Source: Astropecten irregularis
Taxonomy: Eukaryota; Echinodermata; Asteroidea; Paxillosida; Astropectinidae
Length of the DNA: 64,000 nt
Assembly: GCA_963971285.1 (NCBI GenBank)
Contig: OZ020250.1
Coordinates: 14,492,499 to 14,556,498, forward strand
Direction: 5' to 3'
The stretch's first letter is position 1. Each line of letters begins with the position of its first letter. Made by a program: the position numbers and the translations under genes. The notes under the pieces were generated by a model. The model did not search any database. It was not told the DNA's origin and worked only from the letters and a program-made list of their open reading frames with translations. Below are positions 1 through 64,000 of this stretch, piece after piece.

Positions 1-217
1 ATTGATCATTCCTAAGAGGAGTTATGTCTATTTTAATGAAGGCACTCATTTTGCAAGCTGTCCATGGAATACTTGACAAAACCAATTTAGTACACATTTT
101 AGCTCATGTGTACGTACGTAGTTATTTTGACTAACACCCTTCAGATGATTAGATTCAGTCAAGCATTATGGACATCTTTATTAAAATAGACATAACTCCT
201 CTTAGGAATGATCAATT
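1..217. repeat. Fold-back element with 37-bp perfect inverted ends
   Basis: Bases 1-37 and 181-217 are exact reverse complements (start ATTGATCATTCCTAAGAGG), enclosing about 143 bp of unrelated sequence. This is the look of a small non-autonomous DNA element. The left flank is outside the window, so no target duplication can be checked. Confidence 0.8.
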
Positions 218-456
218 TGTTTCATTCTTTTTTTTTTAATAAGCAGGAGAGAATTGTTGTTACATAAATGCTTTCCTGAACTTTTGAGTGTCATTTGTTT
301 CTTAAAAAAACATCATCAATCCCGTCAACTTCTTTTTGACTCGCCCTGTAGATGTTCGTTGGATTGTGGCTGGGTGGTTGGGTGTTGAATAAATGGTAAT
401 AGTTTTCGGTTTGTTGTTTGTGGTGTCCGACTGCTGCACTAACTACTTTATAAGCT
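218..456. other. Short spacer, no gene seen
   Basis: AT-rich unique-looking sequence between the edge fold-back element and the hairpin repeat that hosts the CACTA insertion. I see no coding signal. Confidence 0.5.
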
Positions 457-498
457 GCAAATTAGACTTGCCCTTCACCGACGTGGATGAGCACTGTA
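457..498 (+). repeat. Left half of a hairpin repeat split by the CACTA transposon
   Basis: The stretch containing CTTGCCCTTCACCGACG matches 38284-38325 almost base for base, and its reverse complement occurs at 10490-10531. It is one arm of a fold-back repeat that was interrupted when the transposon landed. TA at 497-498 is the left target duplication. Confidence 0.8.
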
Positions 499-514
499 CA
501 CTCTTAAAAAAATT

Positions 515-960
515 GGTTAATATTTAACCAATTTTTTACCCAACGTTGGTCAAAATACCAACTGCAAACATTGTTGGGCTATGTTTACCAACCCCAGATG
601 GGTGATTTGTTTTAACCATCAAATAGGCAAATAATTTACCCAATTATTGGCTTCTTGTTTTCTACCCATAAGTTGGTTAATTTTATTTACCTAAAAATTG
701 GTCAAACCCGATTACCTAAAAATTGGTCAAACCCGGTTTACCTAATAATTGGTCAAATCCGGTTACCTAATAATTGGTCAAATCCGGTTACCTAATATGT
801 GGGCAAATGACATGTCACCAAATATTGGTCAAACTGCCCTTCCCATTTATTGGTCAATACCATATCGCCAACTATTGGTCAAATTCATTTACCCAACTAT
901 ATTTCCAACAATTATTGGTCAAATTTGTAGTAGGCCTATGATATAATTATTGGTCAATTG
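515..960 (+). repeat. Subterminal repeat array of the CACTA element
   Basis: The motif ATTGGTCAAA or a close variant occurs near 546, 697, 722, 748, 773, 824, 849, 874, 914 and 949, most often 25 bp apart. A worn copy (GTGGGCAAAT) fills the 798 slot. Bases 515-535 form a small AATTGGTTAA-type palindrome. In plant CACTA elements such subterminal repeats bind the accessory protein; that role here is inferred. The 65-residue ORF at 749-946 is only a by-product of the array. Confidence 0.8.
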
Positions 961-1410
961 TAGTTGTCCTCGTACAATATTTTTGTTGACCTTTGCAAAT
1001 TATCCAAGAACAAAATTCCTATCAGGTTGCCTCAAAACATCCCAATATTGTGATCAACTGCAGTTCAAATTATCACACATTCACCTAATAGAAGTAATAA
1101 GTTGCATTCTTTGAAATGAATGGGGATTAAATATAACAAATCAAATGTCAAGGAACAAGTTTTGAACAGAACAAAAGTTTATTGAAGCCATGGATTGGTC
1201 TAACTTCCACATAAAGTAATTACAATAACCTTCAAATCTTGATCTCAAAATGATGGAGATTGTTTAATTGGAAATGTTTAGTTAACCTTACAAAACTGTT
1301 TTTGTATATCAGAAATAATGGTACAAAGATATGTTATTTCTGAGAAACACATCAAACTTCTGTATAACTTCTATAATTTGCTGATTAAATCTCAGCTTGA
1401 CCATGTCAAA

Positions 1411-1800
1411 TTGCAAGATGACCTGTCCAAGCTTCATGAATGAGCATGCAAATGGGGAATGAGGTTTAATACCTCAAAATGCCAAGTTATGAGCATTTGT
1501 CCAAAATCATCATACTTCTATAACATCAACGACCATATCTTAAAACACACATCTCAAAAAAGAAATATCTAGGAGTCATCCTGTCTGACGACCTAAAATG
1601 GACTTCACATATCAATAATACCACAAAGAAAGCAAACGCAGTACTGCGACTCCTCCAAAGAAACCTACGATTCTGCCCTGAGCAATGCAAATGAACTGTA
1701 TATGCTGTACTGACTCGCTCGATTATGGAGTATACATGGAGCTTGTGTGTGGGATTCATTTCTTCAAAAAGAAATCAACAAAGTTATTTGGATCATAAGA
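1411..1800 (+). pseudogene. Degenerate non-LTR retrotransposon reverse transcriptase fragment
   Basis: Reading from 1411, the translation gives a recognisable C-terminal RT segment: LQDDLSKLHE, then a stop, then a W-x-M-x-FN-x-SKC block, then KKYLGVILSDDLKW, then HI and LLQRN. This order is typical of CR1/L2/Jockey-like reverse transcriptases just downstream of the catalytic palm. At least two in-frame stops, and no endonuclease or 5' part, show it is a dead fragment. It sits between the 3' end of the SAM gene and the transposon's left end, so it inserted into the CACTA element or an ancestor of it. Confidence 0.75.
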
Positions 1801-1927
1801 ACAAAAAAATATATATATATATTTAAATCTGTATGAAAATACATCTGCATGGCTTCTTCTTTTGCCTTTATAGAAACAAAAGTATATTTATAAAGAAAGA
1901 AATGTTTCCTTTGACAAAAGTAACGCT

Positions 1928-1933
1928 TTTATT
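1928..1933 (-). promoter_or_regulatory. Candidate polyadenylation signal of the SAM-domain gene
   Basis: AATAAA on the minus strand about 100 bases past the stop codon at 2034-2036. It is the nearest canonical hexamer downstream of the last exon. Confidence 0.5.
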
Positions 1934-2033
1934 TTAAAAGATGCAACACAGCAATTTAAAATGTCACAGCAAGACCTGGCAGATCATTTAGTACACACCA
2001 CAGAGAATGCCTACATTTTGTATATGTGGCAGG

Positions 2034-5000
2034 TTACACTGAAGATGAGTTGGATTGTATGGCCAACTGACGCTTCAAGAATGCCCTCATGTCTCTTACA
2101 ATTGGACGAGCAATACATGGAAGATCATAAACTACACACTGTAGAAATTCCCACACATTTTGTACCTGTGGCTGATAAGTCAAATTGAAGACATAATGAC
2201 ATTTGAATGCCAAGTCCACTGTCTTGATGAGTGATGGTGTCTGTATGGCATTGCGTTCCATTATAAGGAAGGACTGGGTCGGCATCAGCTGGTTTGTTGT
2301 GACCAGTGCCAAAATGTATGGTTGTGGCCTCTCTGACGATTTTATGGACTTTAGGTATTGCTCCATGTTGGTAACTGCCTATTAAAACAAAACAAAAATT
2401 CAGAATAGTATTAATGAGCTATAAAAAAAAGAGCAGTGACCCCAAATGTAGGAACATGACAGCAATTTGTGTATGGAAGCAAAAATGACAAAATGAATGG
2501 ACCGACTATTGTGTTAAAGCATATAAGAAAGAGGGAAAGTGATTGCCTTTAATATTGTCAGATAACTAGGCTTCATATGATGAATTGATTTGGTAACACA
2601 CTCCTGGTCATGAAACACAAAATAATTATTGAAGTGCATCTGTGTACGCATTCACTCCTTGACCTTGGGCCTCATGGTGAGTATAGTATTGACATAGTAT
2701 TGTTTTCAACACATCAATTTGCTATTAGTTATTATAATGGTGGGAAGCCGTGTCAGTCAGATAACAATATAAAAAAATATATACAAGTAGCAATTAATTT
2801 ATTAATTTAGTCAATAAATTGCTTCTTGTATTTTTTTGTATTTTCTATTAATTATTGTCATAACTAAAAGAACTGTAAGGGAATAATGCACTCATACCGG
2901 TTGCAAATCAATGAAGGACTCCATGTTGACAGCAAAACGTCCTCCTCTACGTCCACCCCTTGCTCTTCCACCCAGATGAACTGCTAGCAGATACAATGCT
3001 AAGTGACTCTTTTCATCTGAAAGAAAATGTGCAAAACCTTGACAAAAAAATGTACCAATATTATATAGTCTAGTCTGCCAAGCCAATTTGAGGGATGTAA
3101 GTTTCAAGCCAGTTTATTACTACCTTGAATCACAATTTACACAAGGAGGATTATTTTCAAAATACCTTTTCAGGATCAAAAGTCACTTAAACACTCAGCT
3201 GTTATGCTATATGTTTAAGTAAAAAATTTATGAATCGTCAAAATTGAGACTTACCAGTTGAGAGTGTTTTGTGGTCAAGCTGGGGCATGCCAATTAACTC
3301 CTTCCATGCTGAATTCATTACAGATGCATACAGAATTATGGCTTCACTCAGTTGCTCCCATTTCTCCAACAGCTTGTTAGCAGCATCACCATAGGGGCCC
3401 AGGTCAAAATCCTGCAGAATCTTTACATGAAATAATGGTTGAATATAATCACTGTGGTTAAAAAAAAACACATGATCCTATATTTTAATATTGTTCTTAC
3501 CAGAATTTAATACAATGAATTTAACAAGCAGCTTCCATTTTCTATGCAATCAAGTATTTTTGATTTATTATGAGGTATTTTGCCTCAGGCTATTTCAAAG
3601 GAAATGAGGACAAGTTATCCAGATCATGAGCAGAATAATGTGCATGATGTCCACTATACATGCCTTATGTCTGCATGTTGGTGGTGGTGTACGTGCTTTG
3701 TCTTTTTTGAGGGGGGAGGAAATAATTCCCATCACAGGAAAACTAAAAGAGCAGGGTGGGAGGCAAGTAAGATTCTTCTGCCTTCTCTCCCACCATTCAT
3801 TCTTTAAAAAACATAATCTTACCATGCTCGCATTCAAAATTCTTGGGTACTGCTGAAGAATGTCAGCTAGGGGTACCTTCTTCTCATGGACTAGCTCTTG
3901 ACGATGACCAGCAGTTTTGGCCATAAGATCCTTAACTTTGTATTCAGGTTCCTCGTTTTCTTGCAGCCAAGTTGTCATTAATGTAATGTCCTCTTCATCA
4001 TGTTGAGACCTCATGGGAGAATCTTCTAAAGACATATTGAGATTAAACAAATGACACAATTGAGAAACACAGATATAAAGCTCTTTAATCTAAGACAGCA
4101 GTACATCAAAGGCATTAATTATGACTTAACCCATAGTAGTGAAGGATTTGCATGTGCTGCACTTTTAAAGCATCTTTTTTATGCAGTTCATTTAAAAATG
4201 GAAAGAACTCTCATACATTCCAGTTTGCTTTCTGCAACTTATATCTGCATGCATGGACCGATGTACTTTATGACAATGGTTTCCTATTTTTTGTGTGCAA
4301 AACTCATTTGCAATTCATTCTTACACTATTGAGCAAAAACACACCTTTGTCAGAACACGCTGATTCTGTAGAGCTAGATGATGTATCTTTCAACATTGTC
4401 TTCCGTACATAACGTAATCGCTCCTCAAGGTACCCAGTGGCTGGACGCTTTGATCCTCCTTTTGTATACCATGCATCCTTTATAGTAGTTAGAAAGAGAC
4501 TGTCATTAGGTCAATGAATAAGCAAAATCACACAAATCACAGCAATTAACCTTGCACAAATTAAGTGCCACACAATTAATGATGTTGCTTGAGCATTGAC
4601 AGCCACAATCAAGCACTACTTTGAGAAGTTGAAGCTTTTACTTACATATCCAGTGCCTTCTGGGTCTTTCAAGAAGGGAAAGTCGTGTATGATGCTCTCT
4701 GCCAAAGCCTGCTTCTCGTAAGCACATGGTCTATTGGATAAAAGGTTACAATCAGTCATTTTTATTGAACCAACTTTTCAATTGAATTCTTCATCCTTTC
4801 GTGGGAGGAGGTGACAATTATATAAAATAAACAACAACTGATTTGTTACATTGGCACAGGCTATTATAGCAACATATATGAGAAAGTTGCACAAAGTTTG
4901 TTAAGTGATGGCCTGCGCTAAAGCTTACATCCAATCAGTTCAACACACAAGATCTACTTTACTTACTTCAAACCATAGTTGTTAATCAGATGCCCAACCA

Positions 5001-8000
5001 GAAGAGCCGTCATTTTGCATCGATATGTTTTTGTGAGACAGTTGTTTTTTTCTAGATGGGTGATGATGTCACGACCTCCCACTGTTGACTGCAGAATTGA
5101 TTTGGCATCCTGTAGAAAGAACAAGTAATTCATGCTTGATATTTTACATTTAAGATCACCATAATTATATCCATAAACTTATCAACACCCACACACATCA
5201 AACATGTAACTGACAACAGCTGTTATTGAGTGATGATCAGTACCCATGCAATCAAATTCAGTAAACCATAACATTGAATGAAGAGGGCTTGCTAGGCAAT
5301 GTTCAATAGTAATGCTCGTCAATTAACCTAAAGTCCACTTACAATTCCTGGCACTCTACGTTTCTTTGTTGGTGGCTGTGGTGTGCATAGTGATGATGAA
5401 GCCATGGATGATGACATGGAGTCAGCAGTGTCTGGCCTGGAACAAGGCATAAGAAAGGTTGGGCTACTTGATGCGTTGAGCACCTCATCTATGTCCAGAG
5501 TTGAGAAGGAATCCGCATGCCGCAATGTTGATTCTTCTTTCTCCTGCTGAAACTAAAAACGGAAATTCAATTGAAAAAAATAATAAAATTGTTATTTTTC
5601 ATAGATTAAGGAGTTCTAGGATGCTTTTCATGTAATTTCATCTTAAATGCAAATATCCTTTGAAATGTTTTTCATTCAGTTTCCGGTCAAGACTCTTTTA
5701 GAATTCCTGTGCAATACAAAGGATGCGAATAATAATAGCAGTTAAAATTATGTTTAAATTTTCAATAATTTTGTCGGAATGTAAACAAAGAAACAAATGG
5801 TCCATAGTGTTAGAATGAGCCCAAGAATCAAGCAATCCAGCATAGAATTTGAGAACATACATTTCTATAATTTTTTTTAAAGTACTTCAGCCAGTCTGTT
5901 TGTACGGTGCACATATAACCCAGTTAATATTATTAGCTGTTTTTTTTTCTACTCAGACAGACTTATGCATTCTTCATTTAAATTTCAGGCCAAATGTGAA
6001 TATAGTCAAAAGCACAACTAGTATGATGTCTCACCTAGTATGCTTCATCATGATAGCGATGATGACAATTGGTGAAGATGGTGATCTGGATAGGGGGATG
6101 GTGGGGTGGTGATGATGACAATGACGATGGGACGTTTAAACTAGGTTAAACCTCACAGCAATATAGATGGATGAATCAGCTTTACTGTGACATTGAGTCG
6201 TGTGATGAGGGCGATAGTCAAGTAACTCATGTGGTTGTTTCACACATATGTTGCTGCTCAACTCTTGTACAGTGTATGCATGGTAATGTCTGCAAAAACC
6301 AGTAACCTTCCATGGCTTCAACACTAAAAACAGTTGTTCTCTATAAACAACAATCTGCTGAATTTGACTGAACATTGGTCCTTCATCTGTCCAGCTTGTT
6401 AGAACCATACTATTGGGTTTCATTTGATAACCCTCTACCTCCGCTTTGCTTGCAAGTGCTATGAGAGAATCATCAGAACATTGCAGGGAAGCACAAATTG
6501 CAGAGCTCACATCATCATCCAGTGATGAAACTGGCACTGGGATCTGATACTGAATTTCAACACTGCTTTGAAGATCTCCCTTTGGAAGAAACAATCCACA
6601 TGAACTCTGAGCCTGTTGGTGTCTGGTTGCAACAGTCTTAGCAATGTTTTTGAAATTGTTACAAGCCTGTGCCCACTTCTTAAACTGACGGTGTTTGGCT
6701 TCAAAACGCATGCTTGAATACTGAACTAATGGCCCGAGGTATCGTATTGCTCTTGGATAATGCAACATAAAATGCTGCTTAGGGGTTAAATTGCGCTTAT
6801 GCACTTGTCTGAAGAGATCATGATGGTCTCGTATCAAATGCTTCAGGAAATATGTGGCAGCTCTTGAGATGCTTCTAGCCATGACAATTTTATATATATC
6901 CAGCAATAATAGGAATACCTCCCACACATCATTATTTTCCTTAACTTTGTCTCCAATGATCAGTGGCAAGTACAAAGCCAAGCATGTCATCTGGGAAGCC
7001 TTCTGACCACTAGGTCCTCCTGGGTTGCTCAAAGCTGAAAGCCTAATAGGACTGGGCTTATTTTTCTTGTCACAAACTCCATAGCTGAATGAATCTATTC
7101 TATTATTCAACTCATCTAGAGTAAAGCAGCCTTGTGAAATCAATGAGTTCACTGTCAGTTTTATCTCTAGTGGACAGACACCTTCCAGAAGGTCGTGCAT
7201 TACATCTGGTGCCAAGTTTTCGGTAACATGGTACCCACTGATTTGATTGAGAACAGGAACTCGTTTTATGCCAGTAGCACTGAGATCTCCTTTTGCAGCA
7301 TCATCTTCATAGTTCTCACGACTTCTAAGAAGATGGACATCTTCCACTACTTGTTTTACAATTACATCTTTTGAAGCCTTACAAAATCGGCAAGGATAGT
7401 TTGCTGAAAAGCTGCAAACATAGCCAAGCAGCTCATGCAGCCCCAAATTGTCACCAATAACCTGAAACAAAAGTGGATGTACTCTCACAGACGAGGTGCC
7501 ACATGCAATTTCCATATCACTGTTTTGCAGGCAATTAAGGTCTTTCACAATATGGGAAAGAACTGTGTCGATACCATACTTGGAAGTTATAGTTGTTTTG
7601 GCACAGGCCACCAGCAGAATATTGTTCAGTGATGCTTGACATTTAGAGGGGAGGCTGAGAACACTACTGTAAAAGCCACTAAGTTTATGAACTCCTTTTC
7701 GAGATCCAAGGGGATTTGCAGTTTCATACGAATCATTGTAGAGAACAATGGGCAGAGTAATAGAGCTAGAGTCTACATTGTCCTTTTCCTGAAAAAGTAG
7801 CCCATCACGATATGATTCTAAGATGTCACCATCCTCTGACTTTCCTACTTCCATAATTGAACGCATAACACCTTCTTGCTGCAAAAATCTCTTAAGAGAT
7901 TTGTCGATGGGGACATACTGATAGGTATCCTTGTGTTCAACTTGCATCACATGGCCAGTTTGTTTATTCATCTTTGTTGAGAATGATGTGCCAACAGTTT

Positions 8001-9372
8001 TTTCCACTGGACTTACCAAATCATAATTTTCTTTCAGAGTAGTATTTCTCTGATGCTGAGTTTGCAAATGCTTAAAACAGTTTCTCAGGTTGTCCACTAT
8101 TTGTTCCATGTCATCTAAAGCTCCTTCGGGGATGTTCAATAATTTCAATTTTGTGTTTGTTAAAGCCTTCTCCATAGCCTTTGAAACAGTTTGAAACAAC
8201 TCTTCAACTTCCCTAACCACATTCTGAACAAATGATGATGGAACTGAAGTACTCATCATTTTAAAAATGAATGCCTGAATGGATGATGCGATGTCAAGAA
8301 GAGGTTCATCATCTACCATTGAGTCAGAATTACAATCATGTCCATCTCCATCACTGTCCCTTTCATTCTCTGGATTTGCAATACCTGCTGCATCTTCAGT
8401 AACCCTGTATTCCTCATCTGTTTTAATGTGCTTAGTAAGTAGGTGTCTCTTGTATGATGATATATATGAAAATGTCTCAGAACATCCATCTTGAATACAG
8501 ATGATTTTGGCTTTTGTTGATGAAGACAACTGATGCACATACTTAAGGTGCTTGAATAAATGTGGGATTCCACCACCAACAATGGCTAAGCACTTAAAAC
8601 ATGTGTAGTTCATGGTTGAAGGCTTCTGGTCAATCAGTCAATATTTAACTTACATCTCTTTTCCAGCCATGAAGAAACTTCATGCGAACACCTATCTGGG
8701 GAATCAGTTCTGTAACTGTCTGCTCATTCAACAGGGCTAACGCCTCCACATCAATTTCATGCTCTGTCAACAAAATACAAAAATGAAATAAAAACATAAG
8801 CCTATCGGAATTGACCAAAGTTTATTATCCTACAACTTCAAAAATGGATAACTGCCCCATACTAACACATTAGTTTTGGATAGGCCTACATGTACATGTT
8901 ACCAGAGGCAAAGACATGATCTAGGCTAGACAACTGCATGTACAGATGAACATGCCAAAATAACCAGACATTTTGTAACATTTTAGGATAGTTTTAATGC
9001 ATGTTATGATGTACAGAACATGTATATGGCAAATAACCTGGATTTAACTTTGTTTTCGTAACTCATAAGGCCTGTCCGTTGTTATTAATACACTGCAATG
9101 TACTTATAGGCCTATGTGCTCTTTTAATCATTATGTTTTGACTTGACAAGGCGACACAGGCCTGTTGATGTGTATGATTATGGCGTGCATGGGGTGAGTG
9201 TGCTGCCCCACATTGTGGCCTCCACTCTCAAGCTCAACTCATTGTTCAGTTTAAAAGTTTGCGGCTTACCTTCAAACAACCCTACCAACTGCTCCACTCC
9301 CCACTTCTTCAAGTAATCGTGAACACCTTCATCATGCTTTCCCCCTTCTGCTAATTCTTCGAGCAACTCCAT
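2034..9372 (-). CDS. SAM-domain (SAMD3-like) protein, 10 exons, 533 aa, encoded inside the CACTA element
   Basis: Minus-strand exons: 9372-9270, 8763-8654, 5546-5343, 5109-4967, 4730-4646, 4477-4345, 4025-3823, 3411-3255, 3016-2898, 2378-2034. All introns are GT-AG and the phases chain without a break to the stop, 1602 nt in all. Residues about 17-70 form a SAM domain (YLKKWGVEQLVGLFE joined across intron 1 to a helix ending PQIGVRMKFLHGWKR). Residues 72-139 are Ser-rich and acidic and end in KKRR (132-135), a likely nuclear localisation signal. The rest is a conserved-looking alpha-helical region with DAWYTKGG and GYLEERLRYVR blocks, like animal proteins named SAMD3-like. The start is the first ATG in the SAM exon, with G at +4; the upstream in-frame codons have no ATG. 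No enzyme motif is visible. Lying wholly within the transposon beside a transposase, it may be an accessory transposition factor; a captured host gene is the alternative. Confidence 0.85.
6136..8613 (-). CDS. Tnp2-like (En/Spm-CACTA) DDE transposase with N-terminal C2H2 fingers, 825 aa
   Basis: A single uninterrupted exon with a good start context (accATGa). Two C2H2-type fingers open the protein (Cys5, Cys8 with paired His near 23-27; Cys39, Cys44 with His57 and His62), followed by an acidic linker. The core has the order of Tnp2-family transposases: an Asp in LPIVLYNDSYE, a second Asp in VIGDNLGLHELLGY followed by the PCRFCKASK Cys pair, the hallmark APDVMHDLLEGV, and a late acidic residue in MRFEAKHRQFKKW. 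The C-terminal 130 residues are unassigned. The ORF lies entirely inside intron 2 of the SAM gene on the same strand, its ATG only 41 bases past that intron's 5' splice site, so intron retention or a separate start could produce it. Expected role: cutting and joining at the CAC/GTG ends in the nucleus. No frameshift or stop is seen, so it may be functional. Confidence 0.9.
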   Translation of the reverse strand: MNYTCFKCLAIVGGGIPHLFKHLKYVHQLSSSTKAKIICIQDGCSETFSYISSYKRHLLTKHIKTDEEYRVTEDAAGIANPENERDSDGDGHDCNSDSMVDDEPLLDIASSIQAFIFKMMSTSVPSSFVQNVVREVEELFQTVSKAMEKALTNTKLKLLNIPEGALDDMEQIVDNLRNCFKHLQTQHQRNTTLKENYDLVSPVEKTVGTSFSTKMNKQTGHVMQVEHKDTYQYVPIDKSLKRFLQQEGVMRSIMEVGKSEDGDILESYRDGLLFQEKDNVDSSSITLPIVLYNDSYETANPLGSRKGVHKLSGFYSSVLSLPSKCQASLNNILLVACAKTTITSKYGIDTVLSHIVKDLNCLQNSDMEIACGTSSVRVHPLLFQVIGDNLGLHELLGYVCSFSANYPCRFCKASKDVIVKQVVEDVHLLRSRENYEDDAAKGDLSATGIKRVPVLNQISGYHVTENLAPDVMHDLLEGVCPLEIKLTVNSLISQGCFTLDELNNRIDSFSYGVCDKKNKPSPIRLSALSNPGGPSGQKASQMTCLALYLPLIIGDKVKENNDVWEVFLLLLDIYKIVMARSISRAATYFLKHLIRDHHDLFRQVHKRNLTPKQHFMLHYPRAIRYLGPLVQYSSMRFEAKHRQFKKWAQACNNFKNIAKTVATRHQQAQSSCGLFLPKGDLQSSVEIQYQIPVPVSSLDDDVSSAICASLQCSDDSLIALASKAEVEGYQMKPNSMVLTSWTDEGPMFSQIQQIVVYREQLFLVLKPWKVTGFCRHYHAYTVQELSSNICVKQPHELLDYRPHHTTQCHSKADSSIYIAVRFNLV

Positions 9373-9520
9373 TCCGAACTCCAAGTCAAATCACGTTTAC
9401 CACTATTGAACTACTCGCATAGTAATGATGATACATGTAGTACAAACAAAATGACGACCCGCCGCCGTGCGCCTGGCCGTAGCAGCATACGCGCACACGC
9501 GCGTGTTAAGTACATGTGCT
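9373..9520 (-). promoter_or_regulatory. Probable 5' leader/promoter region of the transposon genes
   Basis: GC-rich stretch (about 9455-9510, with several CpG, including a CGCGCACACGCGCG-like run) just upstream of the SAM gene start in otherwise AT-rich DNA. No TATA box is placed with confidence. Confidence 0.35.
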
Positions 9521-10139
9521 AATCACCAATATTCTTGGTAATATAATACTAGCATGCTGAGCAAAAAAAGACCAACTATTTTATACATTTACTGGGTGAC
9601 GTCATAACCTTGTATAATTCACCAACTTAACAGATAAATAACGCTCCCAGGATGATAATTTCACCCATTTTATTGGTAGATACATTGGCTGCATGCCAAG
9701 TCCGCGCGCCATTGTATTTATTATAACACTGCATGTTGACATGCCAGTAAAAGTGAGGGTTGAGATTAATGACAACGGTTAGGCCTAGCCTATCTTGAAT
9801 AAGGGTTTTCTTTTCGTTTGATAATTTCCCTATACATAATTAAGTCGACAGTTTTGTACAAATAGTGTGCACAATGCAGTTTTGCATTCATTTTTTAATG
9901 CAGGCACTTCAGACCGGCTGGCCGGTTTTATTTTTCGAAAAATCATAAAATAATGACGTCATTCGTAAGCCGGGTCACTTGTGACATGTTGTCAAATCGG
10001 ACTTTTATTTATAGAGTACATGCAGACATGAAATGATTTTTGGCGCAGCAGATCTGAGACTGGGCTAAGCTCAAACTGAATTGAAATGTGCCTCTCAGCC
10101 TTGGTAAAATAAATGTGTAAAGGTAAAAATAATAATACG

Positions 10140-10440
10140 TCATTATTCAAGAGTTCACACAATCACCAACAACAATACACAGAACCCACATTATTGGGCA
10201 CTGAACCCAGATTCCTCTGACTCGATTGCCCAATTCTTAAGCAATATTTGCCAAACGCTGTTAGTCTTTAACAGAATCACAACTAATAGTGTAATTTTAC
10301 CCCAACATTTTGGTTAACTAAAAAATCCCAACATCAAGAACGATATCTGGTAAATATTAACCAACATTTACCATGATCCTTCACCAACTATTAGTATGTA
10401 CTGTAAACCCCAACTTTTTTTACCCAACGTTTTTACAGTG
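10140..10440. repeat. Right subterminal region of the CACTA element
   Basis: Scattered CCAAC(A)-centred motifs (for example CCCAACATTTTGG, AACCAACATTTACC, CACCAACTATT) and a terminal TTTACCCAACG that mirrors the TTTTACCCAACG at 534-545. The array is looser than the left arm. Confidence 0.6.
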
Positions 10441-10531
10441 TATACTCAGTGCTTGTGAGTGCACGTGCTCTCACAAGCACTGAGTATATAGTGCTCATCC
10501 TCGTCGGTGAAGGGCAAGTCTAATCTGCATA
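10441..10531 (-). repeat. Right half of the hairpin repeat split by the CACTA transposon
   Basis: 10441-10489 is a near-perfect palindrome (TATACTCAGTGCTTGTGAG and its complement). It is followed by the reverse complement of 457-498. Together with the left half this rebuilds one fold-back unit with the transposon sitting in its first arm. Confidence 0.75.
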
Positions 10532-10754
10532 TTAAAAAATTTCCCGACCAAAATAATTTAATACTTTATAAGCTATTTTTAAAAGGCATTTCTACACAAG
10601 CTTCGGCTTCTTGGCTTTGCCTCCATTTATAAGCCGACAATATGATTTTCAGTACAGTTGTCCTGTACAGAATGTTAAATAAGTGTAAATTGAAAAGAAA
10701 ATAGGATGGGTTGGGATGGTTATTTCGTCGGTCGATTGGTTTGCTACGGTTGGT

Positions 10755-10935
10755 AAAGTAAAAGAAGGTAGGTTTGCGGTGACACCATGTAATCTCTTCA
10801 GTGATAATGTGGTTCTGAGAAGCACCGTTTGTATTATCTATTACATATAAAGATAATACCAATGGTTCTTCTCAGAACCACACATTCTCACAGAAGAGAT
10901 CACATGGTGTCACCGCTAACCTACCTCCTTTTAGT
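10755..10935. repeat. Fold-back element (arms about 70 bp)
   Basis: Left arm (GGTAGGTTTGCGGTGACACC...GTGGTTCTGAGAAG) and right arm (CTTCTCAGAACCAC...GGTGTCACCGCTAACCTACC) are imperfect reverse complements around an AT-rich centre near 10845. It looks like a short non-autonomous element. Confidence 0.7.
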
Positions 10936-11479
10936 ACTTCCACCATGCATTAGCTTCAAGTCTTAGTTGGTAGAGTAGTTTGTTTGTTTGATTCTTGGTT
11001 GCTTGCTTGTTTACTTGCCTACCCCGTTAGCTTGCTACTGCCTCAGTCTGTTTACACTCAAGGATTTGGTATAACTGTCGATTGATTCTGATCCTTACCA
11101 GCAACCTCGATCAAAAGATCATGCAGGAGTTAAGTCCATCAGAGTATAATGCACGTTAATGAAAGAAGCACTCAGTAATGTCCGTGGTAAATAACATGTC
11201 ACGTATACCTCACGATCTTAATGGGTAAATGTATCGTTTCTTCAGCCCATGTCGACTTAGAAATACATGTAGACGTTCAAAACAGAACTGTTATACGAGT
11301 CAGTGATATTTCGAAGGCCATTTTTTGATTACAGAACTAAATGCAAATTTTACCCATAGTTTGAAGAAAGTGTTGGAGAAACTTTGAATAAAATCCACGA
11401 GATTCGATTTAAACTCAGGGGTTGCCCTTTTTTAAAAAAGAACTGTTTTGTTTTAGTCAGTTTCGCCAGAAGCAACACC

Positions 11480-12310
11480 TGAAAATTGTTTTCATGCCTC
11501 AAGGTTGCTCGTTCAAGAATTAGATTATAACAGGCCATCGTACGGGATGATTATTCCCTATGCCGAGGAGGGAGGAGTGCCCTGCAACGTCCGGGGCTGT
11601 CATCTAATAATGACCCGTTCAAGATTTGATTTCTTGCGTGCTAATCGCCACGAGAGAGCAGAGGGACCGTACCTAATTGCTCGCCAAACCGCTCTCCTGT
11701 GTGGCTTTACCTTCAAACGACAGGACACGTGGGAAATGCTGTTTCGAATCTTTTCCCGCGGGTTCGCTATTTCATGGGTCCGTTCACTCCTAAACGTCCC
11801 GTGTGCCAAGGTGCTGCGTGCATCATCACCACGTATGATGGTTTGATTAATACCGGAGTGGTTTCTCTTGCGCTGTTTGTTTAGTGACTTCGTTTCCGCC
11901 AATTCATGTCGTTACTTGAACTCCCGTACGGTCCATTAGCAATCGCCCGGCAGTGATTCGCCGAAGGAGATTCGTCATAATTTGTGCCGTTGCGCGATAG
12001 CCTTCCTGTATCCTGTTTGGATAAACTGTTTTCTACAAAACCTCTCCAAAAATGAAGAAGGAAAAAAAAACGGGATGTGCGGTCTTCAAAGGAGCTGTGC
12101 GACCCGTCTTTTGCAATTTAGTTGCCATGCATGTGCTAATGCTAATGCATTAATTCCTTTATGTGTAAAAGACGTTGTATGGTTTTGTGCGTTTGCTGAA
12201 TATGAGATGGTTTGAGATGAACTCCAATAATGTATCTGTCTTGTGCAGGGGTTTGTCAAGTGGATGTTCTCACACGTGCGATTTTGAGTATAAAAACGGT
12301 CACAGTACAA
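11480..12310. other. Unassigned spacer, no recognisable gene
   Basis: A somewhat GC-richer block with a 113-codon ORF (11505-11846, +) that shows no motif, no splice context and no similarity I recognise. It could hold 5' regulatory sequence for NOX5, but nothing in the sequence proves that. Confidence 0.4.
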
Positions 12311-12314
12311 CTTA

Positions 12315-12434
12315 GGGCATGTTTGTTTATTGCACAGACTCACGGATTCTACTGATTCTGATCCCGTTTTAGCTGGCCTGCATAGGAGTCGGATCCCTAA
12401 ATATGGGATCCTTTGCGTTAAACAAACAGGCCCC
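12315..12434. repeat. Fold-back family J, copy 1
   Basis: Ends GGGCATGTTTGTTTATTGCA and CGTTAAACAAACAGGCCC face each other around GGATCC-containing arms. The same right end recurs at about 25876-25893. Confidence 0.6.
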
Positions 12435-12889
12435 TATTATACACTGTGAACAAAACACGACAAATCGCGACGGCTGCGTGCGTAGTGTCCAATACTGATC
12501 ATCCATATAAGCGGCTAACGTACATTTTCCAAAAAACGGTCTTAATTAGACTACTCCCTACTCATCCTCATTAATGATTAATTAATTAGTTTTTCCAAAT
12601 ACTGGTGATCATGATAGCCGACTTTATTCCGTTTTCCAAAAGACGGTTTTAATTAAACCACCCCTCCTTATTAATGAGTTTATAATTAATTGGTAAAGAT
12701 GTGCGCTAACCGTGAAATCGCCAATTATCCCATGCAACTGTACAAGGTTACGATTTGCGCAATATGTCAGTGACTGGCCACTGCAGGGCATGCGGACAGT
12801 GTTCAATCTTTTTTAAAGGTGCACTAACAAGAGTCGTATTATTCATCTGGACGGCGCTCAATGAAAACCAAAGTATGATACTACCTTTA

Positions 12890-13215
12890 AATGTAGTATC
12901 ATACTTTGGTAAGAAACCAAAACAGAAATGTTCACAGATTTACCTATAACTTACAGGGTATGAAGATGGTGGTGGTAGAAACATGCCGTTAAAACCTTTC
13001 CGCCTGAAATGGTGTACCGGTATTAATCTTTGAAAAGATCAAAATAAAAGAAAAAAGACTTAAGAAATACTGTGGCTGATTATCACTGTTTTCTCAAATA
13101 ATGAGCACCGTATGGGACTGAAATTTTCACAGATGACTGTTACTGTATCTTCCTTGATATTTTTACCCATGAATCTGTATTTCTTTGACAAAAACCAAAG
13201 TATGATATTACATTT
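12890..13215 (+). repeat. Fold-back family A (TTAA-type MITE), copy 1
   Basis: Family A is about 360 bp, with ends AGGTAGTATCATACTTTGG. Its plus form carries GGTATGAAGATGGTGGTGG early and CCCATGAATCTGTATTTC late. Here a stray 28-bp right end (12863-12890) abuts the full left end, so two copies once lay side by side. The right end has drifted. Confidence 0.8.
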
Positions 13216-13229
13216 ATCTGGATAAAAAG

Positions 13230-13505
13230 TTAATCCTGCCAAGTCGACTTATAACGACCCCTAAGTCGACTTAAAGATCATTTTTATCTCGCCAAGTCGA
13301 CTTATGAAAGAAGGGAAGTCGAATTGTCCTGAGGTTAGTCATGATCATAAGGATAAGACGACTTTTTAGATGCACTTCGTCGACGTTTGACCAGAAAGTT
13401 TTTCAGGATAAGTCGACTCCCTGTTTTCACTAAAGTTTATCTTTAATGAGATTAATTGCTGAAGAGAAGACGACTTGTACCACTAAAAAGGTTGACTTAG
13501 CTAAA
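13230..13505. repeat. Cluster of AAGTCGACTT palindromes
   Basis: Perfect 10-bp palindromes AAGTCGACTT lie at 13241, 13263 and 13294. AAGTCGACT is at 13410, and AAGACGACTT-like variants occur between 13310 and 13490. The block sits between two family A pieces. Confidence 0.65.
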
Positions 13506-13604
13506 TATTATGTGGGTATCTGAACAAGTGGAAGGGCACTCGTGGACCTCCGTACATCTGACTATCATCTTAGCAGTGTGTTGTTTCATTTCTTTGTGTC
13601 TTTT

Positions 13605-13882
13605 AAGGTATGAAGATGGTGCTGGTAGAAACATACCGTTAAAATATTTCCGCCTGAAATGATATATTTATCCAGAAATTAGTAAAACAAAGACCGAAAA
13701 CAGTTTTGATCTCGGGGTACGATTTTTATGTTTTATAAGGAAATTGAGTTGGGTTTTCGCTGTTCTCGTTACTCAGATGTCCGATTGAGCTCAAATTTTC
13801 ACAGGCGTGTTATTATGCTGGATCGGACAAAGTGTGAGTGCTGTTCTGTGACGTTTACCAATCATGTAATATACCTTTAAAG
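13605..13882 (+). repeat. Fold-back family A, copy 2 (diverged)
   Basis: Shares the GGTATGAAGATGGTGCTGG block and ends AATATACCTTTAA. The middle and right halves are strongly drifted. Confidence 0.65.
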
Positions 13883-13885
13883 ACT

Positions 13886-13950
13886 CACCTCCTGGCTCCT
13901 CGTTAGATATTGACATTCGTGTCATCTCCATCAACTCCGGGAGCGCCATC
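13886..13950 (-). CDS. Possible first coding exon of an unknown minus-strand gene
   Basis: On the minus strand an ATG opens a short frame, MALPELMEMTRMSISNEEPG, that runs into a strong donor (GGAG|GTGAGT). A longer ATG frame upstream (MFEFNGKLARDG) stops at about 13900. No downstream exon is recognised, and the product is unknown. It may equally be chance. Confidence 0.2.
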
Positions 13951-14349
13951 TCTGGCTAGCTTCCCGTTAAACTCGAACATGATCCTTCAATGACTATACG
14001 CACACGTTAGCTGATGCTCTTCGGATTAGAATGACATCAATCTGCACCTTTACAAGGAAAAACACATCACTGGTAATTGCGCGTTAAAGGTAATGGATAA
14101 TGGATATACAAGTTGAAAGAAACGACATGTACACTGTCACAAATCCTGACCCAAATGCCCTCTAACTGCAAACAAATGAATTTTCTGGCACGAACCATCG
14201 GGCTAGAGTGGTCAGTATATTTTCAATCGCGTGTCTTAATTTATCTTTACATTATATAATTTTGATAGATGAAAACCGACTGTGCATGTGAACCGAATAT
14301 CGATATTATAATAATTTTGGGAGCCGAGCAAACTATTTTGCGACTGCAA

Positions 14350-14632
14350 AGGTAATATCATAGTTTTTTTGTCAAGAAATGCAAATTCATGGGCCAAAAT
14401 ATCAAGGAAGATACATTAACAGTCAGCTGTGAAATTCCCAGTCCCATACGGTACCCATCACTTTTTGAGAAAACAGTGAAAAACACGGGGGCAATTGGTT
14501 TTACTCTTTTCTGGATAAATACAGCATTTCAGACAGAAAACCTTTAGCGATATATTTCTACCATCTTCATATCCTGTAAGTTATATGTATAAAGATGTCG
14601 GTATTGGTTTATGTTATGGTATCACCTTAATG
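14350..14632 (-). repeat. Fold-back family A, copy 3
   Basis: Minus form with GGTAATATCATAG at the left and TATGGTATCACCTTAA at the right; internally shortened. Confidence 0.75.
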
Positions 14633-14937
14633 CCCTATAGTCACTGATCGTAATTCATAATAATTATGCAAATGAGAGGCATGGCGCACCAGGTTTTTGG
14701 ATTAGCTCTCGTCGGTATAGGCCTTACTTTTTTCGCGGCGTTTTTTTTAACATACAAAGGAAAAAGTACAGCATTTTCTTTCTTCCCTGTCTTTCCCCTG
14801 TATGGCTTTAAAACAACATATCTCGGAGTTCGTAGCTCCATGATAATACATTGTCGCTCTACCAGTTTTGTTGAGGACCACACCTTAATATCAAATGTCA
14901 ATTTTTACAAAATTGTCTCTGTCCCAATGTTATCCAG

Positions 14938-17900
14938 GAATTTTTCGCCAAGCGTTTCTTCGCGCTCTTCGACGCTGACAACAGCGGCACCATCAGTCTG
15001 GACGAGCTGATGGACGGACTGCGCATGCTCACGCACGGAGAGCCAGCCGAGAAACTCCGGTTCCTGTTCAATGTGTACGACGTAGATGGTGGGTCAAAGT
15101 TCACGTGTCCCTTACCCCGCCCCCTTTTGTGGTTCTCTGTTCCTATTGGTTAAAAAAAAAACACGACCACGTGGGCTTCAAATAATAGACCGATGTTTGA
15201 AATTTGGTTTTAAGCGTGGACTTTGTATACAAGTGCAAGGTATTTGGCACGCGTTGTCACAATAGACCACGTGCTAATGACGTCAATGCCACGTCATCTT
15301 GGAGGTAAAACGAGGACAAAATAATAAAAGCCCTTCACAATTTACGTGCGGCGTGCAGAACGGGAAGATAAGCTTCGTTCTGTTGACCTCAAACCAAGGT
15401 TAACCCTAATCAAATGACGTCATGTGCATATTTATAGACACTAATACTCAGAACTGACCGATTGATTGGTTAATATTTTTCTCGAGTTGAGTGCAGCGGC
15501 CACACATTCTGACTGCCAAGGCTCGTACGTGTCAAGAACAAAACAATAACAAAAGCAAAATTAACGGAAGCAATTATTGGCCACAATAAATTCAAATTTA
15601 CATTTTTGAGGAAGAAAGTTAAAACTAGTATTATGGAGGGAAATGTTGGAACAAAATTGTCCACAACCTTAGTTCAATAGTGTCCATGTCTTAACGAAAC
15701 CACTGTGGCCGATTTCACTAAGATTAATCTTAAGATGAGTTGTCAGTATCACCATAGTGATGTGTAATGTGTTATCACACTTTGCCCAGCAATTTGGATG
15801 AATTCACACTTAAGATCAAACTTGGTGCTTCGTGAAATCGGACCCAAGGCTTGAGGCTAAGCTTGTGACTTATTTCGCTACTATTTCGAGATTTTGAGGC
15901 CCCAAAACGAAACGAAAAGACTGGGCCGCATGACGAAGCCAAAGAAAAACTCCAGCTCCACCTATCTCACACCAATTATTTGACAAGACAATCACAAGAC
16001 AATCACAAGAGGGTCTTGTGATGGTCTTGACTACAACTCTGGTGTGGCCACTCACATCCCTCACATGGTAGCAGTGTCCGTATTAAAGCACAAGATTTAA
16101 TATCTACCGTCCTAATGACTATACATCGCCGTCGTTCTCTCTGTTTTGTTTGTCCGTTCCTTTGCCCCCAGGCAGCGGTCAGATCGACCACGAGGAACTC
16201 CGGACAGTTCTGGAGTCGTGCATGGAGGAAAGTGCCTTACAATTGAGTGCCAGCGTACTGGACGATCTAACCGATGCCTTGTTCGAAGCAGCTGATGAGG
16301 ATGGCAGCGGGGCCATCTCATTCGATGAGCTCAGACAGGAACTGGAGAAATACCCGGATGTGATGGAGAACATGACCATCGGGTAGGCATGGGCAGTGGG
16401 CGGGGTTTCTTTTACCAAAAATGAGGAGGGATATTCATACCAAAAGTTAAAACATAGCAGGTTTTTTATATAGCGCCATTCCATTTAGATCATGGCGCAT
16501 ACCATTATTACCCCTTGTCATCGGGACCCACTTCATTAATACATTCCTGAAACCATCTCAACTACCTGGGTAGTACATGTATGCAGCCCCGGCTACTGTA
16601 AAGCGCACAAAGACCAATGAAGCACCCAAAGTCATCTCTACCCTCACAGGTACCTATTTACTTGTGGGTGAAGAAAAGCAACATTTCAGAAAGCGTCTTG
16701 CCCAAGGATGCAAGCATCACTAGCCCATGGCTGGATTCGATCCCACAATCTGTAGATTGACTGTACAAAATCTTGAGTACGACACACCAGACCACTAGGC
16801 CACAGCACCAGCAAGTTCTGGCGACGGGTATAAGCACACACTGCCTGAAATGTTGGGTTACCGCCTCTTATCAGTCATGCTGTCTCAAAAGAGTGTAATG
16901 AATGGTGTCACAGCAACCATCCCATCACGCCTCCAAAAGCACTGCAATTCTAAAATCTATACACAGCCTAAAAAGAAAGAACATGCAATAGGATCGAAAC
17001 GTCAGGTCCTACTAACTCCAAGCAATTTATATATTTCAGATCAATATTTTGGTTGATGAGCAGTTTGCAGCAGTTTATCAAATCAATTGTTTTGGTAAAG
17101 TCTGTCCAATTGATGTGTCTTCTTTGGCTGGGATTCAGGTCAAATGAAATCAGCAGTTTATCACTACTTGTATGAGATGTATATAATTATAGAGATCTGA
17201 AAAGTATTAAGTAATACAGTAATTTTAGTTGCTTGATCAATTGGCTCCATCTATGTGAATGAATATGTGTCAGTCAGTGAAATTATGTCAATCAGGTGGT
17301 TGTTCATGTGATTCTAGAACCGAACCTGGAGACCGTCGAGGAGTAAATAGATAGACATATTGAGCTGCGATGACTGACTGATAACTCATTGCTGTTTTTA
17401 TTCTTTCTTCAAATCTCTTTTATCGCCACCGTCAGGGCCGCAGGATGGCTGAAACCACCGGACGACGAGCCCAAGGAAGGATGCCGAGTGCCCCGCTACC
17501 TAACCCCCAGCTACATCCACAACAACCTCCGCAAAGTCCTCTTCGTCATAGCCTACTGCCTTCTCAACGCCACCCTGTTCACGGAAGCCGCCTACAGGTT
17601 CGCCTCCAACGGTGCCAACTGGTGTATCATCATCGGTAAGAGACCGTATACGTATACCGTGAAAACCAACAAATCCACGGCTGTCATGATGAGCCGTTCT
17701 CGGTGACACACGACGGAGTCAGACTTCGTTTTAATCTTGTGGACATGACTCGTATACAAATCGACAGGACGGCACCAAACGCGTGTAATTCACGCAGTCC
17801 CTTGAGTTGTCCGATTACTGGCTTAACATCGTGTATAGTACGGCTCTGGGTCTTGACGTCGCGATTGAGTGGGAACCATAAACCCTCACAAGGCTGTATT

Positions 17901-20900
17901 GAGTTGCTAGTCAAAATAGCCTCAACGATTGCACCAGTAAATATACCCTCAGACTTATTGTTTTACATGTAGAGAATTATGAGGAGCGCACAGTTGATAA
18001 TTTGAAAGGATACTCTAGTGCAGTGGTTTATATGGGGATGAATTCCCTGCTGAACGCACTGCTTATCCAGTTCCCAATCAATTTTTTGACTTCCAATTCA
18101 AGTTGAGGTCACAGTATGTCCTCCAGAGAGAGACGTCCAATTTCGATCTTGTAATTGGTGTGACTGTAAAAATGTTCCGTTGGCGCCAGAATAAGTCAGC
18201 CTGTGATCAGGGAGGCAATGATTAAAACAATCGTCCTTTTTTCCTTTTGACATCTATATTTCAGTTGCATAATTATTTTGAGTCTGGCGCTCTCTTGGGT
18301 TTCATTCTGCTATACCCATGTTACTTTTCCTTGTGTAGGTCTAAATTTACTTCCTTTGATGTTTAAAGGTAGCATCATACTTCGGTAGCCTACCGAAACG
18401 GACATCTCCACGGATTTACCTATAACTTACAGGGTATAAAGATGGTGATAGTAACAAACCATTCATTTTTGTGTGCCTTAAATGCTGTATTTCAGAAAAG
18501 AGAAAAACCAATGACAAAAAACAATTTTGATCTTTTAAAGATACAAAATATCGGTGAAAAGTATTAAGAGTTACTGTGGGCGTTTTTTTTTTACTGTTTT
18601 CTCAAAAAGTGGGCTTCGTATGGGACTGCAAATTGCACAGATGACTGTTACTGTATCCTCCTTGATATTTTTGCCTATGAATCCGCATTTCTTTGAAGAA
18701 AAAAACCAAGCCCTACGATCGATCGTAAGTCGAGTTATGAAGGATAACCCATCGTATCCTACGTATGACTGCAATGCATCATATTATAAAGTCCTGCTAT
18801 TTATAGTTCGGTGAAATCAACCCTAGAACGCCAGGCCTTCTCGGGATCTGATGGGCAAATTCAGTTCTAACAGAGTGTGTTGTTGTCTCTCCCCCTTCCC
18901 CATCTCAAACAGCTCGAGGCTGCGGCCAGTGCCTGAACCTGAACGGCTCCCTGATCCTGGTCCTGATGCTCAGGCAGACCCTGACCTACATCCGCTCCAC
19001 CCGAGTTGCCAGGTTTCTGCCCATAGATCAGCACATCATCTTCCACAAGACGGTGGGTCTGATCATCGCCGCACTCAGCCTCGTCCACTCCGTAGCCCAC
19101 GTTGGAAATGCAAGTGAGTGTAATATAAGTTTATAACTAGAGCTGCTTGAACTGCAGTCCCTGGATCTAGGTTCAACACCTGACTCAGACCACAGCCAAA
19201 AACAACACAAAGCTATCAAGCAGCATAATCATAACCAGAGCTGCTTGAACTGCAGTCCATGGACCTAGGTTCACCACCTGACTCAGACTACAGCCAAAAC
19301 AATACCAGCTATCAAGCAGCATAATCATAACAACAGCTGCTTGAAGTGCAGTCCATGGACCTAGGTTCACCACCAGACTCAGACCACAGCCAAAAACAAT
19401 ACAAAGCTATCAAGCAGCATAATCATAACCAGAGCTGCTTGAACTGCAGTCCATGGACCTAGGTTCGCCAGCAGACCCAGACCACAGCCAAAAACAATAC
19501 AAAGCTATCAAGCAGCATAATTATAACCAGAGCTGCTTGAACTGCAGTCTATGGACCTAGGTTCACCACCAGATTCAGACCACAGCCAAAAACAACACAA
19601 AGCTATCAAGCAGCATGATCATAACAAGAGCTGCTTGAACTGCAGTCCATGGACTTAGGCTCACCACCAGACTCAGACTACATCCAAAAACAATACAAAG
19701 CTATCAAGCAGCATAATCATAACCAGAGCTGCTTGAACTGCGGTCCACGGACCTAGGTTCACCACCCAACTCAGACTACAGCCAAAACAATACATAGCTA
19801 TCAAGCAGCATGATCATAACAAGAGCTGCTTGAACTGCAGTCCATGGACCTAGGTTCACCACCAGACTCATTTTAACAAACGAAGTGTGTCCAATAAAGC
19901 TATGCAGTGACATGATTGTTTCGTTGAAACGACGTGAGGCAGAAGTCACGATAGAGGAATCGAACCGTAGACTTCATGCTTACCAGAAATTCCCAGGTCA
20001 TGGCTGCCCCATGGAACCTTAACGAACGCACCCAAAGATCGAGTGCTCCCTTTAAAGTATACGGGTTCCCCGAGCCCTGACGGATAGAAATAGTCATATC
20101 AAATTGAGGTGTATACGAAGCAAGTTCCATTCCGCAGGAGTCAATTTGTCAGCTGGGTTCTTTTGGAGTTAAATTGCCTATACATGGTACCCGCTGGGAT
20201 ACACAGTGTATAACGGCATTGCACGCCACCCTAATCGGAATGACACAGACAACAAGGGCTATATCCAGTATTTTTGGGCTATATCGTTGTTCCCCCTTGT
20301 GCGACCCCCTACACCCCAACTATGTAAACGTCAAATTGAGATCTCTATTTGTGAAAACAAATGATTAATTCGACGGTGTTTCATTTCAAATTAGCTTCCA
20401 AAAAATTGCAAAAATGTCTACGTAATTGTAAACCAAATGGGAGCTAATTCCAATCAATCTTTTAACACGGTATTACAAAGGGCAGGTCTGTGTACAAGGC
20501 AGTATCATACTTTGGTAAGACACCAAAACAGAAATGTTCACAGATTTACGTATAACTTACAGGGTATGAAGATGGTGGTGGTAGAAACATACCATTAAAA
20601 TGTTTCCGCCTGAAATGGTGTATTTATCCAGAAATTAGTCAAACAACGACCGAAAATCTTTTTGATTTTTTAAAAGATCAAAAAAAAAAGAGAAAATACT
20701 TAAGAAATACTGTGGCCGTTTTTCACTGTTTTCGCAAAAATGGGCACCGTATGGGACTGAAATTTTCACAGATGACTATAATTGTATCGTCCTTGATATT
20801 TATGCACATGAATCTGTATTTCTTTGACAAAAACCAAAGTATGATACAACCTTTAAGCAGAGTGTACACTGTCTGCATTTTCGGTAACAGTCTCGGTAAC

Positions 20901-23900
20901 ATGTTGCCTAGGTAGGCCTACATGTACGTTGTTGCTGAAAAAGTTGTCAGTGTACACAGAGCAAAACGAGTTCGGTAACATGTCGCAGCAAAATCTCCTT
21001 AACATGTTGGCCAAATGTTGCTAGACAAGTGTACACATAAGGGCCAAAGTCGTGTTGCCAAGGTGTGTTTCCCTAACTGGGCAACATACAGAAAATGTTA
21101 CCGAAATGGTTGACTGTGTACACTCTGCTTTGGTATACATTTGGACAAAATATACGTTTAAAAAAAGACACAGAACCAAAGAGAACTTAGGAGCGTTCCA
21201 CCGAAGTCATCGTAACTTACTATCAATCGTAGGACTTGGGATGCGTTTATTACAGCTCTATGTAGAATACGATGGGTTATCCTTCATATTAATTCAAGGA
21301 ACGATCGATCGTTACGGCTTCGTGAAATCGACCCCTGGTTAATACAAACAATGGGAGTTGTGAAGCAAGTAAGTCTATGAGCTTTTGGCTTTAGGACTAC
21401 CAGCAACTTACTAATACTAATTAATCTAGCTCCCCGTCTCCTCTTTCTACGAAATTGGGTGTGAATTCCGTAATCCTCTATTACCCTTCGCACCGAATTT
21501 GTTTCTGTGGGCCAAGTTAGTTGCCATTTCACCCTCCCCCTTTTCACTGTGGTTCCCCTCGCATGCAAATGATCCTATATTGCATTGTCGATCAAAGGAC
21601 TAATACCTATATAATACTCTTGATTTGAAATGAAGATAAGACATAGCCATTACTTGATGTTAATGAACTTTCCATGATAAACGCAATAAAATGAAATAAC
21701 TTGACTCACAAAGCCAGACTGACCTGCAAGGGTTATTGCACTGCAGTGCAATAACCCTTGCAGGTCAGTCTTTAGATTCCCAGAAAGCTATTTCATTTAC
21801 TGATGTTTTTGTTCCTCCCAGTCAATGAGTATGACACTTGATTTGCCCTAAGCATCTCCCATGGCTAACGGTAGCACTCATTTCAACTGTGGGTTTCTTG
21901 AACGAGCATGTAAAGCTGTTACTATAGCGAAGTGCCCTAGTTCATTATGGCACTACACTGCATGCACATAATGTGCATGATGCTGGTTTTTAACCAAAAT
22001 GAGACGTGCCATTCACCTTGCGTTCTTCACACAATAAATTATTCTCATATTAAGATGCACACAATTAAAGCTTGGGTTTGAAACACATGTACGGAGTATA
22101 CCTCTTAAATTGTAAACCAGTGAATTGTGCTGGTACCCATTTCCATAATTTCAAGACCTTTATAAAAAAAAAACCCCGAGACGCCATCTGGCGAATTTTA
22201 AAACTGCCATCCATCTACATGACTTTTGCCAGCTTGAAACATCTATGCGCGGATTACAATCAAGGGATATGGGGCCAATTTCATTTTCCTGCTTAGCACA
22301 AGAATTTTCTAACCATGAAATTTCTGTCTTAATTAGAAACAAAACAGGATAAACAACCAAATTATTTTCATGTGTTAATTGTGTAATACTTGTGATTGTT
22401 CTCTGGCTGTTGTTCACTGACCATGAATGTGAAAATAAAATATCAATGGTGATTAAATTTATCGGCCAAGACATTTTCGTGCTAAGCATTTTTTTGTGCT
22501 TATCAGCTCCATGAAATTGGCCCACGATGTGATCTATGGTGATTCTTCGCAAAATTATACTGTCCATCTGCACTGTCTACAGATTTACATTATAAATCAC
22601 TAACCAAATCGTTTCATACTCTTTTTTCATCAAGACAAGATACTTGCATTGGAATTAAGCACCACTGGAAAAATATGTAAAGAAATAAGAAGACAAGACT
22701 TAAAATTCAATCTTTCAATTTGGTTGTATTTTTTTTGGCCGTGGTCCCCGAGGCGATTTCTACGCTTCGTGCATGGTTTTGTCATCGAGTCAGGATTTGT
22801 GTATTTTTGCTTTTTTGATATTGAAGGTAAACATTGCCTCCGTGGTATAAGGCATTACCCAGACGAAGGACCGAATCTGAATCCGTAAATCCATCCAATC
22901 TATTTGGTTAAAATATTTTGACCTTCACGAAGGATAGCTTCAAGTTCAAGTCATGGACAATATGCCAGGATATATCTGTGGGACTTCTTGAAAAAGACAA
23001 ACCTCGCAGTTGCGGTGTTTGTGTGTGGGCGCAAAAATACATAATAATAGCGGAAAGAACGATTTGAGATAGCTTCAAGGTAGCTCCATGCGGGGTTTTG
23101 TTTGGCAAGGAAATGCAGATTCATGGGCAACAATATCAAGAAAGATACAGTAACAGACATCTGTGAAATGTCCAGTCCCATACGGTGCCCACTTTGTGAG
23201 AAAACGGTGAAAAACACTCACGGTATTTTTCAAATTTATTCACAGGAGTTTTCATCTCAGCCCGGGATTAAAATTGGTTTTGGTAATTGGTTGTACTCTT
23301 GTATGGGTAAATACAGCATTTCGGGCAGATATCTTACGTTTCTACCATCACCATTGTTAAACCATGTACGTTATAGGTAAATCTGTGAAGATTTCCGTTT
23401 TGCTATGCTAAGTAACATGCTAGTAGCCTTAAATATCCGTGTATAACCGAAAATTGAATATAAAAGATAACACAATTCTGATACCAGGGATTTGAGATAT
23501 ATAAGCAGTTGCTTTTAAAATGTTGGGTTATCCCAATCATACTTTGGTAGTATACCGACAGAGAAATCTTCACAGATTTACCTATAACTTACAGGGTATA
23601 AAGATGATGGTAGAGTCACAGCGTTAACATGTTTCTGTCTGAAATGCTGTATTTATCCAGAAAAACGTAAAACCAAATAACCCCACACACTTTTAATCTT
23701 CGGAAGATAAACAAACCTGCGAAAAGATTTTTAAAATACCGTGGGCGTTCCCCCCCCCCCCCTCAAACATTTGGGACTGGGAATTTCACAGATGACTGTT
23801 ACTGTATCTTTCTTGATATTTTTGCTCATGAATCTGCATCTCTTTATCAAAAAGCAAAGTATGATATTACCTTTAAAAGTGAGTAATTACCACTGCTTAC

Positions 23901-26900
23901 CAATGGAACCGGCCAAACGCACAATAATGGAATATGCACATTTTAGTTGGAACAGAGTTCCCGTTCTTTACATTGACTTGAAGGTTTTGTGTTTGTGTCT
24001 TCCTATCAATCGTGATTCCGTGTCAACAGTTATCATCACGACCGAGGACGGTCCCCTCCCTAACAACACGGCCTGGGAGGTGCTCTTCACTCAGCCCCAC
24101 CTCACGCCCCTCGGACTGGTCAGGCACAGCGCCTTCCTGACGGGCTGGCTTCTTGACATCATCCTGGTGGTTATGGTCCTGTGCTCCTTGCCTATTGTCA
24201 GGAGATCGGGCAATTTTCAAGTGAGTAGATTTTTTTTTATTTCCGTCCAAATTGGCATTGTTCTCAATGGCCGCCTTCATCTGACCAACCTCGGACCTGG
24301 GGCCGATTTCACTAACGCTTTGCGATCATCGTAAAGCCCAAATCCATCGCTAAACAGAAAATCGATCGCTATTTTGCGTAGCAATTTTCCGTTTAGCGAT
24401 GGATTTGGGCTTTACGATGATCGCAAAGCGTTAGTGAAATCGGCCCCAGGGGTCGATTTCACCAAACTCATCGTAAATTACTACCAACCGTAGGACTTGT
24501 GATGCATTGTTGCCATACGTACATGTACGATACGATGGGTTGTCCTTTGTAACCCGAGTTACGATCGATCGTAGTGCTTCGTGAAATTGACCCCATAAGT
24601 TGGAAAGGTCTACAGGTCCCCGGTCAATTCCCAAGAGCTGCTTACGCCAGAGTATTCACTTAGCGCGAAAAGCCTTTCCTGATAAAACATTCCGGGCTTA
24701 CACTGCTGACCCAAGCTAGTTTAGTGGTATGACATCTGCACTTTTAAACAGGTCTTAGAGGTCGTGGGTTCGAATCCCATCTGAGCGAGCGAATGGGGTG
24801 TATGCACTGAAAAGTATATAAAGTATGCAGTACGTACGTGCTTGTCTACGTTGGTTTACCAACCAAATTCACGTGTCTTGTTCGTTGCTTTTGAAATTTT
24901 GTATCCATTGTCGTTATGATTTGCTTAGCATATTTTACTCTCATGAGGTGTGGACCGACAACCTGATTTCACTTATCAAGGCTTTTGTGCTTAAGCACAT
25001 TATTTTTGGTGCTTTAAGCAGCTCGTGAAGCTGGTCACTGGATAGTGACATCAATATACCCGGGGTCCACCAGTAACAGTCTATTGGTTGCTGAGGCCAT
25101 AGGCATCCGCCTAAATGTCGGTGGAGACTAAGTTAGGTAGCATCAGCCTCCGCGGCCTTAGCGTGTCATGACTGACTTCACCAGCGGACAGTAAAACCAA
25201 CATAGTGCCGGCTGTTTGGATCAGTCTTACCACGGTGTGAAGAAGACACATAATAGTTTCATTGCCCTGACACTCCAAAAGACCGATTGCTTTCCTATTT
25301 TTTTTTAACTCAAAATAATGAATAACACCGGTCCAGTAAGCCGAGGGCCACGGGGTCATATGATACCAGACTCCCGGCCAGCGATATTCAAACGGTTCAG
25401 TTGGAAAGCTGAGAAGTCCGTTGTGCCTAGCGTTCCCGTGTGGTTTGAACCTATTAAGTCTTCGTCCCACCCAACCGGCATCTGCTGAAACATGGATGGA
25501 TCACATACGAACATAATCCCTCTCAATTAAGCCGCGCCGTTTATGAACTGTAATTATATTGCCCGTGCTCTCATCACCTGAGTGCCCCGTGTGCGCGTGC
25601 GGCGTACGTGTTGGATTTAGCACGCACATGGTAGCATCTTACGTGTGAACGGACCAAGTAGGAATACCTACACGCTCAGCTAATTAGAACTAGAATGTAT
25701 AATTACCCTATACATGTGCTATATCATGCATGATATAATCAAATAATTGAGTCTATATGTCAAATTACAATCGAAGGTACATGTAATTACATAAGGTTGT
25801 TGTAAAGTACTGATCCGGATCCCATTTTAGCGTACCCTGCATAGGACGTGGATCCGCAAATCTGGGATCCTGTGCGTTAAACAAACAGGCCCAAAGTGTT
25901 ACCTTTAAAGGTAATATCATACTTTGGTTTTTATCAAAGAAATACAGATTCATGGGCAAACATATCAAGGAAGATACAGTAACAGTCATCTGTGAAAATT
26001 TCAGCCCCATACGGTGCTCACGTTTTGAGAAAACAGTGACAAACGGCCACAGTATTTCTGAAGTCTTTTCTCTTTAATTTTTGATCTTAAAAAGATCAAA
26101 CATTATAGGTAAATCTGTGAAGATTTCTGTTTCGGTTTGCTACCAAGAATGATCCTACCAAGGTAGCATTATTCGCTTACGGTAGAAGACTGTTTTGCTT
26201 ACGGTTAGCGTATTTTTTTTTATAAACGGTAAGCAAGGACTTTCTGCAGAATGATATGGCAGTGCGTTAGCAGAACAAAAAAGGGTTAAGCTGGAAATTC
26301 TTCACTAAGCGATTAAGCGGCGAAAGTCTTACTTTCATGATTCCATGCGAAGCAGTGCCCGTAAGCACAAAAATAGGCCGTAATGGATTCCATGAAATTG
26401 GGCCCGGTGGCCGATTTCATAAAGCTCTGCGATGCGTCGCGACTCGATTTGCGACGCGTCCTAGCTGCGACGCGTCGCATCTATATGCGGTGAGTCCATA
26501 GAGAAAGGATGCGTCTTAACTCTGCGACGCGTCGTAAGTTTTATGAAATCGGCCCCAGGGGCCGATTTCACTAACGCTTTGCGATCATCGTAAAGCCCAA
26601 ATCCATCGCATAACCGAAAATTGATCGCTACTTTGTGTAGGAATTTTCTGTTTAGCGATGTATTTGGGCATAGCGATGATCGCAAAGTGTTAGTGAAATC
26701 GGCCCCTGGTCTTTTTGAACACAATTCATTTCGTGCCCACATATTAAACTCTCGTAAATTTTTACACAAAGAATTTCTTACCGCAATCCACTTCGTATAC
26801 ACCACACTGTCACATCGGGCTGAACGCTCAGACAATCGGGTCAAGCGTATCAACTTGGCTGCTGTTCTATACATAAAAAAAGGACAAAAATACAATAAAT

Positions 26901-29900
26901 TAATATATAAATAACAAATTTAGTAAATTCATTGAGCTGAATGCCATAAAGAATGGTTGAGGTCTCAAATTTTCCCATAAAAAATTATGGTGTGTGCATA
27001 TTTCCATTAATTTGTCATTCTTTATGGAAGGGGAAGAATTGACCACACGGCATCGCCTTGAAGCATTTACGTAAAGGTACTATCATACTTTGGTAGCAAT
27101 ACCGAAACAGAAATTTTCACAGATTTACCTATAACTTACAGGGTAAAAAAATGGTGATGGTAGAAGCATACCGTTCAAATTTGTTCAGCCTAAAATGCTG
27201 TATTTATCCAGAAAAGAGAAAAACCAACGACCAAAAACACGTTTGGTTTTGAAAAAAAAACAAAAAAAAACTGGGCGCCGTATGGGACTGGACATTACAC
27301 AGATGACTGTTGCTGTATCTTTCTTGATATTTTTGCCCATTAAACTGTATTTCATTGAGAAAAACCAAGATATGAAAGTACCTTTAACACAACGGGGCGG
27401 GCTTAGCTGAGCTCATTACTGTCTATTGTATGCCATGGATGTCCGGGCAATTTAATTGAACGAGATGCTGAGTACACGAGCAGGGGAAATGAAGCACACC
27501 TTCCGCCCGTGTCTGACCATGGAGGAAGGAGTGGACTGATCACCGGACGGTGTGATTGTTCGTAGGTTTCCAACCTTCAGCGAACATAGGGTGTTTACGA
27601 AATGGAGTCTTAGGCTTACTCAGGCTCAGGCTCCAGCTCAGACATCCTGAAAACCGTGGTTTTTCATTGGAGCCGAAGCTCTGTTTTCCTTTTCAAACCA
27701 GATAATCTACTTCAGAACCGCAGCCAAAAGCCTCTATTTTGATACCCGTTATTTTAAAATGGATTCACGAATTGGAGCCGGAGCCTGAATGAAACGGAGC
27801 CTGAGCCTCCGTTTCGTAAACGCCATCAGACTAAAAAAAAAAGGCATCCGAAGATGGCGTTTTCATGCCGACATTTTGCTTCAAATAGGCTACCAGCTAA
27901 AAAGAGCGTTTCGTAGCTATAGACACTTGGATTTATTTCAAGGGCCTTTTCCACACCTCGGCTCCGGCTCAGGCTCCGGCTTCGTCTCTGTCATCCATAA
28001 TTATGCTGAAAATATAGGTCGTGGCTTTTCATTGAAGCCGAAGCTCTGTGTTCTTGTTCAAACCATAGAATCTACATCCGAACCGCAGCCTCTATTTTGA
28101 TACCCGTTATTTTAGAATGGATTCACGAAATGGAGTCGGAGCCGGAGCCTGAGCCGAAGCTGAGGTTTGGGAAAGGGCCCTATAAACTTAACTGCGTCGT
28201 CGGTGCGCGGTGTGGTTGGTACCCGTGTCTCATGAACCAGATGGCCTACTCCGTCACTAATTGCTCGTCTCCACCCAGTAGTACATAATTTCGTGATTGC
28301 TACGAATTTGATAACACCCTGCAGCCGATGCTGCATGCTCCCCTGGGAATTGCGAGGGTTCCGAGGGTGATAGGTTGACTCTTGGCCAATTTCAATACAG
28401 CTGCTTCAGCACAAAATATGCTTATGCATGAAAAGTCTTCCTTGATCAAACAGGATTGCCAACCAAAATAATTTCCATGCGATTTTTACTGCTTTTGAAT
28501 TGTATACGGCCATTGTTTGCTAAGCATAACATTGATAAGTTTTTGGCTAGCATTTATTTTGATTTTATTTACCAAGGTTTTGGGTGCTTAAGCAAACTTT
28601 GGTGCTTTATATTAAGCAGCTCTATGAATTTGGCCCTAGATGACCTACGATAAATCAATACAAGTACTTTACTGCTCCAAACTGCTCATCGGCAAAAATA
28701 ATGACCTGAAATGTGTTAAATGTTTCAAAGCCTTCATTAAAGACCCTGATATAGGATCGAAACGTGTCAGACCCTCCTAACTCCAAGCATAATGGTAAAC
28801 TGTTGGAAGTACATTGGCTTATGAAATGCGTGACATGGGAGAGTTTCATTATTAATCCTGTATCAACATTCTATTCACAGTGTGTGACTTCGACACATCC
28901 GAGGTGAGATGTTTAGAGACGGTTAACACTGTGTTTTAACATGCTTGGGCGCTCTCGTTTCTGTATTATCACAGGTGTTCTACTGGACGCATCTCATGTA
29001 CATCTTCTTCTGGTTGTTACTCCTGATGCACGGCCCGCGGTTCTGGTACTGGTTCGTGGTGCCTGGCGTCATCTTCATCCTGGAGAGAATCAGCCAGCTA
29101 CGGCTGGTCAGACAGGCCCAGTTCGGCAAGATGTACGTGGAGAAGGCCGAGCTCATGCCGTCCGGGGTAAGGGGTTTGTCGGATATTCCCTTCTCGTTCC
29201 GTTGTCTGTTGAGCCTTTACGAAATTACGCTTGCGGCTAGGCTTTAGATTGTGGGGTACTGTGGCCTAGTGGTCTGGCGTGTCAAACTCTAGATCCTTTG
29301 ATCAATCTGCAGATTGTGGGTTCGAATCCAGCCATGGGCTAGCAGTGCTTGTGTCCTTGGGCAAGACGCTTTGTCACATACTGCTCCTCTTCACACAGGT
29401 GTAAATGGGTACCTGGGAAGGTAGAGATGGTTTTGTGGTTTGTTTAGCCTCTGTGCACTGAATACGGACCGTAGCACGGGGCTGTATACCCCCTGGGAGT
29501 TGAGATGGTTTCAGAAATGTAACTTATGGCCCGATGACCAGGGATAATAATAATCTACAGCGCTTTGATCTTCTTGGAAAGACGCTTTATAAATGCCCGT
29601 TATTATCATTATTATTATTTTGCTGTCGCCATTTTTTGTCCTAAATGACATAAAGGATTTGAGATAGGCCTACACGGCGAAGCTGGAGCCTTTCTTCGGC
29701 TTCGCCATGTAGACCAATCCCATCGTTTCGTTTCATTATGTGGGCTTCAGAATAATGGTGGTAGCGAAATAAGTTCCAAGCCTAGCCTCAAGCCTATGGT
29801 TTCGTAAAGGCCATGTCTGTCTGTCTTGTCTCTTTGTCCCACTGCGTCAAGTTCTGAAAACTTGTCCGACAGCGCCTATCCTCTCCGGATGGGTTCACTT

Positions 29901-32900
29901 CACGAAGTTATCGAAGCAAATCGCACTCACGCCGCATATACATACACCAGACGCCAATTTCATGCAAAGCGGATGCATATTAACCGGCGAATCGCTCCGG
30001 AGGTATGCTAGAGAAGACAAGACGGCTTCAGAGGCCGGCCAGGGCTAGGGGCGCATAATGGGATTATGGGAGACTTTTGGAGAGTCGGTCTTGAGACACA
30101 GCGCACGCGCACGCACGCGCAATACAGTGCGCGCATGCTCATAATTGCGCAAGCATGGTTTGCGCATGCGGTGTTAACTCAAAACCGACTCTCCAAAAGT
30201 CTCCCATTTACCAGGGGTCGATTTTCACCAAACTCATCGCAACTTATTATCAATCGTAGGACTTATGATGCATTTCAGCCCTTATTAGGATACGTATCCT
30301 TCGTAACTCGAGTTACGATTGATCGTAAGGCTTCGTGAAATCCAACCAAGTACATCAGCTAATTAAACCCCTCGTAAATTTCCGAAAACCTTCGCTATTC
30401 CTAAAACAGACGTCCAACATAGTAAACCCTAAAAGGGTTCATACAAAGTTTGGTATGTCAAATAGTAACATCAGCAAATTATCTACATCATTCAAATCTA
30501 TTTTTGACCGGGAAAGTAGAAAACAGGGGTCCTGAAAATAAAATGCACCTTCAATTTTTAAGAGCAAAAGCTCCATCTGTGAAATGTAGGCCAACAATTT
30601 GAAAAAAAAAGAAGATTACTCCCACTATGCCACTATATGCTGTTACCCAAACGATGAATCCTTCTCTTGAAAAACAACTTAGATGTCAACTTCGGCATGA
30701 TTTTTAATTTTTATGGTCTTGAAGCATTTCAAACTTTTTTTCTCGTGAATACGTGGATAGATTAGCCTTTCCGTGAATATCTCGTTAGCAATTACCGTGG
30801 ACCGTCTATACCGAGAAGACGGGCTCACATCCCCCCGAAGAATTACGAAGAACCACGGTAGACCGCTGAGGGGCAGGGATAATTGCATGATTGAAGGGCT
30901 AATGTTCCGTGTCGCACGCTCTCTCCACCAACCGCCTCCTGCTATACCTCCACCACCCAGGAGGGCAGTGAATTAAAAGAAAATACCGTTAGGCTTCCCA
31001 GTCCAGCAATCTGAAGTAGATATGCTTGCGATCGTACTTACAAGTCCCCAGGTTTTTGCAATTTATAGCTTCTTTTTACGGAGTGTGTGTGCTGATCTGA
31101 CTAATACCACCACATACAGTGATAGGACTGATCAACGTATATAGGCAAGTCCAAATAGAGCGTCACCAAGAGTTTGCAACGAGCAGGCCAATCACAATTC
31201 ACGGAATCTGTCGACCCAACTGCGGGTCTGGAGGGTGCAGAATGGGGCTTGAGGCTAGGCTTGGCATTAAATTTATTTTCTACTGCCATTTTGTTTCTTA
31301 AATGAAATGAAGGGCTTGAGATACACGGCGAAGCTGGAGCCTTTCCCCAGCTTCGTCATGTGGCTCAATCCCTTCGTTTCATGTTGTGGGCTTCAAATTG
31401 CAGTATAGTAAAACAAGGCCCGAGCCTATAGCCTCAAGCCTAGTTGCTTCCACACAAAATGGCCAATTAAAAAAAAAATTACAAATACTCACATGTTTCT
31501 GAGGCAATCGACCAATATGGCAAAATAAAGCTGAAATCGTCTATTTTCTTTTTCTTTTCAATCTTGTATCGGTTAACCGATGACTTTTGCCGAAAAGTCC
31601 ATCCAAAGATAAATACCCCTAAATGGCCGAATTGACCGGTGCCTGACTAAAAATACTATACCCCTCCACTACATGACAAAAGTTAAGAAATATTTTGCCA
31701 CGAAAACGTTTGACAAGTTTAAAACTGTACGGATCTGCAATCGATATACATATTTAAATAATATTCCGGGTTTATTGCTGTATATTATGCCGCCCATCAC
31801 TTAAATTACTGGGACAACGAGACAGACTTTAATTGATTGGACTCGTAATATATCGTTCCCGTTCGATGCGTTTGTCTCGAGACAGCTCAAGCTGATCTGC
31901 AGTCATGTTGAAGACGTCGCAGTTTAAAGAAAAGTTGTAGAAGGGGTTATCGGGATTTGAATGTACATGTATGTACCTGCTAATGCTATACTTCGACACC
32001 AGTGGTGCGTTACGTTTGTTTTCTTTCTGCGGCACGGTTTTCTTTTCTGTCTCATTTTCCAGTCTTCTAGAAAGACGAGACCTCGGCCCATGCCATACGA
32101 GGTAATTTACGGGCAATCTGATTCAGGCAATCTTTAAAGGTAGTATCCTACTTTGGTAGCATACCGGAACAGGAATCTTCATAGATTTACGTATAACTTT
32201 CAGGGTATGAAGATGGTGGTGGTAGAAATGTACCGTTAAAAATGTTCTGCCTGAAATGCTGTTTTTATCCAGAAATTATTCAAACAACGACCTAAAATCC
32301 CTTTGATCTTTTAAAAGATCACAAATAAAAGAGAAAAGACTTAAGAAATAATGTGGCAGTTTTTCACTGTTTTCTCAAAAAGTGGGCACCGAGTGGGACT
32401 GAAATTTTCACAGATGACTGTTACTGTATCTGTCGTGATATTTTTGCCCACGAATCTGTATTCCTTGAAAACAAAACAAAACAAAGTATGATACTACCTT
32501 TAAGAAGAAATAGCATTCATCTTGAAAAAAATGTCTTTTGAGCTACTAACAGTTTCGTTTGCATATACGGTGTATAGTTGGTTGCCTCCAATTAAGTTGC
32601 CTGTGAAAATTGCCTTGTGTGACATGGCCTTATGTAAACCAATTATAGCCAAAGCGCTGCAAACGCCACGGATCAACTTATGCATGTCCCTCATACTTAT
32701 AGCGACGCGACGCGTGCCACACCCCAAAAGGAATGCTAGTCCTAAGACTGATCTAGCTCAACCTAAGCCAAACGTAGAGTTGAAAATACATCCAGCACCT
32801 CATGAGAGTTACAAGATTCCTCGAAAAACACACACAAGACTATAGTGAATGCGAAGCCTTACGATCGATCGTAACTCGATTTACGAAGGATAACCCATCG

Positions 32901-35900
32901 CATCCAACGTATAGGGCAGTAATACGATTGATAGTAAGTTACGGTGAGTTTGGTGAAATAGACCCCTGGTGTCGATTTCACGAAGCCCTACGATCGATCG
33001 TATCTCGACTTACGAAGGATAACCCATTGTATCCAACGCAGGGCTGCAATGCATCATTAGTCCTATACGACTAATAGTAAGTCACGAAGAGTTTGGTGAA
33101 AATCGACCTCTGCGAAGACAGAGGGAACGAGCGCCTTTAAAAGTGTAACGATAAACGATCACAGAGATCGAGGTAGCTCAGGCGTAACACCATGGCCAGA
33201 CGGCCTCCATAATACGTCCGTGCACGCTGACGACTCCGGTCTCATCATGGAGCTCCTAATGAAATCGAATAATATACGATTGGGGGCTAAAGAGCCATCC
33301 ACATGACAGGGCTGATTGGCTTAGAGGTATGGTGATATGTAACCCAATTTGCAGTAATGAATTGCCATACACGCGCCATTACGTTCGGCGTATAGGCCTA
33401 TAGGTTTGTAGGAAGCCAGAAATCACTCACGTACCGGTTCGTAAGTTCATCAGCTCCGCCGTGGAAGGAGGGGGTATAAAATTGTCGAGGGGGCGGGAGG
33501 TAACCTCTACCAGGATAAATGTAATTTCATACTTCATGGGCAAAGATACCAAGAAAGATATACAGTAACAATCATCTGTAAAATACCCAGTCCCATTCGG
33601 TGCCCACTTTTTGAGAAAACAGTGAAACACGCTCATGGTATTTTCAAAAATCATTTTCACAGGATTGTTGATCTTCCGAAGATCAAAATTGTTTTGGGTC
33701 AATTTGTTCTACACTTTTCTGGATAAATACAGCATTTCAGGCAGAAACATTTTAACGGTATATGTTTCTACCGTCGCCATCTTTATACCTGTACGTAACA
33801 TGTAAATCTGTGGAGATTTCTGTTTGGTATGTTACCAAAGTATGATAGTACCTTTAGGGGAAGAATTAAGGCACGCTCATTGAAATGATGAATGTATTAT
33901 GACTCTGATGATATGTCTAAAGTGCCACCATCAGGATGAAACGTCTCATCACAATTTGATTTCTTTTCCTACTTAGGTGACGCACTTGACGCTAACCAGA
34001 CCGCCACATTTTGACTATTCGCCAGGAGACTATCTGTTCCTGAACATTCCGCAGATTGCTAAGCACGAATGGCATCCGTTTACCATCAGTAGCGCCCCAG
34101 AAGAAACCGGTAGGTTACCGCAAAACCACCAAGGTATTACAAGCAAAATTCATCACTTCAATCCATGCGGAATGACTATAAATCCAATCCATGTCTTTAT
34201 ATTATTGTACTACGCATTATTTGTATCATTGGTCATTGAACTTATTTGAACATTTCTGAAACCATCTCAACTCTATGGGGAGTATACTGTCCCGGCTGCT
34301 GTAAAGAGCACAGAGGCTAATCAAGCACACAAAGCCATGTCTACCCTCACAGGTACCCATTTACACCTGGGTGAAGAGGAGCAATATGTGACAAAGCGTC
34401 TTGCCCAAGGATGCAAGCACCATTAGCCCTTGGCTGGATTCGAACCCACAATCTGTACATTGGCCACAATAACTCGAGTGCAACACGCCGAACCACTAGG
34501 CAGTGACACCCCCATCAATAACAGCTTACTACAGTATCAACTTTCCTATATCGCGGTTTCAGGGTGTACTCTCAAGTTTTATTTTTAAAGACAGTTTATA
34601 TGTCCACATTATGATTACAACCTCCTACAAATACTGCTAACCTAGTAGCCTTGTAATTGGGTACAGAATTAAATTCATCTAAATATGCAATGTTCTTGTC
34701 CCCTTGTCATTCAGCCTTTGAGAAAGATCCTGCTAGGATCGAAACGTATCAGGCCCTCCTAACTCCAAGCATTTGATATATTTCAGGTCATTTTGGCTGA
34801 TGAGCAGTTTGCAGCAGTTTATTACTTGTATTCATCTAAATATGATTTCTTGACCACGAATCTTCAGCCATTCTAAATATTCCTTTCGGTCAACCTGCAG
34901 ACCCTTAACATGAATCGTTAGAGTCAGCTTCCAGCTTTCAATCTGAATTTCTTTCACAGTCGTGTTTTTTGTCACTGTGTGCTCTAAATGAGCAAAAGCA
35001 CATTGACACGATTGGTTTGAAACCGAAGTAAGACTGGCAGATTGGCTTGTACTGTGGGGAGAGATCTTACAGTAACTATGACAAAAGTCTGACCATAGTG
35101 TCAACCATCTGAGTAACTCTTCGGGGACCGGATGTCATTCGCAAAAACAAAAACAAAACAGAACCCAGAGGCACAGCTCTTAACCAGGGTCACCTGCCAT
35201 TCAATGAAGATGTTTTCACGATGGCACTGAAAGACCTGCTACCGTGGTTACTGTCTCGTCACTATGGTAACTGTGCCTGCATCATTTCGTTGCGAACTCT
35301 CGTCGCGGCCTCCCATGCTATAAAAACAGCACGAAACGAAGATCGCGCTGCACCGTCCCTTGTATAGGTGCGCCAGATGCCGAAGCAGGGCCCGGGCATT
35401 GCACGCGGCACGTTCGCTGAATTGCTGACCCACTTTGAAGAAAGGAATCCGTGGGAAAAAATGAACATTTTCAATCAATAATTCTCCATCCTTACAGTTA
35501 TGTAGCCATATTAAACGTGATATCCTGTATGGCAGGTCTTATTTTGGTTTCGAGCCAGCGTAAGGTAGAATCTTTTGTATCATTTTTTTCTTTCAGATTT
35601 CCATATTTCTTTCCTGACTGTTTGTTGAATGAATGCAATGGCGGTAAAATATGGAAAAACCTCGAATTTGTTTGAAAATGTGAACAATTACGGATGGCTC
35701 AAAGAGAAGGCATGGCAAGAGATGGAAAATGACAAATAAAGTGGCCACCGTTTGGAAATGAAAATTTCAAAGATGACTGTTACAGTACCTTTCTTGACTT
35801 TTTTGGCCCACGAATCTGCATTTCTTTGACAAAAAAACTAATGAGATATACCTTTAAAGGTAGTATCACACTTTGATAAGAAACCAAAATAGAAATGTTC

Positions 35901-38900
35901 ACAGATTTACGTATAACTTTCAGGATATGAATATGGTGGTGGTAGAAACATACCGTTAAAATTGTTCCGCTTGAAATTTATCCAGAAATTAGTAAAACAA
36001 CGACCGAAAATCTTTTTGATCTTTTAAAAGATCAAAAATAAAAGAGAAAATACTTAAGAAAAATTGTGGCTGCTTTTCACTGTTTTCTCAAAAAGTGGGC
36101 AACGTATGGGACAAAAATTTTCACAGATGACTGTTACTGTATTTGTCTTGGTATTTTTGCCCATGAACCTGTATTTCTTTGATAATAACCAAAGTATGGT
36201 ACTACCTTTAAAGAGTACATCAACTGGCAAATGGCAGCATTGAATGAAACCAAGAAAATCGCAGACTCACCTTAAACCAACGATCCTGGACATCTCATGC
36301 AGTGATGTCATCTTCGGCGATGCAGTCTTTACCGTTGAGATGCACTTTGGGCTTTGTCTCTCTGTGACCTCCTAGAACACTGTTGCATCGTTTGCGATAT
36401 ACTGTCCAAATACGAAGTCTCATTCCTCCAATTTAGCAGACTGTTGGCTGTTCGGCAATAACATACACCATTCTTTCTGGGATGGGAACAGAAAATCGAT
36501 ATTGAGGTCAATGGTATGAGCTCATATTTCAGACGCATGCCACGATCATTGACAAATTGCTATTTCTGGCTGGTTCAAGATTAAAAAGTATCTTATTTCA
36601 GTTTATTCTTCTGCCAAAGCGTATCCGACCAATTTTGCTCCATTTACGGTAGTTTGAAGCTATATAGGTAAAACATTTTAAAGGTTCTTTTTTTTGGAGG
36701 TTGGAAAAGGTGTCCAAAATTGTTTCTGGACCGGTATGTAGCTTTGACTATTGACAGATAAAATGAGTAAACGGACTTCACGCGTTATTCAACAATTGAT
36801 TTCGCGAGGCAAAATATATTGTTACTATAATCTTATAAGGCCTTTTTGGAGGTTTTGGGGACTGAGTCCAAATGGACTCTTTACAAACTAGCTTCTATAA
36901 GCTTTGACTATGGATAGGTGAAATGACTGAATGGATTGCACGTGTATATATTCAACAGTTGAACTCGCGAGTTAAAAGATATTGAAACTATAATCTTACA
37001 ATTCTAGCAATTGACCTAGAAAGACAGTTAAATATACAAAGGTCGATTTCATCAATCTCATCGTAACTTACAATCAATCGTAGGGCTTGTGTGCAACACA
37101 GACCTACATAATTGTGATATACGATAGGTTATCCTTCGTAACTCGAGTTACGATCGATAGCAGAGCTTCGTGGAATCGACTCCATGACAAGTATAAGAAA
37201 TGCTTCATAATTTCGGCCTAACAGCTCACTATTCATGATGCTAGAACCAAAGGAAGAAGAGAAATCATTCCTTTGAACTGCTGCAACTTTCAAGAAAATT
37301 ACATCAGCTCTGAAAACCTAAGATACAATAATTTGAAACATGCACAGCAGCAAGCGGTCAACAAACAAAGTCAGAAAGTAACACAAAAATAAGTAATTAT
37401 TCATTTTTGTCCGTGAAAATGACCATGAACAGGCTGATTTTGACCTCTTTTTTTTTAGTGTAAGGAGATGATTCTTGAAGACAAGATGATTGGAATGAGT
37501 GTTCTTTTTGGGGAAAACCAACAACGCAAAACAAAAAACGCAAAGCGAAAAACAAATCAAGCCCTTAAAAGATGTACCTTTTTACAGCTGGCCAGCTGCA
37601 CTAAGATAAGATGCACAATTAAGTTCCATGGAAAACTCTTTTGCAACTTTTAGATATTTTTTAATTTACAATGGACATATAGAAAATCATAATTTGTGCA
37701 AAAATGGACACTGCAGGAAGGACTGTAGTGTATTATGTTGAGTTTAAAGGTAATATCATACTTTGGTTTTTGTCAAAGAATATATTCATGGGCAAAATTA
37801 TCAAGGAAGATACAGTCACAGTCATCTGTGAAAATTTCAGTCCCATACGGTGCCCACTTTTTGAGAAAATCGTGAAAAACGGCCACAGTATTTCTTAAGT
37901 CTTTTCTCTTTTATTTGTGATATTTTAAAAGATGAACAAGATTTTCGGTTGCTGTTTGAATAATTAATGGATAAATACACCATTTCAGGCGGAAGCATTT
38001 TAACGGTAGGTTTCTACTAGCATCATCTTCATACTCTGAAAGTTATACGTAAATCTTTGAACATTTCTGTTTTGGTTTCTTACCAAAGTATGATACTTCC
38101 TTTAAGACCTATAATGCTATAGTCATTGGGCTTATATTACTGTGGAATTAAAGTGAAATGTACTGAATGATTGATAATGCACTGCATTAGTTCATTCATT
38201 GAAGGGTTGAGACGGTGTCCGTGTTGTTTCAGAAGCCTTGAATGTATCATCTTTGACCGAAACACTAACCTATATAACATTATGCAAATTAGGCTTGCCC
38301 TTCACCGACGTGGATGAGCACTGTATACTCAGTGCTTGTGAGAGCACGTGAAAAAAATCAAATGCTTGCTCAGGTGGGATTCGAACCCACGACCTCCTGC
38401 TTACTAGTGCAGATACCTTTACCTGCTACGCCACCGAGCTAGCTGGGGTCTGCAGGGTGAATCGAATCCAATATCGCGGCGGGTACCGCAGTTAATCATG
38501 AATATTAAATAATTCTGGTCGGGAAATATATATAACATTGCAAATTTCTTGTATTATTTGATTTCTCTCTTTCATACATAGACACAATCTCGGTACACGT
38601 TCGGTCGGCCGGCAACTGGACCAACAAACTTTACAGTTTTTACGACGAGAGGCATCGGCGCAACCGACAGCTGTCGGTCCGCAGTCGATCCAGGCGGGCC
38701 AACGGCAGCACGTCGACCGACAAGGCTGCCGACCCTGCCGACCCCGTGGTACTGGACGTTCCTCCCAGCCCACCCACTGACAGGTACCGGTCCGTGGGGG
38801 AGAAAGGGAGCCGGCACCCGGTGACCAAGACCATGAACTGGGTGAGTCATTCGGCATGAAACTCCCGATGAAACTCTTATGAAGGGAGACGTTTGCCACA

Positions 38901-41900
38901 TTTACTGGATGCTATACACAATTTCCTGTATAGTTTACTGGATACAGCACAGTTTACCGCATGCTTAACGGTTTACTGTACTTAAATGGATGGTACAGAG
39001 CTGGTTTTTGCGACAAAACCGTTGCTGACAGTGAAAGCACATTGTGTAATCCATCATATACCTTAACTGACAAACCTGTCGAAGTTCGAGGTCAATCAAC
39101 CATCTGGGTCACGAGAAAATAGTGAAAACACGTTTACACATATCAATGATATTATGCGTTCATAATAAAACGCTTCGAAGCGATTTATTCCAATCGGAAA
39201 ATAGACGAATATGGCATTTCAGACAAAAACATATCATGGGATGTTTTCTCCTATCATCACCATTATACTGTAAGTTTTATGTGAATCTGTGATCTTCAAG
39301 TGTATTTTGTCTTAAAAATTCTGTACCATCCCTTTAAGAGTAGATAATCACCAAATAACCACAAGGGAAACTAACTGGTTAATTTTAAGTCATTGAAAAG
39401 TGAACAAAAAAGACTTGATTGGAGCAGAATTCGAACCAGCGACTTCCTGAACACCACGTCGGCGCTCTATGTTGGTGGTGTCCCTAATAGTCAATTATCT
39501 TGTTGGCAGTTAGAAGCCATGAATCCACGCACATACCGCTATATCCCATCACTGAAGATACGCGCAGCAATGCTGCAACCTGAGAAAAAGTACATGAGGG
39601 ATCGCTCAAAGATACAGTTAGCCTGTTTCTGTCGATCCCTTAATTAACCTATATCCTAGTAATCATTTGTTGCAAAAACTGGGCTCAAATGGAATGGACA
39701 TTGTTTACGTTCAGCCAACGGGGCGAGTGGGATAAATTGGCGTCAATTGGCAATTTATGCAGCCATTCATCATTATAGGCCTAGGGACATTGACATCAGT
39801 TTTTGAATTAGGTTAAAGTCGCCAGGTGTCTTGAGAGCCTGCATGGCTAACTTTAAACGGCAAAAACGTATAGACCAAATACAATTTTCAGAAGTGTATC
39901 AGAAAACAGGTGGACCCAGAGTAAGCTAACTCCAATGTCCATCATTTCCCTAAACTAGCTCGGCTCATTTGTATAGTAACAAATCTGATTTTCTAAATTA
40001 TTTATTTATTTTACGATCTCCTACCAATCTAGTGCCGATTCTGGGTCAAAATAAGGGGACACAAATGGATAAACTACGGGTCAATCTGCGGCGATACGTA
40101 TAACTGGCCGAAGGGCAAACTAGCCCCATTTACATTACATGCAAATGTGACCTCATTCTGCTAAAGCCAAGGGCTATGTGGCCGTAAATTGTGTTTGAGA
40201 GAAAAACAAATTAAGCAAAAATAATTTAACCGGGTGAAAATCTTCGTGGTTTTTTCCTGGTTGGACATTGTAATAGGCAATACAGCCAAACTTGCATTCC
40301 GAATGCAAATGTGACCTCAATTTCAACCGCTGAAGGCCTGCCTGCAAATTGAAAATTTGGCGGGAAAAGGGAAAAAAAGTACACAAATTGGGTATAATAC
40401 TTTTCCTGTTTCTGTACTTTCACTTCTGTATACTGAATGCAGTAAGTTTGGCATAAATTCTGGCAGCTGTCTTGCACGGTGATTTTAGCTTGGTGCTTTT
40501 TCGTGGTCTGTTGTAATTTTGTTTAAGTTTGCTGAATTTTGTTTCATGCAGATCGACAAGAACGGAAAGACCGCCACCTACGTCGAGGTTGGGGGCAGAA
40601 AAAAGCATTCCAACGGCAAGCATAGGAAACTGAAGAAAGAGCCCGAAGAACGGGTTGAGGTTAGTCTGCTACCAGACCTATTATTCAAACTTAAAAATAA
40701 AAATGCTTGGAGTTAGGAGGGCCTGACGTTTCGATCCCAGCAGGATCATTATCGAAGGCTAAACGACAAGAGACCAGTGAACATGCAAGTAAAGATGTGA
40801 GAGGCCACACACACACAAATCTGAAAACACAAAGAACAAAGCTGAAATTTAAAACTTCCTATACTTTTGTGCATACAGAGCAGGTGTACAAAAAAGTTGA
40901 AATTCTGGACGCAATGTTCCCGGAACCACCGGTAGGTGGCGCTGCACACGACTAGGGCTTTATCGGAACACTCTTAATTACTTTCGTAGAAAAAAAACAG
41001 GTAATGACCAAAAATGCCCCAGATATGTATGTTGTAGTCAACATTTTGACATTGTATTGCATGGAACGCCTTAGAATTGTTTCAAGAGGGTTGGAAACGC
41101 TGAAAAACATACGAAACAGTATATATCTGAGCCAAAAAGTGAATTTTATTACTTTATTCAAATGACCTGTGACGTCACAACGAACGTCATCTTCGGCAGG
41201 TCTTCGGAAGCAACGTTTTCGGAAGCATTCGGATGCTCGGAAATGTGCAAATGTAAATGGCAAAGAATTCCACTGATCACCATTACGGAAAAAGGATTAT
41301 ATCCTCCAAGAGTTAACTTATTGGATACAAATTATGATAAACATCAATCCCAGGTGTGGAAAACTTGCGTAGAATATCTGAAAAGTGAGTTTTACAGGGT
41401 TCTTTTACCTACAAACTGTACAAAGCCAGTTTGCTCAAAACGCCCTCTGTTGGTTCTATTGAGTTGTGCACAAATTATGGTCATCAGTGGAATTCTTTCC
41501 GATAGGTGCACTAGGGCCTATTAGACTAAACAACGGTGCCACATACATGATCCAATTCCTATTATAAAATTTTCTGATAGGAAATTGGGATGCAGCCTCA
41601 GGTTTTAAAAAAGTGTGATCCTTAACTTAAGAGCCCTGTTAAAAATAGGGTTGTGAGAAAATGCAATATTTAAAAACACAGAAAATTAATTAAATTTAAC
41701 AGGATTTTTTTTTATATGAAATTGGTATATTCTGTTCATCAATATACCATCAAGGTCCAAATTATGGAGAGCTGCGTTGCCAATTTGAACTTGCATAAAT
41801 TTCCTTGTCCAGAAGCCAAGGTATATGTGCCATGATTTCTGACACTCCATTGATTTATGCTACCCAGGCCCCCAGAATCGCTAAAAAATATGCCAAAATA

Positions 41901-44900
41901 ATTTTGTGGCTTGTGTATGTTCCATTTTAGAAGAAATGCCGGCATCTCCCGAATTTACACTCCACTCCATTGACTGCCGTTCATTTCGTCAATGGCTGGA
42001 GTCTAATATCTACGCCATTGACTTTGTTGTACACACTAGAGTCGTGCGCACGGGAGCACACGGACGGAATGGAGTCCAATTTCACAATATGGCTGAAATG
42101 GCCCGTTTTTATGCCTTCAAAAACTCTGAAAATAAGTCCTGGATGTCATGCACCAATTTTCTTTTTCGAGTTCTGAGCAGTCAAATGACACTCTTTTTTT
42201 TAATAAATGGTGGCGACTTAAGAATTTGCCCACTGCATTGATGAGGTATTATTTTATTTTCGGCAAGGCATGTTTTTTTTTCAGCATTTTTTCATGTGTG
42301 TCCGAATCATGGACAGGGTGTCCGAATCATGGCAAAAATTAAGGTTATTTTCAAGTCAATTTCATTTCAAGGACACAAAAAACTTTCATAAAATATCAAC
42401 ATGGATATAATAACTACACTTTGTTGTTCATAAGTAAAAATAGTTGAGAGAAACAAACATTAAGAAGGTCAAATAATCCAAAATTGCCTAAGTGTCCGAA
42501 TCATGGCACATTTACCCTACGTGTTCATCTCGTACCAAATTCAGCAGCCTGTCATGCTTAGAGAAAATGTTGATTTATAACGCCAAAGTATACACAAATA
42601 TCGGGAAATTTCGGGTCATTAATTTACACCGTACAGTAAATACGCATGCATCTGGCGCAGAATTCTGATGTTCACATTGCCCTTATAGGTACACTCTCCA
42701 GGGGAGTGTACCTATAAGGGCATCCCAATACTGCCACGACACTCCCCCTATACTCCTCTCGAGAGGTTGTTCCCTTGCTCCCATACTTGCTTCACTTGTG
42801 AGTGATGACATACATAATTATGTCAATGAAGCAATCGCCATTGCGAGGGGAGTATACTTCCTGCTGGATCATACATGTACTCCTCCACAAATGCTTCACG
42901 TTTGGACCCTCATTGATAAAAAAAAAATAATTATCTTAAATACTGTATATACTTCGGAGGTCAACAGCCTTTCCCAAATATAAACGTTACTCTTATGTCA
43001 GGCCACTCAACACACGGTCCATGGTGTCATTGTCTTTTATTGGTCACTGGCGGGGAGGGATATCTTATCCACATTCTTACAATCCTGCATATCCTTCACC
43101 TCAAGAACACCATGTAAACGTTTGTTTTAAGCACAATTCCAACACGTACACAAAAATCCAATGGCCCTAGGAAGTTATTTAGAATTTTCATTATTGTTGA
43201 GATATCCACGCATAATAGGATTTGCACATGTCTATACCCATCATGCTTCCAACAACCCCCCCCCCCCTCCTTCCAGGATGCGCCACAACATCTATAAAAT
43301 GTACAGGTAGCCCCTTTCATCTGGTCAGACGCAACACATAGCATCTATCTCTAGTTCCGAAAAACTCTGGGTTAAAATCTGGTTCAGAGAGACCAGGGAG
43401 GATAGGTGTAGGCAAGTGTGGTCAGGGGAAGGGGGAAAAGGGGTCTGAGGTAGGCAAGATCAAAGACAGACGAAAGAGGTGAAGATACATGAAAAGGGTA
43501 TCATCAAGAGGTAAAGAAAGAAGATTCAAGAAGATGGAGAAATAGGTGAACAATAATGCAGAAAAGAATGAAGACGAATGAAAACCAGAGACCAAAACAT
43601 TGACAATAGTCATATTTCAAGTGGATCGGTTTGCGGAAACACAATGTAAGAATCGTTCGTACTTTCACACTTCTATTTCGTAAACACTTCTCGTAAGGTC
43701 TCAACGTTTCGACTAGCCTGCTCTAGTCCTCATCAGAAGACTGCATCATCATTATAAACGAAAGACATATTTTAAAAACAATACCATGGGAGTGACTTTT
43801 ATACAACCCATCATGCAGGTTTTCATCAACGGGCCGTACGGCACGGCCACCAGGGCGATCTTCCGGGCCGAGCACGCTGTGCTGATCGGCGCCGGTATCG
43901 GCGTGACACCCTTCGCGTCCATCCTCCAGTCTATCATGCTACGGTGTAGAACTAACCAGCAAACCTGCCCTAACTGCAACCATGAGTGGATCGGCAGCGT
44001 GCCAGAACACATCATGCGCATCAAAAAGGTGAGCATGACCTTAGGGAGCTACACCCTGACACCACCAAGTCGTGCCTGCTGATCTGGGGTCAATTTCATA
44101 GAGCTGCTTAAGCACAAAATTTGCTTGAGTATGAAAAGTCTTCCTTGATCAAACAAGAAAAACCAACCAAATTTCCATGTGAAGTTTACTGCTTTTGACT
44201 TGTATACGGCCATTGCTTGCTGAGCATAACATTAACAACGAGTTTTTGGCTAGCATACTGATTTTATTTTGCAAGGGTTTTGGTCATCAAGGGAATTTTT
44301 ATGCTTAAGCAGCTCTATGAAATTGGCCCGTAGTCGGTATATATATTTATTTACAAAACGGAAGTTTGAGCGATACATCTGTCACCGTTTTAAATATAGC
44401 ACACGTTGCAGCATTTGTACATGAGACGGTCTCAGTGTTGTTTCAGAAGCCTCGAATGTATCATCCAGACAAAGTAAAAGATTAGGTGATTGGAAATTTC
44501 TGCCACACCGTACCAATACTATACCGTACTAAACGTATCAACTCGATTTACAATATGTACATCACCTTGGGAGGGCGCTGTTGAGGTATCTATGTGTCGA
44601 CAATGAAACCCGTGGAGTTTTGGGTTGAAAAATAAACAAATGGATTTGATGCAATCCACACACTTTAGAAATTAAATCTTAGTTACAATGCAGACAACCA
44701 AATGACACATTGTTGTGTGCTCAGAGACTGTCTTGTAAAATCTGTTTCGCCTGAATGAAAATTCCCAATGAGACATAATAGGCCTGGGGTCTAATTCATT
44801 AAGCCCTACGATCAATCATAACTCAGGTTACGAAGGATAACCCATCGCACTTACGACTTCTATACGTAGGCTTGCAATGCATTATAACTCCTACGGTTGA

Positions 44901-46263
44901 TAGTAAGTTAAGATGAGTTTGGTGAAATCGACACCAGGTGCGAGAAAACTAAACTGATTCGATATAAATTAGCCTACGGAAAAGTTGTTTTGTGAATTAT
45001 TTTGCCATGCAGGTGGACTTCATCTGGATCAATCGCAACCAGAAAGCCTTCGAGTGGTTCGTCCGTCTCCTGACCCAGCTGGAACTCCAGCAGGCCGACA
45101 TGTCCGAGCGATTCCTGGACATGCACATGTTCATGACGTCGGCCCTGGGCAAGACCGACATGAAAGGGGTGGGCCTACAGATGGCGCTCGACATCATGCA
45201 CAGCAAGGGAAACAAGGACATGATCACGGGGCTCAAGACCAGAACGCAGCCGGGCAGACCCGATTGGGATAAGGTAGGTCTTATACCTCCTTAATTGGAA
45301 TACAATCATGAAAGTAAACAAACTGACGGCTTGACACGATTGTGTATAAGGTTTACGATGGCTCTCGGCTCGGACTTATGCTTCGGCCAAGACTGAGGCT
45401 TCGGCTGCGACTGCAGCTCGTGCTTTATTTCCCTCATCAATTTGTTGTTGGAAAATCAATTTGATATAATGTAAAAAGCATCAAAATGACTCTAAAAACA
45501 ATTCAACAAAAGGGACGGCCAGAGCACATTGGTCGAAACGTCGAGGACTTACTATCATCGGTCCTTTTCAGGACCACAAACCTTCCAAAAAGAGTATCAT
45601 ACATGGTGTGTCCGCAAGCCTTACTCAATTCTAGTCTTCACAATGCAAAATTTCAAATCCTACTTAAAAGTAATATCATACTTTGGTTTTTATCAAAGAA
45701 ATACAGATTCATGGGCAAACATAATTATCAAGGAAGATACAGTAACAGTCATCTGTGAAAATTTCAGTCCCATACGTTGAACACTTTTTGAGAAAACAGT
45801 GAAAAACAGCCACAAACAGCCACAGTATTTCTGAAGTCTTTTCTCTTTTATTTTTGATCTTTTAAAAGATCAAAAAGATTTTCGGTCGTTGTTTGAATAA
45901 TTTCTGGATAAATACACACCATTTCAGGCGGAAATATTTTAACGGTATGTTTCTAGTTTGATAAGAGGCCATGCTGCCTGGAGAGGTCGACATGATTCAA
46001 AATCGCCTGGAATTCTGTCTTCCAACCCGAGAGGTGTAAAACACCAACGCCATCGTTTTCATAACTTCAGAGGGTAATGATGTATTCCAATAATGACAAT
46101 AAAACGGTCATTTTCTTTCTCCTTTTGACAGTTATTTGCGGACATCGCCGGCCAGAGAAAGGGCAAAGTTCAAGTGTTCTTCTGCGGTTCGCCCATCCTG
46201 GGGAAAACTATCAAGGCCATGTGCGAGAAATACAAGTTCCATTTTCACAAGGAGAACTTCTAG
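14938..46263 (+). CDS. NOX5: NADPH oxidase 5 (calcium-activated), 12 exons, N-terminus outside or unfound
   Basis: Exons: 14938-15088, 16172-16382, 17436-17635, 18913-19113, 24030-24220, 28975-29166, 33977-34109, 38582-38841, 40552-40659, 43819-44028, 45013-45273, 46132-46263. All are GT-AG, in phase, giving 749 residues to the TAG. NOX5 moves electrons from NADPH through FAD and two haems across the membrane to make superoxide, switched on by Ca2+. Visible: EF-hand loops at residues 12-23, 48-59 and 92-103 (D-x-D-x-SG pattern); haem histidines in FHKTVGLIIAALSLVHSVAH and in WTHLMYIFFWLLLLMHG; FAD motif HPFTISSAPE; a polybasic insert (RHRRNRQLSVRSRSRR) and a Lys-rich stretch in the ninth exon, both where NOX5 binds lipid or regulators; NADPH motifs NGPYGT, GAGIGVTPFASIL and VFFCGSP; C-terminal KENF. 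The first EF-hand and start codon, roughly 40 residues, are missing: no exon that joins at 14938 was found. Introns are filled with fold-back repeats. No polyadenylation signal was identified. Confidence 0.95.
15707..15843. repeat. Fold-back element with GGCCGATTTCACTAAGA ends
   Basis: Left end GGCCGATTTCACTAAGATT, right end GAAATCGGACCC. Arms contain complementary CTTAAGAT blocks. A relative of families B-E by its termini only. Confidence 0.6.
15843..15965. repeat. Partial family H fold-back
   Basis: GGCTTGAGGCTAAGCTTG and a GGCCGCATGACGAAGCC stretch match one arm of the family H copies at 29.2 and 31.2 kb. Confidence 0.45.
16480..16812 (-). mobile_element. tRNA-derived SINE, copy 1
   Basis: On the minus strand it reads CCTAGTGGTCTGGTGTG (A box), a B box near GGATCGAATCC, then the body GGGCAAGACGCTTTCTGA, AGGTACCTGTGAGGG and TTGAGATGGTTTCAGGAATG. 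The same order appears at 29.25 kb (+) and 34.25 kb (-). It lies in a NOX5 intron. Confidence 0.8.
16960..17100 (+). repeat. Repeat family I fragment
   Basis: Contains GGATCGAAACGTCAGG, CCTACTAACTCCAAGCA and GATGAGCAGTTTGCAGCAG. These three blocks recur in the same order at 34.7 kb and in part at 28.7, 40.7, 49.3 and 50.5 kb. Confidence 0.7.
18366..18712 (+). repeat. Fold-back family A, copy 4 (right end lost)
   Basis: Left end AAAGGTAGCATCATACTTCGG is intact. The right end stops at GAAAAAAACCAAG, where a family B element begins. Confidence 0.8.
18712..18822. repeat. Fold-back family B, copy 1
   Basis: Family B is about 145 bp with ends GGGGTCGATTTCACCAAAC or GGGTCGATTTCACGAAG and an inner CTACGATCGATCGTAA. 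This copy replaces the end of family A copy 4. Confidence 0.75.
19130..19870. repeat. Minisatellite, about 98-bp unit, eight copies
   Basis: GCTGCTTGAACTGCAGTCC starts recur near 19142, 19240, 19336, 19434, 19532, 19631, 19729 and 19826. Each unit begins GCTGCTTGA and ends TCAAGCAGC, so every unit can itself fold. The array starts about 20 bases after the NOX5 exon ending at 19113. Confidence 0.9.
20498..20856 (+). repeat. Fold-back family A, copy 5
   Basis: Nearly full length with both ends (GCAGTATCATACTTTGG; CCAAAGTATGATACAACC). Abuts another fold-back element on its right. Confidence 0.85.
20857..21133. repeat. Fold-back element with AGCAGAGTGTACAC ends
   Basis: Left end AGCAGAGTGTACACTGTC, right end TGTGTACACTCTGCT, with matching GGTAACA / TGTTACC blocks inside. 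Three further GTGTACAC copies lie within it. Confidence 0.7.
21195..21340. repeat. Fold-back family B, copy 2
   Basis: Arms CATCGTAACTTACTATCAA and GATCGATCGTTACGGC around GATACGATGGGTTATCC-like centre; right end GAAATCGACCCCTGG. Confidence 0.75.
21716..21771. repeat. 56-bp perfect palindrome without spacer
   Basis: The two 28-bp arms (AGACTGACCTGCAAGGGTTA..., centre CACTGCAGTG) are exact reverse complements with no loop bases. Confidence 0.95.
22272..22532. repeat. Fold-back family E, copy 1
   Basis: Family E is 220-260 bp with ends GGGCCAATTTCAT(A/G)GAGCTG and inner GCTTAAGCAC-like arms. Here the ends are GGGGCCAATTTCATTTTCC and CTCCATGAAATTGGCCC. Confidence 0.75.
23077..23405 (-). repeat. 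Fold-back family A, copy 6 (diverged ends)
   Basis: Minus form; ATGCAGATTCATGGGCAACA and AGTCCCATACGGTGCCCAC blocks are clear, outer ends are worn. Confidence 0.75.
23532..23877 (+). repeat. Fold-back family A, copy 7
   Basis: Plus form with GTATAAAGATGATGG, a C-run at about 23751-23763 in the middle, and right end GCAAAGTATGATATTACC. Confidence 0.8.
24296..24450. repeat. Fold-back family C, copy 1
   Basis: Family C ends CCTGGGGCCGATTTCACTAA and has arms TTGCGATCATCGTAAAGC / GCTTTACGATGATCGCAA. The arms are nearly perfect over about 65 bp. Confidence 0.85.
24448..24593. repeat. Fold-back family B, copy 3
   Basis: Starts GGGGTCGATTTCACCAAAC, directly sharing its outer bases with the right end of family C copy 1; right end TTCGTGAAATTGACCCC. 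Confidence 0.85.
24709..24795 (+). mobile_element. tRNA-like SINE head
   Basis: An A-box-like TTTAGTGGTATGAC and B box GGGTTCGAATCCC are spaced as in a tRNA. The acceptor and anticodon stems do not close well, so it is a SINE head rather than a working tRNA gene. Confidence 0.55.
25030..25510. other. Unassigned intronic block
   Basis: Mixed-composition stretch with a 119-codon minus ORF (25470-25111) that matches nothing I know. It may be part of an unrecognised retroelement. Confidence 0.3.
25803..25893. repeat. Fold-back family J, copy 2 (partial)
   Basis: Shares GGATCCTGTGCGTTAAACAA and the CAGGCCC end with the 12.3-kb copy. Confidence 0.55.
25905..26160 (-). repeat. Fold-back family A, copy 8 (internal deletion)
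   Basis: Left end AAAGGTAATATCATACTTTGG region is intact. The centre jumps from AAAAAGATCAAA straight to ATTATAGGTAAATCTG. Confidence 0.8.
26170..26405. repeat. Family E-like fold-back (GGATTCCATGAAATTGGGCCC end)
   Basis: Right end GATTCCATGAAATTGGGCCC is the same as in the 62.1-kb copy; the left half contains TTGCTTACGGTTAGCG and AACGGTAAGCAAGG arms. Confidence 0.55.
26408..26558. repeat. Fold-back family D, copy 1
   Basis: Ends GGCCGATTTCATAAAGCTCT and GTTTTATGAAATCGGCCCC; centre holds repeated GCGACGCGTCGC palindromes. Confidence 0.85.
26556..26708. repeat. Fold-back family C, copy 2
   Basis: Begins in the last bases of family D copy 1, so the two share the CCAGGGG junction. Right end TAGTGAAATCGGCCCCTGG. 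Confidence 0.85.
27075..27388 (+). repeat. Fold-back family A, copy 9
   Basis: Left end AAAGGTACTATCATACTTTGG; right end ACCAAGATATGAAAGTACC. The middle carries an A-run. Confidence 0.8.
27595..27825. repeat. Fold-back family G, copy 1
   Basis: Family G is 210-260 bp, with GGCTCAGGCTCCGGCTCC-like ends and inner GAACCGCAGCCAAAAGCCTC. Here the ends read GTTTACGAAATGGAGTC and GCCTCCGTTTCGTAAACG. Confidence 0.75.
27943..28180. repeat. Fold-back family G, copy 2
   Basis: Ends AGGGCCTTTTCCACACCTC and TGAGGTTTGGGAAAGGGCCC pair with each other; the inner blocks match copy 1. Confidence 0.75.
28383..28636. repeat. Fold-back family E, copy 2
   Basis: GGCCAATTTCAATACAGCTG to CAGCTCTATGAATTTGGCC, with TTGATCAAACAGGATTGCCA inside. 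Confidence 0.8.
28735..28802 (+). repeat. Repeat family I fragment
   Basis: GGATCGAAACGTGTCAGACC and CCTAACTCCAAGCA only. Confidence 0.6.
29232..29818. repeat. Fold-back family H, copy 1, split by a SINE
   Basis: TTGCGGCTAGGCTTTAGATT at 29232 resumes after the SINE with TGCTGTCGCCATTTTTTGTC at 29623 and ends in a CCTAGCCTCAAGCC arm. The continuous version is at 31.23-31.44 kb. Confidence 0.7.
29250..29622 (+). mobile_element. tRNA-derived SINE, copy 2
   Basis: Most complete copy. A box GGCCTAGTGGTCTGG, B box GGGTTCGAATCC, body GTCCTTGGGCAAGACGC and GTGTAAATGGGTACCTGG, and a 3' tail of ATTATT repeats at about 29600-29620. Confidence 0.85.
30066..30207. repeat. 142-bp fold-back with alternating CG/CA core
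   Basis: 24-bp perfect ends (ATGGGAGACTTTTGGAGAGT... and complement) enclose runs such as GCGCACGCGCACGCACGCGC. Confidence 0.85.
30213..30343. repeat. Fold-back family B, copy 4
   Basis: GGGGTCGATTTTCACCAAAC to GGCTTCGTGAAATCC, with GATTGATCGTAAGG. Confidence 0.75.
31235..31443. repeat. Fold-back family H, copy 2
   Basis: Ends GGGGCTTGAGGCTAGGCTTG and GCCTCAAGCCTAG; centre CACGGCGAAGCTGGAGCC. Confidence 0.75.
31450..32130. other. Intronic stretch, nothing recognised
   Basis: AT-rich NOX5 intron sequence without repeat, motif or coding signal that I can name. Confidence 0.4.
32133..32502 (+). repeat. Fold-back family A, copy 10
   Basis: Full-length plus form, TTTAAAGGTAGTATCCTACT to GTATGATACTACCTTTAA; TTAA lies at both junctions. 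Confidence 0.85.
32852..32967. repeat. Fold-back family B, copy 5
   Basis: Inner GATCGATCGTAACTCG, right end TGGTGAAATAGACCCCTGG, which runs straight into the next copy. Confidence 0.75.
32969..33110. repeat. Fold-back family B, copy 6
   Basis: GTGTCGATTTCACGAAGCCC to TTTGGTGAAAATCGACC; tandem with copy 5. Confidence 0.8.
33510..33856 (-). repeat. Fold-back family A, copy 11
   Basis: Minus form; right end CCAAAGTATGATAGTACCTTTA intact, left end worn (CAGGATAAATGTAATTTCAT). Confidence 0.8.
34245..34512 (-). mobile_element. tRNA-derived SINE, copy 3
   Basis: Reverse complement shows GGTTCGGCGTGTTG near the A box, GGGTTCGAATCC, and GGGCAAGACGCTTTGTCAC. The 3' end is lost. Confidence 0.8.
34715..34835 (+). 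repeat. Repeat family I, most complete copy
   Basis: TTTGAGAAAGATCCTGCTAGG, then GATCGAAACGTATCAGGCCC, CCTCCTAACTCCAAGCA, and GATGAGCAGTTTGCAGCAG. Confidence 0.75.
34840..35724. other. Intronic stretch, nothing recognised
   Basis: No repeat or coding signature stands out; ORFs here (up to 90 codons, minus strand) lack motifs. Confidence 0.35.
35725..35860 (+). repeat. Fold-back family A, copy 12 (right half only)
   Basis: Runs from GTGGCCACCGTTTGG to ATGAGATATACCTTTAA, where the next copy starts. Confidence 0.75.
35859..36212 (+). repeat. Fold-back family A, copy 13
   Basis: AAAGGTAGTATCACACTTTG to CCAAAGTATGGTACTACC; it shares the TTTAAA junction with copy 12. Confidence 0.85.
36220..37040. 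other. Intronic stretch with a weak internal duplication
   Basis: Two related pieces (about 36730-36840 and 36895-37010) both contain AGCTTTGACTAT, a GATA(A/G)(A/G)TGAAATGA-like block and TATAATCTTA. Otherwise unassigned. Confidence 0.35.
37043..37184. repeat. Fold-back family B, copy 7
   Basis: GGTCGATTTCATCAATCTC to GAGCTTCGTGGAATCGACTCC. Confidence 0.75.
37743..38106 (-). repeat. Fold-back family A, copy 14
   Basis: Full-length minus form, TTTAAAGGTAATATCATACT to GTATGATACTTCCTTTAA. Confidence 0.85.
38275..38520. repeat. Hairpin repeat holding the unoccupied CACTA target site
   Basis: 38284-38350 matches the two flanks of the CACTA element joined at a single TA (38324-38325). The repeat then carries a tRNA-like insert (about 38360-38440) in place of its second arm and ends with CTGGTCGGGAAAT, which also occurs in complement at about 10540. 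Confidence 0.8.
38360..38440 (-). mobile_element. tRNA-like SINE head
   Basis: Minus strand: A-box-like GGTGGCGTAGCAGG and B box GGGTTCGAATCCC. One acceptor base is missing and the anticodon stem is short, so a functional tRNA is unlikely. Confidence 0.6.
39060..39337 (-). repeat. Fold-back family A, diverged copy 15
   Basis: ATGGCATTTCAGACAAAAAC, ATCACCATTATACTGTAAG and TGTACCATCCCTTTAAG keep the family A order at low identity. Confidence 0.55.
39400..39550 (-). mobile_element. tRNA-derived SINE of a second type, copy 1
   Basis: Minus strand B box CGCTGGTTCGAATTC and a shared body (TTCTAACTGCCAACAAGATA; GATATAGCGG) match 60.93-61.09 kb. Confidence 0.65.
39560..40540. other. Intronic stretch with a direct repeat
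   Basis: GCAAATGTGACCTCA occurs at about 40141 and 40304. No gene is seen. Confidence 0.4.
40690..40765 (-). repeat. Repeat family I fragment (inverted)
   Basis: TGCTTGGAGTTAGGAGGGCC and CTGACGTTTCGATCCCAGCA are the complement of the 34.7-kb blocks. It begins about 40 bases after a NOX5 exon. Confidence 0.65.
40960..41820. other. Intronic stretch, nothing recognised
   Basis: A 120-codon ORF (41162-41524, +) has no motif and ordinary composition; I do not call it. Confidence 0.35.
41825..42520. repeat. Possible element bounded by GTGCCATGATT / AATCATGGCAC
   Basis: GTGTCCGAATCATGGCA-like motifs at about 42298, 42319 and 42492 face an inverted GTGCCATGATTTCTGACAC at 41828. The interior is unassigned. 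Confidence 0.4.
42678..42722. repeat. Perfect 19-bp hairpin, 7-base loop
   Basis: TGCCCTTATAGGTACACTC pairs exactly with GAGTGTACCTATAAGGGCA around TCCAGGG. Confidence 0.9.
42730..43600. other. Intronic stretch, low-complexity tracts
   Basis: Contains an A-run at about 42920 and a C-run at about 43256-43267, then a purine-rich GAAGA-type region (43420-43570). No gene seen. Confidence 0.4.
43615..43790. repeat. Repeat family L, copy 1
   Basis: AAGTGGATCGGTTTGCGGAA, GAATCGTTCGTACTTTCACA and CAACGTTTCGACTAGCCTGC recur at 56.08-56.29 kb. Ends just before a NOX5 exon. Confidence 0.65.
44089..44331. repeat. Fold-back family E, copy 3
   Basis: GGTCAATTTCATAGAGCTGC to CTCTATGAAATTGGCCC. Its CTTAAGCAGCTCTATG end is the uninterrupted form of the site hit by family A at 51.88 kb. 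Confidence 0.85.
44787..44938. repeat. Fold-back family B, copy 8
   Basis: GGGGTCTAATTCATTAAGCCC to TTTGGTGAAATCGACACC. Confidence 0.75.
45665..45955 (-). repeat. Fold-back family A, copy 16 (right end lost)
   Basis: TTAAAAGTAATATCATACTT to AACGGTATGTTTCTAG, where the match stops. Confidence 0.8.
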
Positions 46264-46463
46264 TACAAGCATATTATCAACTATACATGTACAGACTCTT
46301 GCAAAGCAATGAATTTTACATCGCGGGGATTATGTGAAAAAATATCCGTATGCGGTTTCAATTGATAGTGTAAACGATGTCATTTCCTAACCATTTTGAC
46401 CAACAAGGGTGTCCATAAGTTTGCCAAATAAGGTGGGAAAAACTGATATGAAAATGGCATGGG

Positions 46464-46611
46464 GTAGATTTCACCAAACTCATCATAACTTACAATCAAT
46501 CGTAAGACTTATGATACATTGCAGCCCCACGTAGAAGACGAACGATACGATGGGTTATCCTTCGTATCTAGCGTTACGATCGATCGTAGGGCTTCGTGAA
46601 ATCGACCTCAT
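46464..46611. repeat. Fold-back family B, copy 9
   Basis: GGGGTAGATTTCACCAAACT to GGCTTCGTGAAATCGACC. The first repeat after the NOX5 stop. Confidence 0.8.
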
Positions 46612-48125
46612 GGCTGCCAATGAGATTTTGACGAGTCGTCAAAAGTCGCCCATGTCCGGGGAAATAGCGGTTGTACGGCTGGGTTGAAATAATCACGATG
46701 AAGCAATAGTATTGGAACACTGTCGTGCATTTTCTGTAAAATGACGCATGTTAGCTTTCCAATGCATTAGGGTCCAATGTAATTAAAATAAGTATGAGAA
46801 TCCTTTTTATAAGGCACACGTGCATGTAATATCGTGGGACGAATACAAAAGTGCGAAATGTCTTATATGGCTATTGATACTATGCTATGCATGGTATAGT
46901 CATCATAATTATTGGCGGATACCAGCGCTATGTGAATACCACTAATATCGAAGAAGCATTTTTACCTGATTTGTTATTCTAATCGACAGTAATTATTTCT
47001 GAAAGTGTTTATAATAATCATAACCCTGTATTGGTGTTTTCTAATGTATATTTCTCATTTTATAATACATAATCATTATTTAAATGAATTATCCTAAAAT
47101 ATTTGACAAGATCAAGGAAAGAATACAAATGTATCCTTAAATCTGGGGTCTGTTTCACGAAGCTGCTATAAGGCAAACATGTACATAGAAAAGACATGTT
47201 AAGCTTAGAAGGCACCTACCAGTACCAACCTTAAAGCCATGCATTGTACATTAGCTGCTAAAAACTCGGTTGATTCTGTTTGAAACACAACTTGCTAACA
47301 ATCATTTCTTAATTAACTACAAGTTAAACCACACGATTTGTTAAGCACAGGAACATCAAATTGCTTAACACTGAACTGTAAACAGATACAACTAGATATA
47401 CCAGTCGAGATATAGGCCTAGGCCTAGTATTACATTATTCTAAACCACATTAACTGGTGTACGTAACGTGGTAGGCCTTAGGCTTATTATACCACGCTCA
47501 TTATGTCCGGGAAATTAGCAGTCGCGCTCATAATTATCGTTACCCCGTAAGGAAATTGCTTAGCGATGTTTTACTTTCTGATAAGCAAGACTTTGAAAAC
47601 CGGCAACAATCAACAGCCATTAATACTAGGCCTACACTAGGTCATAGGCCTACACTTCATTGACACATGATGAAACCTACCTGACTGCACAGCGCATTGG
47701 CAAGCCATCACATTGTCAGTAGTCCAAAGTACGGTTTCTTTCCCAGAAAAGGCAGGCCTACAGTCATTTTTCTACACTTCATATCCATCCTTGTCTTCTG
47801 CATTTCCAACACGGTTAGGTTCTTTGTAAGTGTCCATAGACAAGCTGTCAGGTAAACGTAAGTAAACTTGAGATAAACGTGCAGAGTTTGTCTTCAAGTT
47901 GCGCCTGAATGTTTGGAACTTAACCGTAGTACCAACAGCTCACTTGCACATGTGCAATATCAAGCAAAATCCTGACGCCATTTTGAAGCTGGGCGCCCTC
48001 TTTTGACGGTCAAACGAAGACACTTCATTGGCACCATTGATCTCCATTATTTTAGAAAGACATTTATATTTCTAAATATGGAGATCAATGATTGAAACCA
48101 AATTGCTATCACCAGCCTACCAGAC
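46612..48125. other. Intergenic DNA, no gene seen
   Basis: AT-rich. A family E-like end (GGTCTGTTTCACGAAGCTGC) is at about 47153, and a hairpin around TTGATCTCCAT...ATGGAGATCAA at about 48037-48092. No coding signal. Confidence 0.5.
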
Positions 48126-48138
48126 TAAGCCAAACCCA

Positions 48139-48379
48139 AAACCTCGGCTCCGGCTCAGGCTACGGCTCCGGCTCCATTTTGGTGAACCCATTCTAAAAAT
48201 AACCGTTATCAAAATAGAGACTTTTGGCTGCGGTTCGGAAGTAAATTCTCTGGTTTGAAAAAAAGAAAGAAAACAAAACTGAGCTTCAGCTTCAATGAAA
48301 AAAAAAACCCAGACATATTTTCAGCATTACAGAGACGAAGCCGGAGCCGGAGCCTGATCCGAGCTTTGAGAAAGGTCCC
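48139..48379. repeat. Fold-back family G, copy 3
   Basis: AACCTCGGCTCCGGCTCAGG to CCTGATCCGAGCTTTGAG, with CTTTTGGCTGCGGTTCGG inside. Confidence 0.75.
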
Positions 48380-50500
48380 AGACATGCATCGACTAGGCTT
48401 AGGCAAGGTTCAAAGTATAGTCGGAGTCAGCTAAGGTTTGGCTCAGGCTTACATGCGAGACTTCGCCAGTTATGATGAGCCAACGGGAACGGTCGTAGCC
48501 CTTGGCAAGTCTCAAGACTAAGCCAAGACTGTTTCATGTTTCAGCAAAAACTGCATTCAGCGAACTTAATTTGGGTTTGCAAACGCAATATCCCAACGAT
48601 ACCCCCTCCCCATTGCATGGCCACCTTGACATGGACAACTAGAGGCCTATGTCATAAGTTTATGTCGTCAGTATTAGACTTTGCCAGCGAAGTTTTGGTT
48701 CACACAAAGAGTGAAAGACGTTTTTTGACAACGGTCCTTATATGAATTTAACGCAGTTTCACACTTTGCATGAAGTAAATAATGTTGAAACATAATATGT
48801 TGAGCAAAGAGTCTTGAAGTTTGCTAACTTCAGAACCCAAACGCCCTCTTTAAGCACGGTGCGGACAATAGCTATCGATTGGGGTCTAATATACTCATTT
48901 GCAATAGGCCTACCAATGTTTTTTTGTCTAGGCCTACTAATTTAGCTGTAAATATAATTTTTTGAAAGTGCAAATAAATTGATCGAAATAGCCAGACAAT
49001 CAAAGCTATTATCATTACCAGCAATAAAAGGCACACTGCTTGAGCAGCTTGTGAGTGACCACACAACAAAAGCTGAAATCAGCAAGCAAAAAAGCTGAAA
49101 TTTAGAAGTTACTTTTGTACAGATCGGTTAAAATCTGAGTTACAATCTTAAAAAGAAGAAGCTGAAATCAGCTCGAACAAAATTGAATTCACACATCTGA
49201 TTGAGAAAATTTGGGTTTTTTTTAAACAGTATAAAATCAGAGGAACATTTTGGTTGGTATACGTCTTTTAGATCAAGGAAGACTTTTCGTGCTTAAGCAA
49301 ATTGCTTAAGGAGCTCTATGAAATTTTATATATTTTAGGTGATTATTTTGGTTGATGAGCCGTTTGCAGCAGTTTATCACTTGTATCAACAGAGTATCCC
49401 AATACATCTACATGTACATGTATACTGTGGATGGACATTATTTTCATGCAGCATGATGGTTTACATCGTTCCTTTAATGTATCTCTTTATCATTGCTAGC
49501 CTACAGTACTTTTTAATAATTATAATAGACAAAGAGTTTCCTTCGAAAATCTTTTGGTATATTGTATATAAAAAAAGATTGGTAAATTTCATTTCAATAT
49601 AAATAATAATAATTATACGAAATATTTACTATATCCTATTTATTTAGTTTTAATAATGTTTTGATGGTTGTGTCGTATGCAGCATGCATGTCTTTTTACT
49701 TAACATGTTGTAGCATTTAGTTTTCTTTGAGAGAAAAATCAGAGTAGCTTTTTGGTTGCTCATGAAACAAAATTAGTGTTCATGAAATTAATGAATTTCA
49801 ATGAAATATTAGAAATTCAAATAAAAGGTTCATAATGCGGAGAGAGTATAAACAAATGAAAAAGAAAACCAAATAAACGGACGAACAAGCGCTCTATATG
49901 TAAACAAGGCGAAAGAAAAATCACACAGACAAACAATAATTGTGACAAACAAACCAGTATTCTTCGAACTGTTGAAGAATACACCATTCACGGTGTAGTG
50001 TATTTGAAGCAGGGCAATCAAACTGAGGCTTGGATTCAAATTAGTAGTCTGGTACCCGTTTTCTTTTTAGAATTGGTGTTATCTTTTCTGAAGGGTATAC
50101 TAGGAAGGTGACAAGATGGGTGCCGGTGCGCCATGAATAAGGCCTATTGTTTCCTGTAATGCATACGAAACCCTGCATACTATGGAACATTATGATATTC
50201 AGACAATGATATCATCCGTGTCAATTCAACACGCTTTGGGACCTGAAACGGATTTAAATGAAATTCGGTATACTAGTTGAAGTCTCTGTGAGAACCGAAT
50301 TTTTTATGTAATGTTTTTTTTTGAGATACGGGTCAACTTTTGACCAATTACGGTAGCACAGCCTGCCACATTCATATCCATATCTCCAGAAGTAAAGCAT
50401 TAAACATGATTTTCGAGTTAGTTGGTGGAATATTGGTTCAGGGAAAACGGATTGCTTTTCTCGAAGGAATTTTATACTCGAAAAAATCTTGAACTGTTGG
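48380..50500. other. Intergenic DNA, no gene seen
   Basis: AT-rich, with a family I fragment at about 49330-49390 (GATGAGCCGTTTGCAGCAG) and a family E-like end (GGAGCTCTATGAAATTTTA) at about 49308. Open frames here are short and featureless. Confidence 0.5.
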
Positions 50501-50504
50501 GACA

Positions 50505-50680
50505 TAAATACTTATAGTTAGGAGGACCTGACGCGTTTCGATCCTAGCAAGATCTTTCTTAAAGGCTTTTAGCATTTGAGAAAGATCCTGCTAGGATGGA
50601 AAAACGCGTCAGGCCCTCCTAACTCAAAGTATTTTGATATAAACTGATTTAAACTGATGAGCAGTTTGCAGCAGTTTAGG
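50505..50680. repeat. Repeat family I, fold-back copy
   Basis: GTTAGGAGGACCTGACGCG and CGCGTCAGGCCCTCCTAAC face each other, showing that family I units can form inverted pairs. Confidence 0.75.
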
Positions 50681-50796
50681 CCTATTAGTTGGAAAGATAA
50701 ATACAGTAAAACCCCGTTAATAAGATGAACTTTGTTATTTATAACAGGAACCTTGTCAGGAATGAAAACAAGAGAAAGCAAAGGATTTTTGACTTG

Positions 50797-51028
50797 AGCC
50801 AATTTCATGGAGCTGCTAAGCACACAAATTTGCCTAGCACAAAAATGACTCGCCCATTCAAACGAACCACCATTAAAAAATCCATTTAATATTCATGGTC
50901 AGTGAACAAGAGCCAAAGAACAATCACAAGTGATATACAGCACATGGAATGACCCTGTTCTTTATTAAAACAGATATTTCATGGTTAGCAAACAGGCTAA
51001 GCAGGGCCGTGTGAAATTGGACCCTTAA
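50797..51028. repeat. Fold-back family E, copy 4
   Basis: GAGCCAATTTCATGGAGCTG to CCGTGTGAAATTGGACCC. Confidence 0.75.
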
Positions 51029-51029
51029 A

Positions 51030-51660
51030 CATTCCTCTTTATAAGCAGAATACAGTGCTCTTGTATGTACATGTACATGTATCTACAATGAAGGACAACT
51101 GGACCAATTTCAAAACTGTCGATTCTACCTTCGGGTTCCACATGAGTGTGCACACGGTGTATTCATACTTATATCTTTAGTTTTGCCTCCCTCTGTTTAT
51201 CACGAAGTTATTTTTTTCATAAGTGAATACATGTACGTGCTTTTATATATCATTGTGGTTATATCTAAAGGAATTATCCCTTTTCTTGGAAATGCATGGA
51301 GTTCTTATGAGGCTGACAGAAAAAATGTTCAAAGCTCGCAATAAGTTCAGTTCTTTCTCTGTGAAAGTAAAGGACATCAACTGGTGATTTTTTTGTGTTC
51401 GATGGGTGTGAGGCGAGGGTGTTCAGCTGGGAATTGACAATATAAGTGATGATAATGAATGGTAATGAAAATGATGATGATTGATTTTACTGTAAGAGCT
51501 GGAGGTGATGTGCAATTTTGTGCATGATGAGTGTTTGTGTTGTGAATTTGAAAGTGTGATGGTGGTGTCGACGGCCATTAGACCGATTGCAGAACAGCAG
51601 TGGAAACGACCAAAGACTATTAGGCCTATATAGTCCACATTCTTCTTTGCACGTTTCTAC
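51030..51660. other. Intergenic DNA, no gene seen
   Basis: Contains ACATGTACATGTAT and a GATGATGA-rich stretch at about 51445-51490; nothing else noted. Confidence 0.45.
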
Positions 51661-51665
51661 AGCAG

Positions 51666-52275
51666 GGGCCAATTTCATAGAGCTGCTTAAGCACCAATAT
51701 TTGCTTAAGCACCAAAATCATGGTAAATACAATCAGTATGCCAGCCAAATTTCCTTGTGAATGTTATGCTAAACAATGGCCGGATAAAAGTCAAAAGTAG
51801 TAAACATCACATGAAAATATGATCGGCAATCCTGTTTGATCAAGGAAGACTTTTCGTGCTGAAACAGATTTTGTGCTTAAAGGTGTAGTATCATACTTCG
51901 GTTTTTGTCAAAGAAATACAGATTCATGGGCAAAAATATCAAGGAAGATACAGTCACAGTCATCTGTGAAAATTTCAGTCCCATACGGTGCCCACTTTTT
52001 CAGAAAATCGTGAAAAACAGCCACAGCATATCTTAAGTCTTTTGTCTTTTATTTTTGATCTTTTAAAAGAGCAAAACGATTTTTGGTCGTTGTTTTACAA
52101 ATTTCTGGATAAATACGCGGTACACCATTTCACGCGGATTTAAATTTTAACAGTATGTTTCTACCACCAACATCTTCATACCCTGTAAGTTATACGTAAA
52201 TCTGTGAACATTTCTGTGTTGGTGTCCTACCAAAGTATGATACTACCTTTAAGCAGCTCTATGAAATTGGACCCA
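51666..52275. repeat. Fold-back family E, copy 5, split by family A
   Basis: GGGGCCAATTTCATAGAGC opens the element. It is interrupted at TTAA (51877-51880), resumes at 52249 with TTAAGCAGCTCTATG and ends GAAATTGGACCC. Confidence 0.85.
51881..52248 (-). mobile_element. Fold-back family A, copy 17, with TTAA target duplication
   Basis: Full-length minus form, AGGTGTAGTATCATACTTCG to AAAGTATGATACTACCT. TTAA stands on both sides (51877-51880, 52249-52252) while the uninterrupted family E copy at 44.3 kb has a single TTAA. TTAA duplication is typical of piggyBac and Kolobok elements; the AGG ends fit Kolobok better. Confidence 0.85.
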
Positions 52276-53525
52276 GCTCTCTGCCAAATGAGATGAAAAA
52301 AATAATCACTATGAGTGAGGTGGTGGCATGTAAACATTAATTACGCAATCGGTCTATTGTACGATTCTTTTGTTTGCGTAATGGTGAAGATAATGAGGAT
52401 GGTGAGTAGCGTGGTGAGCAGAGTGGTGAAGGTGATGGTCCAGGGTGGTAGTGGTGGTCAATGGGAGACTTTTGAGACGTTGGGGGCAGCAGACCGAAGT
52501 CTCTTTTGCTATCTCTGAGCTATCTCTTTTGCTATCTCCCATTGGTCGTGTAGTAATGAGACCGTGGTATGGGATTTTGACTGAGAGGAAAAATGGATGG
52601 GAATTTCTGTACATTTACAAGACGAACTATAAAAAAAAAAGCTTTTGGATTCTTCTAAGGGCATTTTAGTTTGATCAAATTTTGAAGTTAAGTAGAATCA
52701 GTTGGTTAAGCGTCTTATTATTATACTACATCGTGTTATACTATTTAGGACATGCAATTTAATGCCAATTATTATAAAATAATTATTATTACGCCTTCTT
52801 ATATTGTTTCTTTTTTTTTGTAATATCCTCTTGTGTAAAATCTGTTATTAAATTGACGAAATAAAATCACCATACCAAGTTACACGCTGACCCATGTGCT
52901 TGTACTCATTCTTGAATGTGCTTAATGCTACTTAAACTAAAGATAACTACTAAAGATAATTATCGAGTTGAAATTCATTCAATGTTTGTTATAAGTAGAC
53001 AAGGAGCATAGACCATGATCAAATTAGTCCTCAACTCCGACCACATCTAAGGTCTGACTTTAAAAATCGACGCAGCAGACCTCAGGGAACATTTCTAGGT
53101 ACTAAGTGGCCTCCAATTGTGGTAGCACTTTTGTGTAATATCCCAAAAATTATTGTAATATTCCCCCCCCCCAAAAAAACAACAACAAACAAACAAACAA
53201 ACAAATAAGAAAAACAAAAGAAAATGCAACAAATGGGATTAAGCTTCTGACTTTTAAATGTTATTTCTCTGTGAATTATATAATCACATAATCATTCACC
53301 AAAATACATATCAAGGACTTGGGGGCAGAAAATACGACCACGCCCCCTTTTTTCAGTTGCATTGTGGGAAAGTGAATCTTGTCTTTTGTTGTTCCTCAAA
53401 CGATACCACATTTTCTCAAACGTGATCCCACAATTTGAAGCCACATACTACCTAGTAAAGCTGGTATGAAGTAAAACCATAGATGTAGTGGGTTGTTGAG
53501 CTAACTAAGAGGGAAACATTCTGTG
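52276..53525. other. Intergenic DNA, no gene seen
   Basis: A GGTGATGG/GTGGTGAG-rich stretch (52380-52470), then AT-rich sequence with C- and A-runs near 53164-53200. No gene. Confidence 0.45.
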
Positions 53526-53529
53526 GTAA

Positions 53530-53740
53530 CAGGGGCCAATTTCATAGACCTGCTTTAAGCATGAAAAGTCTTCCTTGATCAAACAGGATTGCCAACCCAA
53601 TTTTCATGTGATGTTTACTGCTTTTGACTTGAAATTGTATTCGGGAATCGTTTGCTGAGCATAACATTCACAACTCACAAGGAGGTTTTGGTTGGGATTC
53701 TGATTTTATTCATCACAGTTTTTGGTGCTCAAGCAAATTT
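53530..53740. repeat. Fold-back family E, copy 6 (right end lost)
   Basis: GGGGCCAATTTCATAGACCTG and TTGATCAAACAGGATTGCCA; the right arm decays at TTTTGGTGCTCAAGC. Confidence 0.7.
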
Positions 53741-53744
53741 TGAT

Positions 53745-54597
53745 TTGCAGCAGTATATTACTTGTATTCCTATAATAAAGCAACCTAGTACACCCAAGGC
53801 ATAATTGTTGGGCCTAGCAAGCCAAAACTTAATACATGTACACACTGTTGTCAAGTTTCGCTTCAGCAACATTCGACATGTGACGCCCAACAGCATCGAA
53901 CTAAAGGTCCCAATTCTCGGGCAAAATCTCAGAAAAAGCAAATACACACTGAAATAAACAAAAAGGAGACACAGACATTTTTTTCTCTTTGACTGATTCA
54001 AGGAGTTCAGTTTTATTTGGATGATGTGGCACTCCACAAACTCAATGAGTAAGTTACAATAACATTGTTACCACTTCTAGCAAGGGGGGAGGGAAAGGTT
54101 CAAACAAACTAGCACACTGCTTCCCAATTCAAACTCTTCCTTGACGATGGCATATTAGTGATATTACCCAAACTTAAGAGCCAGTTGAAATTAGAAAAAT
54201 CTGACACTTTTATCTTTCAGAAAAGCTGAAACGCAAAAACCAATGGAGGAAAAACATTCAGGCTATTTGAGTGTTCATTCGAGAAATTTTTTAAGGAATA
54301 TCACTGCCAAAAATCATTTAGTGTTTTTGTTTTTCATTTATGATAAGAAGATGCTTATGTATGCTGTATGTGTTCACAGACATACTATCCACAAAGATTT
54401 TGCTGCAGAAGAAAATCCATCTATCATTCTTTTTTAAATATAATTTTTGGCAGTGTGTATAAAAAACCTCAGACTGCTTTGTGTGTGGGATATGTTATTC
54501 TGTTGATGCGGGTAAATTCAAGGAAGTTGGTGAGATTGGGTAGTCTTCACTGATGGCTCGTGAGCTGTTTGGAGTCGGACCGCGGCGGCTGACTCGT
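53745..54597. other. 3' flank of RPL4, no gene seen
   Basis: AT-rich DNA holding the RPL4 3' UTR at its right end. I could not place a canonical AATAAA for RPL4 within the first few hundred bases. Confidence 0.4.

Positions 54598-64000
<9,403 letters not shown>

Follow-up and report, generated by a model that had tools for sequence, protein, structure and literature searches.

A transposase reading frame nested in an intron of a SAM-domain gene, both within one CACTA/EnSpm-like DNA transposon

A nested two-product design is already known among DNA transposons, from maize Spm and Antirrhinum Tam1, with an animal precedent in Schistosoma SmTRC1. Maize En/Spm, as described in the available part of PMC2613891, has one transcription unit in which the short spliced RNA is the more abundant by about 100 times, and the Tnp1 protein of Tam1 shows no resemblance in sequence to maize tnpA. 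For SmTRC1, a CACTA-related element of Schistosoma mansoni reported in 2006, the accessible portion of PMC1636069 describes transcripts that mostly lack the transposase open reading frame (ORF) and rarer ones that contain it, a rarer clone joining this ORF to 3' exons; related elements are reported to have direct repeats of 2 bp. The same portion gives, for animal TRC elements and Transposase_21, the motif [LVI]-D-x-[LM]-H-x3-L-G and a first motif with D-G and W-P. In the CMCT clade, according to the available text of PMC12730594, a DDE triad occurs with C(2)C and H(3)H residues in a set order, and target duplications range from 2 to 5 bp, 3 bp being taken as typical of EnSpm.

Boundaries of the element and its two genes

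The element (Table 1) interrupts a palindromic repeat in a window of 64 kb (the whole stretch of DNA analysed, 64,000 nucleotides). The empty site is visible in the intact palindrome arm and fixes both the element ends and the TA duplication; the flanks and the empty arm are identical at 71 of 78 nt, ungapped. The termini, CACTC... and ...CAGTG, fit both the CA..TG pattern of the clade and the CAC..GTG pattern of EnSpm given in the available part of PMC12730594, and the 2-bp duplication falls within the CMCT range given there, but not at the 3 bp typical of EnSpm. The subterminal repeats expected of CACTA/EnSpm elements are present: TTGGTnAA occurs 14 times in the left 500 bp (0.465 expected) and 4 times in the right 500 bp (0.19 expected), and is not enriched in the middle (3 vs 2.6 expected). 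CACTA/EnSpm elements have nearly identical inverted repeats, some 13 bp long, at their termini; the two ends here agree only in CACT(C/G)T(T)AAAAA, with no longer end-to-end repeat. The ends, the target duplication, both open coding regions and the En/Spm-type nesting (a transposase ORF in an accessory-gene intron, on the same strand) can be read directly from the DNA.

Table 1. Coordinates of the element and of its features within the window
Feature	Position	Strand	Remarks
Whole element, CMC/EnSpm-like DNA transposon	499..10440	coding strand minus	9942 bp; bounded by CACTC... and CACTG..., with TA duplication and empty site
Target site duplication TA, left copy	497..498		empty-site comparison
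Target site duplication TA, right copy	10441..10442		empty-site comparison
Left terminus CACTCTTAAAAA	499..510	+	short imperfect inverted repeat of right end
Right terminus, minus-strand reading CACTGTAAAAA	10430..10440	-	
Palindromic repeat interrupted by element	447..10538		arms 447-503 and 10482-10538
Left subterminal region	513..957		14 TTGGTnAA sites; partly 25-bp tandem repeat at 685-900
Right subterminal region	10101..10387		4 TTGGTnAA sites
TATA-box-like site upstream of exon 1	9579..9585	-	then TCAGC; acceptor-like site (9556) overlaps
SAM gene exon 1	9270..9372	-	start codon 9372
SAM gene exon 2	8654..8763	-	SAM domain match ends here
SAM gene intron 2	5553..8653	-	3101 nt; holds transposase
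Transposase ORF, intact	6136..8613	-	825 aa; wholly in intron 2, same strand as SAM gene
Good donor G/GTGAG 3' of transposase stop	6034..6035	-	first intron base 6034; candidate join to exon 3
SAM gene exon 3	5343..5552	-	alternative start 5546; NLS-like KKRR
SAM gene exon 4	4967..5109	-	
SAM gene exon 5	4646..4730	-	
SAM gene exon 6	4345..4477	-	
SAM gene exon 7	3823..4025	-	
SAM gene exon 8	3255..3420	-	
SAM gene exon 9	2898..3016	-	RG-rich stretch
SAM gene exon 10	2034..2378	-	stop codon 2036-2034
AATAAA	1928..1933	-	101 nt past SAM stop; 0.58 A[AT]TAAA expected in 200 nt after stop

The ten exons of the SAM gene, running on the minus strand from 9372 to 2034, join in frame to encode 538 aa; all nine introns are GT..AG, and the eight other than intron 2 measure 168-519 nt. 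A Pfam search matched SAM_1 to residues 12-66 of the protein, across the exon 1/2 junction (E=9.3e-6; 26.4 bits vs a cut-off of 23). A PDB sequence search with the SAM protein reached only E 0.23 or worse, four of its five matches being SAM-domain proteins or tankyrase, and an NCBIfam search with exon 10 found no match. When splice sites were scored with a generic weight matrix, the nine donors ranked 1, 2, 3, 6, 8, 9, 13, 16 and 19 among the 584 GT sites of the element; the acceptors were less striking (ranks 1 to 162 among 591). Pooled over the exons, SAM codon usage is transposase-like (0.147 bits/codon); when ten open stretches were drawn at random 20,000 times from 1245 such stretches outside the element, 0 of the sets reached this value. 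Single exons are weaker: for each, between 1 and 156 of the 1245 stretches score as high. When stop codons were left out of the score, the frame in use came out best of six in just 5 of 10 exons; with stops penalised and introns as background it was best in 10 of 10, by a scoring that is partly circular.

These results bear out the first-pass annotation in placing an 825-codon transposase in intron 2 of a ten-exon SAM gene on the same strand (an intact ORF, 8613-6136, inside 8653-5553), with its ATG 41 bases past the splice donor (the 41st base after exon 2, leaving 40 nt between donor and ATG), and in placing both genes inside a transposon, whose ends at 499 and 10440 the empty site reveals. 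Its 8654-to-5546 junction is one of two candidates for the start of exon 3: 5546 is in phase and scores better, and 5552 is likewise in phase.

The transposase has two N-terminal C2H2-like fingers. Its residues D294, D388, C408/C411, H614/H618 and E638 follow the DDE, C(2)C and H(3)H order given for the clade in the accessible part of PMC12730594; the catalytic residues were chosen by eye, and the loose DDE/CC/HH signature was also fitted by 116 of 2000 shuffles. Judged by eye on the translation, the two Transposase_21-element motifs in the available portion of PMC1636069 are not fully present: the nearest stretch, PDVMHDLLEG, agrees in D-x-M-H and G but not in the flanking residues, and the D294 region lacks D-G...W-P. 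Searches with the transposase returned nothing below E=0.1 in Pfam, Transposase_21 included, no match in NCBIfam, and only matches at E 0.2 or worse in the PDB sequences, none of them a transposase. A single-sequence AlphaFold model was unusable (mean pLDDT 33.7).

Within the 64-kb window, blastn found no second copy of the element, only the self-match and an inverted match of 31 bp within the element. The two proteins, searched by tblastn, likewise gave their own exons and no second copy; one tblastn row (residues 165-246, 49%) extends past exon 6, inside the same gene. Ten further ORFs from the window were without a Pfam match at E 0.01 and so gave no pointer to the host. Scans of viral contigs gave no pattern match for the transposase, one stretch that fits a pattern but encodes no relative for the SAM protein, and no relative for four degenerate motif patterns; at five loci from one viral-contig pattern, neither protein did better than E=2.6 by tblastn. 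Two patterns had 0 matches across prokaryote genomes, and tblastn against phages and plasmids with the transposase as query had none. As the collections searched are described as holding viral, prokaryotic and plasmid DNA, these results carry little information on animals. In the literature on SAM with transposase, CACTA or EnSpm, as far as the available text of the matches listed goes, no SAM partner appeared in a CACTA/EnSpm-type element; a host ankyrin/SAM gene and a microarray list came up, neither of them such an element. SAMD3 literature likewise yielded nothing relevant in the available text of the matches listed.

Transcript signals and competing readings

Plain retention of intron 2 would produce a bicistronic mRNA, because the transposase comes after two coding exons of the SAM gene. 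The first start codon of such a transcript is that of SAM, which opens a 73-codon ORF whose end, at 8645, is 31 nt short of the transposase ATG. Since this SAM fragment would be made first, the transposase needs its own promoter, reinitiation or a leader splice, and intron retention as a simple switch between the SAM protein and the transposase is rejected on account of the upstream ORF. Of the En/Spm-like logic proposed at first pass, the nested same-strand anatomy stands, here in a CACTA-type element, but retention alone would not simply yield transposase in place of SAM.

No signal was found to mark the start of a transposase RNA, neither a TATA motif (TATAWAW) in 9269-8614 nor a GTRAG leader donor in 10440-9270. 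Upstream of the SAM gene, 10440-9373 holds two TATA motifs (10013 and 9585) where chance predicts about 1.07. The AATAAA at 1933 is likewise no more than chance would give. From the transposase stop to exon 3 (6135-5553), AATAAA/ATTAAA was not found, which is weak evidence (P about 0.15), and the donor at 6034, fifth of the 584, is the sole GTRAG site. Together, the absent poly(A) signal and the good donor past the transposase weakly favour a 3' end that the transposase and SAM RNAs may share.

We give an even chance to the following account. By its structure the element is an intact DNA transposon, probably autonomous and most likely from an animal, of the CACTA/EnSpm-Mirage-Chapaev-Transib clade, which encodes a DDE transposase and, surrounding it, a second protein with a SAM domain. 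Its main product would be the fully spliced RNA, encoding a nuclear, self-associating SAM protein that may, like maize TNPA, bind the TTGGTnAA sites near the termini or bridge them, bring the two ends together and tune the promoter; DNA binding by this protein is a guess. A rarer RNA retaining 8613-6136 would encode the transposase, and would be spliced from donor 6034 onto exon 3 to end at the common AATAAA near 1933. To reach the transposase start, transcription would begin past the SAM start codon, or a leader splice would remove that codon; simple retention of intron 2 would not be the route.

Two independent promoters, one for SAM upstream of 9372 and one for the transposase in intron 1 or exon 2, would instead make the overlap physical only, with no splicing choice, and we regard this as a real possibility, somewhat short of even. 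Ahead of the transposase ATG lie many others, the start codon of SAM among them, so translation of transposase from a shared full-length RNA would be inefficient, and the transposase ORF is complete without splicing. The lack of TATAWAW in 9269-8614 tells against such an arrangement, as does the lack of AATAAA/ATTAAA in the stretch from the transposase stop to exon 3, by which the 3' end at least may be shared, although neither is decisive. Exon 2 might also splice in frame into the transposase through acceptor 8274 or 8223 (fairly good scores of 2.4 and 3.1, both in phase with donor 8653), to give a SAM-transposase fusion without zinc fingers; with each acceptor in phase by chance one time in three, we hold this to be very improbable.

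The ten exons and eight small introns resemble a host gene, and SAM domains are frequent in host proteins, as would suit a host gene captured whole (or an element grown around it) and carried as a passenger with no role in transposition. We consider such a capture unlikely: the transposase lies inside the SAM gene, not beside it; its flanks in intron 2 share no inverted 8-mer, so it does not resemble a separate element that landed there; and both genes are intact with similar pooled codon usage, as in a long-standing pair, perhaps also in a recent capture. Nesting by itself would be compatible with an ordinary host SAM gene that has a transposon in intron 2 and unrelated outer ends. Such a separate intronic transposon is contradicted by the empty site, which, like the ends and their duplication, lies outside the SAM gene; the donor-to-ATG gap of just 40 nt and the missing inverted 8-mer around the ORF also count against it, and we give it almost no weight.

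If the SAM protein is indeed the element's own partner, an animal CACTA branch may have evolved it independently of plant TNPA, as a protein self-assembling on subterminal sites, and the wrapped transcript may let splicing set a large excess of partner over enzyme; we offer this tentatively, as possible but rather doubtful. Many "SAMD3-like" proteins are annotated in fish and invertebrates, and some of them would then be transposon proteins. Should the nested pair prove conserved, En/Spm logic (one unit, abundant accessory, rare transposase) would have arisen or persisted in animals, the quite different partner would provide a direct test of the partner's required role, and the case would caution that SAM-domain genes now annotated as the host's own may be parts of transposons.

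Comparison with described nested elements

The partner protein is tnpA in maize En/Spm and a predicted SAM protein in the present element; the target duplication is 3 bp in maize En/Spm and TA here. The two are alike, as far as the available part of PMC2613891 describes the maize element, in their multi-exon accessory gene, transposase ORF in a large intron, CACTA-type ends and subterminal repeats, but the ORF lies in intron 1 in maize and in intron 2, after two coding exons, here. Antirrhinum Tam1 and soybean Tgmt* share the two-product design, with partners unlike tnpA; both are plant elements, Tgmt* has a 3-bp duplication, and the same portion of PMC2613891 names no SAM domain. Fungal ESTA, which is EnSpm-like, resembles the present element in its TA duplication and C(2)C/H(3-4)H motif, as described in the accessible text of PMC12730594, where the families named ESTA carry a TET/JBP gene.

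SmTRC1, in the available part of PMC1636069, has CCC termini, a length of about 4.5 kb and Transposase_21, whereas the present element has CACTC/CACTG termini, 9.9 kb and no Transposase_21 match; the SmTRC1 authors found no similarity to the partner proteins of SmTRC1 in other elements, whereas the present partner is a SAM protein. The anatomy resembles that of En/Spm, and an animal version of this design, as had been proposed, is not new in itself, SmTRC1 having been reported in 2006 (PMC1636069). Similarly, the SAM partner does differ from tnpA, as had been proposed, but an unrelated partner is no novelty, given that Tam1 Tnp1 is unlike tnpA (PMC2613891). Altogether, the nested design, its occurrence in an animal and the use of unrelated partner proteins are known, and what is new, relative to the available text of the literature searched, is the SAM-domain partner.

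Two genes within one transposon

The first-pass annotation had placed both the SAM gene, a ten-exon minus-strand gene, and the transposase ORF inside a transposon. TA flanks this CMC/EnSpm-like element at both ends, and the insertion lies in a palindrome whose intact arm represents the empty site: the flanks, joined minus one TA, match that arm at 71/78 nt without gaps, the last few nt falling at the palindrome centre. The motif TTGGTnAA is concentrated at the ends: 14 copies fall in the left-hand 500 bp against 0.465 expected and 4 in the right-hand 500 bp against 0.19, with 3 in between (2.6 expected). Of the 49 copies across the 64-kb window, these two ends hold 18. Given these ends, the TA duplication, the empty site and the subterminal enrichment, both genes are therefore parts of one transposon.

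The annotated nesting also holds, since the ORF (8613-6136) lies on the same strand within the 3101-nt intron 2 (remaining introns, 168-519 nt), with 40 nt between donor and ATG. This short gap, together with the absence within intron 2 of an inverted 8-mer flanking the ORF, strongly opposes the reading in which a host gene harbours a smaller transposon.

Coordinates of the SAM gene exons and element ends
Feature	Position	Strand	Junctions or terminal sequence
SAM gene exon 1	9372-9270	-	in-frame joining, GT..AG intron
SAM gene exon 2	8763-8654	-	in-frame joining, GT..AG introns
SAM gene exon 3	5552-5343	-	in-frame joining, GT..AG introns
SAM gene exon 4	5109-4967	-	in-frame joining, GT..AG introns
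SAM gene exon 5	4730-4646	-	in-frame joining, GT..AG introns
SAM gene exon 6	4477-4345	-	in-frame joining, GT..AG introns
SAM gene exon 7	4025-3823	-	in-frame joining, GT..AG introns
SAM gene exon 8	3420-3255	-	in-frame joining, GT..AG introns
SAM gene exon 9	3016-2898	-	in-frame joining, GT..AG introns
SAM gene exon 10	2378-2034	-	in-frame joining, GT..AG intron
Element left end	499		CACTCTTAAAAA
Element right end	10440, reading inward		CACTGTAAAAA

The palindrome around the element is long, near-perfect and MITE-like (447-503 and 10482-10538 with 10436-10493). Two further inverted repeats lie at 1-41/176-216 (41-nt arms, 98% complementary; a MITE-like hairpin) and, immediately right of the element, at 10759-10811/10881-10933 (53-nt arms, 91% complementary). 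Inside the element, a plus-strand stretch at 1556-1790 (LGVILSDDLKWTSHIN...) looks by eye like the terminal part of a LINE reverse transcriptase and is probably a retroelement fragment.

Coding content

The ten SAM exons form a single frame of 538 codons, with GT..AG in 9/9 introns. By weight matrix, all nine donors rank among the top 19 of the element's 584 GT sites, and the acceptors rank 1 to 162 among 591. Residues 12-66 match Pfam SAM_1 (E=9.3e-6, above the Pfam cut-off) across the exon 1/2 junction. Under transposase-derived codon usage, the pooled exons score 0.147 bits per codon, a value reached in 0/20,000 random draws, each of ten open stretches from outside the element; single exons are weaker, each equalled by 1 to 156 of 1245 outside stretches, and with stop codons unscored the used frame is top of six in 5/10.

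The transposase ORF is the sole ATG-started ORF of >180 codons among those listed for the window. Searches of Pfam (to E=0.1) and NCBIfam gave no match for it, and its matches to PDB sequences are weak, none being to a transposase. Its N-terminus carries two C2H2-like fingers, and it contains D294, D388, C408/C411, H614/H618 and E638. Its D2-C, C-H and H-E spacings may resemble those of RAG1, and several stretches may resemble fish EnSpm proteins. Since a loose version of the residue pattern is also met by 116/2000 shuffles, the pattern supports, but does not prove, placement in the CACTA/EnSpm-type clade. PMC12730594, a 2025 paper, gives the residues in this order for the clade of CACTA/EnSpm, Mirage, Chapaev and Transib. 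Of the motifs listed in PMC1636069 for animal Transposase_21 elements, by eye only parts are present.

Shared RNA or separate starts

The element's anatomy suggests the En/Spm plan, in which spliced RNA would yield the SAM protein and retained intron 2 the transposase. The spliced product may be a nuclear partner able to gather TTGGTnAA sites, because its SAM domain, often a self-association module, and its NLS-like KKRR fit such a role. The retained-intron half of the proposal fares less well: exons 1-2 are coding and lie upstream of the transposase, and with intron 2 kept the first ORF comprises 73 codons of the SAM domain, ending at 8645, 31 nt before the transposase ATG, with many further ATGs upstream. 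Consequently, efficient transposase synthesis would need a start close to exon 2, a leader spliced past 9372, or else reinitiation. The maize tnpA leader exon is non-coding, and this upstream-ORF problem is therefore absent there.

No TATAWAW was found in 9269-8614, and 10440-9373 holds two, against about one expected. No GTRAG donor was found in 10440-9270; weaker donors at 10189 and 10371 are within the 25 best by weight matrix. Site 9556, the element's second-best acceptor-like site, overlaps a TATA/initiator-like arrangement; it could be the acceptor of a leader exon or, alternatively, part of a promoter.

A shared 3' end is weakly favoured, since the stretch from the transposase stop to exon 3 has no AATAAA/ATTAAA (1.7 expected, P(0)=0.15) and one GTRAG donor, at 6034, and an AATAAA lies past the SAM stop at 1933, a motif that chance would supply often enough (0.58 expected in 200 nt).

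Comparison with En/Spm and SmTRC1

In maize, the 11-exon, 2.5-kb RNA for the DNA-binding TNPA, which recognises the subterminal repeats, is 100 times more abundant than a 5.8-kb RNA that also includes the intron 1 ORF and encodes the transposase (PMC2613891); in the present element the ORF lies instead in intron 2, after two coding exons. The possible shared 3' end would be akin to Spm TnpD, with two tandem ORFs, and to SmTRC1 clone B4 (PMC1636069). The idea of an animal En/Spm-like design with an unrelated partner is only partly new. SmTRC1, a CACTA-related element of Schistosoma, has ESTs mostly without the transposase ORF (ESTs and RT-PCR; PMC1636069), and partner proteins unlike TNPA are already known in plants (PMC2613891). 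Scans of prokaryotic, viral and plasmid collections turned up no relative. No earlier description of a SAM-domain partner around a transposase was found in the one open-access library searched and, within that scope, the novelty of this element lies in having its transposase wrapped by such a partner.
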